The translations under genes were made by a program, and so were the position numbers. Below are positions 1 to 64,000 of a stretch of 64,000 nt of DNA, piece after piece. The first letter of the stretch is position 1, and every line of letters starts with the position of its first letter. Under the pieces are notes generated by a model. The model worked only from the letters and a program-made list of their open reading frames with translations. It searched no databases and was not told the origin of the DNA. This DNA comes from Methanocellales archaeon (GTDB taxonomy: Archaea > Halobacteriota > UBA148 > JAUWXC01): positions 1 to 64,000 of the forward strand of contig JAUWQV010000003.1 of NCBI GenBank assembly GCA_030610945.1, read 5' to 3'.

Positions 1-1
1 T

Positions 2-2209
2 TCAGCTCAGTTAAGCACAAAAGATTATTCTGAAGCCTTCTCAAAAACGGAAAAATACGAACTCCTCTTCCAGGACGTTCTAATTAGCCAAGTAGAGCAA
101 CCAATAGACGTTCTTAGTTGTACAACCACAATGGAGGTTGGCATCGACATAGGGAGCCTGACAGCAGTTGCTTTGAGAACTGTACCGCCGAGACCTGAGA
201 ACTATGATCAACGATCTGGTAGGGCAGGAAGAAGCGGAACAGGTTTATCTATAATACTAACATTCGCCGACAACTCACCTCACGAGGTATTTCATTTTGA
301 AAATCCGCATTTGATGTTAGACGGAGTGGCATCAGAACCTATAATTTACATAGGAAACCGCAAGATAGCTGAAAGGCACATCAATGCCTCATTATTGGAG
401 AGATTCTTTAATCCAGAGGACATTGACCCCGCAGCAGATGTTTTTGAATCATTGGGTTCGAGCAGGGATTTCTTCTTAGGTGAAGGGGGACATTCTTTAA
501 AGTTGTTTGAGGTCTGGTTGCATCAGGAGATATTAACCGAAGACTCAGATACCGTAAACGAACTTGGCGAATTACTACCTGAACAACTTTCTGAATCCGT
601 TACTGATAAAGAGAATTGGAGGGCGGAACTAATCAAGGAGACTGCAAGCCAATTCCTGTCGGAATTAAAAAAATTGAGAGATAAGTCAAATTGGAGTTCA
701 GAGAGTGAAGGTGAAGTGGACCTTTTATCCACACTACTAGGTGATGCATTATTACCAACTTTTTCTTTCCCTATTGATGTGTGCGATTTTGTAGTTAAAG
801 GCGTTGACAGGCAAAGTAAAATTCCGAAGACGTTTTACGCAATGTCAACTGACCTCAAACAAGCACTTTCCATTTATATTCCTGGTCGCCAGATTGTCGT
901 TGATAAAAAGACATTCACCTCTTACGGTCTGTATTTCCATTTCGCTTCTGACCTCGTGAATCGTGCCAGTGGGGCAGGTTGGGACAATCTTCCTTGGCTT
1001 AACTATTGTCCCATTTGTGAGACAATTTTGGAGGAGAATCAGAGGGATTTGAGCAGGGAACAAGAACAATGCCCAGTTTGTAACTCGTCAATAGCGTCCC
1101 AACATATCTTCAGACCTCCAGCCTTTGCCCCAGAAGTCAAACATGGGCGTGAAGCCGTAGAATCCGAAGGATGGGGAGAAAAACGAGTTTACGCGACTCA
1201 GGCTAAATTTCCAATCCCGACTTCCAGATTAGATCAACTGGATGGCGGGTCTATGAGGCCTCTAAAAAATGGTAGCTTGCACAAACTGCCTAATCAAAAG
1301 TTATTGGTTGCAAATTTTGGCCCCGATCAAGAAGGGTATCAGATTTGTTCTAATTGCGGGGCTGTCGACAGAGGGGACAATCTTACCAATCCCCACAATA
1401 GACCATATCCAAGGGATATTCGCGTTAGAGGGTGGAACTCTCAGTGCTCCGGAAACTTCACCCGTGCAACCTTTGGCTACGAGTTTAACACGGATCTAGC
1501 TGTGCTCCGTATCCCATTCAAAAGACCTTTAATGTGGGCTCCAACAGCCCCTTGGTTTAATGTCGCTATTAAGTCTCTTGCCGAGGCACTAGTTTTAGGA
1601 GCATCCAGGGCTCTTGGTATCGATGTTAACGAACTAGCTGGTAATTACAGGATTCGTCCCCCCTTCCCTACAGACGACCCAGAAATTAACGGTTATGTGG
1701 AGTTGTTCCTTTATGATACCACACCTGGAGGAGCCGGATTTGCATCAAAGACATTCGAGAAATTCGATGAAGTTCAAACAAACGTCAAATCAATCCTTTC
1801 CAAATGTGAATGCAAAAGTTCTTGTCACTCTTGTTTAAGAACTTACAACAACAAATTCTGGCACAATAAACTTAACAGATTCTATGGACTTGCATTATTG
1901 AACTATGCCACTGAAGGAAACCCTCCAATCGTAGAGAAGGAGAGGGCTGAAATCCTTGTAAACCAGTTACGTCGTACACTTAATTTAATGAATCCAAATA
2001 TTAAATTTGAAAATATAGATAATAAAAATAATTTCTGGCGACTCGAACTTGGGTCAAACGCGATTACCTTCAATTTGCAGTCTTGCATGGTCGAGAGCCA
2101 AGCATCAGACATCGATTATCTCGATGAGAGCATCACCGACTATGATGTTTTAAATGAACTTCCAAAAGTTGCTCACAAGTTGATTGAAAAATTAAAACTG
2201 TCGAATTGA
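2..2209 (+). CDS. DUF1998-type DEAD/DEAH helicase, C-terminal part (5' end off window)
   Basis: The reading frame is open from the first base of the window, so the gene starts upstream; the ATG at 131 is internal. About 735 residues are visible. The start holds helicase C-terminal motifs (a [15 protein letters not shown] stretch around residues 40-54 and QRSGRAGR at about 69-76, motif VI with the arginine finger). Zn-binding pairs follow (CPIC...CPVC near 336-363, CSNC near 449). The end matches the DUF1998 signature: TPGGAGFA, then a C-x-C-x3-C-x2-C cluster at about 602-612. Relatives include MrfA/YprA-type repair helicases and DISARM- or Dpd-associated defence helicases. The length after motif VI is larger than in MrfA, and the neighbours are toxin-antitoxin modules, so a defence role is an inference only. 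Confidence 0.85.
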
Positions 2210-2448
2210 CCTTCTAATTTCAGTCAATAGGGCATAATTCAGACTAAAATCGACCAATTATCAATTTCATGATAAATTTTTATGGTACAGTTGCGTACTT
2301 ATTGCTTTCGCATCGAACCTCTTGAGAGGATAGAGGCACAAGGTTACACGTCAAGCCCCCATCTTCTTGGCTCGCTACTTTGTTGCTTCGACTTGGTTGC
2401 CAGAATTCGACACATTTAGAACGAATCACTGAAAAGAAAAAGCCCAAC

Positions 2449-2673
2449 TCACTCCAAGGCCTTCAGGAGAAGCTTCCCCTTTTCGGTAAGAACGTACACC
2501 TTCCTTCTGCCGGACTCTTCGTATTCAATCAATCCGTGCTCTCGGAGCTCCTTTAAGTGCTCATAGACAGAGGATATGGGTATGTCCAACCTTTTGGAAA
2601 TTTTATATCCGTGCGTCGGGTGACTTGCGATTTCGTCTAAAATCCTCTTTTTGGTGGAGCTCACGATACCCAT
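2449..2673 (-). CDS. small winged-helix (PadR/ArsR-like) transcriptional regulator
   Basis: A 74-residue protein that is almost entirely one winged helix-turn-helix: helices for opening (TKKRILDEIASHP), a recognition helix near SSVYEHLKELREHGLIEY, and a wing ending in YVLTEKGK. It would bind DNA as a dimer, probably close to its own promoter, where inverted repeats lie between a TATA box and the ATG. No effector domain is present. The divergent genes at 2771-3224 are its likely other target. The family match is secure from the HTH pattern; PadR versus ArsR cannot be settled by eye. Confidence 0.8.
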   Translation of the reverse strand: MGIVSSTKKRILDEIASHPTHGYKISKRLDIPISSVYEHLKELREHGLIEYEESGRRKVYVLTEKGKLLLKALE

Positions 2674-2713
2674 TGCTTATTGACATACAGTGTATCGTTC
2701 AAAAACTATATAA
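2663..2713 (-). promoter_or_regulatory. promoter and probable autoregulatory operator of the wHTH gene
   Basis: On the minus strand a TATA-like box (plus-strand TATATAAC, 2706-2713) lies about 33 bp before the ATG at 2673. Between them is ATACA-G-TGTAT (2685-2695), a perfect inverted repeat. A second pair, ACGATAC (2663-2669) and GTATCGT (2692-2698), spans the start codon with a 22-bp spacer. Symmetric sites between TATA and start fit autorepression by the encoded wHTH. This is inference from position and symmetry. Confidence 0.5.
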
Positions 2714-2770
2714 CAGAAAAATCCGATATACCTTAATAGACAAAAGTGTCAGTAGTATCAGGGTGAAAAA

Positions 2771-2842
2771 GTGAAGAAAGTTATCGTTACTACTCTGATT
2801 TTACTGATGTTGCTAATGCTGCCGAAGACTCCAACGAACTGA
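2771..2842 (+). CDS. possible 23-residue hydrophobic peptide or truncated exported-protein start
   Basis: GTG start after a GGGTGA ribosome-site-like stretch. The product begins KK and is then almost wholly hydrophobic (VIVTTLILLMLLML), like the first half of a signal peptide, and stops after PKTPTN. It sits 17 bp before the Zn-ribbon gene. It could be a leader peptide, a tiny membrane peptide, or the remnant of an exported protein whose body has been lost. No family is recognised. Confidence 0.3.
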   Translation: MKKVIVTTLILLMLLMLPKTPTN

Positions 2843-2859
2843 AGATACAGGAGGTCTAG

Positions 2860-3024
2860 ATGAAGCGATTTTATACCTGCAACGGTTGCGGCGCCAAGCA
2901 TGCGTTTGAGACTTCCCAGGACTATATAGATGGCCTCATCGTGGCGTTCTGTCCCAGTTGCGGAAAGATGAAGGAATTCCTGATGGTTGAGCCCAGCGAA
3001 GAGGCAGGGCTCAGGTTGAAATGA
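2860..3024 (+). CDS. small zinc-ribbon protein
   Basis: A 54-residue protein with two knuckles, C-N-G-C (about residues 8-11) and C-P-S-C (about 33-36), 21 residues apart, as in rubredoxin-like or zinc-ribbon folds. A strong AGGAGGT ribosome site lies just upstream. The stop overlaps the next ATG (ATGAAATGA region), so it is translationally coupled to a membrane protein. A DNA, RNA or protein adaptor role is possible. I do not recognise a specific family. Confidence 0.65.
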   Translation: MKRFYTCNGCGAKHAFETSQDYIDGLIVAFCPSCGKMKEFLMVEPSEEAGLRLK

Positions 3025-3224
3025 AAATGCTAGCGCCAGAAGAAATCAAGGTCGTGATGATATTGCTGATAGCAATCATAACCGCTGTTGTGGGGTGCTC
3101 TTTACCAGTAAGTCGGACAACAGGAGCAACGATCATTTACCCTATCCAGCTCGTGATTCTCATAACACTGACCCTCCAGATAATAAGAATAACATTGAAA
3201 GAGGAAGGACATTCCCGGGCATAA
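3021..3224 (+). CDS. small two-helix membrane protein
   Basis: Sixty-seven residues with two strongly hydrophobic segments (about 11-28, VVMILLIAIITAVVGCSL, and about 40-57, YPIQLVILITLTLQIIRI) and a charged tail (KEEGHSRA). The ATG lies inside the end of the zinc-ribbon gene, so the two form an operon. A Cys at the end of helix 1 could suggest a lipobox, but the spacing is poor. Function is unknown. The pairing with a cytosolic Zn-ribbon and a divergent wHTH resembles a small regulated membrane module. Confidence 0.55.
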   Translation: MKMLAPEEIKVVMILLIAIITAVVGCSLPVSRTTGATIIYPIQLVILITLTLQIIRITLKEEGHSRA

Positions 3225-3244
3225 CACCGATTGTCATCCCCCCT

Positions 3245-3293
3245 CTCCTTCTCTTATCGCACGAGGGAGGCAGGAGAATGACTTATAGGAGCT
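3245..3293 (+). repeat. direct repeat copy A flanking the MNT-HEPN operon
   Basis: A 49-bp segment matching 4554-4602 with one mismatch. It contains CTTATCGCACGAGGGAGGC. Weaker similarity continues about 45 bp further in both copies (CTGTGGACACTTCGCATTCAA versus CTCTGGACACATTCCATTCAA). It lies upstream of the MNT-HEPN operon, the other copy downstream, in the same orientation. Confidence 0.85.
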
Positions 3294-3430
3294 GTTCCAA
3301 GCAGCCATTCACGCTGTGGACACTTCGCATTCAACTGCAACGGTTTTGAGTATAAAAGCTATCTCAACTGTCTTTTTGTGGTTAAGCGATGATGCCTGCG
3401 AAAAGGCTTTAGAGGAGACTAAAGCCGTTA

Positions 3431-3469
3431 AATTTAAATAACAAGCGTTAATTAAAATTAACACGTGTT
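3431..3469 (+). promoter_or_regulatory. TATA box and stacked palindromes at the MNT gene start
   Basis: AATTTAAATA (3431-3440) is a TATA-like box about 25 bp before the GTG at 3465, which suggests a leaderless transcript. Two palindromes fill the gap: GTTAATT-AA-AATTAAC (3447-3462) and the 10-bp AACACGTGTT (3460-3469), which covers the start codon. The encoded protein carries its own HTH, so autoregulation is likely but inferred. Confidence 0.55.
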
Positions 3470-3989
3470 AAGAAAAAATAACACTTGGAAAGTTATGGAA
3501 TTGTTCCTCCAAAATCCGGAGAAGAGATTCCACATCAGGGAGATTGCTAGGTTGGTGTCCTTGTCACCACCCTCTATATCAAAAATAGTGGCAGAGTTAA
3601 AGAAAGATGGACTGCTGGAATCAAAAAAGGAAAAAATGGTTGAAGACGTGTCGGCTCCCAAGACGGAGAAGTTTGTTTGGCTCAAGAGAAGTTACAATCT
3701 CCACTCCCTCTATGAAAGTGGCCTGGTCGATTTCCTGAGAAAAGAATACCAAGAGCCAGAGGCAATCGTACTTTTCGGCAGCTACTCCATGGGGGAGGAT
3801 ACGAGCAAAAGTGATATCGATATAGGAATCGTGACAGATGAGAACAGGGAGCTCAATCTCCAAAAGTTTGAACGCATTCTGGGAAGAAAAATAAACGTCC
3901 ATGAGATTCAACTGAAAAAATGTGAGAAAGAATTTCTGAATAACATCATAAACGGAATAGTCCTCTACGGGTGCTTAAAGGTGCTCTGA
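3465..3989 (+). CDS. HTH-nucleotidyltransferase (MNT) protein of an MNT-HEPN pair
   Basis: 174 residues in two domains. Residues about 15-60 form a MarR/ArsR-like helix-turn-helix (FHIREIARLVSLSPPSISKIVAELKKDG). Residues about 95-170 form a minimal nucleotidyltransferase with the GS-x(10)-D-x-D signature (LFGSYSMGEDTSKSDIDIG). In MNT-HEPN modules the MNT protein is the antitoxin and can modify the HEPN toxin by adding nucleotides. The fusion to an HTH lets it also bind the operator around the start codon. GTG start; the next gene begins in a TGATG overlap. Confidence 0.85.
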   Translation: MLRKNNTWKVMELFLQNPEKRFHIREIARLVSLSPPSISKIVAELKKDGLLESKKEKMVEDVSAPKTEKFVWLKRSYNLHSLYESGLVDFLRKEYQEPEAIVLFGSYSMGEDTSKSDIDIGIVTDENRELNLQKFERILGRKINVHEIQLKKCEKEFLNNIINGIVLYGCLKVL

Positions 3990-4420
3990 TGCTGCAAGAG
4001 TTTCAATATTACCTAGACGAAAATCTAGTGGTCAAGAAGCATCCCAATAAAGAAGAGGCCAGATCACTGATGAATAAAGCGATGCAACGCTTGAGATACG
4101 TGAAAGAACAGGAAATTACAGGGCACAATGCAGCATTTATCTTTGAAGACATCTACGAGTCTCTAAGAGAGGCATCCCAGGCTTTGATGTCTTTGAGAGG
4201 TTACAAACCATACTCCCATGAGGCACTGATAGCTTTTTTGAAAAAGTTCTATAATTTCCCTGAAGCAGACACATCCTCTTTTGATAGGTATAGGAAGCTA
4301 AGAAACAGGTGCGTATACGGTGCCTTCGTCATTTCTACCTCTAAATGTAGAGAGGCCTTGAAGTTTTTGGAAAGATTCTTGCCGGAAATTAGGGAAGAGT
4401 TTGAAAGAGAGATTGTATAG
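3989..4420 (+). CDS. HEPN-domain protein, putative toxin of the MNT-HEPN pair
   Basis: 143 residues, all-helical. Near residues 100-113 is R-Y-R-K-L-R-N-R-C-V-Y-G, the HEPN R-x4-6-(Y/H)G region typical of archaeal MNT-associated HEPN proteins. HEPN toxins are usually RNases or are inactivated by the MNT partner. The final position is YG rather than the canonical catalytic His, so RNase activity is uncertain. ATG at 3989 overlaps the MNT stop, with AAGGTG upstream as ribosome site; a GTG at 3971 is in frame but weaker. Confidence 0.8.
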   Translation: MLQEFQYYLDENLVVKKHPNKEEARSLMNKAMQRLRYVKEQEITGHNAAFIFEDIYESLREASQALMSLRGYKPYSHEALIAFLKKFYNFPEADTSSFDRYRKLRNRCVYGAFVISTSKCREALKFLERFLPEIREEFEREIV

Positions 4421-4553
4421 GAAACATCTCACATAGTTTTGAGTAAAACCCCCATCATGCCGAACACACCAAATCTCATCTGGCTAGGGGCGAACAGCAA
4501 CATATTTAATTATTTGGCTAAATATCTAATTATCATGCCGGTCGCCTTCCCCC

Positions 4554-4602
4554 CTCCTTCTCTTATCGCACGAGGGAGGCAGGAGAATGACTTGTAGGAG
4601 CT
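4554..4602 (+). repeat. direct repeat copy B flanking the MNT-HEPN operon
   Basis: Second copy of the 49-bp segment at 3245-3293 (one difference, A to G). The two copies bracket 1.3 kb that contains exactly the MNT-HEPN operon and its promoter. Nothing in the surrounding 4421-4700 reads as a gene. Confidence 0.85.
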
Positions 4603-4701
4603 CTAAGCAACGTTTAGAAGGACTCTGGACACATTCCATTCAATCTACGAATGCCTTCTGAATCAACACTTAACCAATTAACCAAATGGATATTTACAAA
4701 T

Positions 4702-4826
4702 GGAGGCTATCCTGATATTTGCCCTCGCTATCGCTCGGGCGCATTCGAAGATTGGTTTAGACTTTCGCCCTTCGGGCTCACCTAAATTGCTCCGCTGTCG
4801 CTCCGCAACTTCGTTTAGCTTAACCG
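4702..4826. repeat. structured intergenic sequence related to 49867-49990
   Basis: Between the MNT-HEPN and RHH/RelE operons is a GC-rich stretch full of short hairpins (GCCC..GGGC around a TCGCTATCGCTC loop; GCCCTTCGGGC at about 4768-4778). At 4782-4813 the pattern CTAAATTGCTC-N12-GCAACTTCG occurs. The same words with a slightly shorter middle occur at 49945-49974. Both lie just upstream of a promoter. The rest of 4421-4908 shows only the 49-bp repeat and the RHH promoter. Confidence 0.5.
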
Positions 4827-4908
4827 TTATACACAATTGCAATTCGCACTTCTCTCTTTGCAATACATTGATATACAAGTAATACTACGTATCACACTGG
4901 TGATTGAC

Positions 4909-5133
4909 ATGTCTACTGCTGTTTCGGTTCGGCTACCTGCTGAAATCGTGCATGAGCTGGAGAATCTCGCTAATGCTACAGAGCGCTCTAAGACGTACAT
5001 CATTCGCAAGGCGATAGAATCATATCTCCAAGAATCCGCTGACTACCTAATTGCTTTAGAACGTTTGAATGATAAAGATGACGAGATCATTTCAAGTGAA
5101 GAAATGAGGGAACGCCTTGCCCTACAAGATTGA
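4909..5133 (+). CDS. ribbon-helix-helix antitoxin (RelB/ParD-like)
   Basis: 74 residues. The N-terminus (STAVSVRLPAEIVHELENLANATERSKTYIIRKAIESYL) is a textbook ribbon-helix-helix: a beta strand contacting DNA, then two helices for dimerisation. The C-terminal tail (DKDDEIISSEEMRERL) would wrap the toxin. It precedes and overlaps a RelE-type gene by 17 bp. The ATG at 4909 is chosen because the family starts right before the ribbon; a longer frame upstream is non-coding. A TACGTA-centred site at about 4885-4893 is a plausible operator. Confidence 0.9.
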   Translation: MSTAVSVRLPAEIVHELENLANATERSKTYIIRKAIESYLQESADYLIALERLNDKDDEIISSEEMRERLALQD

Positions 5134-5368
5134 GTACAAATCGTCAGTTGTTCGCGATATAAAAAAATTGGACAAGAGTGTGGCTAAACACATCCTTCAG
5201 CAATTGGAAACTTCTCTATCTAAAAACCCAAACTGTGGTCTACCTCTCAAGGGACAATTTAAGGGACTATTCAAATATCGCATAGGCGATCATCGCATCA
5301 TCTATACCAAAATCAAGGAGGGAGTACTAATCTTACGAATCGGGCACCGTAGCAAAGTATACAAGTAG
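5117..5368 (+). CDS. RelE/ParE-family toxin
   Basis: 83 residues: a YKIEYKSSVVRDIKKLDKSVAKHILQQLE helical hairpin, then PLKGQFKGLFKYRIGDHRIIYTKIKEGVLILRIGHRSKVYK, the beta sheet of RelE family toxins with the usual basic RIG-R and HRSKVY ends. RelE members cleave ribosome-bound mRNA. The start is a TTG at 5117 inside the antitoxin gene, preserving the overlap typical of these operons. Full length; no visible damage. Confidence 0.9.
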   Translation: MPYKIEYKSSVVRDIKKLDKSVAKHILQQLETSLSKNPNCGLPLKGQFKGLFKYRIGDHRIIYTKIKEGVLILRIGHRSKVYK

Positions 5369-5374
5369 AAGTGA

Positions 5375-5642
5375 TGGTGCGATCACAATTCGTTATATTG
5401 CCCCCTCAAGAATAGAGATGGAAGTTGGGGGCATTTTGTGGATGATGATACCAGTTGGTTTGGCAGAGAATTTGTTGAAGAATATCATCCAACATTAATC
5501 GCTCATGTAGATATCTCAACTGTAACTATTGGTGAACCCTAAAATAACACAACCTACACCAACGCCAGGATTTGAGGCTGTCTTTGCAATCCTTGGACTG
5601 TTAGCCGTTGCGTGTTTGATGAGAAGGATGCGAATGACATAA
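5375..5642 (+). pseudogene. decayed C-terminus of a PGF-CTERM surface protein
   Basis: From 5375 one frame is open for 55 codons after a TGA and reads a soluble domain end (...DGSWGHFVDDDTSW...), stopping at 5540-5542. A one-base shift at the CCC near 5537 puts the sequence into the frame PKITQPTPTPGFEAVFAILG...LMRRMRMT, ending at 5642. That is the Thr/Pro linker, PGF motif, membrane helix and basic tail recognised by archaeosortase A. The live gene at 40373-41020 has the same ending. No start codon or signal peptide is left, so this is a truncated, frameshifted remnant. Confidence 0.75.
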
Positions 5643-5761
5643 AATTTAAGATTGGCATCGTTTTGGTTTTAGTGATGCCAATCACTGCAAGTGCCCAAGA
5701 GACACCCGCTCCAACGTATGACATTGGGACCTATTGGATTTTAGAAAGATATCCAAAATAG
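5642..5761 (+). pseudogene. fragment with a signal peptide, truncated exported protein
   Basis: Directly after the PGF-CTERM remnant the frame reads KFKIGIVLVLVMPITASA-QETPAPTYDIG..., a typical signal peptide with an A-x-A cleavage site, but ends after about 40 residues (TAG at 5759-5761). There is no ATG at its start; a GTG at 5612 is in frame. It looks like the head of the next surface-protein gene in a tandem array, cut short. The rest of 5762-5836 is empty. Confidence 0.45.
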
Positions 5762-5836
5762 GATTCTGTAGAATCCTTCCTACACTACCGGCAACAGTAA
5801 CATTTCTATAGAGGTTATTATCCTTTTTCACTATTA

Positions 5837-6346
5837 ATGCCCATTTCTAAAATCGTCATGTTCGGCCTAGAAACAAGAATTGTAGAGCTGAAAAATCAGC
5901 AAAAATCAAATCGCGAAATCGCTCGGATTCTCACCAAGGAATCCGGTGAGTTGGTTGCCAGAGATAGCGTCAATCAGTATTTCAAAACTCACTATAAAAT
6001 CCTTAAACGATTGGCCAAAGAGGACGCTAGATTTCGTGAACAGGCCCTGCGCCAACATCTCGAGGTGAATGCGCTTCTGCTTTTCATCAGCCAGAAGGCC
6101 AAGGCAGCAGTCGAGAAACTGGAGGCTGATCCAAAGTCTAACCCAGGGCGCATGGCAGCGCTTCTAACAGTTCTATTGCGTGAGGTCGAGTTTCTCGCCA
6201 AGCGTCTGGGTATGGTCTCGGATGCGCCCCAAACCAACATCGCGTTCATCAATCAGGAGTTCAACAATTTCCAGGAGACCGTGCTTTCTGTCGTAGAGGA
6301 GGAGGGTGGATATGAACTCAGAGAGCGCATACTCCGAAGATTGTAG
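5837..6346 (+). CDS. putative phage terminase small subunit
   Basis: 169 residues immediately upstream of, and overlapping by 35 bp, a terminase large subunit. The N-terminal part (about 15-45) is an HTH-like segment (RIVELKNQQKSNREIARILTKESG) such as small terminases use to bind packaging sites. The middle and C-terminus are long amphipathic helices suited to oligomer formation (about 65-125). Sequence identity to a named family cannot be seen by eye; the call rests on position, HTH and size. Confidence 0.6.
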   Translation: MPISKIVMFGLETRIVELKNQQKSNREIARILTKESGELVARDSVNQYFKTHYKILKRLAKEDARFREQALRQHLEVNALLLFISQKAKAAVEKLEADPKSNPGRMAALLTVLLREVEFLAKRLGMVSDAPQTNIAFINQEFNNFQETVLSVVEEEGGYELRERILRRL

Positions 6347-8015
6347 AGAGAGATTCCACAGACGATTCAAAAGTGCAGATCTAATACTCTGGACCGAGAA
6401 CCACCGTTTGATCAAAGGTCTGCCCTGGTCCTGGTCGCTCGATACCAGAGATTTCTCCTACATGCTCCCGATCTACAGGGACAATTCGCCTGAGATTATC
6501 ATCAAGAAGTCGCGCCAGATGGCGGTCAGTGAATACGCCATCAACTGGCTCTTTTGGAACCTGTCGCGCAATCCCCACACCACAGGCATCCACGTCTTCC
6601 CCAACGCATCACAGGGCCAGAAGTTTAGCAAGCTGCGCATCCTCCCGGACAATTTCAGGGAGCGCATCTTCGTGCCTGAATCTCCCAAGTATCGATACGC
6701 TGATAATGTCACACATAAACATCTGATCAACGATTCTCACTACATCCTCAGCTTCCTCGGTGGCAGCCATTCCAAGAGCACGGATGCGCGTTCGATTAGC
6801 GCGGACTTTCTGGTCCTAGATGAGACCAAGGACCTACCTCAGGAGGATATCGCAGATGTGGAGGAATGCCTGGCACTCTCAAAGTTCAAGATGAAGCGCG
6901 TCATAGGAACTCCCGACTTCTTCGGGACCGAGTTCTCCAAGCGCTGGGAGCGCTCCGACCAGCATGAATGGGTCCTGCAATGCAAACACTGCGGCCACGC
7001 AGCGCCCTTAACCTTTGACTTTATTCGTAAGGCCGATTCATTCTATTATGGCTGCCCTGAATGTGGAACGTTATTAGATACGCTTGAGGGATCATGGCAG
7101 CCTCAAAATCCGGACGGAGCCACCAGGGGATATCACGTTACGCAGCTGATGGCATCCTGGATAAGCGCAAGCGAGATCATGAAGAAGAAGGCTGATTACC
7201 CACCTTCCAAGTTCGCCAATGAAGTTCTGGGTATAGAGTTCGAGGGAGGGAAGCGACCCATATCACCGAACAAATTGCTTAAGTGCTGCGTCACAGACGT
7301 AGCAGAGTGGCGCTCATCTCCCGAGCGCATCTCCATTGGCGTTGACTGGGGCAATGTCTCCCATTACGTTATCCTCGGTTTGTCCGAAGGGACCTACTAT
7401 CTCATGGACTTCGGTATCTGGAATGACCCGGATGTTGCAGCTCATGCTAACCACCTTATCGCGCTTGTGCGCGCCAAGTATTTCGCCCCGCGACCTTCGC
7501 CAATCATTATGGATTCAGGATACGGTAAAGCGCAGAATCAGATCGTATTCAGGGCATTTCCACAGCTGGCCTGGGCATGTTTCTATGGCAGTGACAAACT
7601 GTTGCAGCCACAATATGAGATCATCAAGAGCGTAAGTGGAACCCCACTAAACCCCGTCAATTATCAATATCACGTCAACATTCATCACGGTTCCGTCTGC
7701 GAGGAAGTTGCAGCCCTCCTGGATGAAGGCAAGATAAAGTTCTGGAGAGGCGCGGATGCGCTGGACAGCACGTCAGCACTCAGGTCATTCATCGACAACC
7801 TGTCCCTAATTGATGTCGATGTCGTAGATACTTCTATGGGCAGCAGGCGCAGGTGGGTCACGACACCGGCCCATTACTTCTCGGCGCTTTTGTTCGCCTA
7901 TGTAGGGTTGCAAAAGGTGGAGGAGGAGGATTGGAGGAACATCCACTCAAGGATGAACAGGCCAGGCCAAGATAGGGAGCGGTATGAATCTGGCATCCCT
8001 CCTGTAGGACCGTGA
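6312..8015 (+). CDS. phage terminase large subunit (GpA-like ATPase/nuclease)
   Basis: 567 residues. An atypical Walker A (KKSRQMAVSE, about 65-74), Walker B FLVLDE (about 166-171), a Zn ribbon CKHC...CPEC (about 224-251) as in GpA-type terminases, and an RNase H-like nuclease with acidic residues in VDWGN (about 344) and IIMDSGYG (about 398-405). It would drive DNA packaging into a head-tail virus capsid. ATG 6312 has GGAGGAGGG just upstream; GTG 6306 is an alternative. The motifs look intact, but no portal, capsid or tail gene follows. Confidence 0.85.
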   Translation: MNSESAYSEDCRERFHRRFKSADLILWTENHRLIKGLPWSWSLDTRDFSYMLPIYRDNSPEIIIKKSRQMAVSEYAINWLFWNLSRNPHTTGIHVFPNASQGQKFSKLRILPDNFRERIFVPESPKYRYADNVTHKHLINDSHYILSFLGGSHSKSTDARSISADFLVLDETKDLPQEDIADVEECLALSKFKMKRVIGTPDFFGTEFSKRWERSDQHEWVLQCKHCGHAAPLTFDFIRKADSFYYGCPECGTLLDTLEGSWQPQNPDGATRGYHVTQLMASWISASEIMKKKADYPPSKFANEVLGIEFEGGKRPISPNKLLKCCVTDVAEWRSSPERISIGVDWGNVSHYVILGLSEGTYYLMDFGIWNDPDVAAHANHLIALVRAKYFAPRPSPIIMDSGYGKAQNQIVFRAFPQLAWACFYGSDKLLQPQYEIIKSVSGTPLNPVNYQYHVNIHHGSVCEEVAALLDEGKIKFWRGADALDSTSALRSFIDNLSLIDVDVVDTSMGSRRRWVTTPAHYFSALLFAYVGLQKVEEEDWRNIHSRMNRPGQDRERYESGIPPVGP

Positions 8016-8146
8016 AAAAGAAACTCTATGGTATCAATTCCAATCAGATACCACACCCAGAAGGCGGTAGTGTGGAAAATAGCGGTTGTCAGCCGGAGGA
8101 GTCTACAGAACCGGGAATGTTTTTAGTGATGATGTGTGCTTCATAA
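8012..8146 (+). pseudogene. truncated start of the gene after terminase (portal position)
   Basis: A GTG overlaps the terminase stop (GTGA), the standard coupling in phage packaging operons. The frame gives 44 residues (MKKKLYGINSNQIP... ending FLVMMCAS) and stops. In head-tail viruses the next gene is normally the portal protein. The frame ends where a minus-strand HicB begins, so the downstream morphogenesis genes appear to have been lost at this junction. Confidence 0.45.
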
Positions 8147-8353
8147 AAAATGATGACCGAAATGCAAAACGTAATCTTTATAGATTGTTGTCACCTGAAC
8201 TTCTTCTAGTTCCAAGTAAAGCTCGATGGCTTCTTTGATGTTCTCCAAGGCTTCTTTCTTAGTTTTTCCTTGAGAAATACAGCCGGGTAAAGATGGACAC
8301 TCAACGACATACCACCTATCCTCCCCTTCTCTGATCACGACCTTGAACTTCAT
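8141..8353 (-). CDS. HicB-family antitoxin without a HicA partner
   Basis: 70 residues. The HicB fold is visible: MKFKVVIREGEDRWYVVECPSLPG, CISQGKTKKEALENIKEAIELYLE. The usual C-terminal extension is replaced by an unrelated tail (VTTIYKDYVLHFGHHFL) running into the terminase junction. No hicA lies next to it. ATG 8353 has GGTGA upstream and a TATA-like box at 8393-8400 (minus strand); an in-frame ATG at 8377 is less likely. It may be a leftover of a module whose toxin was deleted. Confidence 0.65.
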   Translation of the reverse strand: MKFKVVIREGEDRWYVVECPSLPGCISQGKTKKEALENIKEAIELYLELEEVQVTTIYKDYVLHFGHHFL

Positions 8354-8526
8354 GTTCTCACCTTGGATTACTATCAACTTAATCGGTATTCAATATATAA
8401 GATTACCTATGACACCGTGCCTCCCGTTATCATAAGCCTCTACTATGAATTTTACCGCTCGAGAGGCATGGAAACCCGTGCATCGCATGAAACACCCCCC
8501 CAAATCTCATCTAATTACGTGGAGCG

Positions 8527-8668
8527 GCGAAAGTAATAACGTCTCAATGAACAAAGTTATAAGGTGTGGGTTGGAGGAAGAAAGATGGCATATGGGATGA
8601 CATACAAATTATCACCGTCGTCGATAAACCTCATGTTGGATTGCCCCAGGTGCTTCTGGCGCATCTAA
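8527..8668 (+). pseudogene. duplicated 5' end of the PD-(D/E)XK nuclease gene
   Basis: 8527-8662 matches 9275-9404, the promoter-side sequence and first 22 codons of the nuclease gene; the coding part is 65 of 66 identical. The copy still has its ATG (8597) and reads MTYKLSPSSINLMLDCPRCF before the match breaks at 8662 and the frame stops at 8666-8668. The HicBA pair lies between the two copies, with the HicA stop only 11 bp from the break. Confidence 0.85.
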
Positions 8669-8672
8669 ATCT

Positions 8673-8918
8673 TCATTTTCCTTTGTACCTTGAGTATAGC
8701 TCCAAAAATTCCCCTAGGCTTATTTCCAAATCTTCTCTGATTATTTTACGCAGAAGTCCTTTAGGTATCTCCTTGTTTCCATGCACGGGGACAGTGGTCG
8801 CCCTTCCGTCTTCTGATCTCAATCGTACATGAGAACCCTTCGTTCTGGTAACCCTAAAGCCCATGGTCTCCAAAAACTTTACGAGCTCTCTACCTTTGAT
8901 TACGGGAAGCTTAGGCAT
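8673..8918 (-). CDS. hicA: HicA-family mRNA interferase toxin
   Basis: 81 residues, a dsRNA-binding-like fold with the catalytic His in TKGSHVRLRSEDGRATTVPVHGNKEIPKGLLRKII, the strict HicA pattern (GSH...PvH...G.L..I). HicA cleaves mRNA until bound by HicB. It follows hicB and overlaps it by 8 bp. The C-terminus (LEFLELYSRYKGK-like) is complete. Confidence 0.92.
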   Translation of the reverse strand: MPKLPVIKGRELVKFLETMGFRVTRTKGSHVRLRSEDGRATTVPVHGNKEIPKGLLRKIIREDLEISLGEFLELYSRYKGK

Positions 8919-9132
8919 TTTGAGCTACTTCCAGTTCTCTAAATCCCACAAACTTGTTGAGATCTTCGACCTTTGTCTCCTCGAGGCACATCTCTATAAC
9001 TTCCCTTATATTCTCCAGTGCCTCATCTACGGTTTCGCCGTAAGAATGACAGCCCTTAAACAGCGGACAGCTTACTATGTAGTATCCATCCTCATCCAGC
9101 TCGACGATTATGGGCAGGTGTAATTTTTCCAT
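8911..9132 (-). CDS. hicB: HicB-family antitoxin
   Basis: 73 residues with the HicB core: PIIVELDEDGYYIVSCPLFKGCHSYGETVDEALENIREVIEMCLEE, followed by a short acidic/polar end. There is no separate DNA-binding domain, so any operator binding would come from the complex. The ATG at 9132 lies about 25 bp from a minus-strand TATA (9154-9160), favouring a leaderless start; a TTG at 9147 is in frame but less likely. First gene of the hicB-hicA operon. Confidence 0.9.
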   Translation of the reverse strand: MEKLHLPIIVELDEDGYYIVSCPLFKGCHSYGETVDEALENIREVIEMCLEETKVEDLNKFVGFRELEVAQNA

Positions 9133-9153
9133 TTTTGATACCTTCAATTTGAT

Positions 9154-9201
9154 GTATAAGTCTCGTATATTAAAGACGTTTCGCCTAACAACTTATATAC
9201 G
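9154..9201 (-). promoter_or_regulatory. hicBA promoter with inverted repeat
   Basis: Minus-strand TATA at 9154-9160. Just upstream CGTATAT (9164-9170) and ATATACG (9195-9201) form a perfect 7-bp inverted repeat with a 24-bp spacer. The right arm is itself TATA-like for rightward transcription toward the nuclease gene, so the site may control both directions. Inferred from position. Confidence 0.4.
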
Positions 9202-9338
9202 AACCTCATAAAAAGATTCTTACTAAAAATTTAAAGCTAAACTTGTCTTAATCTACTCATCGACCTGATTGGTAGCGAAAGTAATAAAGCCGAATGAACA
9301 GAGTTATAAGATGTGGGTTAGGGGAAGTAGGAAGAAAG

Positions 9339-10004
9339 ATGACATACAAATTATCACCGTCGTCGATAAATCTCATGTTGGATTGCCCCAGGTGCTTCTG
9401 GCGCCAGATGGTTCAAAAGATTAGGAGACCATCAGGTCCATTTCCGTCTCTGCCCAGCGGCATGGATAAAATCCTCAAGGAACATTTTGACAGGTTTATG
9501 GAAAGAGGGGGATTCCCTCCCGAGTTAAGAGAGCAAGATGGTATTGATGGCTGCTCTTTGTTCAATGATAAAGAAAAACTGGAGATTTGGAGGAACAATT
9601 TTAGGGGCATCCAATACCTGGATGAAGAATCCGGAGTCCTGCTAAGAGGAGCGGTAGACAACATCCTGGTCAAGGGAGAGAAACTAATAGTCCTTGACTA
9701 CAAGACAAGAGGATATCCCCTGAAAGATAACACCCATGAGTACTATCAAACTCAAATGGACCTCTATAACTTACTGCTGAGGAAAAACGGCTACCAAACA
9801 GAAGATTATGCTTATCTGTTATTCTACTATCCAAACCAGGTTACCGAGACCGGAGAAGTGATTTTCGACACAAAACTGATTAAACTGCCAACAGATCCGG
9901 AAAGCGGAGAGGAGATATTCAAAAAAGCCATAGCACTTTTGCAACTGGAAGAGCCGCCTGAGCCCGATCCGGATTGTGCGTTCTGCATGTTTAGGGGAGA
10001 TTGA
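9339..10004 (+). CDS. PD-(D/E)XK nuclease-like protein with paired cysteines
   Basis: 221 residues. LSPSSINLMLDCPRCFW at the start, a nuclease core with GAVDNILVKGEKLIVLDYKTRG (about 107-128: the Asp and D-x-K of PD-(D/E)XK) and a Q-x3-Y motif (QMDLYNLLL), then PDPDCAFCMFRGD at the end. The N-terminal CPRC and C-terminal CAFC pairs could hold an Fe-S cluster as in Cas4/AddB-type nucleases. No cas gene is near. ATG 9339 is preferred over 9294 because the 8597 copy conserves it while its upstream reading is out of frame. Confidence 0.75.
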   Translation: MTYKLSPSSINLMLDCPRCFWRQMVQKIRRPSGPFPSLPSGMDKILKEHFDRFMERGGFPPELREQDGIDGCSLFNDKEKLEIWRNNFRGIQYLDEESGVLLRGAVDNILVKGEKLIVLDYKTRGYPLKDNTHEYYQTQMDLYNLLLRKNGYQTEDYAYLLFYYPNQVTETGEVIFDTKLIKLPTDPESGEEIFKKAIALLQLEEPPEPDPDCAFCMFRGD

Positions 10005-10009
10005 AGTCG

Positions 10010-10387
10010 TTAACCAGACTTCCACAGTCCATGAACGTTGCAGTATTCTCGTGCGACGATCTTGTTGGCGCTTACCTTGAATTCAACTTCTGGCGCATCT
10101 CCCGGGTTCAGGAATTTTCTGTAAACGTTTCCGTCTGCGATGATTTCGATCCACTCGATGTAATGCGCATCTTCCATTGGATGTGGAACTGAGCCGACTT
10201 TTACTTTTATTGCGGAGTTCGTCTTTTCAATGACCGGCACGTGCTTTTCCTTGCCGACGTCTTCCGTCTTCTCTCCTAGCAATTCCATCGGCTGGCCGCA
10301 ACAAACGAGTTCTCCTTTTCCAGCGTGCAAAACCTCGACAATGTTTCCACAGACATTGCATTTGTAAATCTGTTTTAGTTCGGTCAT
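10010..10387 (-). CDS. dfx: desulfoferrodoxin (superoxide reductase)
   Basis: 125 residues. The N-terminal desulforedoxin domain has CNVC and CC (about 10-13 and 29-30) for the FeS4 centre. The catalytic domain has [12 protein letters not shown]-x3-HYI and EYCNVHGLW, supplying the His4Cys iron site and the Glu-Lys-His surface motif. It reduces superoxide to peroxide in the cytosol without releasing oxygen. It lies 15 bp after rubrerythrin, which removes the peroxide: a two-gene oxygen-defence operon. Confidence 0.95.
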
Positions 10388-10402
10388 GTTTTACCCATTA
10401 AT

Positions 10403-10987
10403 TCAGTATTCCTCACATTTAACCTGATAAAAGCTTCTTGCATGACTGCAACCGGGGCATCTCTCTGGCGGTTCTGTTCCAAAATGAACATATCCACATT
10501 CCCGGCATACCCAGTAAACTTCCTTCGCCTTTTTGAAAACCGTACCGGCTTCGACCTCTTTTAGTAATTTTTTATATCTTTCTTCATGATGTTCTTCTGC
10601 CCTGGCAATTGCCCGCAATCTACTGGCAATTTCAGGAAGACTTTCCTTTTCGGCAGTATCAGCAAATTCAGGATACATCGTTGTATGCTCATAATTCTCT
10701 CCGGCGATGGCAGCTCTTAGATTCTCGGCAGTGCTACCAAGGATTGTTGGTGCTGTCACCTCAACATTAATTTCATCTAAATTTTCACCACTTTTCTTCT
10801 TCAACTCATTAATTAACTTAAATAGCCAACTGGCATGCTCCTTTTCATTTTCGGCTGAAATAAGAAAAACCTCGGCAATCTGTTCAAATCCTTCTTTCCT
10901 GGCAATCTTGGAATAGAAAGTGTATCTATTCCTTGCCTGGCTTTCGCCAATAAATGCCTTCGTTAGATTTTCGATTGTGCTTTTCAT
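10403..10987 (-). CDS. rbr: rubrerythrin
   Basis: 194 residues. A ferritin-like four-helix domain with the two E-x2-H di-iron signatures ([10 protein letters not shown] near 46-55 and [11 protein letters not shown] near 128-138) and a C-terminal rubredoxin domain with CREC...CPGC. It reduces hydrogen peroxide using electrons passed through the rubredoxin centre. First gene of the pair with superoxide reductase. Full length for the classic 190-residue form. Confidence 0.95.
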
Positions 10988-11172
10988 AGTTCCTGCACCC
11001 TATAATAATTATAGATTGGACCTTTTATATGTTATCGTCTTTTAAATCCTCAAAACCCAAGTTATTATATGTGATGAATGAGAAGATATATCCCGCCTTA
11101 GTGCTATTGCTCTAATCGTCATTTCATCATAATCATACTGCACTAATCGAGAATTATGGAGGAACTGCAAGC

Positions 11173-12399
11173 GTGAAAAAACCCTGCGTGAACATCGGCA
11201 TGATAGGCCATGTAGACCATGGCAAAACCACACTGGTCAAAGCCATATCAGGCACCTGGACTGATAGGCACAGCGAGGAATTAAAGAGGGGCATCTCGAT
11301 ACGCCTGGGCTATGCAGATGTCACGTTCCGCAAATGCCCCAAGTGCAAGGAGCCGGATTGTTATACGACTAAGGAAAAGTGCCCGCACTGCAGCGCAGAA
11401 ACAGAAGAACTGAGAACTATATCTTTTGTCGATGCACCAGGACATGAAACGCTGATGGCAACGATGTTGTCAGGAGCTGCTATCATGGAGGGTGCCGTGC
11501 TCGTAATCGCTGCAACAGAGCCCTGCCCGCAGCCACAAACCAAGGAGCATTTGATGGCACTGAATATAATCGGCATCAAAAACATCGTAATCGTTCAAAA
11601 TAAGATTGACCTTGTATCAAAAGAAGAAGCCATTAAGCACTATCACCAGATTAAAGAATTTATAAACGGCACCATTGCAGAAAGCGCATCCATCGTACCG
11701 ATTTCAGCGCAACAGGGCACGAACATCGATATATTAATCAAAACAATTGAAGAAAAAATTCCCGCGCCAAAACATGACCTGGACAAACCCGCGCAAATGC
11801 TCATTGCACGCTCGTTTGATATCAACAAGCCCGGCACACCGCCAGATAAAATCCTTGGCGGAGTCATTGGCGGAACACTAAGCCATGGACGCCTAAGGGC
11901 CAAAGACCAGCTAGAAATCAAGCCTGGCAGGAAAGTAGATTTTGAGGGAAAAACGAAGTGGGAACCGATTAACACCGAGATTACGACGATAATAGCGGGA
12001 AATAAGAACGTAAAAGAGGCTACACCAGGCGGCTTGTTAGGAGTTGCAACCACTTTGGACCCGGCGATGACAAAAAGCGATACACTGGCAGGGCAGGTAG
12101 CAGGCCACCCGGATACACTCCCGCCAGTCTGGGAGAGCTACACCATGGACATGCAATTGCTCGAAAGGATTGTGGGCGCCACGGATGAAGCAGAGGTTGA
12201 GCCAATCAAGACAAGTGAGCCCCTAATGCTCACTGTGGGAACTGCCACAACCATAGGCATCGTTTCCTCTGCGAGGGGAAGCGAAGCCGAGGTCAAATTG
12301 AAGCGCCCAGTGTGTGCAAAGGTCGGCTCAAGGATTGCTATTAGCAGGCGAATCGGTGCCAGGTGGCGCCTCATAGGGGTAGGTGTACTAAAGGGATGA
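11173..12399 (+). CDS. eif2g: translation initiation factor aIF2 subunit gamma
   Basis: 408 residues. G1 GHVDHGKTT at about 12-20, a zinc knuckle CPKC...CPHC (about 56-77), G3 DAPGHE, G4 NKID, then two beta-barrel domains. It delivers initiator Met-tRNA to the small subunit with the alpha and beta subunits. GTG start at 11173. First gene of a long operon; its TGA overlaps the ATG of the PIN gene. Confidence 0.97.
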
Positions 12400-12761
12400 A
12401 GGTGATCCTCGACGCCAACGCGTTGATGATTCCAGGGCAGTTCGGCGTTGACATATTCGGCGAACTCGAAAGACTGGGCTACAACCAATATATAGTGCCA
12501 AGGCCAGTCATTAAAGAGCTGGAAATACTGCAAGCGCGTGCAAAGGGCAAAGACAAAATCGCAGCATCCATCGCCTTATCACTTACATCACGATGCAAAA
12601 TCGTTGAAAGCAATAAGAAGGCTGATGATGCAATCATCCAAATAGTAAAGGATATGAACGTTGCCGCCTTCACAAATGATGCAGCGTTAAAGAAACGATT
12701 AAAGGAGAATGGCATAACCACTATACATTTGCGTCAGAAAAAACGGCTGAGTATGGGTTAG
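12396..12761 (+). CDS. PIN-domain protein (Fcf1/Utp24-like), likely rRNA-processing nuclease
   Basis: 121 residues. PIN acidic residues are visible: LDANALMIP at the start, E in [14 protein letters not shown], and [11 protein letters not shown] near the end. This gene stands between aIF2-gamma and rpoE in many euryarchaea and is related to the Fcf1/Utp24 endonucleases of small-subunit rRNA maturation. The ATG overlaps the upstream TGA; a longer frame from 12363 lies in aIF2-gamma. It is unlike VapC toxins in having no antitoxin partner. Confidence 0.8.
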
Positions 12762-12796
12762 AAATAAATAGTGTCATGATAGGATAGGGGGCTTGT

Positions 12797-13366
12797 ATGT
12801 ACAAAGAGATGAGGCTTATCGATACGGTTAGAATACCTCCAGAGAAACTGGGCAGCAAAACAGAAGAGGTTATTAAAGAGGTACTTGAGGAGAAATTAGA
12901 GGGCAGAGTGGACAAAACGCTCGGCACCATTGTAGCAGTGACAAAGGTCGTGAATACTGAAGGAGGGCGCATTCTTCCAGGAGATGGCGGAGTATATTAT
13001 ACTGCAACATTTGACGCACTCGTATACATACCTGGGATGCAGGAAATTATAGAAGGAGATATCGTGGAAGTTGCCGAGTTTGGTGCATTTGTCTGCCTTG
13101 GTCCTTTGGATGGCTTGCTTCACGTCAGCCAAATCACTGATGATTATATATCATACGACGGAAAAAACGCAAGACTGATTGGCAAGGAAAGCGGCAGGTC
13201 CTTAGCTGAAGGCGACAGCCTCAGGGCGAGAATCGTGGCAGTCAGCCTAAACGAGCGCGAGCCGAGAGAGAGCAAGATTGGATTGACCATGCGCCAGACC
13301 GGATTGGGCAAACTCGAGTGGCTTGAGGAGATGCGCCAGAAAGAATTAGATGGAGAAGCAAAATGA
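12797..13366 (+). CDS. rpoE1: RNA polymerase subunit Rpo7 (E')
   Basis: 189 residues: N-terminal RNP-like tip domain, then an S1-type OB fold (EGDIVEVAEFGAFVCLGPLDGLLHVSQI). With Rpo4 it forms the polymerase stalk that binds emerging RNA. ATG at 12797. Its last codons overlap the Spt4 ATG (ATGA), so the two are translated together. Confidence 0.95.
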   Translation: MYKEMRLIDTVRIPPEKLGSKTEEVIKEVLEEKLEGRVDKTLGTIVAVTKVVNTEGGRILPGDGGVYYTATFDALVYIPGMQEIIEGDIVEVAEFGAFVCLGPLDGLLHVSQITDDYISYDGKNARLIGKESGRSLAEGDSLRARIVAVSLNEREPRESKIGLTMRQTGLGKLEWLEEMRQKELDGEAK

Positions 13367-13545
13367 CGGATAAAGCCTGTAAGGAATGCCACAAAATTAT
13401 AAAAGGCACCACATGTGTGTGCGGCTCCAACAAGACAACCACTGACTGGGCAGGATACGTCATTATCATCAACCCGGAAAAGTCAGAGATTGCGAAAAAG
13501 ATGGACATTACCAAAGCAGGCAAATATGCATTGAAGGTACGATAA
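13363..13545 (+). CDS. spt4: transcription elongation factor Spt4 (RpoE'')
   Basis: 60 residues with a four-cysteine zinc knuckle: C-x2-C (CKEC, about 5-8) and C-x-C (TCVCGS, about 17-20). It is the small partner of Spt5, which clamps RNA polymerase for processivity. Its position after rpoE1 is conserved across archaea. Normal length. Confidence 0.93.
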   Translation: MTDKACKECHKIIKGTTCVCGSNKTTTDWAGYVIIINPEKSEIAKKMDITKAGKYALKVR

Positions 13546-13546
13546 C

Positions 13547-14089
13547 GTGACATTACGCCTACCGGAAAAACTGCGGGAAGAGCTAAAAAAGCCGTTCGGC
13601 ACCCTTTACAGGGGCAATGAAACGGCGTGCATAGAAGATGCGAAGCGTGATTTTGAATCCCCCGCCAAACTAATCTCTGTCGGTGATGTCGTGACGTTTT
13701 ACCTGATCAAATCAGGCACAATTCCTGACATCGCCATCGTAGATGGAATGGTCATGCGAAAGCCTGCCCCAAAGGAAATGATTGAAGGTACAAAAGTGCC
13801 CGAATTCACCATGACAACGGCCATCAATCCAGCCGGAAAAATCACAGAAGAACTGGTTCGTACAATACAGGATGCTATGAAATCAGACAGGCCCACCAGG
13901 ATCTTCGTCCAGGGAGAAGAGGATCTTGCCACTTTGCCCGCGATTATCCTTGCTCCACAGTCATCTGTCGTTATATACGGGCAGCCGAATGAGGGAGTAG
14001 TAGTGGTAAATGTCACGAGCGCTAAGAAAGACGAAACAAGAGCATTACTCCAACAAATGGAGGGAAATTCATGGAAATCGAAATTATAG
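13547..14089 (+). CDS. GTP-dependent dephospho-CoA kinase (DUF359 family)
   Basis: 180 residues matching the archaeal DUF359 family, shown in Thermococcus to phosphorylate dephospho-CoA with GTP, the last step of CoA synthesis. Typical segments: FGTLYRG, SVGDVVTFYL, IVDGMVMRKP, TTAINPAGKIT, RIFVQGEEDLATLPAI and VIYGQPNEGVVVV. GTG start one base after the Spt4 stop. Its 3' end overlaps the eS24 gene by 19 bp. Confidence 0.88.
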   Translation: MTLRLPEKLREELKKPFGTLYRGNETACIEDAKRDFESPAKLISVGDVVTFYLIKSGTIPDIAIVDGMVMRKPAPKEMIEGTKVPEFTMTTAINPAGKITEELVRTIQDAMKSDRPTRIFVQGEEDLATLPAIILAPQSSVVIYGQPNEGVVVVNVTSAKKDETRALLQQMEGNSWKSKL

Positions 14090-14697
14090 AAAAAAAGATG
14101 AATCCATTGTTAAAAAGACAAGAGATATGGTTTAACGTACATCACAAAGGGGCTACACCCGCCAGAGATGATGTAAAAAATAAATTGACTGCCATGCTGA
14201 ATGCAAAGCCAGAATTGGTAATTATCGAACGAATGAGAAGTGAGTTTGGCATAAGAAAGACACGAGGCTATGCGAAGATATACAAGTCCAAAAAAGAGCT
14301 TGACGATATCGAGCGCGCCCACATAGTCCAGCGCAATGCCCCAAAGGTAAAGGAGGCACCTAAAGAGGTCGAGAAGGCGCCTGAAGAGGCAAAGCCGAAA
14401 GAGGAAAAAGTCGAGGCACCCAAGGAAGAAGTTGCCAAAGTAGAAAAGCCAGAGGAGGCGAAGGCAACTGAAGATGTGAAGCCGGAGAAGCCAGAGGGGG
14501 ACAAGGAAGAAGCGGAAGTAGTTGAAAAGGCAAAGGCCGAAGAAGTCAAGGAAGAGGCTAAAAAGCCAGAAGAGGAAAAGAAAGAGAAAGCAGAGGAAGT
14601 CAAGGGAGAGGCTGAGGCCCCTAAAGAGGAAGTCGCCAAAGTAGAAGAGCCGAAAGAGGAGACTGCTAAAGCAGAATCCAAGGGAGACAAAACATGA
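14071..14697 (+). CDS. rps24e: ribosomal protein eS24 with a long charged C-terminal tail
   Basis: 208 residues. The first 90 or so are a normal eS24 ([44 protein letters not shown]). After about residue 92 follows a low-complexity tail of some 115 residues made of Lys, Glu, Ala, Pro and Val in loose repeats ([16 protein letters not shown]). Archaeal eS24 is normally about 100 residues. The tail stays in one frame and stops just before eS31 begins, so it is a real extension or a recent expansion. Confidence 0.9.
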
Positions 14698-14876
14698 TTA
14701 GCAAGTATTACGAAATCAGCGGTGATGCCATAAAAAGGAATAGACATGCATGCCCGCGCTGCGGCGCCGGCGTTTTTTTAGCCGATCACGGCGACCGCTT
14801 GTCATGTGGCAAGTGTGGTTATTCGGAGTTTAAGTCCAAAAAACCCGAAGTTGTGCCCGATGCGCAGAAAGAGTAA
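14694..14876 (+). CDS. rps27ae: ribosomal protein eS31 (S27ae)
   Basis: 60 residues with a CPRC...CGKC zinc ribbon (about 20-23 and 38-41). It belongs to the small subunit near the decoding-site beak. ATG overlaps the eS24 stop (ATGA). It lacks the ubiquitin fusion of eukaryotes, as expected in archaea. Its end overlaps the Kae1 start by 17 bp. Confidence 0.93.
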
Positions 14877-15849
14877 ATGTGTTTTAGGAATAGAAGGGAC
14901 GGCGTGGAATCTGAGCGCCGCCATCGTGGACCAAAGTAGAGTCATCGCCAGTGCTGAGTCATCTTATCACCCTGTGGAGGGAGGATTGCATCCAAGAGCG
15001 GCTGCCCAGCATCATGCCACCCATATGGAACAAGTGATTCACGATGTTTTGGCCAAGGGTAAAAAAAACAATGCCAAGATATCCGCTGTCGCATTTTCCA
15101 TCGGCCCCGGATTCGGCCCGTGTCTCAGAACCGTAGCCACGGCTGCGAGGGCGCTCTCGCTGTCCATGAACGTTCCGCTGATAGGTGTCAATCACTGCAT
15201 AGCACATATTGAAATTGGCAGATGGCTCTGCAACGTGGCAGACCCGGTAATACTCTACGTGAGCGGAGCAAACTCCCAGGTGTTATCATACAGGAATGGC
15301 AAATACAGGATCTTCGGCGAGACGCTGGATATAGGAATCGGCAATGCGCTTGACAAATTCGGGCGATATGCCGGCTTACAGCATCCGGGAGGCCCAAAAA
15401 TAGAAGAGATTGCAAGAAAGGCGAAGTGCTACATGCCATTGCCATATGTGGTCAAGGGCATGGACTTCTCGTTTTCAGGATTAACCACAGCAGCGAAAGA
15501 TGCTTTGGCGCATGCACCTTTAGAAGATGTTTGCCATTCATTCCAGGAGACGGCATTCGCCATGCTTGTAGAGGTAACAGAGAGGGCACTGGCACACACG
15601 GGAAAGAAAGACATCTTGCTGGCAGGGGGAGTTGGCGCAAACTCCAGATTGATGGAGATGTTGAATACAATGTGCCAGGACAGGAGTGCAAAATTCTTTG
15701 CTCCGGACAAAGCGTATATGAAGGACAACGGTGCCATGATTGCGTACACTGGATTGCTCATGCTGGAGAGCGGAGCAGTTCTTTCCGTAGAGGATTCTGC
15801 AGTTCGACCCAATTACAGGCCCGATGAGGTGGAGGTCACATGGAGATGA
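14860..15849 (+). CDS. kae1: KEOPS complex catalytic subunit Kae1 (tRNA t6A threonylcarbamoyltransferase)
   Basis: 329 residues, ASKHA fold. The metal-binding H-x3-H is in [11 protein letters not shown] (about 110-120). Nucleotide-binding segments include [29 protein letters not shown] and [12 protein letters not shown]. With Bud32, Pcc1 and Cgi121 it transfers threonylcarbamoyl to A37 of ANN-decoding tRNAs. The ATG at 14860, inside the eS31 gene, is chosen because the family begins within ten residues of VLGIEGTAW. Kae1 and Bud32 are separate genes here; in several methanogens they are fused. Confidence 0.95.
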
Positions 15850-16439
15850 AAAGAGTAATGCTAACAAGCGGAGCCGAAGCAACGATTGAACTGCGCGACG
15901 GCATTATCCTAAAAAGCAGGGCCCCCAAGCGGTACAGGCTGAAAGAAATAGACGAGCGCCTCCGCAGGGAAAGGACGAAGATTGAAGCCAAATTAATCGC
16001 TGAGGCGCGCAAATCAGGTGTTCCAACGCCCATCATATACGACGTGATGAACTGCGAGATACAAATGGAATACATCGACGGTGTACAGTTGAAGCATGTA
16101 CTGGATGCAAATCTCAGCGAGCGCATTGGTGAGCTTGTAGGCCTCCTTCACACAGCCGGCATCATTCACGGAGACCTTACAACATCAAACATGATTTTAG
16201 CAGGAGAGCGCATTTACTTAATTGACTTTGGGCTGGCATATTTTGATCAAAGCACCGAGGCAAGGGGCGTGGATGTGCATGTGCTCTTCCAGACGTTTGA
16301 GAGCACGCATGGAGGGCATGAAACATTAATCAAGGCGTTCACCAGAGGGTATAGAAAGACGTTTAAAGATGCGGACGATGTCTTACAAAGAGTAAAAGAA
16401 ATTGAGAGCAGAGGCAGATACAGGACTGAGAGGCTATGA
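15840..16439 (+). CDS. bud32: KEOPS complex kinase/ATPase Bud32
   Basis: 199 residues, a minimal protein kinase fold. It has the ATP-site Lys region (IILKSRAPKRYRL), HGDLTTSNM as catalytic loop and DFGLA as the metal-binding motif. It acts as an ATPase that supports Kae1 activity. It overlaps kae1 by 10 bp and the next gene by 4 bp. The basic C-terminal tail (RGRYRTERL) is typical. Confidence 0.94.
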   Translation: MEMKRVMLTSGAEATIELRDGIILKSRAPKRYRLKEIDERLRRERTKIEAKLIAEARKSGVPTPIIYDVMNCEIQMEYIDGVQLKHVLDANLSERIGELVGLLHTAGIIHGDLTTSNMILAGERIYLIDFGLAYFDQSTEARGVDVHVLFQTFESTHGGHETLIKAFTRGYRKTFKDADDVLQRVKEIESRGRYRTERL

Positions 16440-16993
16440 AGACCGTCTATTTTGTGACCGGCAACATGGGAAAAGTGAAAGAGGCGAAGGCCTTGGGCAA
16501 GGAGTTCAACATAGAAATTCAGCAGATTGAATATGAATATCCTGAATTGCAGTCGGATGACCTGGATATAATAGCAAAATACGGTGCAGAGTGTGCCTCC
16601 AGGGCATTGAACAAGGCAGTCATTGTAGAGGACGCTGGACTGTTTATCTCCGCTTTAAGGGAATTTCCTGGCCCCTATTCGGCGTACGTGTTCAAAACTA
16701 TTGGGAATGAGGGAATATTGCAATTAATGGCTAATCAAAAGGATAGGAGAGCAGATTTTAAGTCAGCAGTCGGATACTGCGAGCCCGGCGGAGAGGCAAT
16801 TATATTCACTGGCACTGTCAGGGGCGAGATTGCACATGAAACCAGGGGAGAGCATGGCTTTGGGTATGACCCAATATTTCTTTACGATGACAGGACGTTT
16901 GGAGAACTGGGCATAGGGGGAAAAAATAAAGTATCGCACAGGTATAAGGCACTGAAGAAGTTTGTGGAATGGATTGGCACAAAAGATATTTAA
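16436..16993 (+). CDS. rdgB: XTP/dITP pyrophosphatase (Ham1/RdgB family)
   Basis: 185 residues. VTGNMGKVKEAKAL at the N-terminus binds the triphosphate. VEDAGLFISALREFPGPYSAYV and GEHGFGYDPIF are the family's catalytic and base-recognition motifs. It removes non-canonical purine triphosphates (XTP, ITP, dITP). Coupled to bud32 by an ATGA overlap, an arrangement common in archaea. Confidence 0.93.
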   Translation: MKTVYFVTGNMGKVKEAKALGKEFNIEIQQIEYEYPELQSDDLDIIAKYGAECASRALNKAVIVEDAGLFISALREFPGPYSAYVFKTIGNEGILQLMANQKDRRADFKSAVGYCEPGGEAIIFTGTVRGEIAHETRGEHGFGYDPIFLYDDRTFGELGIGGKNKVSHRYKALKKFVEWIGTKDI

Positions 16994-17049
16994 CGAATGC
17001 GAAACTGTATATCCCTATTCTATTGTATTAATTAAAAGGAAAGAATCAC

Positions 17050-17505
17050 ATGGCTACGGCGAAAACTACGAAAAAAGAAAAGACAGGAACAAAATCTAGA
17101 AAACTTGAAAGTTCCGAAGGATTTGAATTTGGCACTAAAGATATCGAAAAGACAATTCTTGAGTTGAGTGTCCAGGATAAAACGTCCAGTGAGATAGGAA
17201 TAATACTCAGGGACAAATACGGCATTCCAGATGTGAAAAGCGCAACTGGAAAAAGGATAGTCCAGATTCTCAAGGACAAGGGGGTCGGTCCAAAAATCCC
17301 GGAGGAGTTGCAAGGGCTAATTCTTAAGGCAGTGGAGTTAAAAACGCACCTAGACCGAAATCCCAAAGACCTGCACAATAAGAAGGCTTTTCATGCTATT
17401 GAATCAAGAATAAGAAAGCTTGCCAAGTATTATAAACGCGAGAAAGTGCTTCCTGAAGATTGGGTTTATGACTTGAAAATGGCCAGAATATTGATTTCAA
17501 GATAA
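17050..17505 (+). CDS. rps15: ribosomal protein uS15
   Basis: 151 residues, the archaeal/eukaryotic long form. The core reads LHNKKAFHAIESRIRKLAKYYKR. The N-terminal 30 residues are Lys/Thr rich (TTKKEKTGTKSRK), likely rRNA-binding extension. Begins a new operon 56 bp after rdgB, with an AAAGGA site before the ATG, and leads into the RecJ-like gene two bases after its stop. Confidence 0.94.
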   Translation: MATAKTTKKEKTGTKSRKLESSEGFEFGTKDIEKTILELSVQDKTSSEIGIILRDKYGIPDVKSATGKRIVQILKDKGVGPKIPEELQGLILKAVELKTHLDRNPKDLHNKKAFHAIESRIRKLAKYYKREKVLPEDWVYDLKMARILISR

Positions 17506-17507
17506 GT

Positions 17508-18809
17508 ATGATTGAAAAGCTGGACGCGGTAGCAAGAGACGCTGCGCGAAAACTTGCAGCCTGCAACTACGTGCGAGTTATATCCCACAACGATGCTGAC
17601 GGCATTACGTCTGCTGGCATCATTTGCAACGCCTTATACAGGGGCGGCATCTCATTTCATACAAGCATTGTAAGCCATCTTGGCGAAGATGTCATAAAAA
17701 GTTTAAATGACCAGATGATTGTTTTTTGCGACATGGGCAGCGGACAACCGGATTTGATTGCCCAACTCAAGGGCGATGTTGTCGTTATCGACCACCATAC
17801 CCCGGCTACAACTGATACAAAGTACGTGCAAGTAAATCCACACCTGGTAGGCATTGACGGGGCATTTGAGCTCTCTGCATCAGGCACCACATACGCCGTA
17901 GCCAAACATTTGGGCAATAATGTAGATCTGGCTGGTCTTGCCATCGTGGGAGCAATAGGCGACCAGCAGGAGATGGTGAGTGCAAATAAAGACATCCTCG
18001 ACGAGGCGGTGAAGCATAACATCATCACAATCAGCCATGGGCTGAGGATTGGCGATGGCGACATCGCTGATATATTGGAATATTCCACTGACCCGTATCT
18101 GGACATTAGCGGCGACCCGGAAAAAGTCCAGGCGTTTTTAAATGAGTTGAATATTCACGGAAACATCAGTGACCTAAAACCAGAAGAACTTCGCCGGTTA
18201 GCGTCTGCACTGGCATTGAAAGTTGCGAAAACGTCAGCAGACGCTGCCGAATCGCTGGTCGGAGAAAGATATGAGTTAAATCATGAAGTGGTACGGGATG
18301 CATTTCAGTTCAGGGATTTGCTCAATACCAGCGGCAAATTCAAGAAGGCGGATTTGGCATTATCCTTGTGTTTGAGAGATGGCAGTGCCATCGACGAGGC
18401 AAAGCAACTGCATTCAGAGTACCAGAAAAAGGTAGTGTCAGAGTTAAAGAAGGTGGAGAAGGACATAAAAGAAGGGAAAAGCATTCGATATGCATACTCC
18501 GGCGATAAAGACGTATCTGGAGCATTAGTCGGCAGTATCATCAAGTATGTCGCGCCCGATAAACCAATACTTGTGCTCACTAAGCAGGAGGGGAAAACAA
18601 AGATTTCTGCACGCGCCACCAAGAAGCTGGTCGAGAAGGGCGTGGATCTATCAATTGCGATGAGAGAAGGGGCAAACCAGGTTGGCGGAACTGGCGGTGG
18701 GCACAGCGTCGCATCAGGGGCAGCCATCCCTCCTGGAGAAGAAACAAAATTCATCGAAGCCGTGGATGGTATCGTAACAAAGCAGTTAGGTGAAGCGCAT
18801 GAGATGTAG
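17508..18809 (+). CDS. RecJ-like DHH-family exonuclease
   Basis: 433 residues. The DHH domain shows SHNDADGITSAGI (about 25-37), FCDMGSGQPDLI and VVIDHHTP; the DHHA1 domain ends in GGTGGGHSVASGAAIP. Archaeal relatives (RecJ/GAN group) digest single-stranded DNA or RNA from the 5' or 3' end and some bind GINS. The fixed position between uS15 and eS1 genes is an archaeal hallmark. The precise polarity cannot be deduced here. Confidence 0.88.
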   Translation: MIEKLDAVARDAARKLAACNYVRVISHNDADGITSAGIICNALYRGGISFHTSIVSHLGEDVIKSLNDQMIVFCDMGSGQPDLIAQLKGDVVVIDHHTPATTDTKYVQVNPHLVGIDGAFELSASGTTYAVAKHLGNNVDLAGLAIVGAIGDQQEMVSANKDILDEAVKHNIITISHGLRIGDGDIADILEYSTDPYLDISGDPEKVQAFLNELNIHGNISDLKPEELRRLASALALKVAKTSADAAESLVGERYELNHEVVRDAFQFRDLLNTSGKFKKADLALSLCLRDGSAIDEAKQLHSEYQKKVVSELKKVEKDIKEGKSIRYAYSGDKDVSGALVGSIIKYVAPDKPILVLTKQEGKTKISARATKKLVEKGVDLSIAMREGANQVGGTGGGHSVASGAAIPPGEETKFIEAVDGIVTKQLGEAHEM

Positions 18810-18819
18810 GGGTAAAATC

Positions 18820-19011
18820 ATGACATCGCATGAAAATCCACGTGTCATCGCAGATTCTCTCAGGCCGGATAATACCGGATGCATCGAAACCAGCCATAAA
18901 GGCAAAAAAGTGATTACGGAGTTTAATGCTGATGAAATCGGAACACTAATAGCAAGCGTTGACGACTATCTGTTAAATCTTCAAATTGCCGAGGAAATGT
19001 CGCATGAATGA
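18820..19011 (+). CDS. Pcc1-family KEOPS subunit, paralogue (possible Pcc2)
   Basis: 63 residues. [12 protein letters not shown]...[30 protein letters not shown] is the Pcc1 alpha/beta fold, with conserved SVDDYL. A second Pcc1-family gene lies at 31562-31792. In Thermococcus a Pcc1 paralogue, Pcc2, has been described as a fifth KEOPS subunit that pairs with Pcc1. This short copy is a candidate for that role. ATG 18820 follows GGGGT; longer in-frame starts lie inside the RecJ-like gene. It overlaps serS. Confidence 0.8.
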
Positions 19012-20503
19012 AGTTGAACTGAAGTTCCACCTGATAGGACAATTCAAGTTGAGCAAGAATGGCACAGAGGCAAAGGAAGACATAGCAGGCGTAATCGACG
19101 ACGCAAATAAAAACATTCTGACAAAGGGCGCACCCAAGGGAAAAGGCGCAGAGGTTGTGAGCTGGAGCGTTGACGATGCCATTACGGTAGAGATCAGGTC
19201 AGACAGGTATGTTAGAGCTCACGATGCATTGCTCAGGCTGAGGAAAGCCCTGGTGAGCGCATTGGGCAAGTACCGCATTGGCATCAGGGGCATCGAAGTG
19301 GAAAAGTTTACCATCATCATACCAACTGAAAAACCCCTGAAGAAGTTAAAGATTCCATTTGTCAAGGACATGCAGTATAAAAACGGCAATATTCTGCTCG
19401 AATTGGATGTAGCAGAACCGCAGATAGAGGGTAGAGTGCCGGACCGCATCATCACCCTGATTGTCGACAAAATCAAGTCACAGAAATACGGCAAGAAGGA
19501 GCACTGGGAACTGCTCTGGGCGTCAAAGGAAAAGAAACCAAAGTTCACTAGCGACCCGACGCAGGAATTAATAGATAGGTGCTGGATTAAGCACGGCTCC
19601 TGCAAGGGGCAATGGATATTTGGCCCGCAAATTACCAAGGTGTTCAGGACACTTGAGCAAATCATCGAGGAGGAAGTTCTCAGACCGCTCGGATATCACG
19701 AGATGATATTCCCCAAGGTAGTGGCATGGGATGTCTGGAAAAAGTCAGGTCATGCCAAGGGCATTTATCCGGAGATGTATTATGTTTGTCCGCCAAAAAC
19801 GAGAGATGAGGCGTACTGGGAAGATGTTATAGACCACTACAAGGTCACGTTAGAAGTGCCTCTGGATATGATTAAGGAGAAAATCGACAAACCCATCGGC
19901 GGCATGTGCTATGCACAATGCCCGCCTGGATGGGGTTTTCTGGAGGGTGAGACACTTCCAGATGATATACTGCCGATATGCGTCTTTGACAGGTCAGGAA
20001 CGTCTCACAGGTATGAAAGTGGCGGCATCAGGGGCATTGAACGGGTGGACGAATTCCACAGAATAGAGCTAGTGTGGATCGGAACTCCCGAGCAAATAGC
20101 AGAGCATTCAAAAAAACTGCAGGAACGATACAAGAACATCTTTGAAGACATATTGGACCTGCAGTGGAGGATGGCATGGGTCACGCCGTGGTTCATGGCG
20201 CAGGAAGGGACAGGCGGGTTGTCAGAGAAAAAAGAAGTGGGAACGATTGATTATGAAGCGTTCATGCCTTACAGCAAAAAGTGGATGGAGTTCCAGAACG
20301 TGAGCAATAACGGCGGCAAATATCCAGCCGGCTTCAACGTAAAATTACAGAGCGGAAAAGAGCTCTGGTCCGGATGCTCCGGCATAGGATTGGAAAGATG
20401 GGTAGCGGCATTTTTCGCCCAGAAGGGACTCGATATGAAGGACTGGCCCAGCGATTTCAGGGAAAGGGTAAAGACGCTGCCAGAAGTTTTCAGGTTCCTA
20501 TAA
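19004..20503 (+). CDS. serS: seryl-tRNA synthetase, rare methanogenic type (type 2)
   Basis: 499 residues. The N-terminus is an alpha/beta domain, not the coiled-coil arm of the bacterial-type enzyme. The class II core has motif 2 as [28 protein letters not shown] and motif 3 as [15 protein letters not shown]. Cys in [12 protein letters not shown] and in WSGCSG plus Glu in RIELVW fit the active-site zinc of the Methanosarcina barkeri enzyme. ATG 19004 sits in the end of the Pcc1-like gene (ATGAATGA overlap). This SerRS type is limited to methanogens and relatives. Confidence 0.93.
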
Positions 20504-20512
20504 CCGACAACG

Positions 20513-20556
20513 TTTATATATGCGTGATTACATTGGGTTTGAGCGCGAGGAGATTT
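20513..20556 (+). promoter_or_regulatory. promoter and ribosome site of rps3ae
   Basis: TTTATATA at 20513-20520 is a strong TATA box 37 bp before the ATG; GCGAGGAG at 20545-20552 is the ribosome site. So eS1 has its own promoter despite following serS. Confidence 0.6.
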
Positions 20557-21171
20557 ATGGCAAGAAAAGAAGGATGGAAAGCAAAGAGTTGGTATGACAT
20601 ACTCGCCCCCGAAATGTTTGGCAGCGTGAATATAGGCCAGACACCAGTAGACGATTCAAAAAAATTGATTGGAAGAACCATTGAGTCTACGCTGGGTGAT
20701 TTAACCAATGACTGGTCAAAGCAAAAGGTCAAAATGTTATTTAAGGTGCACGATGTCGCGGGTAAGAACGTACATACACAGTTCATCGGCCATAGGATGG
20801 CACACGACTATATGCGCTCCTTAATCAAAAGGAAGACGTCCAAGACCGATACCAACATCACTGCAGTGACAAAAGATGGATACAGGATGAAGGTTAAGCC
20901 AGCCTGTTTTACGATTAAACAAGCACACCACCCACAGATAAAGGCAATCAGGCAAGTTATGCATGACATTGTCATTGAAAGAGCGAAAAATCTGAACTTT
21001 AGCCAATTTGTCCAAGAAATCGTGCTCGGCAAAGTTGCATCCGATATCTACAAACAGGTCAAGTCCATCTACCCGCTGCGCAGAGTGGAAATCGTAAAGA
21101 CCGAAGTCATCTCCACTGGCAAGCCTGCGAAGACGGAAGAAGTTCAACCAGAAGCTGCGGTTACGGGCTGA
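20557..21171 (+). CDS. rps3ae: ribosomal protein eS1 (S3ae)
   Basis: 204 residues. KSWYDILAPEMFGSVNIGQTPVDD at the N-terminus is the family signature, followed by GRTIESTLGDLTND, KVHDVAGKNVHTQFIGHRMAHDYMRSL and RRVEIVKTEV. It sits on the small subunit platform. The ATG at 20557 is set by the TATA and ribosome site just upstream; the longer frame runs into serS. The Glu/Ala-rich end is normal. Confidence 0.95.
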   Translation: MARKEGWKAKSWYDILAPEMFGSVNIGQTPVDDSKKLIGRTIESTLGDLTNDWSKQKVKMLFKVHDVAGKNVHTQFIGHRMAHDYMRSLIKRKTSKTDTNITAVTKDGYRMKVKPACFTIKQAHHPQIKAIRQVMHDIVIERAKNLNFSQFVQEIVLGKVASDIYKQVKSIYPLRRVEIVKTEVISTGKPAKTEEVQPEAAVTG

Positions 21172-21212
21172 TTGTTAAAATTTTAAATACAAAGCCATAG
21201 AAAGATTATACT

Positions 21213-22424
21213 ATGGATATTGCAAACAAGGTTCTGCTAATTATTTTAGATGGTGCCTCAGACCGCCCTGTAAACGGGAAAACGCCGCTACAGCTGGCGA
21301 ATACGCCCAACCTTGACAAAATCGCCAGCATGGGAATCTCAGGAATCATGGATACTATTGCGCCCGGTGTCAGACCGGGGTCTGATGTCGCTCATCTGGC
21401 ACTGTTGGGGTATGACCCACGCGAGATGTATACTGGCAGGGGGCCATTTGAGGCTGCTGGCGCTGGAATCCCCGTGAAAAAAGGTGGTGTTGCTTTTAGG
21501 TGCAATTTTGCAACGAGAAGGAATAATGTAATCGTTGACAGAAGGGCGGGACGAATACGAGAAACAAATGAACTTATCAAAGCAATCCAAGAAGGCGTCC
21601 ACCTGGACGTGGGATTTGTGTTCGAAAAATCAGCCGGGCACAGGGCTGCACTGGTTCTCAGGGGCGATGGACTGGACCCCAATGTCTCGGATTCTGATCC
21701 GAAGCACGATGGCGAAGCTGTCAGGAGTATCAGAGCGCTTAAGCCAGAAGCAGAAAGGACCGCCCGCATCATAAACGAATTCACCAAGCAAGTAGAATCC
21801 ATCTTAGAGAGGCATCCTCTCAACGTAGAGCGGGTAAAGGCGGGCAAGCCACCTGCAAACACCATACTAATGAGAGGCGCGGGAACGGTGCCAGACATCA
21901 AGACTTTCTCAGAGAAGTACGGACTAAAAGGCGCCGTAATTGCTGCCACCGCACTGGTCATCGGCATTGGCAGGATATGTGGATTAAATTACATTGAGAC
22001 GAAGGGTGCCACAGGCGGTACTGATTCGAATATTAATTCCAAAGTCAAGAACGCGATTGACGCGCTCAAAAAGCATGATTTTGTGTTGCTCAACATCAAG
22101 GGCACTGATGAGGCATCCCATGATGGAGATGCCGAGAAGAAGACAGGATTCATCAGCAAAATTGATGAAGTTCTAGCGCCGGTCGTTGGCCTGAAAGATA
22201 CTCTGGTGGTTGTAACCGCTGACCATTCAACGCCTGTTGTGGTAAGAGATCACTCCGCAGACCCTGTTCCGGTGATGATTGCCGGGCCCGGCGTGAGGGC
22301 AGATGATGTTCGCGCATATGATGAGATAAGTGCCGCCACTGGAGGACTGAACCGCATCAGGGGCGTGGACTTAATGCCGATACTGATGGACCTCATTAAC
22401 AGGACGGAGAAGTTTGGGGCATAG
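21213..22424 (+). CDS. apgM: 2,3-bisphosphoglycerate-independent phosphoglycerate mutase, archaeal type
   Basis: 403 residues, alkaline-phosphatase superfamily. LIILDGASDRP and PGSDVAHLALLGYDP give metal ligands and the phosphorylated Ser; NIKGTDEASHDGD and VVTADHSTPVVVRDHS give the remaining Asp/His ligands. It interconverts 3- and 2-phosphoglycerate in gluconeogenesis/glycolysis. A TTTTAAATA box about 30 bp upstream suggests its own promoter. Confidence 0.95.
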   Translation: MDIANKVLLIILDGASDRPVNGKTPLQLANTPNLDKIASMGISGIMDTIAPGVRPGSDVAHLALLGYDPREMYTGRGPFEAAGAGIPVKKGGVAFRCNFATRRNNVIVDRRAGRIRETNELIKAIQEGVHLDVGFVFEKSAGHRAALVLRGDGLDPNVSDSDPKHDGEAVRSIRALKPEAERTARIINEFTKQVESILERHPLNVERVKAGKPPANTILMRGAGTVPDIKTFSEKYGLKGAVIAATALVIGIGRICGLNYIETKGATGGTDSNINSKVKNAIDALKKHDFVLLNIKGTDEASHDGDAEKKTGFISKIDEVLAPVVGLKDTLVVVTADHSTPVVVRDHSADPVPVMIAGPGVRADDVRAYDEISAATGGLNRIRGVDLMPILMDLINRTEKFGA

Positions 22425-22507
22425 CGGCATTTATAAGCCAAAAGATGCCATATATTCTTGTAATCTAGAGGGGGAGTGATGGCATAGAGGCTCTAAAGAC
22501 ATTCATC

Positions 22508-23353
22508 GTGCCAGATAACACGAAAATGGAAGAGCGGACAATTGTAGTAGACGGGGATGTCATCGTCGGCAATCATTCTGAAATCGCCTATGGTTTTTTA
22601 GCACACTCCATCATCGCTGGCGAAGGGGTGAAAATCGATGGAGATGTGACGGCAGACGAAGACGTTAGACTCGATTTATGGTCAAATGTAAATGGCGACG
22701 TTAAAACGAAGAAGAATGCATATCTGGGTGAAAAGGTCAGCATCAACGGAAAATTAACCGTGAAAGGCGACCTGGACATTGGAACGGATGTGCACATCGA
22801 AAAAGGGTTTGAAGCCAAGGGCTGGATTATGATAAGAAATCCAGCCCCAATGATTGTGTACCTATTTCTGTATCTGACCGTACTTCTCGGGCTGGGCAGG
22901 GGCGAAGATGTAGAAAAAATACTCAGTGAACTGTTTGAGGAAGATGAATCCTTCAATGAGCGGGCGATGGTTCTGCCGAATGGGACGAAAGTTGCGCTTG
23001 ATATTATCAAAACTTCGAAGAGGGCAGCCATCGGCAACAACTGCCACATACTGGGCAATCTGCAGGCAAGTTCAGTTGAGATTGGAGACAACTGCACGCT
23101 GTTTGGCAGTGTCAAAACAAAAGATGGTATTAAAATCGGGCAAGAAACCACGATTCATGGTAGCCTGGTTACAAAAGGTGCCGTTCACCTGGGTGAAAAA
23201 AGTCATGTGATGGGCAATATCGATGCTGACGCGATAATGATTCATGACGAAGCGAAAGTAGATGGAGCGATGAAGGCATCAAGGGGCACCTTCTTCATGC
23301 ATAATAAAGAAGACGGGCAGCGCGAAGAGGAGTTCATATCACTGGATGTGTAG
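22508..23353 (+). CDS. bactofilin-like / polymer-forming beta-helix protein
   Basis: 281 residues. Two blocks of short left-handed beta-helix repeats (about 10-110: GDVIVGNHSEIAYG, GDVTADEDVRLD, GDVKTKKNAYLGEKVSINGKLTVKGDL; about 175-265: AAIGNNCHILGNLQASSVEIGDNCTLFGSVKTKDGIKIG). Between them is a hydrophobic stretch (IMIRNPAPMIVYLFLYLTVLLGLG) and an acidic segment. Bactofilins and haloarchaeal halofilins of similar build polymerise as cytoskeletal filaments. The central hydrophobic part could anchor it to the membrane. GTG start; no better upstream start. Function inferred. Confidence 0.65.
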   Translation: MPDNTKMEERTIVVDGDVIVGNHSEIAYGFLAHSIIAGEGVKIDGDVTADEDVRLDLWSNVNGDVKTKKNAYLGEKVSINGKLTVKGDLDIGTDVHIEKGFEAKGWIMIRNPAPMIVYLFLYLTVLLGLGRGEDVEKILSELFEEDESFNERAMVLPNGTKVALDIIKTSKRAAIGNNCHILGNLQASSVEIGDNCTLFGSVKTKDGIKIGQETTIHGSLVTKGAVHLGEKSHVMGNIDADAIMIHDEAKVDGAMKASRGTFFMHNKEDGQREEEFISLDV

Positions 23354-23402
23354 TTCCGTTTAACTTTAATAGTCATCCTGCCATTATTTAAATCGATATC
23401 AA

Positions 23403-24593
23403 ATGACCGTATCCATTGGGCTTGCAGGAAAGCCAAATTCTGGAAAATCCACCTTTTTCAAGGCTGCAACACTTGTAGATGTGGAAATTGCATCGTATCC
23501 ATTCACGACCATCGATGCCAATCACGGCATGTCACACGTGCGGACAAAATGCCCATGCAAGGAGCTTAAGATAAAGTGCGACAACTGCATAGACGGGAAT
23601 CGGTTCGTCCCTATCGAATTAGTGGACGTCGCCGGTCTCGTTCCGGGTGCGCATCTTGGAAAAGGGCTGGGCAACGAGTTTTTGGATAATCTGCGACAGA
23701 CACATGCAATCATACACGTGATAGACGCGTCTGGTAGCACGGATGCAGAGGGCAATATCATCGAGAGAGGAGCGCATGACCCAGTCGAGGATGTGCAATT
23801 TCTGGAAAAAGAGATGATGATGTGGTTGTATGGCATCATTAAGCGCCACTGGACTCAATTAACGCGAAAAATGCAACTTCAAGGCGCAAAGATTGAGCGC
23901 GCCCTTGCGGAACAATTGATGGGTGCTGGTGCAAGTGAAGCGCAGATCAAGACGACGCTGCACAATGCTTCGTTAGGAGATAAAATAACCGATTGGTCAG
24001 ATGAAGATATACTCCGTCTGGCGGATGAAGTTAGAAAGGTCAGCAAACCAATGACGCTGGCAGCGAATAAGATTGATATTGCCCCTGAAGAGAACATCAA
24101 ACGACTTGTATCGTTGGAGAATGATAGCTACATCATAGTTCCTGCGAGCGCTGCCGCTGAACTGGCGCTGAGAATGGCAGATAAAAAAGGCGCAATTAAA
24201 TATCTGCCGGGAGACGCCGATTTCCAGATTGTAACGCCCGGGAAACTAACAAATGCACAGAGAGACGGATTAGAATGCATAAGAACTCTGATGAAAAAGT
24301 ACGGCGGCACAGGCATCCAGCAATGCATAAACAAAGCGGTTTTTGAGTTATTAGACCACATCGTCGTTTATCCCGTAGAAGATGAAAACAAATTCACGGA
24401 CAAAGATGGAAACGTGCTGCCTGATGCATTCCTGATGAAAAGAGGCGGAACGGCGCATGACCTGGCATACATGGTGCACACTGATTTAGGGGAGGGATTC
24501 TTGCATGCAGTTGATGCCAAGACGAAGCGCAGAATCAGCGAAGAGCACGTGCTGCAAGATGGTGACATCATCAAGATCGTTTCTACAAAGTAG
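23403..24593 (+). CDS. ychF: YchF/OLA1-like Obg-family GTPase/ATPase with TGS domain
   Basis: 396 residues. G1 GKPNSGKST (about 9-17), Zn-like CPCKELKIKCDNC insert (about 50-62), G3 DVAGLVPGAHLGKGLGN, G4 NKID, a helical insertion and a C-terminal TGS domain (FLMKRGGTAHDLAYMVHTDLGEGFLHAVDAKTKR). NKID rather than the NxxE of OLA1/YchF leaves nucleotide preference open. Likely ribosome- or tRNA-associated. A TTATTTAAAT box lies 12-20 bp upstream, implying a nearly leaderless mRNA. Confidence 0.85.
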   Translation: MTVSIGLAGKPNSGKSTFFKAATLVDVEIASYPFTTIDANHGMSHVRTKCPCKELKIKCDNCIDGNRFVPIELVDVAGLVPGAHLGKGLGNEFLDNLRQTHAIIHVIDASGSTDAEGNIIERGAHDPVEDVQFLEKEMMMWLYGIIKRHWTQLTRKMQLQGAKIERALAEQLMGAGASEAQIKTTLHNASLGDKITDWSDEDILRLADEVRKVSKPMTLAANKIDIAPEENIKRLVSLENDSYIIVPASAAAELALRMADKKGAIKYLPGDADFQIVTPGKLTNAQRDGLECIRTLMKKYGGTGIQQCINKAVFELLDHIVVYPVEDENKFTDKDGNVLPDAFLMKRGGTAHDLAYMVHTDLGEGFLHAVDAKTKRRISEEHVLQDGDIIKIVSTK

Positions 24594-24595
24594 TA

Positions 24596-25123
24596 TCACT
24601 TTGTCTTTTCAACCTTTATCTTCTTAACTATGTCATTCGATAAAATCGTATTTGGTATCGTTACAATAGTTCCATCCTCCATCCTGATCTTTGTCGTCCT
24701 GAGGCCGATTTTTGTTACTTCTCCTTTTACGCCCCTGACTTCTATGATGTTTCCGATCCTGAATGGTCGATCTAAAAGGATGAATATACCCGAAATGGTG
24801 TTGGAAATGATGTCTTTGGATGCAAGCCCTATTGCCAGGGCTACCACACCAGCACCAGCGAGGAGGGGCATTATGATGCTGGTAACGTTCCATAGGACCA
24901 ACACGAGATAAAACGCGATGAAATAAACTACAAATTTAGTTACATCACAGGATAAACTGATGATATCTCTGGGCATCCTCGCCCTCTTCCCGATATTTTT
25001 TATTTGCCTCCTTGCGATTCGTATAACAACGTACGAGCCGATAACTACGAGTAAGGTCTCGATTAGTTTGATTGTGACCAAGAGCAAACTATTCCCCAGA
25101 CCCAAAAATTGTGCAATTGCCAT
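24596..25123 (-). CDS. mscS: small-conductance mechanosensitive channel, MscS family
   Basis: 175 residues, the short form. Membrane helices at about 8-35 and 55-105; the pore-lining TM3 is LLAGAGVVALAIGLASKDIISNTISGIFILLDRPFRIGN, the most conserved MscS stretch, followed by a beta domain (GDIIEVRGVKGEVTKIGLRTTKIR-like, GTIVTIPN). It opens under membrane tension to release solutes. The larger cytosolic cage domain is missing, as in minimal archaeal forms. ATG 25123 has GGGAG upstream. Confidence 0.9.
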   Translation of the reverse strand: MAIAQFLGLGNSLLLVTIKLIETLLVVIGSYVVIRIARRQIKNIGKRARMPRDIISLSCDVTKFVVYFIAFYLVLVLWNVTSIIMPLLAGAGVVALAIGLASKDIISNTISGIFILLDRPFRIGNIIEVRGVKGEVTKIGLRTTKIRMEDGTIVTIPNTILSNDIVKKIKVEKTK

Positions 25124-25202
25124 ACTTCTCCCTTTGAAGATACCATCCAAATATCTTTAAGCTTTGTCATCCACAAAGGAGGTTGAACAGATGTGACAAA
25201 CC

Positions 25203-25448
25203 ATGATCATATTTGCCTGGGCGTTGGTGGTAGGCATTGCGATATGCGTCCTGTATGGCATATTTGGCGGAGATGAGGCGCTAAAAGAGAAACACCCCAT
25301 CCTGACGGAGGCGCTACATTGGGCGCACCACTGGTGGATTGGCCTGATCGCAATGGCGATTGGCACAGTCATAAAGAATGAGGCTTTATTGGGCTTTGGA
25401 ACCGGGCTATTTATAGACGATAGAATCTATCATAGCCTGAAAGATTAA
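25203..25448 (+). CDS. small membrane protein, unknown function
   Basis: 81 residues with a leading hydrophobic helix (IIFAWALVVGIAICVLYGIFGG) and a second hydrophobic segment (WWIGLIAMAIGTVI) separated by KEKHPILTEALHWAHH, a His-rich amphipathic loop. GAGGTTGAA lies before the ATG region. It stands alone between mscS and the eL15 operon. Similar short proteins occur in methanogens, but I do not recognise a named family. Confidence 0.6.
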   Translation: MIIFAWALVVGIAICVLYGIFGGDEALKEKHPILTEALHWAHHWWIGLIAMAIGTVIKNEALLGFGTGLFIDDRIYHSLKD

Positions 25449-25506
25449 TGGCAAGAAAGGTTTATTAGGATTGAGCGAGCACTGTGCGTAAAATTTAGAG
25501 GTAGTA

Positions 25507-26031
25507 ATGGTGAGGTCATTTTATTCATACATACGGGATGCTTACAAAAAGCCAGAGGAGTCTTATGTAGATGGATTAAGGTGGCACAGGCTTCAGGTGT
25601 GGCGCAGGGAACCGGTTATTAAAAGAATAGACCGACCCACCAGGCTAGACAGGGCTAAAGAACTGGGATACAAGGCAAAAGAGGGGATAATCGTCGCACG
25701 CGTAACAGTACGACGCGGCGGTAGGAGAAAGTCAAGATATGTGCACGGGAGAAGGACAGCACACATGGGGAAAAACAAAGTCACGCCAGCCAAGAGCATT
25801 CAGCGCATTGCAGAGGAGAGGGCTGCGCGTAAGTACCCAAATATGGAAGTGTTGAATTCATACTGGGTCGCTGAGGACGGCAAGAAGAAATGGTATGAAG
25901 TAATACTTGTTGACCCAAACCATCCTGTCATTAAGAGTGATTCCACGCTCAACTGGATCTGCAACCCTACGCATAAAGGGCGCGTTTTTAGAGGAAAAAC
26001 GTCTGCAGCCAAAAAAAGGCGAAGCAAGTGA
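25507..26031 (+). CDS. rpl15e: ribosomal protein eL15
   Basis: 174 residues. [44 protein letters not shown]-like basic core and [25 protein letters not shown] end. Large subunit protein. First gene of the exosome superoperon, which continues without real gaps to prefoldin beta at 32.2 kb. AGAGGTAGT precedes the ATG. Confidence 0.95.
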
Positions 26032-26453
26032 CCCATTATATTGCGCTAGAGACATTTGTACATGCAACCGAGGACGCGTCAAGGGTTGAGAGTGCCATGC
26101 GATTGTTTATTCCAGAAGATTGCAAAATCAATGTATCCAAGACCGAAGGGCACTTTAGGAACCCCATCACCGTTTTCACGGCAAAGCTAGAGAAAAAGGC
26201 ATGCAAACCGTTTATAGAAATTGTAAAGAGATTGCCCGCGGCCGAATTATCCAAACTAAGAAGAGAAGTGGCACAGCGCGTTGATGGGGAGTGTAATTTT
26301 CATGTCAGATTTGACAAGCAATCAGCGTACAACGGCATTGTCAGATTGGCTTCAACCAACGATGCAATTGATATAATAATAAAGGTCGAGACATATCCAT
26401 CTAAACGTGATAGCGCAATAAAAGTCATGGAGGATTTGTTGAGCGATGCCTAA
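26028..26453 (+). CDS. exosome-operon RNA-binding protein (COG1325-type)
   Basis: 141 residues. The sequence fits the small archaeal RNA-binding family encoded between eL15 and Rpp30 in many euryarchaea ([55 protein letters not shown]). Probably an L5-like or KH-like fold. GTG start overlaps the eL15 stop (GTGA). Biochemical role not established; linkage to RNase P and exosome genes suggests RNA processing. Confidence 0.8.
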
Positions 26454-27120
26454 GTATTATGACCTGCACGTACACTCGCATCCAGAAGGTGTAGATGCCC
26501 CAGATAAACTTGTTTCAATGGCGAAGAGATATGGATATGCCGGTATAGTAATCGCCAATCACTCTGACCACTGGAGCGAATTCGTCGGCGCTATTAGTGG
26601 TGTTGAAATTGTCGCTACACGCACTGCAGAGTTGAAAAAGAAAATCGAAGAGTATCGCCCCAAGGTGGAGATACTGCTTGTTCACGGCGGAGATGTAAAA
26701 ATCAACAGGGCTGCCGTCGAGGATCCTAGGGTAGACATACTGGCACATCCTATTGGAAGAAATAACGAGTTCAATCATATTCTAGCCAAGCTCGCTGCTA
26801 AGAACGATGTCGCCATAGAGTTTAACATGGATGTACTTATCCACCTGAGAGGCAATCCCAGGATTTACGCCCTTTCCGACTTTCAGCACAATCTAAAATT
26901 GGCGAGAAAGTACGATGTTCCTATAATTCTTGCCAGCAATGCCATGTCCTGCTATGACCTGAGAGCGCCAAAAGAGATGGTTGCCCTGGCAAGCCTGTTT
27001 GGCATGAGTGAGGAAGAGGCAATCCTGGCGCTCAGCACGACGCCTATGAAAATCATCGAAACCAACAGGAAAAGAAAAAGCCCAGAATATGTGATAGAGG
27101 GTGTGGAGATAGTAAAATGA
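26446..27120 (+). CDS. rnp3: RNase P protein component 3 (Rpp30)
   Basis: 224 residues, PHP-like TIM barrel: YYDLHVHSHPEGVD, GYAGIVIANHSD, LVHGGDVKINRAAVEDPRVDILAHP, IEFNMDVLIH, ILASNAMSCYDLRAPKE. With Pop5, Rpp21 and Rpp29 it supports the catalytic RNA in 5' tRNA maturation; Rpp30 pairs with Pop5, whose gene follows with an ATGA overlap. Confidence 0.94.
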   Translation: MPKYYDLHVHSHPEGVDAPDKLVSMAKRYGYAGIVIANHSDHWSEFVGAISGVEIVATRTAELKKKIEEYRPKVEILLVHGGDVKINRAAVEDPRVDILAHPIGRNNEFNHILAKLAAKNDVAIEFNMDVLIHLRGNPRIYALSDFQHNLKLARKYDVPIILASNAMSCYDLRAPKEMVALASLFGMSEEEAILALSTTPMKIIETNRKRKSPEYVIEGVEIVK

Positions 27121-27485
27121 AACCGTTGCCACCCACACTACGGGAAAAAAGAAGGTATCTTGCATTTGAGGTCATGTCCGCCAGCAAAATAAGACGAGAC
27201 AATTTCATAAGCGAATTGCAATCAGCATCCCAATCCCTGTTGGGCGACGTGGGAGCAAGCCAGTGTAACCTCTGGCTCATTAACTTCGATGGCACAAGGG
27301 GGATCTTAAGATGCGCCAGAGACAAAACAACGCTGGCAAGAGCGGTACTCGCCACTATTGATAAAATCGAGAGGGGCAATGTTAGCATCAGAGTCCTTGG
27401 CATTTCCGGAACGATAAAGGGCGTAACAGAAAAGTTTATAGAACGACGGGGCATACCCAAAGATACATTTATAGAACGTATGTGA
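27117..27485 (+). CDS. rnp2: RNase P protein component 2 (Pop5)
   Basis: 122 residues: LPPTLREKRRYLAFEV at the start, LINFDGTRGILRCARDKTTLARAVLATI in the RRM-like core and RVLGISGTIKG. It forms a heterotetramer with Rpp30 and activates the RNase P RNA catalytic domain. Coupled to rnp3 by a 4-bp overlap. Confidence 0.93.
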   Translation: MKPLPPTLREKRRYLAFEVMSASKIRRDNFISELQSASQSLLGDVGASQCNLWLINFDGTRGILRCARDKTTLARAVLATIDKIERGNVSIRVLGISGTIKGVTEKFIERRGIPKDTFIERM

Positions 27486-27508
27486 AGTTAATTTAGGAGT
27501 GATATGCA

Positions 27509-28261
27509 ATGCAAATGATGCCTCAAATGGCCTATGATAGGGCCATCACAGTTTTCAGCCCAGATGGGAGATTATTTCAGGTAGAGTATGCCAGGGAGGC
27601 GGTGAAAAGAGGGACGACTGCTATCGGCATAAAAGCGATAGATGGTGTTGTACTTTTAGTAGACAAGAGGATTACCAGCCGCCTACTTGATGTAGAATCA
27701 GTAGAGAAGATATTCAAAATCGACGACCATATAGGTGCTGCAACATCCGGATTGGTCGCTGACGCCAGGGTGCTAATCGATAGGTCACGGGTAGAAGCAC
27801 AGGTAAACAGGATGACCTACAACGAGAAGATAGGAGTCGGAGTACTAGCCAAGAAGATTTGCGACCATATGCAGACTTACACACAATATGGCGGTGTGCG
27901 TCCGTATGGTACTGCCCTATTAATTGCAGGCGTCAACGATGATTCTATTGGGCTGTTTGAAACTGACCCAAGCGGCACATTACTAGAGTACAAGGCAACC
28001 AGCATCGGAGCTGGACGAAATGTTGTCATGGAAGTATTCGAGGCGCAGTACACGGATGATATCGACCTGAATGGCGCCATTTTACTCGCTATGGAGGCAT
28101 TGTACAAGGCAACGGAAGGCAAGCTTGAAGCACGAACAATAGAAATTGGAGTCATCGAGTTTAAAACTAAAATGTTCAAAAAACTTACAACTGAAGATGC
28201 TGGCAAGTACGTCCAACAAGTCCTTGAGCAACATGCCTCCGAATCACGCGAGAAAACGTAG
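27509..28261 (+). CDS. psmA: proteasome subunit alpha
   Basis: 250 residues. The alpha-type N-terminal signature [34 protein letters not shown] gates the 20S core. Remaining core: [47 protein letters not shown]. It forms the outer rings bound by PAN/AAA unfoldases. A separate ribosome site TAGGAGTGA lies upstream. Its place in this superoperon is conserved. Confidence 0.97.
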
Positions 28262-28270
28262 GCGATCCGT

Positions 28271-28966
28271 ATGGTGACCCTGGACAAGGCGGTAGTGGCA
28301 AGATGCAAAAGTCATGGAGTGCATTTTGAGGTTTTAGTTGACCCAGACGCAGCACTAGCACTGAAAAGAGAGGAAGACATAAGCATTGACAAAGTGCTGG
28401 CCGTCGAAGACATATTTGAGGATGCGAGCAAGGGCGAGCGCAGCGCTGAAGAAGACCTGAAAAAAGCCTTCGGAACTACTGACGTACATTCTGCTGCAAG
28501 AGAAATAATTCTCAAGGGCGAGCTTCAGCTCACGTCTGAGCAGCGGAAACGGATGCAAGATGACAAACGCAGAAGGGTGATTGATACAATCGCCAGGAAC
28601 GCCATCAATCCACAGACAGGAGGGCCGCACCCGCCAGCAAGGATAGAAAAAGCGATGGAGGAGGCTGGCATACATATCGACCCATTCAAAAAGGTGGATG
28701 AAATCGTCACCGAAGTAATGAAGAAAATCAGGCCCATTATACCCATCCGTTTTGAAGAAGTAAAAGTCGCAGTTAAGATACCACCCCAATATGCCGCAAA
28801 ATCATATGGTGAAATCGCGGGTTTCGGGCATCTCGAAAAACAGGAATGGCAAAATGATGGGTCAGTGATTGTGGTTATTAAGATTCCAGCTGGAATGCAG
28901 GATGATTTGTATGGCTTGGTGAACCGCCTAACCAAAGGCGATGCCGAGACCAAACTATTAAGATAG
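28271..28966 (+). CDS. sdo1: ribosome maturation protein SBDS/Sdo1
   Basis: 231 residues with the FYSH domain at the N-terminus (VARCKSHGVHFEVLVDPDAALALK), then GGPHPPARIEKAME, a signature of archaeal SBDS, and a C-terminal ferredoxin-like domain (PIRFEEVKVAVKIPPQYAAKSYGEI). In eukaryotes it releases eIF6 from the large subunit with an EF-2-like GTPase. ATG at 28271, 9 bp after psmA. Confidence 0.94.
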   Translation: MVTLDKAVVARCKSHGVHFEVLVDPDAALALKREEDISIDKVLAVEDIFEDASKGERSAEEDLKKAFGTTDVHSAAREIILKGELQLTSEQRKRMQDDKRRRVIDTIARNAINPQTGGPHPPARIEKAMEEAGIHIDPFKKVDEIVTEVMKKIRPIIPIRFEEVKVAVKIPPQYAAKSYGEIAGFGHLEKQEWQNDGSVIVVIKIPAGMQDDLYGLVNRLTKGDAETKLLR

Positions 28967-29002
28967 ATGGCGTGGTCATTAGGATGCTTGAGGTATGTTA
29001 TT

Positions 29003-29665
29003 ATGAGTAAAGACTTGGCAATTCCCGGCGACCTTCTATCGGATGATGTTAGATTAGCCGGGGAGGGCACATATATTGAAGATGAGAAGGTGTACGCTTC
29101 AGTATGTGGAGTCGTAGATAGGGGAGAGAAGATTAGAGTAGCGCCGCTAACAGGAAAATACATGCCATGCAGCGGCGATGTTGTAATTGGAAAGATAATA
29201 GATGTGCGCTTTTCAAGTTGGACGGTTGATATCAACTCGCCGTATGAAGCACGTTTACACATCTCAGAATACCCGAAGCGGATAAACCCCGGAGAGGCGA
29301 ATCAACACCTCGGAATAGGCGAGTTGATTATCGCCAAGGTGACAGGTGTAGATGCAGCCATGAGGGTCGACCTCACCATGAGGGATGGCGGAAAAGCCAT
29401 TAGAAGTGGCAGATTAATTGAGATATCACACACCAAGATTCCCAGAGCGATAGGACGGGGCGGGTCAATGATAAATTTGATAAAAAATGAGACAAATTGT
29501 GACATTTTTGTTAGCCAGAATGGGCGCATCTGGATTAATGGCAGAGAAGACATGGTAACTCTTGCTGCTGATGCACTGCTGAAAATTGAACAAGAGGCGC
29601 ACATGTTTGGATTGACAGATACAATTAGAGAATTTATAGAAAATGCAAAGAGGGATAGAAAATGA
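29003..29665 (+). CDS. rrp4: exosome complex RNA-binding subunit Rrp4
   Basis: 220 residues: N-terminal beta domain ([31 protein letters not shown]), S1 domain ([32 protein letters not shown]) and KH domain ([33 protein letters not shown]). It caps the exosome ring and feeds RNA to Rrp41. ATG 29003 has TGAGGT about 10 bp before it; a start at 28967 overlapping the SBDS stop is possible but adds an unconserved stretch. Confidence 0.94.
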
Positions 29666-30384
29666 AAGGCAAACCTGAAAAACTTATAGTGAAGGGTAAG
29701 CGGCTCGATGGAAGAAAATTAGATGAGCTTAGGCCCGTCAAGATTGAAATAGGTGTTTTAAAAAGGGCAGACGGTTCGTGTTACTTGGAGATAGGCAATA
29801 ACAAAGTGATGGCTGCAGTGTATGGGCCAAGAGAGGTTCATCCACGCCATGTCCAAGAGGCTACCAGGGCAATTGTTAGATATAGATATAATATGGCATC
29901 ATTTTCCGTAGAAGACAGAAAAAGGCCAGGACCTGACCGCCGCTCCATTGAGATATCAAAAGTGAGTAGAGAGTCATTTGAGCCCATGGTCATCAAGGAG
30001 TGTTTTCCCAAGGCAGCAGTAGATATTTTCGTGGAAATACTGCAGGCAGATGCAGGCACTAGAACTGCAGGAATTAATGCAGCATCACTTGCATTGGCAG
30101 ATGCAGGCATTCCAATGAGAGGATTGGTGTCCTCTTGTGCAGCTGGAAAAGTAGATGGGCAAATTATCCTTGACCCCATGAAAGAGGAAGACAACTATGG
30201 CGAAGCAGATATGCCAATCGCGATGGTAGCGCCGGATAATGTCACGCTGTTGCAAATGGATGGTCATTTCACCAAAGATGAATTTAAACAGGCATTTGAG
30301 CTGGCCAAGAAGGGCTGCGCGCAAATCTACGAGATGCAGCGACAGGCATTAATTGCAAAATATGGTGCGGAGGGGAAACAATGA
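29662..30384 (+). CDS. rrp41: exosome catalytic subunit Rrp41
   Basis: 240 residues, RNase PH fold: [69 protein letters not shown], and the active-site region [15 protein letters not shown] with the catalytic Asp. It degrades RNA 3' to 5' phosphorolytically in a hexamer with Rrp42. Overlaps its neighbours on both sides by 4 bp. Confidence 0.96.
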
Positions 30385-31163
30385 GCGATAATATCGTTGC
30401 TGAAATTAAAAAGGAGTACATATACGACCTGGCAAAAAGAGATGAGCGTGCAGATGGTAGAGCGTTAGACCAATATAGGAACATCTCCATTGAAACTGGG
30501 GTAATAAGCAAAGCCGAAGGGTCTGCACGCGTTCAGATTGGGGACACCCAAGTGCTTGTGGGCGTGAAGATTCAACCTGGTGAACCTTTTCCAGACACGC
30601 CAGATAAAGGTGTTATCATCACAAATGCGGAACTGATCCCACTTGCATCTCCTACCTTTGAGTCAGGGCCGCCAAGGGAGGGTGCGATCGAATTAGCAAG
30701 AGTTGTTGACAGGGGAATCAGGGAATCAGGCGCACTTGACCTGGCGAAACTCTGTATCGAAGAGGGAGTCAAGGTCTGGATGGTCTTCATCGATGTGCAT
30801 GTGCTGGACTATGATGGCAATCTGATAGATGCTGCTGCGCTTGGTGCGATTGCAGCACTGTTAAATGCCAAGTTGCCAAACGAGCGATATGACATGGGCA
30901 AGGATGCTCAGTTATCAGTAGAAGATTTGCCGGTAGCTGTCACCGTCGCAGAGATAGGGGGCAAGCTTCTGGTCGACCCATGTTTAGAAGAAGAGCAAAT
31001 CACACCCACAAAACTGACGATGATTTTCAACAAGGATGACGCCGTAGCAGGGATGCAAAAAAGTGGAACGGGCATGCTTACCTCCGAACAGGTATACCAA
31101 GCAATTGAGATGGCATCCAAAAAAGCAAAAGAAATACGAAAGAAATTCTTGGAGAAGGGTTAA
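30381..31163 (+). CDS. rrp42: exosome subunit Rrp42
   Basis: 260 residues, RNase PH fold without catalytic residues: [93 protein letters not shown]. It forms the ring with Rrp41 and contributes to phosphate and RNA binding. Its stop overlaps the eL43 ATG. Confidence 0.96.
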
Positions 31164-31438
31164 TGGCCAAGTTGAAGAAGGTCGGGTCTGCTGGTCGTTT
31201 CGGCCCCAGATATGGGCGAAAAAATAGGAAGAAGATAGCAAGCATCGAAGAGCAGACGCGCGGGCCGCATACATGTCCACAATGCGGCTACGCATCCGTA
31301 TCGCGAGTTGGGGCGGGCATCTGGCGCTGCGCAAAATGTAAGTTCACGTTTGCTGGCGGTGCCTATGTGCCACAGACGCCAGTGGGAAAAACACAAACAC
31401 CTAGTGGCGACATAAAGGAGGCTGAGCATGGTGTATAG
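31163..31438 (+). CDS. rpl37ae: ribosomal protein eL43 (L37ae)
   Basis: 91 residues. [22 protein letters not shown] at the N-terminus, a zinc ribbon CPQC...CAKC (about 38-59), then [14 protein letters not shown]. Large subunit protein. One-base overlap with rrp42 upstream and 11 bp with rpoP downstream. Confidence 0.95.
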
Positions 31439-31565
31439 ATGCGCCAGATGCAAGCAGGTTATAGAAATTGACACGGAAGCTGGTGGTGTCCGGTGCTCAT
31501 ACTGCGGACACAGGATACTCCTGAAGGAAAGAGGCGCTACCATCAAAAGGGTCAATGCCAAATGA
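31428..31565 (+). CDS. rpoP: RNA polymerase subunit Rpo12 (P)
   Basis: 45 residues, too short for many gene callers. [12 protein letters not shown] and [24 protein letters not shown]: the zinc ribbon C-x2-C / C-x2-C and the conserved basic C-terminus of Rpo12/Rpb12. ATG 31428 lies in the eL43 tail and the TGA overlaps the Pcc1 ATG. The gene order eL43-rpoP-pcc1-pfdB is standard in euryarchaea. Confidence 0.93.
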
Positions 31566-31792
31566 TTTCATCTGTGTTTGAGATTGAATTAGGAGAATAT
31601 ACTGACACAGTGTACCGCTCTTTATGCCCAGAACTTGATGATGTGCCATCCCCGCGGTCTGGTGTCACCTTAGAACTGGAGGGCGGCACGATTAAACTCA
31701 GCATAGAGGCAAGCGATATTGTTTCGCTTAGGGCAGCGCTGAATACATGGCTGAGGCTGGTTAAGATTGCGCATGAGATGGCAAAGATGTGA
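31562..31792 (+). CDS. pcc1: KEOPS complex subunit Pcc1
   Basis: 76 residues. [58 protein letters not shown]: the Pcc1 fold in its classic neighbourhood. Pcc1 bridges Kae1 in the KEOPS complex. The ATG 31562 overlaps the rpoP stop (ATGA), excluding the longer upstream frame. A second Pcc1-family gene is at 18820-19011. Confidence 0.88.
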
Positions 31793-31861
31793 TTATGAAC
31801 GCCTCACAATTATTAAGTCAGGTTAATTTAATTGGGATGATGACATAGGAAGTGTGATAGA

Positions 31862-32227
31862 ATGAGTACTGAATTACCCCCGCAGATTCAAAACCAATTG
31901 GCACAGTTGCAACAGGTACAGCAGCAGGCACAGGCAATATATGCGCAAAAAACGCAAATGGAGTTGATGCTCCGCGAGGCCGAGCAAGCATTGGAAGAGT
32001 TAGAGAAACTGGGCAAGGACGCGGTGGTCTACAAGGGCGTCGGCCAGTTATTGATTAAATCTGAGAAAAACGCCATGAAAGAGGACTTGGCAGAGAAAAA
32101 GGAGACGCTGACGCTCAGGTTAAAAACGCTTGAAAAGCAGGAAGAGAGGATTCAAAAGCGCTTCCAGGAACTTCAAGAGCAAATCAAGGCAGCTCTGGGC
32201 AAGAAAGAGAGTGCTGGGTATGGGTAG
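31862..32227 (+). CDS. pfdB: prefoldin subunit beta
   Basis: 121 residues: a coiled coil (about 5-45), a beta hairpin with DAVVYKGVGQLLIKSEK, and a second coiled coil (about 70-115). Two alpha and four beta subunits form the jellyfish-shaped holdase that hands unfolded proteins to the thermosome. ATG 31862 after AGTGTGATAGA. Normal length. Confidence 0.94.
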   Translation: MSTELPPQIQNQLAQLQQVQQQAQAIYAQKTQMELMLREAEQALEELEKLGKDAVVYKGVGQLLIKSEKNAMKEDLAEKKETLTLRLKTLEKQEERIQKRFQELQEQIKAALGKKESAGYG

Positions 32228-32264
32228 GGAAGTGAGCGATTAGGAAGGGGTAAAAAGAATTGTG

Positions 32265-32459
32265 ATGACGGTAGAATTATTATTAGAACGTATATTCAGA
32301 GGAAAGTTCAAAATAGAATGGGTGACGAAAAGAGCAATAAAGGTAGATCAATTCTTCTTTCGTCTTGCCCTTTTTCACTTGCTTAAACCTGAAACTGCAT
32401 TGACATACATAAAACAACTTAAAGAAATTCTCGAGAGGTATGCAGAAGAATTAAAGTGA
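32265..32459 (+). CDS. small hypothetical protein at the end of the exosome operon
   Basis: 64 residues, mostly helical and basic (RIFRGKFKIEWVTKRAIKVDQFFFRLALFHLL...YIKQLKEILERYAEELK). It follows prefoldin beta by 37 bp with AGGGGT upstream and ends just before the convergent leuA. A GTG at 32262 is also possible. In other archaea a small protein of unknown function (DUF3194) follows pfdB; I cannot confirm this is that family. Confidence 0.5.
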   Translation: MTVELLLERIFRGKFKIEWVTKRAIKVDQFFFRLALFHLLKPETALTYIKQLKEILERYAEELK

Positions 32460-32475
32460 TTTTGAAGCCTAATCG

Positions 32476-33975
32476 TCATTGCTTCTTCAGCATCAACCTG
32501 TTTATCGCGCTTACTAATGCTTCCACAGATGCCATGACAATATCCTCACGTGCAGCTCTTGCTGTGACAATATTTCCCTCTTCATCCTCCACGCCAATCG
32601 TCACCTCGGCCAGTGCATCTGAGCCGCCGGTAATGGCGTCCAGCCTATAATCCCGCAATTTTATTTTTGCTTTCTTTCCAAGAATAGCCTGCACTGCTTT
32701 CAGCGCAGCGTCGACTGGTCCAACGCCAGTCTGAGTTCCCGTTTTTTGCTTTCCGTGAACTTTTGCCTTGATTGTGGCTGTAGGCGGGACCTTGCTGCCT
32801 GTCGTAACCGAAACCTCTTCCAGCACAATCGCCTGCTCCCCTTTGGCCACCTCGCCAGTGACGGCTTCAGCAATCGCGTAAAGGTCTACATCTGTTACTC
32901 TCTTCCCTTTGTCGCCCAGGTCCTTAATCCGCTGCATTATTTCATCAAGTTGTACAGCCGTCGGTTTCACGCCCGCCTCATGCAACGCCTTCTTTACGGC
33001 ATGCTTCCCGGCATGCTTTCCAACTACTATGCGGCGCCTATGCCCCACCATCTCGGGCGTCATCACCCCTGGCTCAAAGGTCTCTGCCTTCCTGAGCACG
33101 CCGTGTGTGTGAATGCCGGATTCATGAGAGAAGGCATTCTCTCCAACCACTGGCGTGTTAGGTGGTATATGAATTCCAGACAGACGCTCTACCAACCGTG
33201 ACGTCTCGACCAGATACTTGGTTTTGATATTCGTTTTGACGCCGTAGATAGAATGGAGGCTCATGACCGTTTCTTCCAGAGAGGCATTTCCAGCCCTCTC
33301 ACCAAGACCGTTGACGGTCACCTGGACCTGTTGCGCCCCCGCCTCTACAGCGGCAAGGGTATTCGCCACGGCCAGCCCAAAATCGTTGTGACAGTGCACG
33401 TCAATGGGGACCTTTATCACGTTGCAAATATCGCCGATAAATTCATACATCGCCGATGGCACCATCACGCCCACGGTATCTGGAACGTTGATGATATCTG
33501 CACCAGCTTTCTCAACACCCTGATAGACCTTGAGCAGGTAATCCATGTCAGTCCTGGTGGCATCCATGGCAGAGAAGAGACATGTTACACCATGCTTTTT
33601 GATGTATTCAACTGCATCTACTGCAAGCTGCAGTACCTCTTCTTTGCTCTTCTTGATCGTGTACTTGATCTGGATGTCCGAAGTTGGAATGAAGGCATGG
33701 ATTATATCCACCCCACAATCCAGACATGCATCGATATCGGATTTGGTCACCCTGGATAGCCCACATATCTTTGAGTTTAGCCCGGCATGAGCGATTTTTT
33801 TCACTGACTCCCTCTCGCCCTTTGATGCAATTGGAAAACCAGCCTCGATTATGTCAACACCCAGTTTATCCAGCTGATGCGCTATAACGAGCTTGTTATG
33901 AGATGTTAGAGATACACCAGGCGTTTGCTCCCCATCCCTAAGCGTGGTATCAAATATCTTAACGTTTTTATGCAT
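32476..33975 (-). CDS. leuA: 2-isopropylmalate synthase (LeuA family)
   Basis: 499 residues. The HMGL-like barrel begins [18 protein letters not shown]; other marks are [12 protein letters not shown] (metal His), [14 protein letters not shown] and [11 protein letters not shown]-terminal LeuA dimer domain (about 380-495) would bind leucine for feedback control. It condenses 2-oxoisovalerate with acetyl-CoA in leucine synthesis; closely related enzymes make citramalate or homocitrate, which cannot be excluded by eye. A minus-strand TATA lies near 34063-34073, giving a leader of about 90 bp. Confidence 0.9.
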
Positions 33976-34092
33976 ACCCTTGCGAATCGACTCAATGTAG
34001 TAAAAGGCGATCCCTCGCTTTACTTTCTTTCACCATGATATCAACTGTTAATTGTGCATCAGATTATAAAACACTTTCTTCAGCACATCAAG

Positions 34093-34140
34093 TATATAAC
34101 ACCAAACAAGATAATACTTCAATGAAGGAAGGGTGAAAAT
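34093..34140 (+). promoter_or_regulatory. promoter and ribosome site of the CBS-domain gene
   Basis: TATATAAC at 34093-34100 and GAAGGAAGGGTGA just before the ATG at 34141. The divergent leuA promoter lies about 25 bp to the left, so the 165-bp gap holds both promoters. Confidence 0.5.
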
Positions 34141-34689
34141 ATGGGAAGAATTTGTGCGTTTTGTGGAGCGCCTATACCGATCGAGTCCGAGCAGATTTAC
34201 TGCTCTAAGTGCCTGAACAGAATGGCGATGAAGATGCCAGTGCGAGATATCATGATCTCAAATGTCATTACAGCCGGTGGCAGCACGACGGCATTAGAAG
34301 GGGCACGAAAGATGGTAGAGCACAAGATAGGTAGCCTGGTAATAACCGAGGACGACAAACCCATCGGCATCGTGACCGAACGAGATATGATACAAAAGGT
34401 CATGTCCAAGGACATAGCGCCCAGTTCAGTGAGGTTAAAGGATGTGATGTCTCAACCACTGGTTACCATCAAACCTGATGAGGGCCTATCGAGTGTGGCA
34501 CAAAAAATGCTGGAGAAGAACATACGAAGATTGCCCATTGTCGAGAACGACAAATTGGTTGGCATCATCACCGATGCCGATATGATATCGTTTGCGTCCA
34601 GCGTTACAGACACCCTTACAAAGTTGATGGAGACAAACTTCAAAGGACATGTGCATCAGCTGATCAGGGAAGAGAAGAAGAGGAAATAA
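34141..34689 (+). CDS. zinc-ribbon protein with paired CBS domains
   Basis: 182 residues. An N-terminal CAFC...CSKC ribbon (about 5-22), then two CBS domains (VRDIMISNVITAGGSTTALEGARKM...GIVTERDMIQKV; LKDVMSQPLVTIKPDEGLSSVAQKM...GIITDADMISFA). CBS pairs sense adenosyl ligands such as AMP or ATP. It precedes the transporter and PhoU-like genes in the same direction, so it may tune them. Target unknown. Confidence 0.85.
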   Translation: MGRICAFCGAPIPIESEQIYCSKCLNRMAMKMPVRDIMISNVITAGGSTTALEGARKMVEHKIGSLVITEDDKPIGIVTERDMIQKVMSKDIAPSSVRLKDVMSQPLVTIKPDEGLSSVAQKMLEKNIRRLPIVENDKLVGIITDADMISFASSVTDTLTKLMETNFKGHVHQLIREEKKRK

Positions 34690-34699
34690 GATAGGTTCA

Positions 34700-35776
34700 T
34701 TGGGAGGTAGTAGTATAGCGGACAGAAAAAATACAATACTTTTTATTGTAGGCTTATACGTTTTCCTCCTCTCCATCGTTGGGATGGGTAATGCAGCAAA
34801 AGCCATGGGACAACCATTTGCAGACCTCGTGCTTGGAGGTGTGTCCAATCCCATAGCAGGGTTATTTGCTGGCATGCTGGCAACGTCTCTGATTCAAAGC
34901 AGCAGCGCAACGACTTCCATGGTCGTAGCCCTGGTAGCCAGTGGCACTTTGAATTTGGAGATGGCAATACCGGTTATAATGGGTGCAAACATGGGCACGA
35001 CCGTGACAAATACGCTGGTCTCCCTGGGACACGTCACGCGGAAGGATGAATTTAGAAGAGCTTTCGCAGCAAGCACTATCCACGATATCTTTAATTTACT
35101 GTGCATCTTAGTTGTCTTTCCTCTCCAGTATTATACGAACTTTCTAGGCATACTTTCCAATAACGTGGCGCTGGTTTTGATAGGGAAAGAAGCAATCAAA
35201 TTTCCAAGTCCTGTGAAGATTGTAACCGCGCCCGTCGTAGACTTTTTCGCGCGATACGTTCCCTCCATCGTGTTAATGATTGCATTCGTTATTTTATTAT
35301 TCATCGGGTTGAAACTCATGACAGATTCCATGAAGGTCATAATGACCGGTAGATTGAGGAGAGCTATAGACACGACATTCAGTAAACCAAAAAAGAGCTT
35401 CTTGACCGGTCTAACATTTACGGCTATAATACAGAGCAGCAGCATAACCACTTCATTAGTTGTTCCACTTGCTGGAGCTGGTTTAGCAACTACAGCAATG
35501 GTATTTCCATATGCACTGGGGGCGAACATCGGCACGACGGTAACTGCCCTGATAGCAGCCCTTGCGACAGGGAGCACGATAGCCATAGCAGCTGCCCTTG
35601 CACACCTATTCTTCAATGTCATCGGAATATGTATATGGTATCCATTAAAAAAGGTGCCCATAGGAATATCTGAACGACTGGCTGATACTATGCAAGCGCA
35701 TGGGAGTTATGCAATAATCTATATAATCATAGCGTTCTTCATAATACCTGCTATGGTGATAACGTTGTTATATTGA
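34700..35776 (+). CDS. Na/Pi cotransporter-family membrane protein
   Basis: 358 residues with about eight membrane helices. The paired QSSSATTS and QSSSITTS motifs (about 71-78 and 240-247), each followed by a GANxGTT motif, mark the NptA/PNaS repeat that binds phosphate and sodium. The next gene is PhoU-like, as in bacterial NptA fusions. The start is unclear: TTG 34700 has no site upstream, while GGGAGGT lies inside, 7 bp before an in-frame ATA at 34715. Confidence 0.88.
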   Translation: MGGSSIADRKNTILFIVGLYVFLLSIVGMGNAAKAMGQPFADLVLGGVSNPIAGLFAGMLATSLIQSSSATTSMVVALVASGTLNLEMAIPVIMGANMGTTVTNTLVSLGHVTRKDEFRRAFAASTIHDIFNLLCILVVFPLQYYTNFLGILSNNVALVLIGKEAIKFPSPVKIVTAPVVDFFARYVPSIVLMIAFVILLFIGLKLMTDSMKVIMTGRLRRAIDTTFSKPKKSFLTGLTFTAIIQSSSITTSLVVPLAGAGLATTAMVFPYALGANIGTTVTALIAALATGSTIAIAAALAHLFFNVIGICIWYPLKKVPIGISERLADTMQAHGSYAIIYIIIAFFIIPAMVITLLY

Positions 35777-35785
35777 GGTGGACGA

Positions 35786-36442
35786 ATGGTCTTTAAATTG
35801 ATAAGCGAAATCGTAAAAGGGAACATTGTGCTCCAAGAACTGTCAGGTGGTATCAGAGATATGTACAAAACCTCCAGGGAGATGTACAAGGACGTATGGA
35901 TAGCGATACTGACCAAAGATAAAGACCTGGCGCAGAGAGCTCTGAAGAGAGATGATGAAGTCAATGCCAAAGAAGTAAAAATTAGAGAGAATTCATTGAA
36001 ATATATAGCGACATCGATGATTCCCGTGGATGTCACGATCGCTTTTTCCATGATAGATCTGGCATCGATATTGGAATCAATGGCGGACTATGCTTGTGTG
36101 TTGGCCAAGATGTGTATTGGCGGCAGAATAAGATATGAAAAAGGGGAAAAGTACTCAAAGATGCTGGAAAAAGCCGACCAAATCATTGTGGATATGTTTG
36201 ACAATGCGCTTGTTGCCCTGGAAGAAGAGGACAGAAAGAGGGCCAAGAAAGTCGTGAAGCAATATGACGATGTGCTTAATCTTCAGAAAGAGCTAATGGA
36301 AAAAATAGACGAGGATAAAAGAATAGAGCCGGGCAGAGCGGGCGGATTGGTGATGGCAATGAACAGCTTTGCACGGATTGGCAGGAAATTGAGTTTGGTT
36401 GCAGGCTGCGTTTTAAAACCATATCCGATGTTGAGGCATTGA
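35786..36442 (+). CDS. PhoU-domain protein
   Basis: 218 residues, all-helical, with two related three-helix blocks. The segments [52 protein letters not shown] follow the PhoU pattern (E-x-IRR-like and helical E/D metal sites). It probably regulates the adjacent Na/Pi-type transporter, as PhoU proteins do for Pst and NptA. It starts 9 bp after the transporter stop with GGTGG upstream, and overlaps the region before mptA. Confidence 0.8.
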
Positions 36443-36444
36443 GC

Positions 36445-37371
36445 ATGCGTTTACCAGATGCACAGGCAAGACACCCAGATGTTCTGATTGACCTGACAAG
36501 AGTGGGCGTCACCAACGTGAAGAAACTTGTAGAGGTCGCCAGAGAAGGAAAGAGGCCGGTCATTCTAATTTCCACATTTGATGTATTTGTGGACCTGCCT
36601 TCTGATAGGAAGGGTGCCAACCTCTCACGTAATTTTGAGGCGATCGATGAGGTACTGGAAGAAGCGATAGCCGCGCCAGTTTATGAGATTGAAGAACTCT
36701 GCAGCGAGGTGGCGCGCCGCCTGCTTAATCGGCACGAGTATGCTTCTAAGGCAGAGGTAAGAATGAGGAGCGAATACATCATCAAGCACCAAACACCCAA
36801 GACGAAAACTAAATGCCAGGAAGTGGTGAAGATCTTCGCTGGTGCAGTTGCCACCAGGGCAGAGGAGAGTGTCAGAAAGACAGTAGGCGTAGAAGTGGTT
36901 GGCATGACCGCCTGTCCATGCGTGCAGGAAATCATGCGCGAGAAGGCTAAAAACGAATTGCTAGAATTAAACGTACCGGAGGCAGCGATTAACGCATTTC
37001 TCGATAAGATTCCAATGGCCACGCACAATCAGAGGGGGAAAGGGTCAGTATCTATCGAAGTGCATGAAGGGCAGGATGTCAGGATAGAGAAACTGATTGA
37101 GGTAATAAAGAACTCGATGAGCTCACAGATTTATGAATTATTGAAGCGCCCTGATGAAATCTTCGTTGTAGAAAGTGCACACAGAAATCCTAAATTTGCA
37201 GAGGATTGTGTAAGGCTGATGGCACAGATGGTCGTGCAGACGTTCCAAAATCTGCCAGATGAATCCATTGTGACGATTAAACAGACCAACGAGGAGAGCA
37301 TTCATCAGCACGATGTATTTGCAGAGCGCATAGCCACGATGGGCGAGCTCAGGTCAGAGATGTCACAGTAA
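36445..37371 (+). CDS. mptA: GTP cyclohydrolase MptA (type IV)
   Basis: 308 residues of the GCYH-IB/MptA family: [45 protein letters not shown] with the metal Cys, and [12 protein letters not shown] with the metal His. It opens GTP to 7,8-dihydroneopterin 2',3'-cyclic phosphate, the first step toward methanopterin (and archaeosine precursors). ATG 36445 lies just after the PhoU-like stop. The enzyme fits an organism using tetrahydromethanopterin. Confidence 0.95.
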
Positions 37372-37497
37372 CTAAATGAGCCAACAGAATGATACCGGGT
37401 GCTCTCTCAAACATCTCCAGAATTCAAGATTTTAAAAAGGATGTGTCAAAAATAAAATGATAGGTATTTTATACATGGTGCGATAAGTAGGAACTAT

Positions 37498-38211
37498 ATG
37501 GCCGAATACAAACTTGGAGTATCAGAGCTGGACAAAATTCTCGGCGATGTCAGGGGTGGGTCGAACATAATGCTGATAGGTCCGGCAATGTGCAAGAAGG
37601 ATTCTCTGGTTTACGACATTGTACATGCAAGCCTTCTCCATGGAGAGAATGTCATCCTCGTGACGACAGAGGAAACAGGTAGCGGCATATTGAAATGGTT
37701 TAAACAACACGAGCTGGGGATAAACAGAGGGCAGCTTGGGATTGTGGACTGTGTCTCGACCTCGCTTGGTATAAGGGTCTCGGATACGGAAAACATAAAG
37801 ATGGCACCCAGCCCATTGGACCTAACTGGAATTGGAATTAAAATAAGTGAGTTCTTAAGGCAATTTAATGGGAGTGGAAAGCAAAAAACAAGATTAATTA
37901 TCAACTCCATATCGACGATACTGATGTATTCCAATTTACAAACTGTTTTTAGATTCCTGCATGTTTTCACAGGCCGGATTAAAGCTGCAGATGCTATTGG
38001 CATCTACGTGCTCGAGAACGGTATGCACGACGATAAAACCGTTGCAACGCTCAAGAAATTGTTTGACGGTGTGATTGAAATCAAAGAAGAAAATGACGAA
38101 TTCTTCATCAAGGCAATGGGATTAGGGGCGAAGCCAACCGGATGGATTGAGTACAATGTCGATAGAGCGGAAAGCATGCTGCAGACTACGCGTAGCTTAA
38201 ACAAAGTGTAA
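37498..38211 (+). CDS. KaiC/RAD55-like ATPase-fold protein 1 with degenerate P-loop
   Basis: 237 residues of the RecA superfamily: LGVSELDKILGDVRGGSNIMLIGPAMCKKDSL at the N-terminus, VILVTTEE, a Walker B-like RLIINSISTIL, and a C-terminal beta region (FDGVIEIKEENDEFFIKAMGLG). The Walker A reads GPAMCKKD: the glycine before Lys and the following Ser/Thr are both missing, so ATP hydrolysis is doubtful. A paralogue lies at 41322-42041. Related single-domain KaiC-like proteins include ArlH and haloarchaeal signal proteins; no partner genes of either are present. Confidence 0.8.
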   Translation: MAEYKLGVSELDKILGDVRGGSNIMLIGPAMCKKDSLVYDIVHASLLHGENVILVTTEETGSGILKWFKQHELGINRGQLGIVDCVSTSLGIRVSDTENIKMAPSPLDLTGIGIKISEFLRQFNGSGKQKTRLIINSISTILMYSNLQTVFRFLHVFTGRIKAADAIGIYVLENGMHDDKTVATLKKLFDGVIEIKEENDEFFIKAMGLGAKPTGWIEYNVDRAESMLQTTRSLNKV

Positions 38212-38252
38212 GCGTGGCGTGTCGCGTGTCACTGACCAATGAATTTGTTTAG
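38209..38252 (+). pseudogene. vestige of a RAM-domain gene start after ATPase 1
   Basis: The DNA right after ATPase 1 (TAAGCGTGGCGTGTCGCGTG...) matches 42011-42045, where it is both the end of ATPase 2 and the start of the RAM-domain gene. Here the frame opened by GTG 38214 reads only 12 residues before a stop. So the downstream gene existed in the ancestral unit and was lost in this copy. Confidence 0.5.
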
Positions 38253-38413
38253 ATGTAAATATGCCTCCTTCTTCCTTAACAATCATCTTCTTCATGATCA
38301 CATTCGATGGGAAGAGACCATAGGCCCAGCAAGGGCAGATGTGCCACATTAACTTTATACATCATGGTTCACTATAAAAGTCTGGATAGAAAAGAACTCA
38401 GGACGTAATAGAG

Positions 38414-38635
38414 ATGAAGAGAACATTTAGTGTTGTTGTAGAGAGAGATGAAGATAGATATTATGTTGCCTCAGTTCCAGAGCTCCCAGGCTGTCACACT
38501 CAAGCTAAAACTTTAGATGGATTAATTCGACGCATAAAAGAGGCCATACTATTATACCTCGACGTAGAGAAAGAAGCAAAGGATATCATCACAGAATTTG
38601 TCGGTGTCCAACTGGTAGAGGTAAATGAAGCTTAA
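38414..38635 (+). CDS. hicB: HicB-family antitoxin
   Basis: 73 residues: FSVVVERDEDRYYVASVPELPGCHTQAKTLDGLIRRIKEAILLYLD is the HicB core. First gene of a hicB-hicA pair overlapping by 11 bp. ACTATAAAAG about 38 bp upstream serves as TATA box. It is related to the 8911-9132 antitoxin but clearly diverged. Confidence 0.92.
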   Translation: MKRTFSVVVERDEDRYYVASVPELPGCHTQAKTLDGLIRRIKEAILLYLDVEKEAKDIITEFVGVQLVEVNEA

Positions 38636-38855
38636 ACCTCTTCCTCCAGGCAAACTTATCAAAATTTTAGAGAAGATAGGCTTTCAGAGAATGAGACAGA
38701 AGGGAGGTCATGTGTTTCTTAAACATCCTGATGGGAGAACCACCGTAGTACCAGTTCATAGAGGAGAAGAAATTGGAAGAGGCTTGCTGAGAAAAATTAT
38801 TAAAGACACTAGGCTCACAAGAGAGGAATTTTTGGAACTTGTTGAGGATACATAG
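38625..38855 (+). CDS. hicA: HicA-family mRNA interferase toxin
   Basis: 76 residues: PPGKLIKILEKIGFQRMRQKGGHVFLKHPDGRTTVVPVHRGEEIGRGLLRKIIKD, with the catalytic His in KGGH. Complete and apparently active. Its counterpart at 8673-8918 shares the layout. In the second island it lies between ATPase 1 and the exported proteins. Confidence 0.93.
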   Translation: MKLKPLPPGKLIKILEKIGFQRMRQKGGHVFLKHPDGRTTVVPVHRGEEIGRGLLRKIIKDTRLTREEFLELVEDT

Positions 38856-39369
38856 CACTCTTCTCAAGGACGTCTATTCTTCAGATAAAGATTAATCCAC
38901 GAAAAATATCGCAATAGTTAAAGCTCCATGACCATTATGATAGATGAATATGAACACATATTGTGTTCGATAGTATACAATTTTTGCTCAACAGAAACAA
39001 GTCTTTACGTTTTTGAATGGTAGAGTTTGACGTTCAGAAGTACTGAAAATAAAAATATCAAAAGATTTATATCTAAGTAATAGGTAAAATAATAAATGTC
39101 TGAGGGGATGGAAAAGTAAAAACGGTCGTTGAACTTCAGATCTAATTTTGGGATGGGTTGGATCAGGTTGAAGTATCCTCCTAGGAAGGGGTTGAGTATG
39201 AGTGAGGAAACTTTGAAAGAATGTAATTTGGATTGTGAATGTCAGATTGAAGGAATTTGTTGTGTAGATGTGCGTGAAAGTGGTAGCTCCTGCGAGGCTC
39301 GAAACCTGCAAGGGCAATACCCGTCCTAACGGATTAAAGGACGGAGTAACAAAATGGAGGAAAAAAATA
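38856..39369 (+). other. 514-bp gene-poor leader before an exported-protein gene
   Basis: Mostly AT-rich with no convincing gene. AGATTTATATC (about 39062-39072) is a TATA candidate. From there a leader of about 300 nt runs to the GTG at 39370. It holds a short Cys-rich frame (ATG 39198, 42 codons: TLKECNLDCECQIEGICCVD...) and a hairpin, CCGTCC (39321-39326) with GGACGG (39339-39344) and a 12-nt loop, 25 nt before the start. The hairpin and flanking CTGCGAGGCTCGAAACCTGC may be a regulatory RNA or the worn 3' end of an IS605-type tnpB; neither is proven. Confidence 0.4.
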
Positions 39370-40293
39370 GTGAACATAAAAGAGAAGAAGATAAACGCAT
39401 TCGGCAGGTCGATTTCGGCGATAGCGGTCGTCCTGATGCTACTCACGACAGGGATTGCGGGAGCGGCATTGGTGTCAGTCTACTTCACGACGGCAGGGAC
39501 TGTAAACGTTTCTGCGCCGTTAAGTGTCAGCCCAACAACCTATGAGGTGCCTTTAGTGGCAGGTAATACACACGAGGTAACACTTGAAGTAACCAACAGC
39601 GCAGATGTGGCGATACCCGCCAATTTGGTGACAGTAGCATCAGATGACATCTCTGTAACATACTTAGATGCAAATCGTGTGCCAATAGTACATCCAGTAG
39701 CAATTATGCCAGGAACCACAACAATATATGCACACATAGAACTAAGACCAGACCTTACAGGAGACGACTATGTAATCACAACAACGGCAGTACCAGTAGC
39801 AAATCGCAAAGCACTCATTCTTGAGAACAAAGACCCAGCAGATGCATGGAATATCATAGACGACAATAGAGTTGCAACATTGATATACAATCCACGTGGC
39901 AATAATTTCAACTACGCATTGATTGGCTCTGGTCTTGAGCCTAACACTGAATACAGTCTAATCTACTATGCAGACAAAGCAGAAAGATTTACGTACTGGG
40001 GTGGCGACAACCCAGGTGCACTAATCGGAATTGGAACAACTACTACTAACGGAAACCTTGCTATGGATGGCAGCATAAACCTTAACATGAACCTTCCGTG
40101 CCCACCAGATGCAAACATAGACGGAGTAGACTACACAATAGAGGACGGATACAGTAACGCACATGGTGCAAAGTTGTGGCTCGTACCATCATCTGATTAC
40201 AATGAAGGCGAAAAGAGAGTAACAGTATATAACCCAACCGACTATCTCTTCGAGACAGACCTAATCAGCTACACCGACACGAACATAAATTAA
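39370..40293 (+). CDS. exported beta-rich surface protein (TasA/SipW-type-like)
   Basis: 307 residues. A signal sequence (KKINAFGRSISAIAVVLMLLTTGIAGA, about 6-32) is followed by ALVSVYFTTAGTVNVSAPLSVSP, recalling the start of mature TasA/camelysin-type fibre proteins. Then an Ig-like domain (THEVTLEVTNSADVAIPANLVTVASDD) and a domain with NTEYSLIYYADK, like DUF-type surface modules. No C-terminal anchor. GTG start 39370 has TGGAGG 10 bp before; upstream frames are noise. It could form filaments or a matrix outside the cell; the TasA link is a weak inference. Confidence 0.6.
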   Translation: MNIKEKKINAFGRSISAIAVVLMLLTTGIAGAALVSVYFTTAGTVNVSAPLSVSPTTYEVPLVAGNTHEVTLEVTNSADVAIPANLVTVASDDISVTYLDANRVPIVHPVAIMPGTTTIYAHIELRPDLTGDDYVITTTAVPVANRKALILENKDPADAWNIIDDNRVATLIYNPRGNNFNYALIGSGLEPNTEYSLIYYADKAERFTYWGGDNPGALIGIGTTTTNGNLAMDGSINLNMNLPCPPDANIDGVDYTIEDGYSNAHGAKLWLVPSSDYNEGEKRVTVYNPTDYLFETDLISYTDTNIN

Positions 40294-40298
40294 ACAAT

Positions 40299-40330
40299 GA
40301 AGGGGTTTACGCCCCTTCCCATTTTATTTG
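40299..40330 (+). terminator. hairpin terminator after the exported-protein gene
   Basis: GAAGGGG (40299-40305) pairs perfectly with CCCCTTC (40312-40318) around a 6-nt loop, followed by a T-rich run (CATTTTATTTG). It begins 6 bp after the stop codon and separates the two surface-protein genes. Confidence 0.6.
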
Positions 40331-40372
40331 TTCCCTGCTCGGTTGAAATCCAAGAGGGGGCGGGAGAAGAAA

Positions 40373-41020
40373 ATGAAAAAAACGATCGCAGTCGGAATCG
40401 TGTCACTGTTGCTGCTGAGCGGTATCGCCGCATCCGCAGAGGACTGGGTGATACAAGGATTCCCGAATCAGATGACTGCTGGTTCAACTTACGAGGCATA
40501 TTACACGTTCGAGAGTACACCTAACATTCCAATACAAGTCAACCTAACTATTTCAAACTCACAGTTAAATGAGAGTGGAGAATGGCTCGTCAATATCACA
40601 ATAGATGGCAACGAAACTAATTGCACCGAGGTCAGTGCGGGCAATTTCAGCACAGGTGAATGCGATATTGAAGCAAGAGAGCACGACCTCAGGATAAGCG
40701 TATCATCGCTACCTAACATCCTGCCAGATACATACGACATTACTGTTGAGATATGGTCATCGAAAGTCATGGTCTATTCGGACATCACACACGTTGGGGG
40801 CGGAGGGGGTCGTAGGGCGACGCCAACGCCGAGTCCGACGCCTACCGTAACACCAACGATAACTCCAACCGTCACGCCTACAGTAATACCCACGCCAACA
40901 CCAATACCCACACCTACACCAGTACCAGTGACGGTCTTCGGAATGAGGGTTCCAGGCTTTGAAGCCGTATTTGCGATACTCGGATTACTGGCAGTGGCAT
41001 ATCTGATGAGAAGAAGATGA
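40373..41020 (+). CDS. PGF-CTERM surface glycoprotein
   Basis: 215 residues. Signal peptide (MKKTIAVGIVSLLLLSGIAASA), a beta-sandwich domain rich in N-glycosylation sequons (NLT, NES, NIT, NET, NCT, NFS), a GGGGG turn, a Thr/Pro linker of about 45 residues (TPTPSPTPTVTP repeats), then VPGFEAVFAILGLLAVAYLMRRR. The last part is the PGF-CTERM signal cut by archaeosortase A and lipid-linked to the membrane. ATG 40373 after GGGAGAAG. Dead copies of the same ending lie at 5375-5642 and 44241-44327. Confidence 0.92.
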   Translation: MKKTIAVGIVSLLLLSGIAASAEDWVIQGFPNQMTAGSTYEAYYTFESTPNIPIQVNLTISNSQLNESGEWLVNITIDGNETNCTEVSAGNFSTGECDIEAREHDLRISVSSLPNILPDTYDITVEIWSSKVMVYSDITHVGGGGGRRATPTPSPTPTVTPTITPTVTPTVIPTPTPIPTPTPVPVTVFGMRVPGFEAVFAILGLLAVAYLMRRR

Positions 41021-41196
41021 CCAGGAAGAAGATAACAAGGCCATACCCTTCTCGGGTAACGCTGCCCGCCTTCAACGCCAGCCTGCGAATCTGATGAATC
41101 AACCGATTAAGGGGGGCAAGTAATACATGCATGACGGCAAGATAGCAAAAAGGGTTTCGGGGAGCATCCTCAAGGTTGGCGTTATAGTTTTAGTGA

Positions 41197-41325
41197 ACGG
41201 TCTACTATCCAGGAGACGATTTCTACTCAGTCTGGGAGATGGAGCCATGTCATGGATACTGGCTCTACATGACGGCGGACGGTGTTATCATTCCTCCAGC
41301 GAGTCAACGTGAAGAGGTGGTATGA
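41197..41325 (+). pseudogene. C-terminal fragment of a lost exported protein
   Basis: After a TGA at 41194 one frame reads VYYPGDDFYSVWEME...GYWLYMTADGVIIPP...EEVV and stops at 41323-41325, overlapping the next ATG. The pattern GYW-h-YMTADG-h-h-h-P is familiar from C-termini of archaeal secreted and S-layer-like proteins. No start or N-terminal part is left. The 61-residue frame at 41127-41312 overlaps it in another phase and is probably not a gene. Confidence 0.5.
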
Positions 41326-42041
41326 ACAAATACAGGCTTGGAATAACGGAACTGGATAAAGTCTTAGGTGAAATAGAGAGCGGATCAAACATACTGCTGA
41401 TCGGACCGGCGATGTGCGGGAAAAATGCCCTGGTTTACGACATTTTGTGTGCAGGCCTCATCAATGGAGAGGGTAGCATCCTCGTGACGACGGAAGAGAT
41501 GGGTGGGAGCGTGCTCAAACAATTTAAACAAGACGAGCTGGATACGAGCATGATGCGAGTGGGAATTGTAGATTGCGTCTCGACCTTGCTGGGGATTGAA
41601 GTCGCAGATGTGGAAAACGTAAGGATGGCTACCAGCCCGTTGGACATAACCGGAATTGGCGTCAAGATAAGCCAGTTTTTTGAGCAGTTTCATATGAGAG
41701 ACCGCGTCCAGAAAACGAGGCTAATCGTTAACTCCCTGTCAACGATGTTGATGTACTCCAACCTACAGACCGTCTTCAGGTTTTTACACGTTTTCACAGG
41801 CCGGATTAAAGCTGCAGATGCTATTGGTATCTACGTGCTCGAAGCCGGTATGCATGATGATAGGACGGTTGCGACGCTCAAACCATTGTTCGACGGTGTA
41901 ATCGAGATAGGGGAAGAGGGCGATCAATTCTTTATCAGGGTAAAGATGGGAGCGAAGCCAACCGAGTGGATAGGGTACGATATCGATAGGACGAAAAACG
42001 TGACGCAACTTAAGCGTGGTGTGTCGCGTGTCAGTCGATGA
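41322..42041 (+). CDS. KaiC/RAD55-like ATPase-fold protein 2
   Basis: 239 residues, about the same length as and clearly paralogous to 37498-38211. Walker A is GPAMCGKN: the GK is kept but the Ser/Thr that ligates magnesium is Asn. Walker B-like RLIVNSLSTML. A stretch of 53 bp (41790-41842) matches the paralogue at 52 positions while the rest is much more diverged. Its 3' end overlaps the RAM-domain gene, suggesting joint translation. Role unknown; a nucleotide-sensing or assembly scaffold role is an inference. Confidence 0.8.
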   Translation: MNKYRLGITELDKVLGEIESGSNILLIGPAMCGKNALVYDILCAGLINGEGSILVTTEEMGGSVLKQFKQDELDTSMMRVGIVDCVSTLLGIEVADVENVRMATSPLDITGIGVKISQFFEQFHMRDRVQKTRLIVNSLSTMLMYSNLQTVFRFLHVFTGRIKAADAIGIYVLEAGMHDDRTVATLKPLFDGVIEIGEEGDQFFIRVKMGAKPTEWIGYDIDRTKNVTQLKRGVSRVSR

Positions 42042-42309
42042 ATCCCCTATTCAAACATTTCTTCTAGTCAAGATTGGTGAGAATAACGATGTCGACGAGG
42101 TATGTAGAATGATTGCAGAGGTTCACGAGGTGTCCTCGGCAGTTCATAAGGTGTTAGGACACTACGACCTCCTTGTCGAATGTGCTGGCGACACCAAACA
42201 CATTGAAGAGAAGATAGTAAATCCATTGACAGAAAGGCAGAATATCATTCATTCCCTGGTCGATATCAATTCATTAAATTTGGCATATGAATTTATTGAG
42301 AATCCATAA
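42028..42309 (+). CDS. stand-alone Lrp/AsnC-type (RAM) ligand-binding domain protein
   Basis: 93 residues. FLLVKIGENNDVDEVCRMIAEVHEVSSAVHKVLGHYDLLVECAGDTKHIEEKIVNPLTERQNIIHSLVDI follows the beta-alpha-beta-beta-alpha-beta RAM domain, with the GxYDL turn, of Lrp/AsnC regulators, but without the DNA-binding HTH. Such proteins bind small effectors and form rings. It overlaps ATPase 2 by 14 bp. Several GTG codons (42016, 42019, 42028) could start it; 42028 gives the family's usual length. Confidence 0.75.
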   Translation: MSVDESPIQTFLLVKIGENNDVDEVCRMIAEVHEVSSAVHKVLGHYDLLVECAGDTKHIEEKIVNPLTERQNIIHSLVDINSLNLAYEFIENP

Positions 42310-42445
42310 GCTATGAAAGAACCTTGTTCTGAGATGAAATCTGATAAAGGCACGGATTGGAAAAGACTTTAATCTGTTCAAGATGTTAATCGCCTTAAAA
42401 TCGTCAATCGAAAGGCTTAAGTTTTAGAACTTTTTATTATATTCT

Positions 42446-43267
42446 ATGAAAAAACACAAGATTGTGGCAAAAAGTTCAATACGCCATAGGCTTAAACGAA
42501 GTGTATCGAAAAGTGAATTTTCGGTACTTGAAGCGATTCGTTCCTCTAATCTAACAATATTTAGCCCCAGGGATATTGAGAGGCTGATGGGCATAGAAAA
42601 AAGGAAATGCTACCAATTGGTTTATCGGATGAAGCAGAAAGGGCTGATCTCGGAGATCGAAAATGGAAAGTACGTGGTAATTGTGCCACCACCAGAGCCA
42701 GACATCTTGAGCATTGCATCCTATCTGGTTTTTCCGGCATACGTCAGTTTTTGGACTGCCCTTAGTTTCCATGGATACACAGAGCAGTTACCGATGACCA
42801 TTTTCATCGCAACCACAAAGCGAAAGCAAAAAATGGAGTGCCATGGCACGCAAATCAGGTTTGTCACGTTATCGCCATCACGCTTTTTTGGATATGCTGA
42901 AGTGGATGGAATAATCATGGCCGATAAAGAGAAATCGCTCATCGACTCGTTACTGCTGCCAAGGTATGCTGGCGGTATGGTCGAAGTTGCCAAGTGTCTG
43001 TCCAACGCCTGGCGGGACGTCAACGTAAAAACACTCGTTGACTATGTGTTGCGTATGGAAAATAAATCGCTGACCAAGCGGATGGGGTATTTAATAAAAG
43101 TATTAGATTTGCCCATCAAGACATCGCTGATACGTCAATTAAAGGATAACATTGGAAAAGGGTATTCGCTGCTGGATCCATCAGGCCCCAAGGAGGGTGG
43201 CTATGATGAAGAGTGGATGCTAAGGCAAAATATCTCGATCAAACGAATCCGGGAGGCGATATATTGA
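42446..43267 (+). CDS. abiEi: AbiEi-family antitoxin/regulator
   Basis: 273 residues. N-terminal winged helix (SEFSVLEAIRSSNLTIFSPRDIERLMGIEKRKCYQLVYRMKQKGLI) and the AbiEi core (ILSIASYLVFPAYVSFWTALSFHGYTEQLP...IFIATTKRK...ADKEKSLIDSLLLPRYAGG). It represses its operon and neutralises AbiEii. Overlaps the toxin gene by 4 bp. A TTTTTATTATATTC box lies just upstream of the ATG, suggesting a leaderless or short leader. Confidence 0.9.
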   Translation: MKKHKIVAKSSIRHRLKRSVSKSEFSVLEAIRSSNLTIFSPRDIERLMGIEKRKCYQLVYRMKQKGLISEIENGKYVVIVPPPEPDILSIASYLVFPAYVSFWTALSFHGYTEQLPMTIFIATTKRKQKMECHGTQIRFVTLSPSRFFGYAEVDGIIMADKEKSLIDSLLLPRYAGGMVEVAKCLSNAWRDVNVKTLVDYVLRMENKSLTKRMGYLIKVLDLPIKTSLIRQLKDNIGKGYSLLDPSGPKEGGYDEEWMLRQNISIKRIREAIY

Positions 43268-44013
43268 TCACCAAAAGGCAGCTCGCCGAATTTGCGAGAA
43301 AAAATCACATCGGGCAGTATTACCAAGAGAAGGACTATTTGCAAACCACGTTCTTATATGCCATCTATCGCATCACCGATGAGATCGTGTTCAAGGGCGG
43401 TACGTGTCTAAAACTGGCATACAAATACCCACGATTCTCTGAGGATTTGGACTTTAACAGCACCCTTGAGCCCGGGACATTAAAGAAAATGGTACATCAA
43501 GCGCTAAAAAACATCGCACTCCTCGGCATGACGTTCAGCTTCGACAAAGAAGAACTGTTCGAAGAAGCCTATACGGCGAGGATTAGGTTCAAGGGGCCGC
43601 GATTTACCGGGAGCCGGATGTCGACAAATACCATACAAATAGATATCGGTGCACGCGGTGGCTCTATTCAGAAACCGCGATGGGTTCAGATCACGCCCGA
43701 ATATCCAGATGTGCCGACGTTCCTTTTGCTCGCGATGACCAAAGAGGAAATCTTGGCGGAAAAACTCAGGGCACTGTCGATGCGCTCTGCACCCAGAGAC
43801 CTGTTCGATGTTTGGTGTTTGATACAAGACGTTAAGATAAACCACTCGCTATTCGAGGCAAAGTTGTCCTCTGTCGGGTTGAAGCTTGGCAAGTTGAAGT
43901 TTCCGGAAAAAGCTGAATATGAAAGGGACATGAAGAATTTGTTGCCCATGTCACGTGTGCCCGATTATGAGCAGGTGGTGGACGACATAACAAGGGGGAT
44001 AGAACACCCCTAA
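43264..44013 (+). CDS. abiEii: AbiEii-family nucleotidyltransferase toxin
   Basis: 249 residues. FKGGTCLKLAYKYPRFSEDLDFN (about 44-66) is the AbiEii nucleotidyltransferase signature (GGTxLxL..RxSxDLDF). Then AEKLRALSMRSAPRDLFDVWCL. Type IV abortive-infection toxins of this family transfer nucleotides to tRNA. The TTG start at 43264 (TTGA overlap with AbiEi) is preceded by GGGAGGCG; upstream in-frame codons belong to abiEi. Full length. Confidence 0.92.
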   Translation: MITKRQLAEFARKNHIGQYYQEKDYLQTTFLYAIYRITDEIVFKGGTCLKLAYKYPRFSEDLDFNSTLEPGTLKKMVHQALKNIALLGMTFSFDKEELFEEAYTARIRFKGPRFTGSRMSTNTIQIDIGARGGSIQKPRWVQITPEYPDVPTFLLLAMTKEEILAEKLRALSMRSAPRDLFDVWCLIQDVKINHSLFEAKLSSVGLKLGKLKFPEKAEYERDMKNLLPMSRVPDYEQVVDDITRGIEHP

Positions 44014-44240
44014 CATCACTCGCTGAAATGATGTTACACTTCATCTGATACGTGTAAATCGCTTGATCCAGCCGTTCCCTCATATGCAGTTCTGAGTGCT
44101 ATGCATGCTGCCAGTATGATCGGGCCGATGAACATCGTTTCCGCGTCGGCTCCTCGGCAAGTAAAAAATATATGTGATTTACTTTTAAACATAGAATGGA
44201 AACTTAGGTTTTGTTGTTTACAAGTAAAAAAAAGAGTGGG

Positions 44241-44327
44241 ATAACATCCACTCCAACATCATGATTTGAGGCAATCTTTGTGATCATCGGATTGCTGACA
44301 GTGATATATTTAATCAGAAGAAGGTGA
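44241..44327 (+). pseudogene. PGF-CTERM sorting-signal remnant
   Basis: The frame reads ITSTPTS-stop-FEAIFVIIGLLTVIYLIRRR and stops at 44325. It aligns with TPTP-GFEAVFAILGLLAVAYLMRRR at 40.9 kb. The glycine codon of PGF has become TGA. Upstream there is no surface-protein body. The rest of 44014-44393 holds no gene that I can see. Confidence 0.7.
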
Positions 44328-44393
44328 TCTCATCTTAATTTTCCTTTTCTTTTGGAAAAAGGTTATTAGTGAATCTCACACTAGTTGGATAGG

Positions 44394-44879
44394 ATGTTCA
44401 CATTTGATAAGGTAATACCCGACGAGAGAATGCGCGATGATCTAACAGAAGTTTTTCTTGGCGCAAGCATCCTCGTCATGAGCTGGGGCTTGGTCACCGC
44501 CATACATGAGTTCTTTCATGCGCTCACCGCCACAGCTCTGGGATACGAGATCGCTTTGATAGACATACAGTTTACTTTCGGCTCGTTGACCGTGCAGGGG
44601 GCGATGAGCCCGATGGATACGGTGATAGTAGCCATGGCAGGCACCGTAGGGCTCACCGCAATCGGGGTTGTTTTTATCTATGTTTTACGAAGTAGAATCT
44701 TAAACATGGTGGGCGTGGTCTTTCTCGTCAGGGCATGGATCGATTCACTGCCGTTATATAACTTCGACGGGGCATATGTTGCGCAAAACTCTGGCTTAAT
44801 CCTGGCATGGATGGTAGCCATTATGATGGTCATCGTCAGCGGGGGAGCGGTCATGCACGTGATTAAAGACGGGAATTAG
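44394..44879 (+). CDS. small membrane metalloprotease-like protein (M50/site-2 protease-like)
   Basis: 161 residues, about four membrane helices. AIHEFFHALTATALG (about 38-52) is an HExxH zinc motif within a membrane segment, and PLYNFDGAYV (about 123-132) resembles the second motif (N/LDG) that supplies the third zinc ligand in site-2 proteases. Much shorter than classic S2P, with no PDZ domain. ATG 44394 is preferred to TTG 44385. It could clip membrane regulators or surface-protein signals; the substrate is unknown. Confidence 0.65.
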   Translation: MFTFDKVIPDERMRDDLTEVFLGASILVMSWGLVTAIHEFFHALTATALGYEIALIDIQFTFGSLTVQGAMSPMDTVIVAMAGTVGLTAIGVVFIYVLRSRILNMVGVVFLVRAWIDSLPLYNFDGAYVAQNSGLILAWMVAIMMVIVSGGAVMHVIKDGN

Positions 44880-44928
44880 GTCCCATGATGACTCCACATC
44901 AATCGCGCATTTAGGATGGGTCTAATCA

Positions 44929-45867
44929 TCATATTTTCTTTAAAATTCCAATCTTGGGCTCGTAACAGCGCCCCTCATCCATAAGTTCCCTGACTGCGGT
45001 TTCAGCCACATCGCTAGATATCTTGTGCTCACGCGCAGCATCTACCAAATTCGAATAATTCACACCATCCCCCTGATCCATTTTTTCGAGCAAACCAAAC
45101 ACGACCTCTTTTGGCTCTGGTACTTTTTTCACCGTACCCTTGCCGCTAAGACCTGCAATGATATATTCTCCCTCTTTTTTCCCCCCCGCAGCCCTGGGAA
45201 GCGTCGGCTTGGCGATGATATACTCCGGCGTCTGGCTAACCCCTTTGGAAACGGCTTTCACCGCACCCCCTGCCATATCAACCAGCTGGTGGAGATACGC
45301 CTCTGTAATCTGGTAGTGGTCAAGCGCCATAACGACACCATCCGCTAATTCTGCACTTATTTTGCCCCTGAGATAATCGCGCAGCTCTTCTCCACACAGG
45401 TTAGAGGATAGTGCGAGTTTCATCGCATTTACCCGTTCCATGGTTCGTTCCGCCGTGTTCAGGATCCATCTATCCCTTACATCAGCATTTACGATGTTGG
45501 CCTCTTCCGACCGAATGGACGTATACACAGTCCCGTCCTCTGGCTCGTATATCCTGGCCTTGCCGGTGACTGCCACGAATGCAGGGATTTGAAGCTCTGA
45601 GAAGAATGCCGTAGCTTCTGGCTGGTACTGTCCGGCATAAATTGTGAAGACGCCAGTTGGATCTGATATCCTTGCACGCCATAGGCCCTCCTCCGTACCG
45701 ATGTTGTCAATCTCAGTCGCAACCCCAACCACGAACAGCCGATTGCACTTTGCGCCTGTGGGAGTGACGATGTAATGGGGCGCTCTATCAGTGCCTTGAC
45801 TATGCCGAAGATTCGCCCTGTTAAACTCCTCTGCAAAGATTCTCCATGCCAACTCTCGTTCAGACAT
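44929..45867 (-). CDS. RPA-associated single-strand DNA-binding protein (COG3390-type)
   Basis: 312 residues. N-terminal OB fold (TPTGAKCNRLFVVGVATEIDNIGTEEGLWRARISDPTGVFTIYAGQYQPEA...FVAVTGKARIYEPEDGTVYTSIRSEEANIV), a helical middle, and a C-terminal winged helix (FGLLEKMDQGDGVNYSNLVDAAREHKISSDVAETAVRELMDEGRCYEPKIGILKKI). This is the partner encoded after RPA in euryarchaea (RPA41/Rpa32-like). Overlaps rpa by 8 bp. Confidence 0.88.
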   Translation of the reverse strand: MSERELAWRIFAEEFNRANLRHSQGTDRAPHYIVTPTGAKCNRLFVVGVATEIDNIGTEEGLWRARISDPTGVFTIYAGQYQPEATAFFSELQIPAFVAVTGKARIYEPEDGTVYTSIRSEEANIVNADVRDRWILNTAERTMERVNAMKLALSSNLCGEELRDYLRGKISAELADGVVMALDHYQITEAYLHQLVDMAGGAVKAVSKGVSQTPEYIIAKPTLPRAAGGKKEGEYIIAGLSGKGTVKKVPEPKEVVFGLLEKMDQGDGVNYSNLVDAAREHKISSDVAETAVRELMDEGRCYEPKIGILKKI

Positions 45868-46885
45868 GAGCGCCTCCCAGACGCTTGGCCATCTCCTCTA
45901 ACTTGCCCCCAGGCACCCATACCTCTTTGACTACAAGAGCGGCACCATATTCCCCTTTTGATACATTGCCCCTGACCGCGAGTGGTGTCCCTACAAGTTT
46001 TCTTCTTATCTCCTCTTCCACCGCGCCATGCCCTGCCTCCGAGGCAAGCTTCTGTGACATCTTCATCGATTTGCCATACAGGTGCTCGGTTAGCTCCCTA
46101 TTCAGCACGATTGTTAACGCGCCAGTTCCATCATCCAAAATCGCCTTGACTCTCATATCAGACTGTGCATCTACCTTACCATGCACTCTGCAGAGTTCCT
46201 TTTGAAGTACCCTCTTGCATTCCGGGCACCTGACAATCAATCCAGACCCAGGACGGATGGACAAAATGTCCCCTTCCACTATTACATCGAACGCGCCATC
46301 TCTGGCGATTGCGTCGCCTATCGTGAGTCGTTTTGGAGCGCTGAGCTCTGTGTCAGGCGGCAGCACGTCATCGACCTTGGCCACGTTTGTGCGCTCGCCT
46401 ATGTTGACAGTAGGAATTCCCTGCCATACCTTAACGTATGCATTTTCAATTCTGACGACGTTTTTTGCTGAGATTACGGGAGATACAACCCAAGATGTAA
46501 AAGGCAATCTGGCGCTTTCATCTGCGATTACGCCGCTAATGATGTCTTTTGGCCCGTTTTTCGTTTCTATGTTCATCTGCATGGCTTCAAGAATCCTGCA
46601 AACAACGCTCACACCCATATCGCCGCTTTTTAATTGGCTCAGATGTATTACAGTAGCCCGTGGCTGCTCGCCCTTGATATTTTGGCCGTTGGAAGGGATG
46701 GATAACCCCTTAGTTGCCGCGAGAACTTTTGCATATTTTTTGATTACGCTTCTCTTGGCCTCTTCAACCGGCACCTTATAATCCTCTACCAGTTTTTTAA
46801 AATCCGCCATCAGTTTTTTATCATCAACAGTCATACCAAGCGCCCTTTTTATTTCTTGGAGATGGGGCGCTAATTTGCTACCCAT
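45860..46885 (-). CDS. rpa: replication protein A (RPA), single-stranded DNA-binding
   Basis: 341 residues. A short helical N-terminus (LAPHLQEIKRALG...), at least two OB folds, and a zinc finger CPECKRVLQKELCRVHG (C-x2-C-x8-C-x2-H) in the C-terminal third. It coats single-stranded DNA in replication and repair. First gene of the pair with its COG3390 partner. ATG 46885 has GGAGGAC upstream on the minus strand. Confidence 0.92.
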   Translation of the reverse strand: MGSKLAPHLQEIKRALGMTVDDKKLMADFKKLVEDYKVPVEEAKRSVIKKYAKVLAATKGLSIPSNGQNIKGEQPRATVIHLSQLKSGDMGVSVVCRILEAMQMNIETKNGPKDIISGVIADESARLPFTSWVVSPVISAKNVVRIENAYVKVWQGIPTVNIGERTNVAKVDDVLPPDTELSAPKRLTIGDAIARDGAFDVIVEGDILSIRPGSGLIVRCPECKRVLQKELCRVHGKVDAQSDMRVKAILDDGTGALTIVLNRELTEHLYGKSMKMSQKLASEAGHGAVEEEIRRKLVGTPLAVRGNVSKGEYGAALVVKEVWVPGGKLEEMAKRLGGAHV

Positions 46886-46970
46886 TGAGAGTCCTCCTTT
46901 TTATAGATTACAGGACCTATGATATGATAGTTTAAGAGTCAAAAAGATAAAAAAGCATCGGAGAGAATGG

Positions 46971-47795
46971 ATGAGAACGCATAGAATACCTGTCCAGGTT
47001 TTTAGTCTTGACCATACACTGCGCTGTGGCCAGGTCTTCAGGTGGCAGAAAAGAGGTGATAAATGGATAGGCATTGTGAAAAACTCCATCATCTCGGTAG
47101 AGCAGGAAGGAGATAGCCTGATCGCAAAGTCATATCTTACCCCTGAAGACATTGCGAGTTATTTCAGACTTGATGATGACATGGAAAAAGTATACAGGCA
47201 GATTGGTAAAGACAAATTGATGAAGGAGGTTATCGCCAGATACAGAGGTTTGCGACTGGTCAGGCAGGACCCCTGGGAATGTTTGATTTCGTATGTTTGT
47301 TCTATCAATAATAGAATACCGCAGATTGTGCGCATGATTCAAAATTTGAGCGCACGTTTCGGCGAAGAAATATGTGATGGAGTTTACGGTTTCCCCGGCC
47401 CCGAGAAGCTGGCTGACGCCTCCCATGATGAACTCAAAAAATGCAAATTGGGATTTAGGGTAGACTGGATATTAGATGTAGCCAAGAAAGTGTGTGAGGG
47501 CGAGTTGCAATTGGAGAAGTTAAGAAATATGGACTATCAAAGCGCAAAGAGAGAATTACTAAAAGTCAATGGCGTGGGGGATAAGGTTGCTGACTGCGTC
47601 CTTTTATATTCTCTGGATAAACTAGAAGCATTTCCCGTCGATGTTCATATAAGAAGGGTTGTACAGCGCGAGTATTTAAAGAATGGAGGGATATCGGATA
47701 AAAGAATTGGAGAGTGGGCGAGACAATATTTCGGCGAGTATGCCGGATACGCGCAGCAGTACTTATTCCACTACGAACGCACCAAGGAGATGTAA
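46971..47795 (+). CDS. ogg1: 8-oxoguanine DNA glycosylase (Ogg1 type)
   Basis: 274 residues. HTLRCGQVFRWQ at the N-terminus, DPWECLISYVCSINNRIPQIVRMIQNL, then the helix-hairpin-helix LLKVNGVGDKVADCVLLYSLDKLEAFPVDVHIRRV carrying the catalytic Lys (GDK) and Asp (VDVH). It excises oxidised guanine and nicks the strand. Divergent from rpa, so the two DNA-maintenance units share an 85-bp promoter region. Confidence 0.93.
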   Translation: MRTHRIPVQVFSLDHTLRCGQVFRWQKRGDKWIGIVKNSIISVEQEGDSLIAKSYLTPEDIASYFRLDDDMEKVYRQIGKDKLMKEVIARYRGLRLVRQDPWECLISYVCSINNRIPQIVRMIQNLSARFGEEICDGVYGFPGPEKLADASHDELKKCKLGFRVDWILDVAKKVCEGELQLEKLRNMDYQSAKRELLKVNGVGDKVADCVLLYSLDKLEAFPVDVHIRRVVQREYLKNGGISDKRIGEWARQYFGEYAGYAQQYLFHYERTKEM

Positions 47796-47796
47796 A

Positions 47797-48435
47797 ATGA
47801 AATCCAGACCTTTTGTCTTCATCAATGCGGCGATGAGCGCTGACGGAAAGATATCCACGTATGAGCGCAGGCAGACAAGAATATCTGGCGACGCCGATAG
47901 GAAGAGAGTTGATAAACTAAGGGCAAGTGCAGATGCCATAATGGTCGGCATAGGCACGGTTCTGGCAGATGACCCTGGCTTAACCGTCAGGTCAGGAGTA
48001 AAAAATCCCACTCGGATAGTTGTGGACAGCATGGCGAGGACACCTGTAGATGCAGAGGTCGTCACCAGAAAAGGCGGCCCAACAATTATCGCTGTGTCCA
48101 AATCCGCGCCTCGCGAAAAAGTTGAGGCATTGAGAGAAAAAGCAGAAGTCATCACAGTTGGCGATAGGCAAGTTTCGCTACCAGAATTGCTCGGTGAATT
48201 AAAAAGCAGGGGCATCAACAGACTGATGGTAGAGGGTGGCGCAACGCTCAACTGGGGGTTAATTTCCGAGGGCTTGGTCGATGAGATATATGTGTATATC
48301 GGAAACATTATTATCGGCGGAAAAGATGCGCCAACACTTGTGGATGGGGTGGGATTCCTCGACCCAATGAAATTGGAGTTATTGAGCGTTGAGAAAATGG
48401 ATGATGGCATTTTGGTCAAATGGCGCGTGCTTTGA
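47797..48435 (+). CDS. arfC: 2,5-diamino-6-(ribosylamino)pyrimidinone phosphate reductase
   Basis: 212 residues of the RibD C-terminal family: FINAAMSADGKISTYERRQTRISGDADRKRVDKLRASADAIMVGIGTVLADDPGLTVR, RIVVDSMART, LMVEGGATLNWGLISEGLVDEIYVYI. It reduces the ribosyl moiety in archaeal riboflavin/F420 synthesis. ATG 47797 starts 1 bp after the ogg1 stop with AAGGAGATG upstream; the longer frame lies in ogg1. Confidence 0.93.
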   Translation: MKSRPFVFINAAMSADGKISTYERRQTRISGDADRKRVDKLRASADAIMVGIGTVLADDPGLTVRSGVKNPTRIVVDSMARTPVDAEVVTRKGGPTIIAVSKSAPREKVEALREKAEVITVGDRQVSLPELLGELKSRGINRLMVEGGATLNWGLISEGLVDEIYVYIGNIIIGGKDAPTLVDGVGFLDPMKLELLSVEKMDDGILVKWRVL

Positions 48436-48560
48436 ACTTAAGCAGGATCAAAAGTCCGCTGGATAGCTTGTATGAACAAAAAGTGGTAGTAAATAGTTTG
48501 GATATAAAGAGTTATCCAAAATTCACTCCGCCTCCCTTTAAAAAGAAGATTATTAAATAG
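48420..48560 (+). CDS. short basic ORF after arfC, doubtful
   Basis: A 46-residue frame from an ATG within the last codons of arfC (MARALNLSRIKSPLDSLYEQKVV...PPFKKKIIK). The overlap is of the coupled type and the composition is protein-like, rich in Lys and Pro. It could be a small gene or the truncated head of a lost one. No family recognised. Confidence 0.25.
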   Translation: MARALNLSRIKSPLDSLYEQKVVVNSLDIKSYPKFTPPPFKKKIIK

Positions 48561-48602
48561 CCTAACTTACACATAACTAGTTCGATTAGGTGAGAAGAAA
48601 GC

Positions 48603-49841
48603 ATGAAAACAAAAAATTTGCTTATTTTGCTGATAATTGCAGTTGTTTTGCTTAGTGGCTGTGTTAAAAAACCACTTGATGAAGTTGAAGAAGAACCAAT
48701 AATAATTCATGATCAAAACATTTCTGGCGAAATAAAGCAAGACCAGATTTGGTCTGGAACAATTCATGTTACTGGAGATGTCTGGGTAGACGAAGATACC
48801 ACTTTAACAATTATGCCAGGGACTACCGTGCTTATCTCTGCTGGAAGAGACGACCAGAATAGGGGACTTGCGATGATTATGGACAAATCAGAAAAAGAAA
48901 AAATTGGGCCGATAGCTACAGAAGAATATGCAAAATCTCACATAGAAATTAATGGAAGAATTATAGCGGTAGGAACACCTAACGAAATGATTACATTTAC
49001 TTCCGATTCTACTAACCCTAGCTATGCAGATTGGAGTAGTATTGAATTACGCCCAGGTAGTAGAATAGAATATTGTATTGTTGAGTATGCTGGAAGAGCA
49101 GGATTGGGTATTTGGAGCGATATTCCTAAAGATGAAAGTGTCTTAATTTCAAATAATATTATTAGGCATATTTTCATGGGAGCTGTTGGTTTAGGAGGGA
49201 CTTCCTCGGCCAAAATTATTTCAAATAATATTTCAGATTGTGGAAGTGAAGGAATATGTGTAGATTCTGGTGGGGGAAAGCCATATATTGCATATAATAT
49301 CATCAAAGATTCAACTGTTGGGATTGCCACACTTTCCGAATCATTTGCAATTATAGAAAACAATGTGCTGATTGATAACATACAAGGCATAACATCAAGA
49401 GCTGAAGATACAATCAGGTATAATTATATCAGTTCACCTACAAAACAAATTCACGAACAGAGTTATATGGGCTATACTTTTCTATATATAGTGGAACCAG
49501 AGATAATAAGATTTAGTGGGATTGTTATAGCAGAAAATTGTTCTGCGACAATTGAGTTCAATGATATTAACAATAATGATATAGGCATCTTGATTGGTCC
49601 CGAAGGAAGTCCTCCGCAAATACTAAAGAAGAACAATGTCTATAATAATAAAATTAATGTTGATAATCAAATAGCATTAGATATTACAGCTTCAAACAAC
49701 TGGTGGGGAACAACTAATATAAGCGAGATAGACGCAAAGATTTGGGATTATAATGATGATCTAAGTTTAGGCAAAGTGAATTATATCCCAATATTAAATG
49801 AGAATGTCGAAGAAGCAGGAATTGTGGAGATAGAAAAATGA
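48603..49841 (+). CDS. lipoprotein with right-handed parallel beta-helix (NosD-like)
   Basis: 412 residues. Signal peptide with lipobox LLSGC (KTKNLLILLIIAVVLLSGC), then a beta-helix: WSGTIHVTGDVWVDEDTTLTIMPGTTVLIS, and repeated coils (ISNNIIRHIF..., IISNNISDCGSEGIC, IAYNIIKDSTVGIA, IIENNVLIDNIQGI). The C-terminal region ASNNWWGTTN is a common beta-helix motif in surface carbohydrate-active or binding proteins. Its base composition is visibly more AT-rich than its neighbours, suggesting transfer. GGTGAGAAGA precedes the ATG. Confidence 0.8.
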   Translation: MKTKNLLILLIIAVVLLSGCVKKPLDEVEEEPIIIHDQNISGEIKQDQIWSGTIHVTGDVWVDEDTTLTIMPGTTVLISAGRDDQNRGLAMIMDKSEKEKIGPIATEEYAKSHIEINGRIIAVGTPNEMITFTSDSTNPSYADWSSIELRPGSRIEYCIVEYAGRAGLGIWSDIPKDESVLISNNIIRHIFMGAVGLGGTSSAKIISNNISDCGSEGICVDSGGGKPYIAYNIIKDSTVGIATLSESFAIIENNVLIDNIQGITSRAEDTIRYNYISSPTKQIHEQSYMGYTFLYIVEPEIIRFSGIVIAENCSATIEFNDINNNDIGILIGPEGSPPQILKKNNVYNNKINVDNQIALDITASNNWWGTTNISEIDAKIWDYNDDLSLGKVNYIPILNENVEEAGIVEIEK

Positions 49842-49866
49842 AAACAAAAATTTTCGGCGGGGCTCC

Positions 49867-49990
49867 TTGAACTCTCCGCTTACTTCGTTCACTTCGGTGC
49901 TATCGCACTCGGACAACACGGTGTATGCGGTTCGCTTCACTCATCTAAATTGCTCACTACCGTTCGCAACTTCGCATACACTGATGCCGT
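49867..49990. repeat. structured intergenic sequence related to 4702-4826
   Basis: After the lipoprotein gene comes a stretch dense in CTTCG/GTTCG words (TACTTCGTTCACTTCGGTGC). At 49945-49974 it contains CTAAATTGCTC-N10-GCAACTTCG, matching 4782-4813. No protein is convincing in any frame. Confidence 0.5.
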
Positions 49991-50011
49991 TAACAAAGCC
50001 ATCCAAGCAAA

Positions 50012-50062
50012 CCTTTATAAACCCTAATGCTATTTCTGTTAACAACATGACACGTGTCATGT
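50012..50062 (+). promoter_or_regulatory. TRAM gene promoter with 18-bp perfect palindrome
   Basis: A TTTATAAA box (about 50012-50019) is followed 25 bp later by ACATGACACGTGTCATGT (50045-50062), a perfect 18-bp palindrome lying where transcription should start. GAGGTG (about 50076-50081) is the ribosome site. A dimeric repressor binding here would block initiation; the regulator is not identified. Confidence 0.6.
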
Positions 50063-50087
50063 ATACAGAGATATAGAGGTGTAAGTT

Positions 50088-50288
50088 TTGTATGGAAATG
50101 AATCAAGTGCCCCTGTAAAAGAGGGGGAAACGTACGACGTGAAAATAGAGGACACGGCTAGAGAAGGGGACGGAATCGCCAGAATAGAAGGATTTGTGAT
50201 ATTTGTTCCCAACACGAAGGTAGGCGATGAAGTCAAGATTAAAGTTACCAAAGTCATGCGTAGATTCGCTATAGCTGAAGTGGCATAA
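50088..50288 (+). CDS. TRAM-domain protein (putative RNA chaperone)
   Basis: 66 residues: [56 protein letters not shown], a single TRAM domain. In methanogens such stand-alone TRAM proteins act as cold-responsive RNA chaperones. TTG start at 50088, about 7 bp after GAGGTG; no in-frame ATG fits better. Its promoter carries the 18-bp palindrome. Confidence 0.88.
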
Positions 50289-50366
50289 ATTAACTCTAGA
50301 ATTTTAGTTGAAGATTAGGATTGTTAGTCTGTTTATATTAGACTGGCAATCCATTTTTTATTTTTA

Positions 50367-50549
50367 TTACTCCTTTTCTTGAACGGATAGGCTCGTGCAC
50401 CAGCACTTTGTGCAGTGCGGGATCCCTGGTCGGTTATCTTTGTTCCACAGGTCCAAAACAGTGGGCTCTTCACCATTGCCGCTAGAGATATCATCCATTA
50501 CAATGGTTTTACATCGTTCACAAAGGATTACATATTCGGCTATGTCCAC
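50367..50549 (-). CDS. small zinc-ribbon-like protein
   Basis: 60 residues with CERC (about 10-13) and CTKCWC (about 46-51), a probable four-Cys zinc site separated by an acidic middle (DDISSGNGEEPTVLDLW). GTG start 50549 has GAGGTG 9 bp upstream, and a TATA-like TTTTTATAGG lies near 50595-50606 on the minus strand. These signals support a real gene. No named family is recognised. Confidence 0.55.
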   Translation of the reverse strand: MDIAEYVILCERCKTIVMDDISSGNGEEPTVLDLWNKDNRPGIPHCTKCWCTSLSVQEKE

Positions 50550-50636
50550 AATTTCACCTCATTAACCATTAACAATAGAGGGGAAACTATGGCTCATCCT
50601 ATAAAAATTATGCGGTTTGTTTTAATTCAGTGTGCT

Positions 50637-51863
50637 TTAATCTAGTAGGACTTCATCCCCGTTTTTCGGCGCAACCGCATCACACCCATGGTTCTCCCTT
50701 ATCCACTGGGCGAAGCCTTCTGCATCGTCACCATGCACGGGAAACACTGTCTCTACATTTTTGCATTCTTTGACGATTTTCTTTAACTGGGTATCATCAG
50801 CATGAGCGGAAAAGTCATAATATTCAATCTGTATGTTGAGCGGCACCATTTCGCCATTGATTTCTACACACCTTCTTTTCAGCGCATTCCATCCATTAGT
50901 CCCCTCTACTTGATACCCCGTCAGCAGGATCTTGCTTTTCGGATCGTCATGTATCTTGCCCAGATAGTAAAGCACTGGCCCCCCGTTTAACATTCCTGCC
51001 GTAGTAACGATAATAGACGGTTCTTTGAGTACCAAGGAGCGGCGCTTAGGCTCGACGACCTTGGCATTGTCAAACGCATCCCGAAGTTTATCAATATCCC
51101 TCACATAAGAAGGATGCTCCTTGAATATCTGCTGCACATCCACACCCATCCCGTCTACGTACGGACTGAGGCCATGCGCAGCCAGAATCATCAGGATTTC
51201 CTGTGTCCTTCCTATCGCAAAACATGGAAGTATCGCGCTTCCGCCATTGTCCAGCGTCTGAATAATCGACTCGATGAACTGGCGCTCAAGTTCCTTTCTA
51301 TCCGGATGAGTTCGCCCAAAATATGTGCTCTCGATGACCAGTACATCTACATCCGAGCATCTAAGATCTGCCCCATTTAACAATCTCGAATTCAAGGTAT
51401 TGATATCCCCCGTATAGAGCAGCCGTTTCTTGCCATCAAGATAGATGGAAGCGCTTCCAGGAATGTGCCCTGCATCAAAAAGTCTGGCCGAGTAACCATC
51501 TACCTCAAAATCGTCCTGATATGCCACTGGCTGGACTCGTTGCATTAGGAGTTGTATGTCCTCTGTAGTAAATGGAAAAATGCCCTGCCGTCTGGAAATT
51601 TTTAGCGTATCATGTGCCAATAGCAATGATAAATCGCGCGTGACGGGCGTCATGAATGTATGGGGCTTTAGGTCCATTAAGTTTGCAACTAGGCCGGAAT
51701 GGTCCAGATGCGCATGTGATATGATGATTGACGACGGGCGCAAGCCATTAAGTGGATATAACGGGGGATCGCACGGCTTCATCCCATAATCTAAAAGGAC
51801 ATTATCTACTAGGACTGCTGACCTTCCCACTTCCCTACAACCACCGAGAAATCTTATTTTCAT
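50637..51863 (-). CDS. beta-CASP metallo-beta-lactamase ribonuclease (aCPSF2-like)
   Basis: 408 residues without KH domains. Metal motifs: HAHLDHSG (about 50-57), DAGHIPGSA, YTGDIN; beta-CASP motifs VIESTYFGRTH, DFSAHAD and VFPVHGD. Archaeal aCPSF2 proteins of this build are RNases in RNA maturation and decay; the terminator factor aCPSF1/FttA has extra KH domains and is not this gene. ATG 51863 is used; the longer frame adds an unconserved leader. Confidence 0.88.
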   Translation of the reverse strand: MKIRFLGGCREVGRSAVLVDNVLLDYGMKPCDPPLYPLNGLRPSSIIISHAHLDHSGLVANLMDLKPHTFMTPVTRDLSLLLAHDTLKISRRQGIFPFTTEDIQLLMQRVQPVAYQDDFEVDGYSARLFDAGHIPGSASIYLDGKKRLLYTGDINTLNSRLLNGADLRCSDVDVLVIESTYFGRTHPDRKELERQFIESIIQTLDNGGSAILPCFAIGRTQEILMILAAHGLSPYVDGMGVDVQQIFKEHPSYVRDIDKLRDAFDNAKVVEPKRRSLVLKEPSIIVTTAGMLNGGPVLYYLGKIHDDPKSKILLTGYQVEGTNGWNALKRRCVEINGEMVPLNIQIEYYDFSAHADDTQLKKIVKECKNVETVFPVHGDDAEGFAQWIRENHGCDAVAPKNGDEVLLD

Positions 51864-52072
51864 AGTATCGAAAAAGTTATAATACATGCAAAGAAATTAT
51901 AAGTTCCGTTAAATTACACTATAATAAAGAGAAAAGTTTAAATGATATAAATGCATTGCATTAGCGGTGCGGTCAACCGGTTTCTACAATGATGGTGAGG
52001 GTTTGTATAGAGGTATAAATATATCTGAGCTTGAATATTGCATATCTATCTTTGAGCGGAGGCTTAACATAA

Positions 52073-52183
52073 GGGCTCGTAGCTCAGTTAGGCAGAGCAC
52101 CTGGCTTTTAACCAATGAAAGGAGTTTCTGCAAGGTCATGGAAAGAGACCAGGCGGCCAAGGGTTCAAATCCCTTCGAGCCCG
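52073..52183 (+). tRNA. tRNA-Lys (UUU) with a 37-nt intron
   Basis: Acceptor stem GGGCTCG (52073-52079) pairs with CGAGCCC (52176-52182). D arm GCTC...GAGC, anticodon stem CCTGG (52100-52104) with CCAGG (52149-52153), loop C-T-TTT-A-A giving anticodon UUU, T arm AAGGG-TTCAAAT-CCCTT. The intron is 52111-52147 if placed after position 37, the canonical site. No CCA is encoded. CATATCTA at 52041-52048 is a TATA candidate about 25 bp upstream. Confidence 0.92.
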
Positions 52184-52203
52184 TCTACATGCGAGGATAA
52201 TAC

Positions 52204-52440
52204 GTGAAAAAATTCAATGTACGCGACCACGAGATAGTGCCTGAACACGTGATAATCTCGAAAAAAGATGTAGAAGCGCTCTTAGTCAAGTATAGCATTA
52301 CCAAAGAGCAGTTGCCAAAAATCAAGAGTGCAGACCCGGTTTGTAAAGAGATAGACGCCAAATCCGGCGATGTCGTTAAAATCACCAGAAATAGCCCTAC
52401 AGCCGGCAAATCGATAGCATACCGCTTGGTGGTTGGTTAG
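52204..52440 (+). CDS. rpoH: RNA polymerase subunit Rpo5 (H)
   Basis: 78 residues: [42 protein letters not shown]...[26 protein letters not shown], the Rpb5 C-terminal domain. It sits at the downstream DNA entry of RNA polymerase. GTG start 52204. First gene of rpoH-B-A1-A2. Confidence 0.95.
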
Positions 52441-52447
52441 GAGGATT

Positions 52448-55400
52448 ATGTTAGATAAGAGAATTTTGTCAAAGGCATACTTCACCAGAGAAAAGATTGC
52501 TCAGCATCATATCAACTCGTTCAATAAATTCCTTGATGTCAAACTTCAGAAAGTCATCGACGAGCAGGGCGTAATCGAGACGGATGTCGAAAAAGAGGAT
52601 TCGCAAGGAATATACAAAGTATATGTCAAACTCGGAAAGATAACAGTTAAAAGCCCAATGGTTAAGGAGGCAGACGGCTCACGTGAGGATTTGTTTCCAA
52701 CAGAAGCGCGGTTAAGGCATGTCACATACGCTTCGCCAATTCGCCTCAATATGATAATAGTTCGAGAGTATGAAAGTGGCGAGATTATAGAGAGAGATGA
52801 AGTCGAAACGGAAATCGGCACGCTTCCTATCATGTTGCAGTCAAATAAATGCAACCTAAGCCGACTCTCGCCCGATGAGATGACTAAATTAGGCGAGGAT
52901 CCATTAGACCCCGGCGGGTACTTCATTATAAATGGCGCTGAACGAGCCATAGTAAGCCTAGAAGACCTGGCACCAAACAAAATTCTCGTGGAATTTGATG
53001 ATAGGTATGGCGACAAAATTGAAGTTGCCAAGGTATTCTCTCAACGGCGTGGATACAGGGCACTGGTCATCGTAGAGAGAGGTCGCAGTTCCATATTAGA
53101 GGTATCATTTCCATCAGTAGCAGGAAGAATCAACTTTGTCACCATGGTAAGGGCACTTGGCCTGGAGAGCGACCAGGAGATTGTGAATGCTGTATCAGAC
53201 GACTCAGAAATAGTGAAGTTCATGCTGGAAAATCTGGAAGAGGCAGAAGTTGAGACGACAGAAGAGGCAATGGACAAGTTGGGCAAACGAGTTGCAGCCG
53301 GTCAAGCGAAAGACTACCAGAGGAAACGAGCAAATTATGTGATTGACAGATACCTGCTCCCCCACCTAGGTAATGATGAAGAGAGCAGGCTTGCAAAGGC
53401 GCATTTCATCGGGCGAATGGCCGAAGCGTGCTTTGAACTCGCCCTTAGAAAAAGAGGAGAAGACGACAAAGACCATTATTCCAACAAGCGGCTCAAACTT
53501 GCGGGCGATTTGATGGAGGATTTATTCAGGGTTTCGTTTAATCGCCTTACCAGAGATATTAAATATCAATTGGAAAGGGCAAGCATCAGAAACCGGGAGC
53601 TCAGTGTTCAAACAGCAGTGCGAGCAGATGTGTTGACAGAAAGGCTGGTACACCCACTGGCTACGGGCAACTGGGTCGGCGGACGAACTGGAGTTTCCCA
53701 ATTACTCGATAGAACGGACTACATGGCAATGCTGTCACACCTGCGCAGGGTTATATCCCCTTTATCCAGAGCACAACCGCATTTCGAAGCCAGGGATTTA
53801 CACCCAACGCAGTGGGGCAGGATATGTCCATGTGAAACGCCAGAAGGCCCTAATTGTGGCCTGGTTAAGAACTTTGCCCAGGCAGTAGAGTTATCAATCG
53901 GCATAGGGGATGCTGATACAACAAAGGACACGCTATACGAGCTCGGTGTCATTCCCTTGAAGAGGGAATTCAATGGGGAAACGCCAAAGATAAAATGCAG
54001 GGTGTTCGTGGATGGAGCGCTCATCGGAACACACGACGACCCCGTCGGGTTTGTGAGAAATATAAGAGCAAAAAGACGAGATGGGGCAATTTCTAATCAA
54101 TTCAACGTTGCATACCATTCGAATACGCATGAGATTGTAATAAATTCAGACTCAGGCAGGGCGAGAAGACCACTCATTGTTGTAGAGGGCGGTAAGCCCC
54201 GCTTAACCAAGGAAGAAATATATCAGTTAAAAGATGGCAACATCACATTTGATGATTTGGTTGCTCAGGGCGCGATAGAGTATATCGATGCAGAAGAGGA
54301 AGAGGATACGTTTATTGCCATGGATGAAAAGGATATCACCGACGGGCACACGCATCTCGAAATAGACCCATCATTAATCTTGGGAATATGCACCGGAATG
54401 CTTCCATACCCTGAACATAATGCATCACCCAGAAATACAATGGGTGCTGGAATGGTCAAGCAAACGCTTGGCATACCTGCAGCGAACATGAAACTTAGGC
54501 CAGACACAAGAGCACATGTGTTGCATTACCCTCAACTAGCAATGGTCAAAACCCAAACAGCAGATGCCGTTGGCTTTGATGCGCGACCTGCCGGCCAGAA
54601 CTTCGTCGTCGCAGTGCTATCATATGAAGGGTATAACATTGAAGACGCTCTCATTATCAACAAGGCATCGATAGAGCGGGGATTAGGAAGAAGCCACTTC
54701 TTCAGGACATACGAGGGAGAGGAGAGGAGATACCCTGGAGGGCAAGAGGACAAATTTGAGATACCCGATGCAGAGATACGGGGTGCCAGGGGAAGCGAGG
54801 TTTACGCTCATCTTGATGAGGACGGCTTAATCAACCCTGAAACAGTAGTTGACCATAACGATGCCTTAATAGGAAAAACAAGCCCGCCCAGGTTCCTGGA
54901 GGAAGCTACGGAACTCGGAGGTATAACTCCACAAAGGCGGAGAGAGGCATCCGTAACAGTGCGCTCAAACGAGAAGGGTGTTGTAGATACCGTCATTTTA
55001 ACTGAAACTCAGAACGGCACACGACTGGCAAAAGTCAAAGTCAGAGACCAGAGAATTCCAGAATTAGGAGATAAATTCGCTTCACGACATGGTCAAAAAG
55101 GTATCATCGGCCTGATTGCACCACATGAAGATATGCCATTCACAGAACAGGGCATTGTCCCAGATTTAATTATTAACCCACACGCCATCCCCTCGAGGAT
55201 GACCGTTGGCCACACGTTAGAGATGATTGGCGGCAAGGTAGGCGTGATGGATGGGCGGAGAATTGATGGCAGTGCCTTCTCTGGTGAGAACGAGGATGAC
55301 TTGCGCACAATGCTCAAGAAATTCGGATTCGCCCATACTGGAAAAGAAGTTATGTGTGATGGCATTACCGGCGAACGAATTCAGGCAGACATATTCGTCG

Positions 55401-55804
55401 GCATCATCCTTTACCAGAAATTATATCACATGGTTTCCGGCAAGCTGCATGCCAGGTCAAGAGGGCCAGTACAGGTCCTAACCAGGCAGCCTACGGAAGG
55501 CAGGGCAAGAGAGGGCGGTCTCAGGTTTGGAGAGATGGAAAGGGATGTGTTGATAGGACATGGGGCTGCGATGGCCCTGAAGGAGCGATTGCTAGATGAA
55601 TCAGATAAAGTAATCGAACTTGCTTGTGGCCACTGTGGCATGGTAGCGACATATGACAAACGTAGAAAGGTAGCATACTGCCCGAATTGTGGAGCCGATA
55701 CAGACATACATCCGATTGAAATGAGCTACGCGTTCAAACTACTACTCGATGAAATGAAGACCCTTGGAATTGCACCTCGTTTAGAGCTGGAGGATGCCGC
55801 ATAG
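52448..55804 (+). CDS. rpoB: RNA polymerase subunit Rpo2 (B), unsplit
   Basis: 1118 residues in one chain. N-terminal half covers protrusion and lobe ([21 protein letters not shown]). The second half holds the hybrid-binding core ([99 protein letters not shown]) and a zinc site CGHC...CPNC near the end. Many methanogens and Archaeoglobus encode B'' and B' as separate genes; here they are joined. GGAGG precedes ATG 52448. Confidence 0.97.
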
Positions 55805-55814
55805 GAGGCACTAT

Positions 55815-58448
55815 ATGACTAAACTAAAAAAGATTGGAAAGATTAAATTTGGCCTTCTTTCACCTCAAGAAGTGCGGAAGATGAGTGTCACCAAGATCAT
55901 TACCGCCGACACGTATGATAACGATGGTTTTCCCATCGAGATGGGGTTGATGGATCCCCGATTAGGCGTAATCGATCCCGGGTTGCGATGCAGAACATGT
56001 GGCGGTCGCCCTGGCGAATGTCCAGGTCATTTCGGCCACATCGAGCTTGCTGCTCCAGTTATACACATTGGATTTGCAAAACTAATTAAAAAAATTTTGC
56101 AGGCAACATGCCGCAAATGTGGCCACTTGCTACTGGATGAAGAAGCAAAAAAGAAGTATCAGGATGAAATCAAAGGGTTGAAAAAAATAGGACGGTCAAC
56201 TGACTACCTCATAAAAGATGTATTCAAGAATTCGGTTAAAATTGGTGTGTGCCCACATTGTGGGGAGGAACAAAAAAACATCAAGTTCGAAAAGCCTACC
56301 ACATACATGGAAGAGGGGCACAAACTAATGCCGTCTGATGTGCGTGATAGGCTTGAACACATCCCAGATGATGACGTAGAACTGCTTGGGATAGACCCTA
56401 ACAACGCCAGACCAGAGTGGATGATTCTCACGGCACTGCCGGTGCCTCCAGTGACTGCTCGCCCGTCAATAACCCTGGAGAGTGGGCAGAGGTCCGAAGA
56501 TGACCTAACACACAAACTTGTCGACATCATACGAATCAATCAGCGATTCCAAGAAAATAGAGAGGCGGGAGCTCCCCAGCTAATTATTGAAGACCTATGG
56601 GAGTTGCTCCAGTATCATGCAACCACTTTTTTGGACAATGAAGTGTCCGGCGTTCCACCAGCGCGCCATAGAAGCGGGCGCCCGTTGAAGACGTTATCTC
56701 AACGGTTAAAAGGTAAAGAAGGTAGGTTTAGAGGAAGCCTCTCCGGTAAGAGGGTGAACTTCTCCGCAAGGACCGTTATATCCCCGGACCCGAATCTCGA
56801 CATTGACGAAGTCGGCATCCCCTTGGAAATTGCAAGAGAGATGACGATCACGATGAACATAACGCCTCAAAATATAAAAGAGTGCAAGGAGTACGTGCGC
56901 AGAGGGGCTGACAGACACCCGGGCGCCAATTATGTAAAGAGGCTTGATGGACAGCGTATTAAGGTAACAGATAAGAATTCTGAAGAGCTGGCAGAGGCGC
57001 TTGAGCTAGGATGGAAGATAGACAGGCAGTTGAAAGATGGAGATGTTGTTTTATTCAACAGGCAGCCATCACTGCATAGAATGAGCATAATGGCGCACAA
57101 GGTTAAGGTCATGCCCAATAAGACGTTTAGGTTGAACCCAGCGGTATGTCCACCCTATAACGCCGATTTTGATGGAGACGAGATGAATCTCCACGTACCA
57201 CAGACAGAAGAGGCGAGGGCGGAGGCGAGAATCTTGATAGCAGTAGAGGAAAACCTGCTATCCCCCAGATTTGGCGGCCCCATCATCGGCGGCATCCATG
57301 ACCATATAACTGGTCTGTTCATTCTGACGCGTGGCACAACGCTCTTTGATGAAAATGATGCCCTAGAATTGCTGAGAAAGTCACATGTCAGGGACCTGGA
57401 AAAGCCTGCTATGCATGAAAATGACAAGCCATATTGGACTGGCAAGCAGATATTTAGCCTGATACTCCCCAAGGGTCTCAATTTAACATATAGGGCGAAG
57501 GCCTGTGAAAACTGTGACGTATGCAAAAAGAGTGAATGCAAAATGGACGCCTACGTGGTGATTAAAGATGGCAGGTTATTGTGTGGAACCATCGACGAAA
57601 AAGCAATCGGAGCTTTTAGTGGTGGAGTTCTCGATAGAATAATCAAAGAGTTTAGCCCTGCTGAAGGAAAAAAATTCTTGGACAACGCCACGAGATTGGC
57701 TATTAGAGCCATAACGCATTTTGGTTTCAGTTTTGGGATAGATGACGAGGATATCCCGCAGGAGGCACAAAGCCAGATAGATGAAATTATGATGGAAGCT
57801 GAGAAACAGGTCAAGCGATTAATCGAGGCATATGAGGCAGGAGAGCTTGACGCTTTGCCAGGCAGGACCATAGACGAAACGCTGGAGATGAAGATTATGG
57901 AAGAGCTTGGAAAGGCTAGAGACCAAGCCGGAAATATCGCAAGTCAGCACCTCGGTCTTGAGAATTCTGCGGTGGCCATGGCGACATCAGGCGCCAGAGG
58001 GTCAATGCTAAACTTGACACAGATGTCTACCTGTGTTGGCCAGCAATCCGTTAGGGGTGAGAGAATCACGAGAGGGTATGATGGAAGGACGCTTCCGCAC
58101 TTCAAGAAGGGTGACCTGGGTGCCGCTGCTAAGGGCTTTGTAAAATCCAGCTATAAGACAGGATTGTGCCCAACAGAGTTCTTTTTCCACGCTATAGGCG
58201 GTAGAGAAGGGCTGGTGGATACCGCAGTCAGAACATCACAATCTGGCTATCTACAACGAAGACTGATTAACGCATTATTAGACCTCGAAGTTAAATATGA
58301 TGGAACGGTGCGAGATACGAGAGGGCTAATCGTGCAGTTTAAGTATGGAGAAGATGGCATCGACCCATCCAAGAGCGACTATGGCAAATCCGTGAATGTT
58401 AGGAGAATAATCCAAAATATTACCGGTCAAGACCCAGCGGAGGTGTGA
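55815..58448 (+). CDS. rpoA1: RNA polymerase subunit Rpo1N (A')
   Basis: 877 residues. Zn sites CRTCGGRPGECPGHFGHIEL (about 55-74) and CRKC...CPHC; catalytic NADFDGDEMNLH (metal A Asp triad) around residue 455; bridge-helix region with the switch sequences GARGSMLNLTQMSTCVGQQSVRG and GFVKSSYKTGLCPTEFFFHAIGGREGLVDTAVRTSQSGYLQRRL. ATG 55815 follows TAGGAGG and overlaps nothing; the earlier frame start lies in rpoB. Confidence 0.97.
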   Translation: MTKLKKIGKIKFGLLSPQEVRKMSVTKIITADTYDNDGFPIEMGLMDPRLGVIDPGLRCRTCGGRPGECPGHFGHIELAAPVIHIGFAKLIKKILQATCRKCGHLLLDEEAKKKYQDEIKGLKKIGRSTDYLIKDVFKNSVKIGVCPHCGEEQKNIKFEKPTTYMEEGHKLMPSDVRDRLEHIPDDDVELLGIDPNNARPEWMILTALPVPPVTARPSITLESGQRSEDDLTHKLVDIIRINQRFQENREAGAPQLIIEDLWELLQYHATTFLDNEVSGVPPARHRSGRPLKTLSQRLKGKEGRFRGSLSGKRVNFSARTVISPDPNLDIDEVGIPLEIAREMTITMNITPQNIKECKEYVRRGADRHPGANYVKRLDGQRIKVTDKNSEELAEALELGWKIDRQLKDGDVVLFNRQPSLHRMSIMAHKVKVMPNKTFRLNPAVCPPYNADFDGDEMNLHVPQTEEARAEARILIAVEENLLSPRFGGPIIGGIHDHITGLFILTRGTTLFDENDALELLRKSHVRDLEKPAMHENDKPYWTGKQIFSLILPKGLNLTYRAKACENCDVCKKSECKMDAYVVIKDGRLLCGTIDEKAIGAFSGGVLDRIIKEFSPAEGKKFLDNATRLAIRAITHFGFSFGIDDEDIPQEAQSQIDEIMMEAEKQVKRLIEAYEAGELDALPGRTIDETLEMKIMEELGKARDQAGNIASQHLGLENSAVAMATSGARGSMLNLTQMSTCVGQQSVRGERITRGYDGRTLPHFKKGDLGAAAKGFVKSSYKTGLCPTEFFFHAIGGREGLVDTAVRTSQSGYLQRRLINALLDLEVKYDGTVRDTRGLIVQFKYGEDGIDPSKSDYGKSVNVRRIIQNITGQDPAEV

Positions 58449-59699
<1,251 letters not shown>

Positions 59700-59703
59700 A
59701 CAA

Positions 59704-59985
59704 ATGAACATAGACAAGGCATTGCAAAAGGTGATAAAAAGTGGCAAGGTGGTCATTGGCTCAAATCGAACGATAGATGCGGTGAAAAAAAGCGATGCAC
59801 AACTGGTGATTCTCGCATCCAACTGCCCTCGTCACGTAGTGAAGGAAATAGGAGATAAGGTTCCCACCTTTGAGTGCGCTAAAGCCAGTATTGACCTAGG
59901 CAGGGCATGTGGCAAGCCATATGCGATATCCGCCCTTGCGATTATAGATCCCGGAAAATCCGACATCATGGCGGTGCTTCGATGA
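59704..59985 (+). CDS. rpl30e: ribosomal protein eL30
   Basis: 93 residues: KALQKVIKSGKVVIGSNRTIDAVKKSDAQLVILASNCPRHVVKEI...GRACGKPYAISALAIIDPGKSDI, the L7Ae/L30e fold. Conserved between rpoA2 and nusA in archaea. Overlaps nusA by 4 bp. Confidence 0.95.
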   Translation: MNIDKALQKVIKSGKVVIGSNRTIDAVKKSDAQLVILASNCPRHVVKEIGDKVPTFECAKASIDLGRACGKPYAISALAIIDPGKSDIMAVLR

Positions 59986-60413
59986 GTGAGGTAAAACTCA
60001 CCACCGAAGGGATTCGATATATCGCGCTATTCGAGAACTTGACTGGCGCTATGGCAAAGGATTGCATCGTTGACGAGAAAAAAGACAGAGTAATATTCGT
60101 CGTTAAGAAAGGAGAGATAGGGCTGGCCATCGGCAAGGGTGGCAGTAATATTAATAGAGTAAAAAAAGCAGTAGGAAAGCACGTTGAAATCGTGGAACAC
60201 TCGGAAGACGTTAATGAGTTTATTCGAAACGTGCTCCATCCCGTGCCAGTAAAGAGCGTAAAAATAATGAACAAAAAAGATAAACGTGTAGCGCTTGTAG
60301 AAATCTCGCCAAATGACAAGGGGTTCGCCATAGGGCGAGATGGAAGAAATATACAAAAGGCAAAGATGTTAGCACAGCGACACCATGATATAGGAGATAT
60401 AGTAATCCAGTGA
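59982..60413 (+). CDS. nusA: NusA-like transcription factor (KH domains only)
   Basis: 143 residues: two KH domains with KKGEIGLAIGKGGSNINRVKKAVGKHVEIVE and SPNDKGFAIGRDGRNIQKAKMLAQRHHDI (each with the GxxG loop). Archaeal NusA lacks the S1 and polymerase-binding domains of the bacterial protein; an RNA-binding role in transcription termination or rRNA synthesis is presumed. ATG 59982 overlaps the eL30 stop. Confidence 0.94.
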   Translation: MSEVKLTTEGIRYIALFENLTGAMAKDCIVDEKKDRVIFVVKKGEIGLAIGKGGSNINRVKKAVGKHVEIVEHSEDVNEFIRNVLHPVPVKSVKIMNKKDKRVALVEISPNDKGFAIGRDGRNIQKAKMLAQRHHDIGDIVIQ

Positions 60414-60419
60414 GGTAAC

Positions 60420-60848
60420 ATGGGCAAAGGAATGTATGCAGCTAGGAAGCTAAAACGCGAGCGCAAAAAGTATCGATGGAGTGACATCTATTACAAGCGA
60501 CAGACGCTTGGATTAGACAAAAAAGCAGACCCCTTAGAGGGGGCACCACAAGCAAGGGGCATTGTACTCGAAAAAGTGGGTGTAGAGGCAAAACAGCCCA
60601 ACTCCGCCATTCGAAAGTGCGCCAGGGTTCAATTAATTAAGAATGGGCGACAGATAACCGCCTTCTGCCCAGGTGATGGAGCGATTAACTTCATAGATGA
60701 GCACGATGAGGTTACGGTTGAAGGCATTGGCGGAAGGATGGGGGGTGCGATGGGAGATATCCCAGGTGTGAGATGGAAAGTGACAAAGGTCAACAATGTA
60801 TCGCTGGAAGAGATGGTATCCGGTCGCAAGGAGAAACCAATAAGGTGA
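60420..60848 (+). CDS. rps12: ribosomal protein uS12
   Basis: 142 residues: [81 protein letters not shown]. The PNSAIRK loop contributes to decoding fidelity. Seven bases after nusA, before uS7 and EF-2: the archaeal str operon. Confidence 0.97.
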
Positions 60849-60852
60849 TCTC

Positions 60853-61410
60853 ATGAAGGTATTTGAAAAATGGGACGTTTCTGAGATTGAAATTGAAGAC
60901 CTTGGGATTAGGCAATATGTAAATCTCAAGGAAATGGCAATACCCCACACGGGGGGTAGAGTAGCCAGCCAGCAATTAAGTAAATCAAGCATATCCATCG
61001 TGGAGCGGTTGATTAATAAAATAATGAGAAAAGAGCGCAACACGGGCCAAAAACAGAAGGCCCTCAGTATCGTTAAAGGTGCATTCGAGATAATTCATAA
61101 GAAAACAGGAAAAAATCCGATCTATCTGCTTGTAAAAGCAATAGAGAACGCAGGGCCAAGAGAGGAAGTAATTAGGTTGAGATACGGGGGTATTTCAGTC
61201 CCCAAATCTGTGGATACGTCCACCCAGCGGAGAGTGGATATGGCACTGATGTTCATAGCACAGGGCACCCAAAGAGCCGCCTTCAAAAGCAAAAGAGGTA
61301 TGGAGGGGTGTCTCGCCGCAGAAATCATAGCAGCAGCAGAATATGACGTGAAGAGCTATGCAATAAGCAAAAAAGAAGAGAGGGAAAGGGTAGCAAAGGC
61401 AGCACGATAG
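60853..61410 (+). CDS. rps7: ribosomal protein uS7
   Basis: 185 residues: a short N-terminal arm, [99 protein letters not shown]. Organises the small subunit head. Four bases after the uS12 stop. Confidence 0.97.
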
Positions 61411-61412
61411 AC

Positions 61413-63575
61413 ATGACTAGGCAAAAGAAGATGGTCGAACGCGTGAAAACGCTGATGCACGAGCCAGAAAAAATCAGGAACATAGGCATCGTTGCCCATA
61501 TTGACCACGGAAAGACAACGTTAACCGATAACCTCTTAGCCGGTGCTGGAATGATTTCGAAGGAACTGGCCGGCAAACAGCTATTCATGGACTTTGATGA
61601 AGAAGAGCAAGCCAGAGGCATTACGATTTATGCAGCCAACGTCTCGATGGTCCATGAGTTCGAGGGAAGGGAATATTTAATCAACCTCATCGACACGCCA
61701 GGGCATGTTGATTTTGGAGGAGATGTAACCAGAGCAATGAGGGCGGTAGATGGGGCAGTAGTAGTGGTAGATGCCGTAGAAGGGGCGATGCCGCAGACTG
61801 AGACTGTGCTACGTCAAGCCCTTAAGGAGAATGTCAAACCTGTTCTTTTCGTGAACAAGGTAGATAGGCTTGTCAACGAGCTCAAAGTCGACCAACAGGA
61901 GATGCAAATCCGGCTCGGCAACCTCATTGATAATGTCAATAAATTGATCAAAGGCATGAGACCAGAGCAGTATGCACAGGGGTTGAAGGTCGACGCTGCT
62001 AACGGCACCGTAGCCTTTGGTTCTGCGCTATACAACTGGGCGATCAGCGTGCCACACATGAAGAAGACCGGCATAAGTTTCAAGGAAGTATTCGAATGTT
62101 GCCAGACCGGCAATATGAAAGAACTCGCCGAGAAAAGCCCTCTGCACGAGATATGTTTGGATATGGTCATCCGACATCTGCCAAATCCGCTAACAGCGCA
62201 AAAGGACAGAGTAGGAGTGATATGGAAAGGCGACAAGTCAAGTGAGATAGGGAGAGCAATGGAAAGTTGCGACTCCAACGGCCCGGTCGCAATGATGGTA
62301 ACAGACATCTGCATAGACCCACATGCGGGAGAAGTTGCTAGTGGAAGATTATTTAGTGGAACGCTGTCGCGCGGCCAGGAACTTTACATCTCTGGCACAT
62401 ATGAAACCAACAGAGTCCAGCAGGTAGGCGTATTCATGGGCGCTGAGCGTTTGGAGGTGGAGAAAATCCCAGCTGGAAATATTGCTGCAATCACTGGAAT
62501 GAAGGATGCCGTGGTTGGCTCTACTGTCACCTCGTTAAAGGATATGCCGCCATTCGAGAGTATAAAACATGTCAGCGAGCCCGTGGTGACCGTTGCAGTC
62601 GAGGCAAAAAATATGAAGGATTTGCCAAAGTTAGTTGTGGTTATCCGCCAGATATCAAAAGAGGACCCCACGCTCAACGTTAAAATTGACGAAGAGACGG
62701 GGGAACATCTTATATCTGGAATGGGCGAACTGCACCTCGAAATTATCACCCACAGGATTGAGCGAGATTTTAATGTGCCAATTACCACGTCTTCACCAAT
62801 AGTAGTATACAGAGAGACCGTTCAAGGTAGAGCTGGACCCGTAGAGGGCGTATCCCCTAACAGGCACAACAGATTCTATATGGAAGTTGAACCTCTTGAA
62901 GAGGAGATTGTCAAACTGATTAAAATCGGCGATATCTCCATGAGGATGGATGCGCTGGAGCGGAGAGATTTGTTGATGAAGGCCGGAACGGACAAAGTGC
63001 AAGCGAAAAAGGTCGTGGAGATTTGCAGCTCCAACATACTTGTGGACATGACAAAAGGCATTCAATACCTGCGAGAGACGATGGAACTCATTATCGAAGG
63101 GTTTAAAGAGGCTATGGAAACTGGCCCACTTGCAAGAGAACCATGCCAGGGCATAAAGATCAAGCTGATGGATGTAAAACTGCATGAAGATGCAATACAC
63201 AGAGGGCCGGCACAGGTCATTCCAGCTGCGAGGCAGGCAATTCACGAAGCAATCAGACAGGCGAGACCGGCAATCCTTGAGCCGATTCAAGACGTGCACA
63301 TACACGTGCCGACCAATTTGATGGGCAGTGCAACCAGAGAGATTCAGGGGCGGCGCGGCCAGATTTTGGAGATAGAACAAGAAGGAGATATGACCTTTAT
63401 CAAGGGCAAAGCTCCGGTGTCAGAGTTGTTTGGATTTGCTGGAGATATGCGCTCTGCTACGGAAGGAAGGGCTCTGTGGAATACTGAGCACGCCGGGTTC
63501 CAGATTCTTCCGCAAAATCTTCAGGAAGGACTGATTCGGGAAATCAGGCAAAGGAAAGGTTTAAAAACTTCGTGA
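61413..63575 (+). CDS. fusA: translation elongation factor EF-2
   Basis: 720 residues. G1 [10 protein letters not shown] (about 29-38), G3 [11 protein letters not shown]4 NKVD, domains II-V. The diphthamide-modified His lies in [12 protein letters not shown] (about 590-601). It drives ribosome translocation. ATG 61413, two bases after uS7. The normal archaeal length is about 730. Confidence 0.97.
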
Positions 63576-63602
63576 CCTAAAAAGGCAAATTTGGAACCGA
63601 AT

Positions 63603-63675
63603 TGTATAAGTCTAAGAAACGCATATTCATGGCACGGATTACGTGTATCAAGTGTAGATAGGAAGGAGGAAGATT
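63603..63675 (+). promoter_or_regulatory. promoter and ribosome site of the EF-1A gene
   Basis: TGTATAAG at 63603-63610 is a TATA-like box and GGAAGGAGGAAG ends 4 bp before the ATG at 63676. The 100-bp gap after EF-2 suggests EF-1A can be made independently. Confidence 0.5.
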
Positions 63676-64000
63676 ATGGCAGCAAAACCACATATGAATT
63701 TAGCTGTAATCGGACATGTTGACCACGGAAAATCGACACTCGTGGGACGACTGTTGTTCGAGACAGGCGCTGTACCAGCGCATATAATTGAACAGTATAA
63801 GAAAGAGGCAGAGGCAAAAGGAAAGGCCACGTTCGAGTTTGCATGGGTAATGGACTCGTTGAAAGAAGAGAGGGAGAGAGGACTTACCATCGATATCGCC
63901 CACAGGCGATTTGATACGCCCAAATACTACTTTACCGTTGTTGATTGCCCAGGACACAGGGACTTTGTCAAGAACATGATTACAGGCGCATCGCAGGCAG
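63676..64000 (+). CDS. tef1: translation elongation factor EF-1 alpha, N-terminal part (runs off window)
   Basis: 108 residues are visible with no stop: [25 protein letters not shown] (G1), [47 protein letters not shown] (switch I and the DCPGH G3 motif). It delivers aminoacyl-tRNA to the ribosome. The gene continues past the right edge. ATG 63676 after a strong GGAGG site. Confidence 0.96.

Follow-up and report, generated by a model that had tools for sequence, protein, structure and literature searches.

A DUF7504 KaiC-fold protein with an overlapping RAM-like follower at the end of surface-protein gene runs in a Methanocellales archaeon

The window, a 64,000-nucleotide stretch of a Methanocellales contig (JAUWQV010000003.1; genome G000), carries two KaiC-fold genes which, like all features described below, lie on the forward strand. 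Their products, K1 (37498..38211, 237 aa) and K2 (41322..42041, 239 aa), share 67% amino acid identity, and this paralogy, which is beyond chance, had already been recognized in an earlier, sequence-only reading of the locus. Both proteins cover the whole DUF7504 profile (PF24336, positions 1-179 of 179) with 98.0 and 108.1 bits, respectively, against a gathering cut-off of 27, and both exceed the cut-off of the Pfam KaiC model (34.1 and 34.7 bits; cut-off 26.6). The predicted model of K2 (pLDDT 85.6) is KaiC-like. A Foldseek search retrieved Sulfolobus FlaH as the best match by E-value (E 2.4e-11, TM 0.60) and PH0284 with a TM of up to 0.79 by query length, which is consistent with a RecA-like fold of the KaiC/RAD55 type.

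Active KaiC/RecA-type ATPases are marked by the Walker A motif GxxxxGK[ST] and a Walker B aspartate. K1 has a degraded Walker A (GPAMCKKD), and that of K2 reads GPAMCGKN. In an alignment of 52 rows (50 of the 80 named DUF7504 loci, K1 and K2), the Walker A Ser/Thr is replaced by Asp, Glu or Asn in all 52 rows, so that none has the marks of an active enzyme. The presumed Walker B Asp, whose position is our own assignment in the alignment, has become Asn in 46 of the 52 and is kept in three. As the nucleotide motifs are lost in every aligned row, ATPase activity is unlikely for both K1 and K2, and the name of ATPase originally given to them was not confirmed. A segment around residues 138-161 is strictly conserved. 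K2 is a predicted pseudo-ATPase which, from the alignment and the predicted model, combines a KaiC fold with lost ATPase motifs as inactivated KaiC (iKaiC) domains do.

K2 is followed by a short ORF (42016..42309, up to 97 aa) which starts at a GTG at 42016, or alternatively at 42028, and overlaps the end of K2. Its coordinates place it in the +1 frame relative to K2 in G000, G001 and G009, and a frameshift fusion was set aside, overlapping-start coupling accounting for this frame. The sequence-only reading had taken the ORF for a RAM effector domain; the overlap is real and beyond chance, and the domain assignment is likely. The window protein scores 16.3 bits with the Pfam RAM model (PF01037) against a cut-off of 25, the G001 orthologue 13.0 bits, and that of G009 is not matched. 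A LysM model gives an E-value of 2e-4 on the window protein. A profile built from the follower weakly matches two proteins elsewhere (E 4.4e-4 and 9.5e-4), both of Lrp/AsnC type, one being above the cut-offs for the AsnC HTH domain and PF01037 and the other near-identical to it. A sequence search of the PDB gave no RAM match. The AlphaFold model is poor (pLDDT 58.5), and a fold search with it, meaningless at this score, listed no RAM among its matches.

In a profile search, the follower was found in 4 of 246 genomes of the phylum, all of this order. It is broken in G002 and intact beside a K gene in G000, G001 and G009, which represent two families, two of the three loci being orthologous. dN/dS ranges from 0.15 to 0.17 for K2 and from 0.17 to 0.29 for the follower, the ratios involving G009 being rough because dS there reaches 1.0 to 1.6. 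These values indicate that the RAM-like ORF, which is not present in the fusion-linked paralogues described below, is under purifying selection. Such a follower is missing from G003, a single-contig assembly that is 86% complete, so that the pair is dispensable. On the tree, the RAM-linked K proteins require two changes. A scan of viral contigs with the follower profile, aimed at a viral origin of the pair, returned 262 pattern matches, none confirmed.

Several genes separate K1 from K2. HicB (38414-38635, 40.5 bits) and HicA (38625-38855, 71.1 bits) both exceed their Pfam cut-offs of 27, and HicBA was thus rightly named; the pair (38414..38855) is probably a neighbour outside any module. An exported protein of about 307 aa follows (39370..40293), probably read from a GTG, the listed ORF being longer (from 39268). 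A provirus-like region of G003 encodes a pair of proteins, the first of which is matched by the N-terminal part of this exported protein. Queried as 39268-40290, the ORF remained without a family match at E<=1 in both Pfam and NCBIfam, the TasA/camelysin family (PF12389) included, and phmmer found no match to the camelysin-family proteins of G009; its description as TasA-like is not borne out. (The TASA profile, built with the window protein included, was left out as evidence.) Nor did a structured leader hold up: region 39080-39369 is not unusually structured (z = -1.05), 23 of 200 shuffled sequences folding equally well, and it has neither an Rfam family nor a second copy in the genome. The archaeal TATA-like pattern TTTAWATA occurs five times in the window, as expected by chance, and not at the exported-gene locus; a sigma-70-type scan, a model not apt for archaea, found 6 matches against 6.8 expected by chance.

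The next exported protein (40373..41020), identified from its translation, carries the PGF-CTERM domain ascribed to it (PF18204, 39.7 bits; cut-off 18.8). What had been described as the tail of another exported protein is the remnant of an adhesin gene (41127..41325), with a head of 28 aa (41127-41210) and, in another frame, a tail of 40 aa (41203-41325); the intact version in G001 encodes 921 aa. Downstream of the follower lies an AbiEi/AbiEii toxin-antitoxin pair (42446..44013; first ORF 42446-43267, second listed from 43213), likewise a neighbour.

The tail of the adhesin remnant ends in a four-nucleotide ATGA overlap with the start of K2, and the same overlap with an exported gene is found in G001 and G009, that is, at 3/3 intact K-RAM loci, all of which lie at the 3' end of runs of exported-protein genes. 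Both overlaps of K2, upstream and downstream, persist in the two families, whose upstream surface genes differ. Among the 80 named loci, which do not include that of the window, an exported gene lies directly upstream at 2/2 intact RAM-linked loci versus 0/47 co-directional neighbours of other DUF7504 loci, as judged with a crude predictor and with the broken G002 locus (L055) counted here as K1 class and in the locus-order count as RAM class. This predictor called one of the three camelysin-family proteins of G009, the signal peptidase and a 311-aa protein there, together with an apparent acetyltransferase-like ORF in G001. Linkage of the K2-RAM pair to surface proteins is therefore supported, albeit by a small number of loci, of which two are orthologues.

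The proposed module bracketed by two paralogues fares differently. K1 belongs to the neighbourhood of mptA (GTP cyclohydrolase; 36439..37371), after which it is placed in G000, G001, G002 and G003, whereas K2 of the sister genome G001 lies on another contig, and the corresponding site is vacant in G000 and G003. Because K1 stays with mptA and the position of K2 differs between G000 and G001, a module bracketed by the two is not supported. The vestige of a follower noticed after K1 is genuine: 38209..38231 matches the K2/RAM junction at 42011-42033 in 22 of 23 nucleotides, and in G002 the K1 orthologue precedes two RAM pieces lacking the middle, a longer broken form of it.

DUF7504 also has another setting. 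In 58 of the 80 loci, it heads a three-gene unit in which it is followed by an inactive-KaiC/Ras-like-GTPase fusion and then by a Roadblock protein, an arrangement found directly downstream of neither K1 nor K2. Two fusion proteins that were scanned contain KaiC and Arf/Ras domains, and GTPase motif patterns are present in 68/68 fusion rows, although these rows, like the 96 loci scanned, contain duplicates of the same places. A pattern-based P-loop count for the KaiC part (57/68) was discarded, as the pattern caught a GGxPxGKS stretch before the true P-loop place. Four loci have the fusion without Roadblock, two of which (L057, L079) reach the contig end, and 15 of the 80 were classed as 'none', three of these with fewer than 100 bases after the gene. 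One locus of the latter class, L061, shows short pieces of fusion and Roadblock only. The unit, widespread and little studied, is the usual setting of the family in ANME-2, Methanoperedens and other Methanosarcinales, and with its fusion and Roadblock it is a candidate GTPase switch in archaea important for methane. It is not obligate, since four genera of cultured Methanosarcinaceae (Methanomethylovorans, Methanolobus, Methanococcoides and Methanohalophilus) have DUF7504 without an adjoining fusion. In the literature consulted (titles, abstract openings and searched passages, the key archaeal KaiC review not among them), the combination of a KaiC/Ras-like-GTPase fusion with Roadblock was not described.

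KaiC-like proteins of archaea are regarded as signaling hubs, and Makarova, Galperin and Koonin reportedly included iKaiC domains among them in 2017. K2 resembles such hubs in its KaiC fold, its lost nucleotide motifs and its link to a sensor or output module. It departs from the iKaiC hubs as described in passages of PMC5847659, where that work is cited, by its overlapping stand-alone RAM-like partner and its coupling to adhesin operons. Passages of PMC13286277 pair a KaiC-like protein of Haloferax, CirA, with the Lrp/AsnC-family CsmR, and both influence archaella and cell shape. CsmR binds DNA as a regulator; the follower has about 97 aa, and Pfam found no HTH domain in it. The GTPase and Roadblock genes of the DUF7504 unit recall the Myxococcus pair MglA/MglB, a Ras-like GTPase and its Roadblock GAP (PMC4316618), the archaeal GTPase differing in its fusion to a KaiC-like domain and in the DUF7504 gene ahead of it; KaiC is not mentioned in the text of PMC4316618. 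While the exported protein of the window is not detectably of the camelysin family, the G009 K2-RAM locus is reminiscent of TasA/camelysin with SipW: it encodes a signal-peptidase-like protein (Peptidase_S24, 30.9 bits; Peptidase_S26, 19.7 bits, below cut-off) alongside three members of the camelysin family (45-57 bits).

Based on predicted fold, motif loss, paralogy, conserved overlaps, purifying selection and surface-gene linkage, we tentatively favor, at a little short of an even chance, that the K2-RAM pair is a duplicate of the first subunit of the DUF7504 unit retooled as a sensor-adaptor for adhesin operons. K1 and K2 would be lineage-specific duplicates of this subunit, one of which would have gained the RAM-like follower and taken a 3'-terminal place in surface operons of the adhesin type, its start overlapping the last exported gene. 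The RAM-like protein may bind a small molecule or form a ligand-gated oligomer, and K2 may bind both it and the normal partner of DUF7504, either the GTPase fusion or a paralogue. The pair would thereby tie adhesin production or activity to the regulatory state of the cell; the sequence-only reading had suggested that RAM and the KaiC-fold protein regulate or assemble a cell-surface structure. In the window, the module is incomplete, as the adhesin gene directly upstream of K2 is broken, and the supposed partner may be absent, since the fusion was not found in G000 (82% complete). The pair, a pseudo-ATPase with a small sensor-like protein, is a concrete and testable one with coupling to surface proteins, possibly linking sensing to surface display.

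Rather unlikely, yet the strongest competitor, is that the pair is a redundant passenger, carried along with relocating surface-gene cassettes and kept by gene conversion, with no special role at the surface. The cassette does occupy different chromosomal sites, K2 persists in the window beside a decayed adhesin, and the follower of K1 has been lost or broken in four species. Gene conversion between paralogues is also apparent: G001 K1 and KA share 52/52 codons of identical residues over alignment columns 145-200, a proportion that falls to 35%, 56% and 60% in the remaining three blocks; for G009 K2 and KA, it is 97% across the first 80 columns and 69-86% elsewhere. Against a passenger stand the purifying selection on a RAM-like ORF missing from the fusion-linked paralogues and the retention of both overlaps in two families whose upstream surface genes differ.

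The sensor-adaptor reading may be extended in a form that we consider doubtful. DUF7504, the fusion and Roadblock would constitute a so far undescribed GTPase switch of archaea with KaiC-fold proteins as its scaffold, into which the K2-RAM pair, as a swap-in subunit deployed with adhesin cassettes, would plug a ligand sensor. Surface display would then be set by a KaiC-GTPase switch.

It is improbable that the stretch is a mobile defence or toxin-antitoxin island in which the genes of the KaiC-fold proteins form an accessory mixture with HicBA and AbiE. The two toxin-antitoxin pairs flank the exported genes and K2-RAM, and the related exported pair of G003 has integrase and terminase genes in its region; the upstream neighbours of K1 are nevertheless unchanged in four species, and no toxin-antitoxin family was found in eight scanned neighbours of K2-RAM in G001 and G009. 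In G001, an ORF with a nucleotidyltransferase domain lies about 15 kb from K2.

Least probable is that K2 assembles surface fibers as ArlH (FlaH), the KaiC-fold part of archaellum and pilus machines, would: the nucleotide motifs are lost, K1 and K2 score 29.0 and 29.3 bits with the NCBIfam FlaH model (PRK06067.1) against a cut-off of 194, and no pilus or archaellum family was found in 15 Pfam-scanned neighbours (7 in the window, 3 in G001, 5 in G009), even though the predicted K2 fold is closest by E-value to Sulfolobus FlaH and passages of PMC4858521 report KaiC-like genes near type IV pilus loci.

Gene order supports a link to surface proteins for the gene pair formed by K2 (41322-42041, forward strand), a DUF7504/KaiC-fold gene, and the RAM-like follower ORF which overlaps its end (42016-42309), as the sequence-only reading had suspected. 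In two genomes of the same order, G001 and G009, which represent two families, the exported gene immediately upstream shares an ATGA overlap with the start of K2. Of the same adhesin as in G001, the window retains a tail that terminates in an identical ATGA, most of the gene being gone and its head and tail lying in different frames. The upstream genes of G009 differ, encoding three proteins of the camelysin family, one that resembles signal peptidases and one further exported protein. Among 80 named DUF7504 loci, with exported proteins called by a crude rule and direct upstream neighbors taken as co-directional genes within 200 nt, such a neighbor is exported at 2/2 intact RAM-linked loci versus 0/47 other loci, the former being few and partly orthologous. 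Within 5 kb, the same crude rule gives 6/15 exported genes at RAM-linked loci versus 39/744 at the others (6/154 elsewhere in the stretches of the order, window included). A PGF-CTERM pattern within 5 kb occurs at a single one of the 80 loci, that of G001.

The ATGA-coupled adhesin is a better candidate partner for K2-RAM than the two other exported neighbors of the window. A pair related to these (the second protein by eye), a 312-aa exported protein and a PGF-CTERM protein, is found in G003 (L154:1402-9604), another genome of the order, in a provirus-like stretch of 15 kb. Since no K gene was seen in this stretch, which carries integrase and terminase genes, the two window genes may have arrived independently of K2-RAM. 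A terminator-like hairpin with a T-rich tail lies between them (40299-40318). In G001, a nucleotidyltransferase-domain ORF and an adjoining small ORF, perhaps a toxin-antitoxin pair, are located ~15 kb from K2 (L142:8512-9478).

The proposal that K2 and its paralogue K1 (37498-38211, forward strand) bracket one module did not hold, K1 being preceded by mptA in the window as in G001, G002 and G003, and the K2 of G001 being on a different contig from K1. There, K2 and RAM follow, in order, genes for a 936-aa exported, a 237-aa PGF-CTERM and a 921-aa exported protein. The genes flanking this run and an adjacent 248-aa ORF are direct neighbors in G000 (the genome of the window) and G003, 44 nt apart, which makes it an occupied/empty site. 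The exported-K2-RAM stretch of the window has K1 on one side and on the other a gene that is M50-like (25.2 bits against a cut-off of 26) and whose counterpart in G002 was located by eye after K1 and a broken follower. In the protein tree, the four K1 cluster as sister to the K2 of G000 and G001 (support 91 at full length; 82 for the N-terminal part, which leaves it open). From tree and placements together, the duplication in this genus predates the split of these species, and it was a local event that brought K1 and K2 close to each other in the window. The K2 of G009 groups with a DUF7504 copy of its own genome which adjoins a GTPase fusion gene, so that the RAM label requires two changes on the tree. 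This position is muddied by gene conversion, 97% of codons being shared with that copy in the first 80 columns. Likewise, G001 K1 and its fusion-linked copy share 52/52 identical codons of identical residues in columns 145-200, versus 35%, 56% and 60% in the other three blocks. Such conversion within one genome is recurrent among DUF7504 paralogues (window 37498-38208 and 41322-42038; L037, L038, L042, L043).

The vestige of the follower noticed behind K1 is real. A few dozen nt of the RAM start region are retained 3' of K1 in the window, G001 and G003, and G002 (63% complete; K1 contig of 4,888 bases) has two RAM pieces with the middle absent. As the K2 tail and the RAM start occupy common bases, it is G002 which points to an ancestral K1-RAM pair.

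K1 (237 aa) and K2 (239 aa) share 67% identity, and both match DUF7504 in Pfam, KaiC matches being weaker. For K2, structure prediction confidently gives a KaiC-type fold (pLDDT 85.6), and its best PDB matches include FlaH and PH0284. The label "ATPase" is nevertheless probably wrong. In an alignment of 52 rows, made up of 50 relatives from the 80 named loci together with K1 and K2, the Walker-A Lys is never followed by Ser/Thr (Glu 29, Asp 21, Asn 2), the position we read as the Walker-B Asp is Asn in 46/52, and the Gly preceding the Lys is also gone in K1 and 10 other rows. These proteins resemble KaiC domains that have been inactivated.

The follower, described initially as a RAM-type effector, is likely a RAM domain, but this identity is not secure: it scores 16.3 bits against PF01037 (cut-off 25), with a LysM model at E 2e-4, the G001 follower scores 13.0 bits, that of G009 has no match, and the AlphaFold model is poor. 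Two other genomes each encode a single 157-aa protein matched by its profile (E 4.4e-4 and 9.5e-4); the one scanned contains an AsnC-type HTH and PF01037, both above cut-off, and the other is near-identical. Both G001 (82% identity) and G009 (62%) have a conserved copy of the follower, which is under purifying selection (dN/dS 0.17-0.29 over 84-87 codons). It occurs in 4/246 genomes of the phylum, all of this order and one broken; none was confirmed in the viral contigs scanned.

Elsewhere, DUF7504 is followed by a fusion of a KaiC-like N-terminus to an Arf/Ras-like GTPase and by Roadblock in 58/80 named loci, and by the fusion with no Roadblock seen in 4 more, 2 at contig ends. This three-gene unit is conserved in methanogen-related archaea, including ANME-2, Methanoperedens and Methanosarcinaceae (e.g., L041:6081-8324). 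A fixed unit is argued against by Methanomethylovorans, Methanolobus, Methanococcoides and Methanohalophilus, four Methanosarcinaceae genera with DUF7504 loci lacking an adjoining fusion. In the fusion (two proteins scanned with Pfam), the KaiC half has, by our reading of the consensus, no P-loop at the usual place, and the GTPase half retains GxxxxGK[ST], DxxG and [NT][KR]xD in 68/68 rows, duplicates included. DUF7504 is not mentioned in the literature searched, and titles, abstract openings and searched passages contain no description of the combination, which may be published, since the main paper on KaiC-like hubs fell outside the search. In G003, two radical SAM/SPASM proteins are encoded behind the Roadblock gene (L041:8697-11094).

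In the best reading, K2 would be a non-hydrolyzing adaptor and RAM its ligand-responsive partner, both would be produced along with the adhesin, and K2 would still be able to contact partners of the DUF7504 family. There is precedent in Haloferax, where CirA, a KaiC-like protein, and CsmR, a regulator of the Lrp/AsnC type, influence archaella and cell shape in overlapping ways (PMC13286277). In archaea, genes for KaiC-like and Roadblock proteins are also reported in the vicinity of type IV pilus loci (PMC4858521). Three observations count against this mechanism: a search of G000 yielded no GTPase fusion, G003 is devoid of the RAM follower and the adhesin of the window is broken. The main rival is that K2-RAM is a passenger duplicate.

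Elsewhere in the window, Rfam identifies a tRNA of 111 nt (52073-52183, 60 bits), missed by ARAGORN in its bacterial setting, whose length suggests that it contains an intron.
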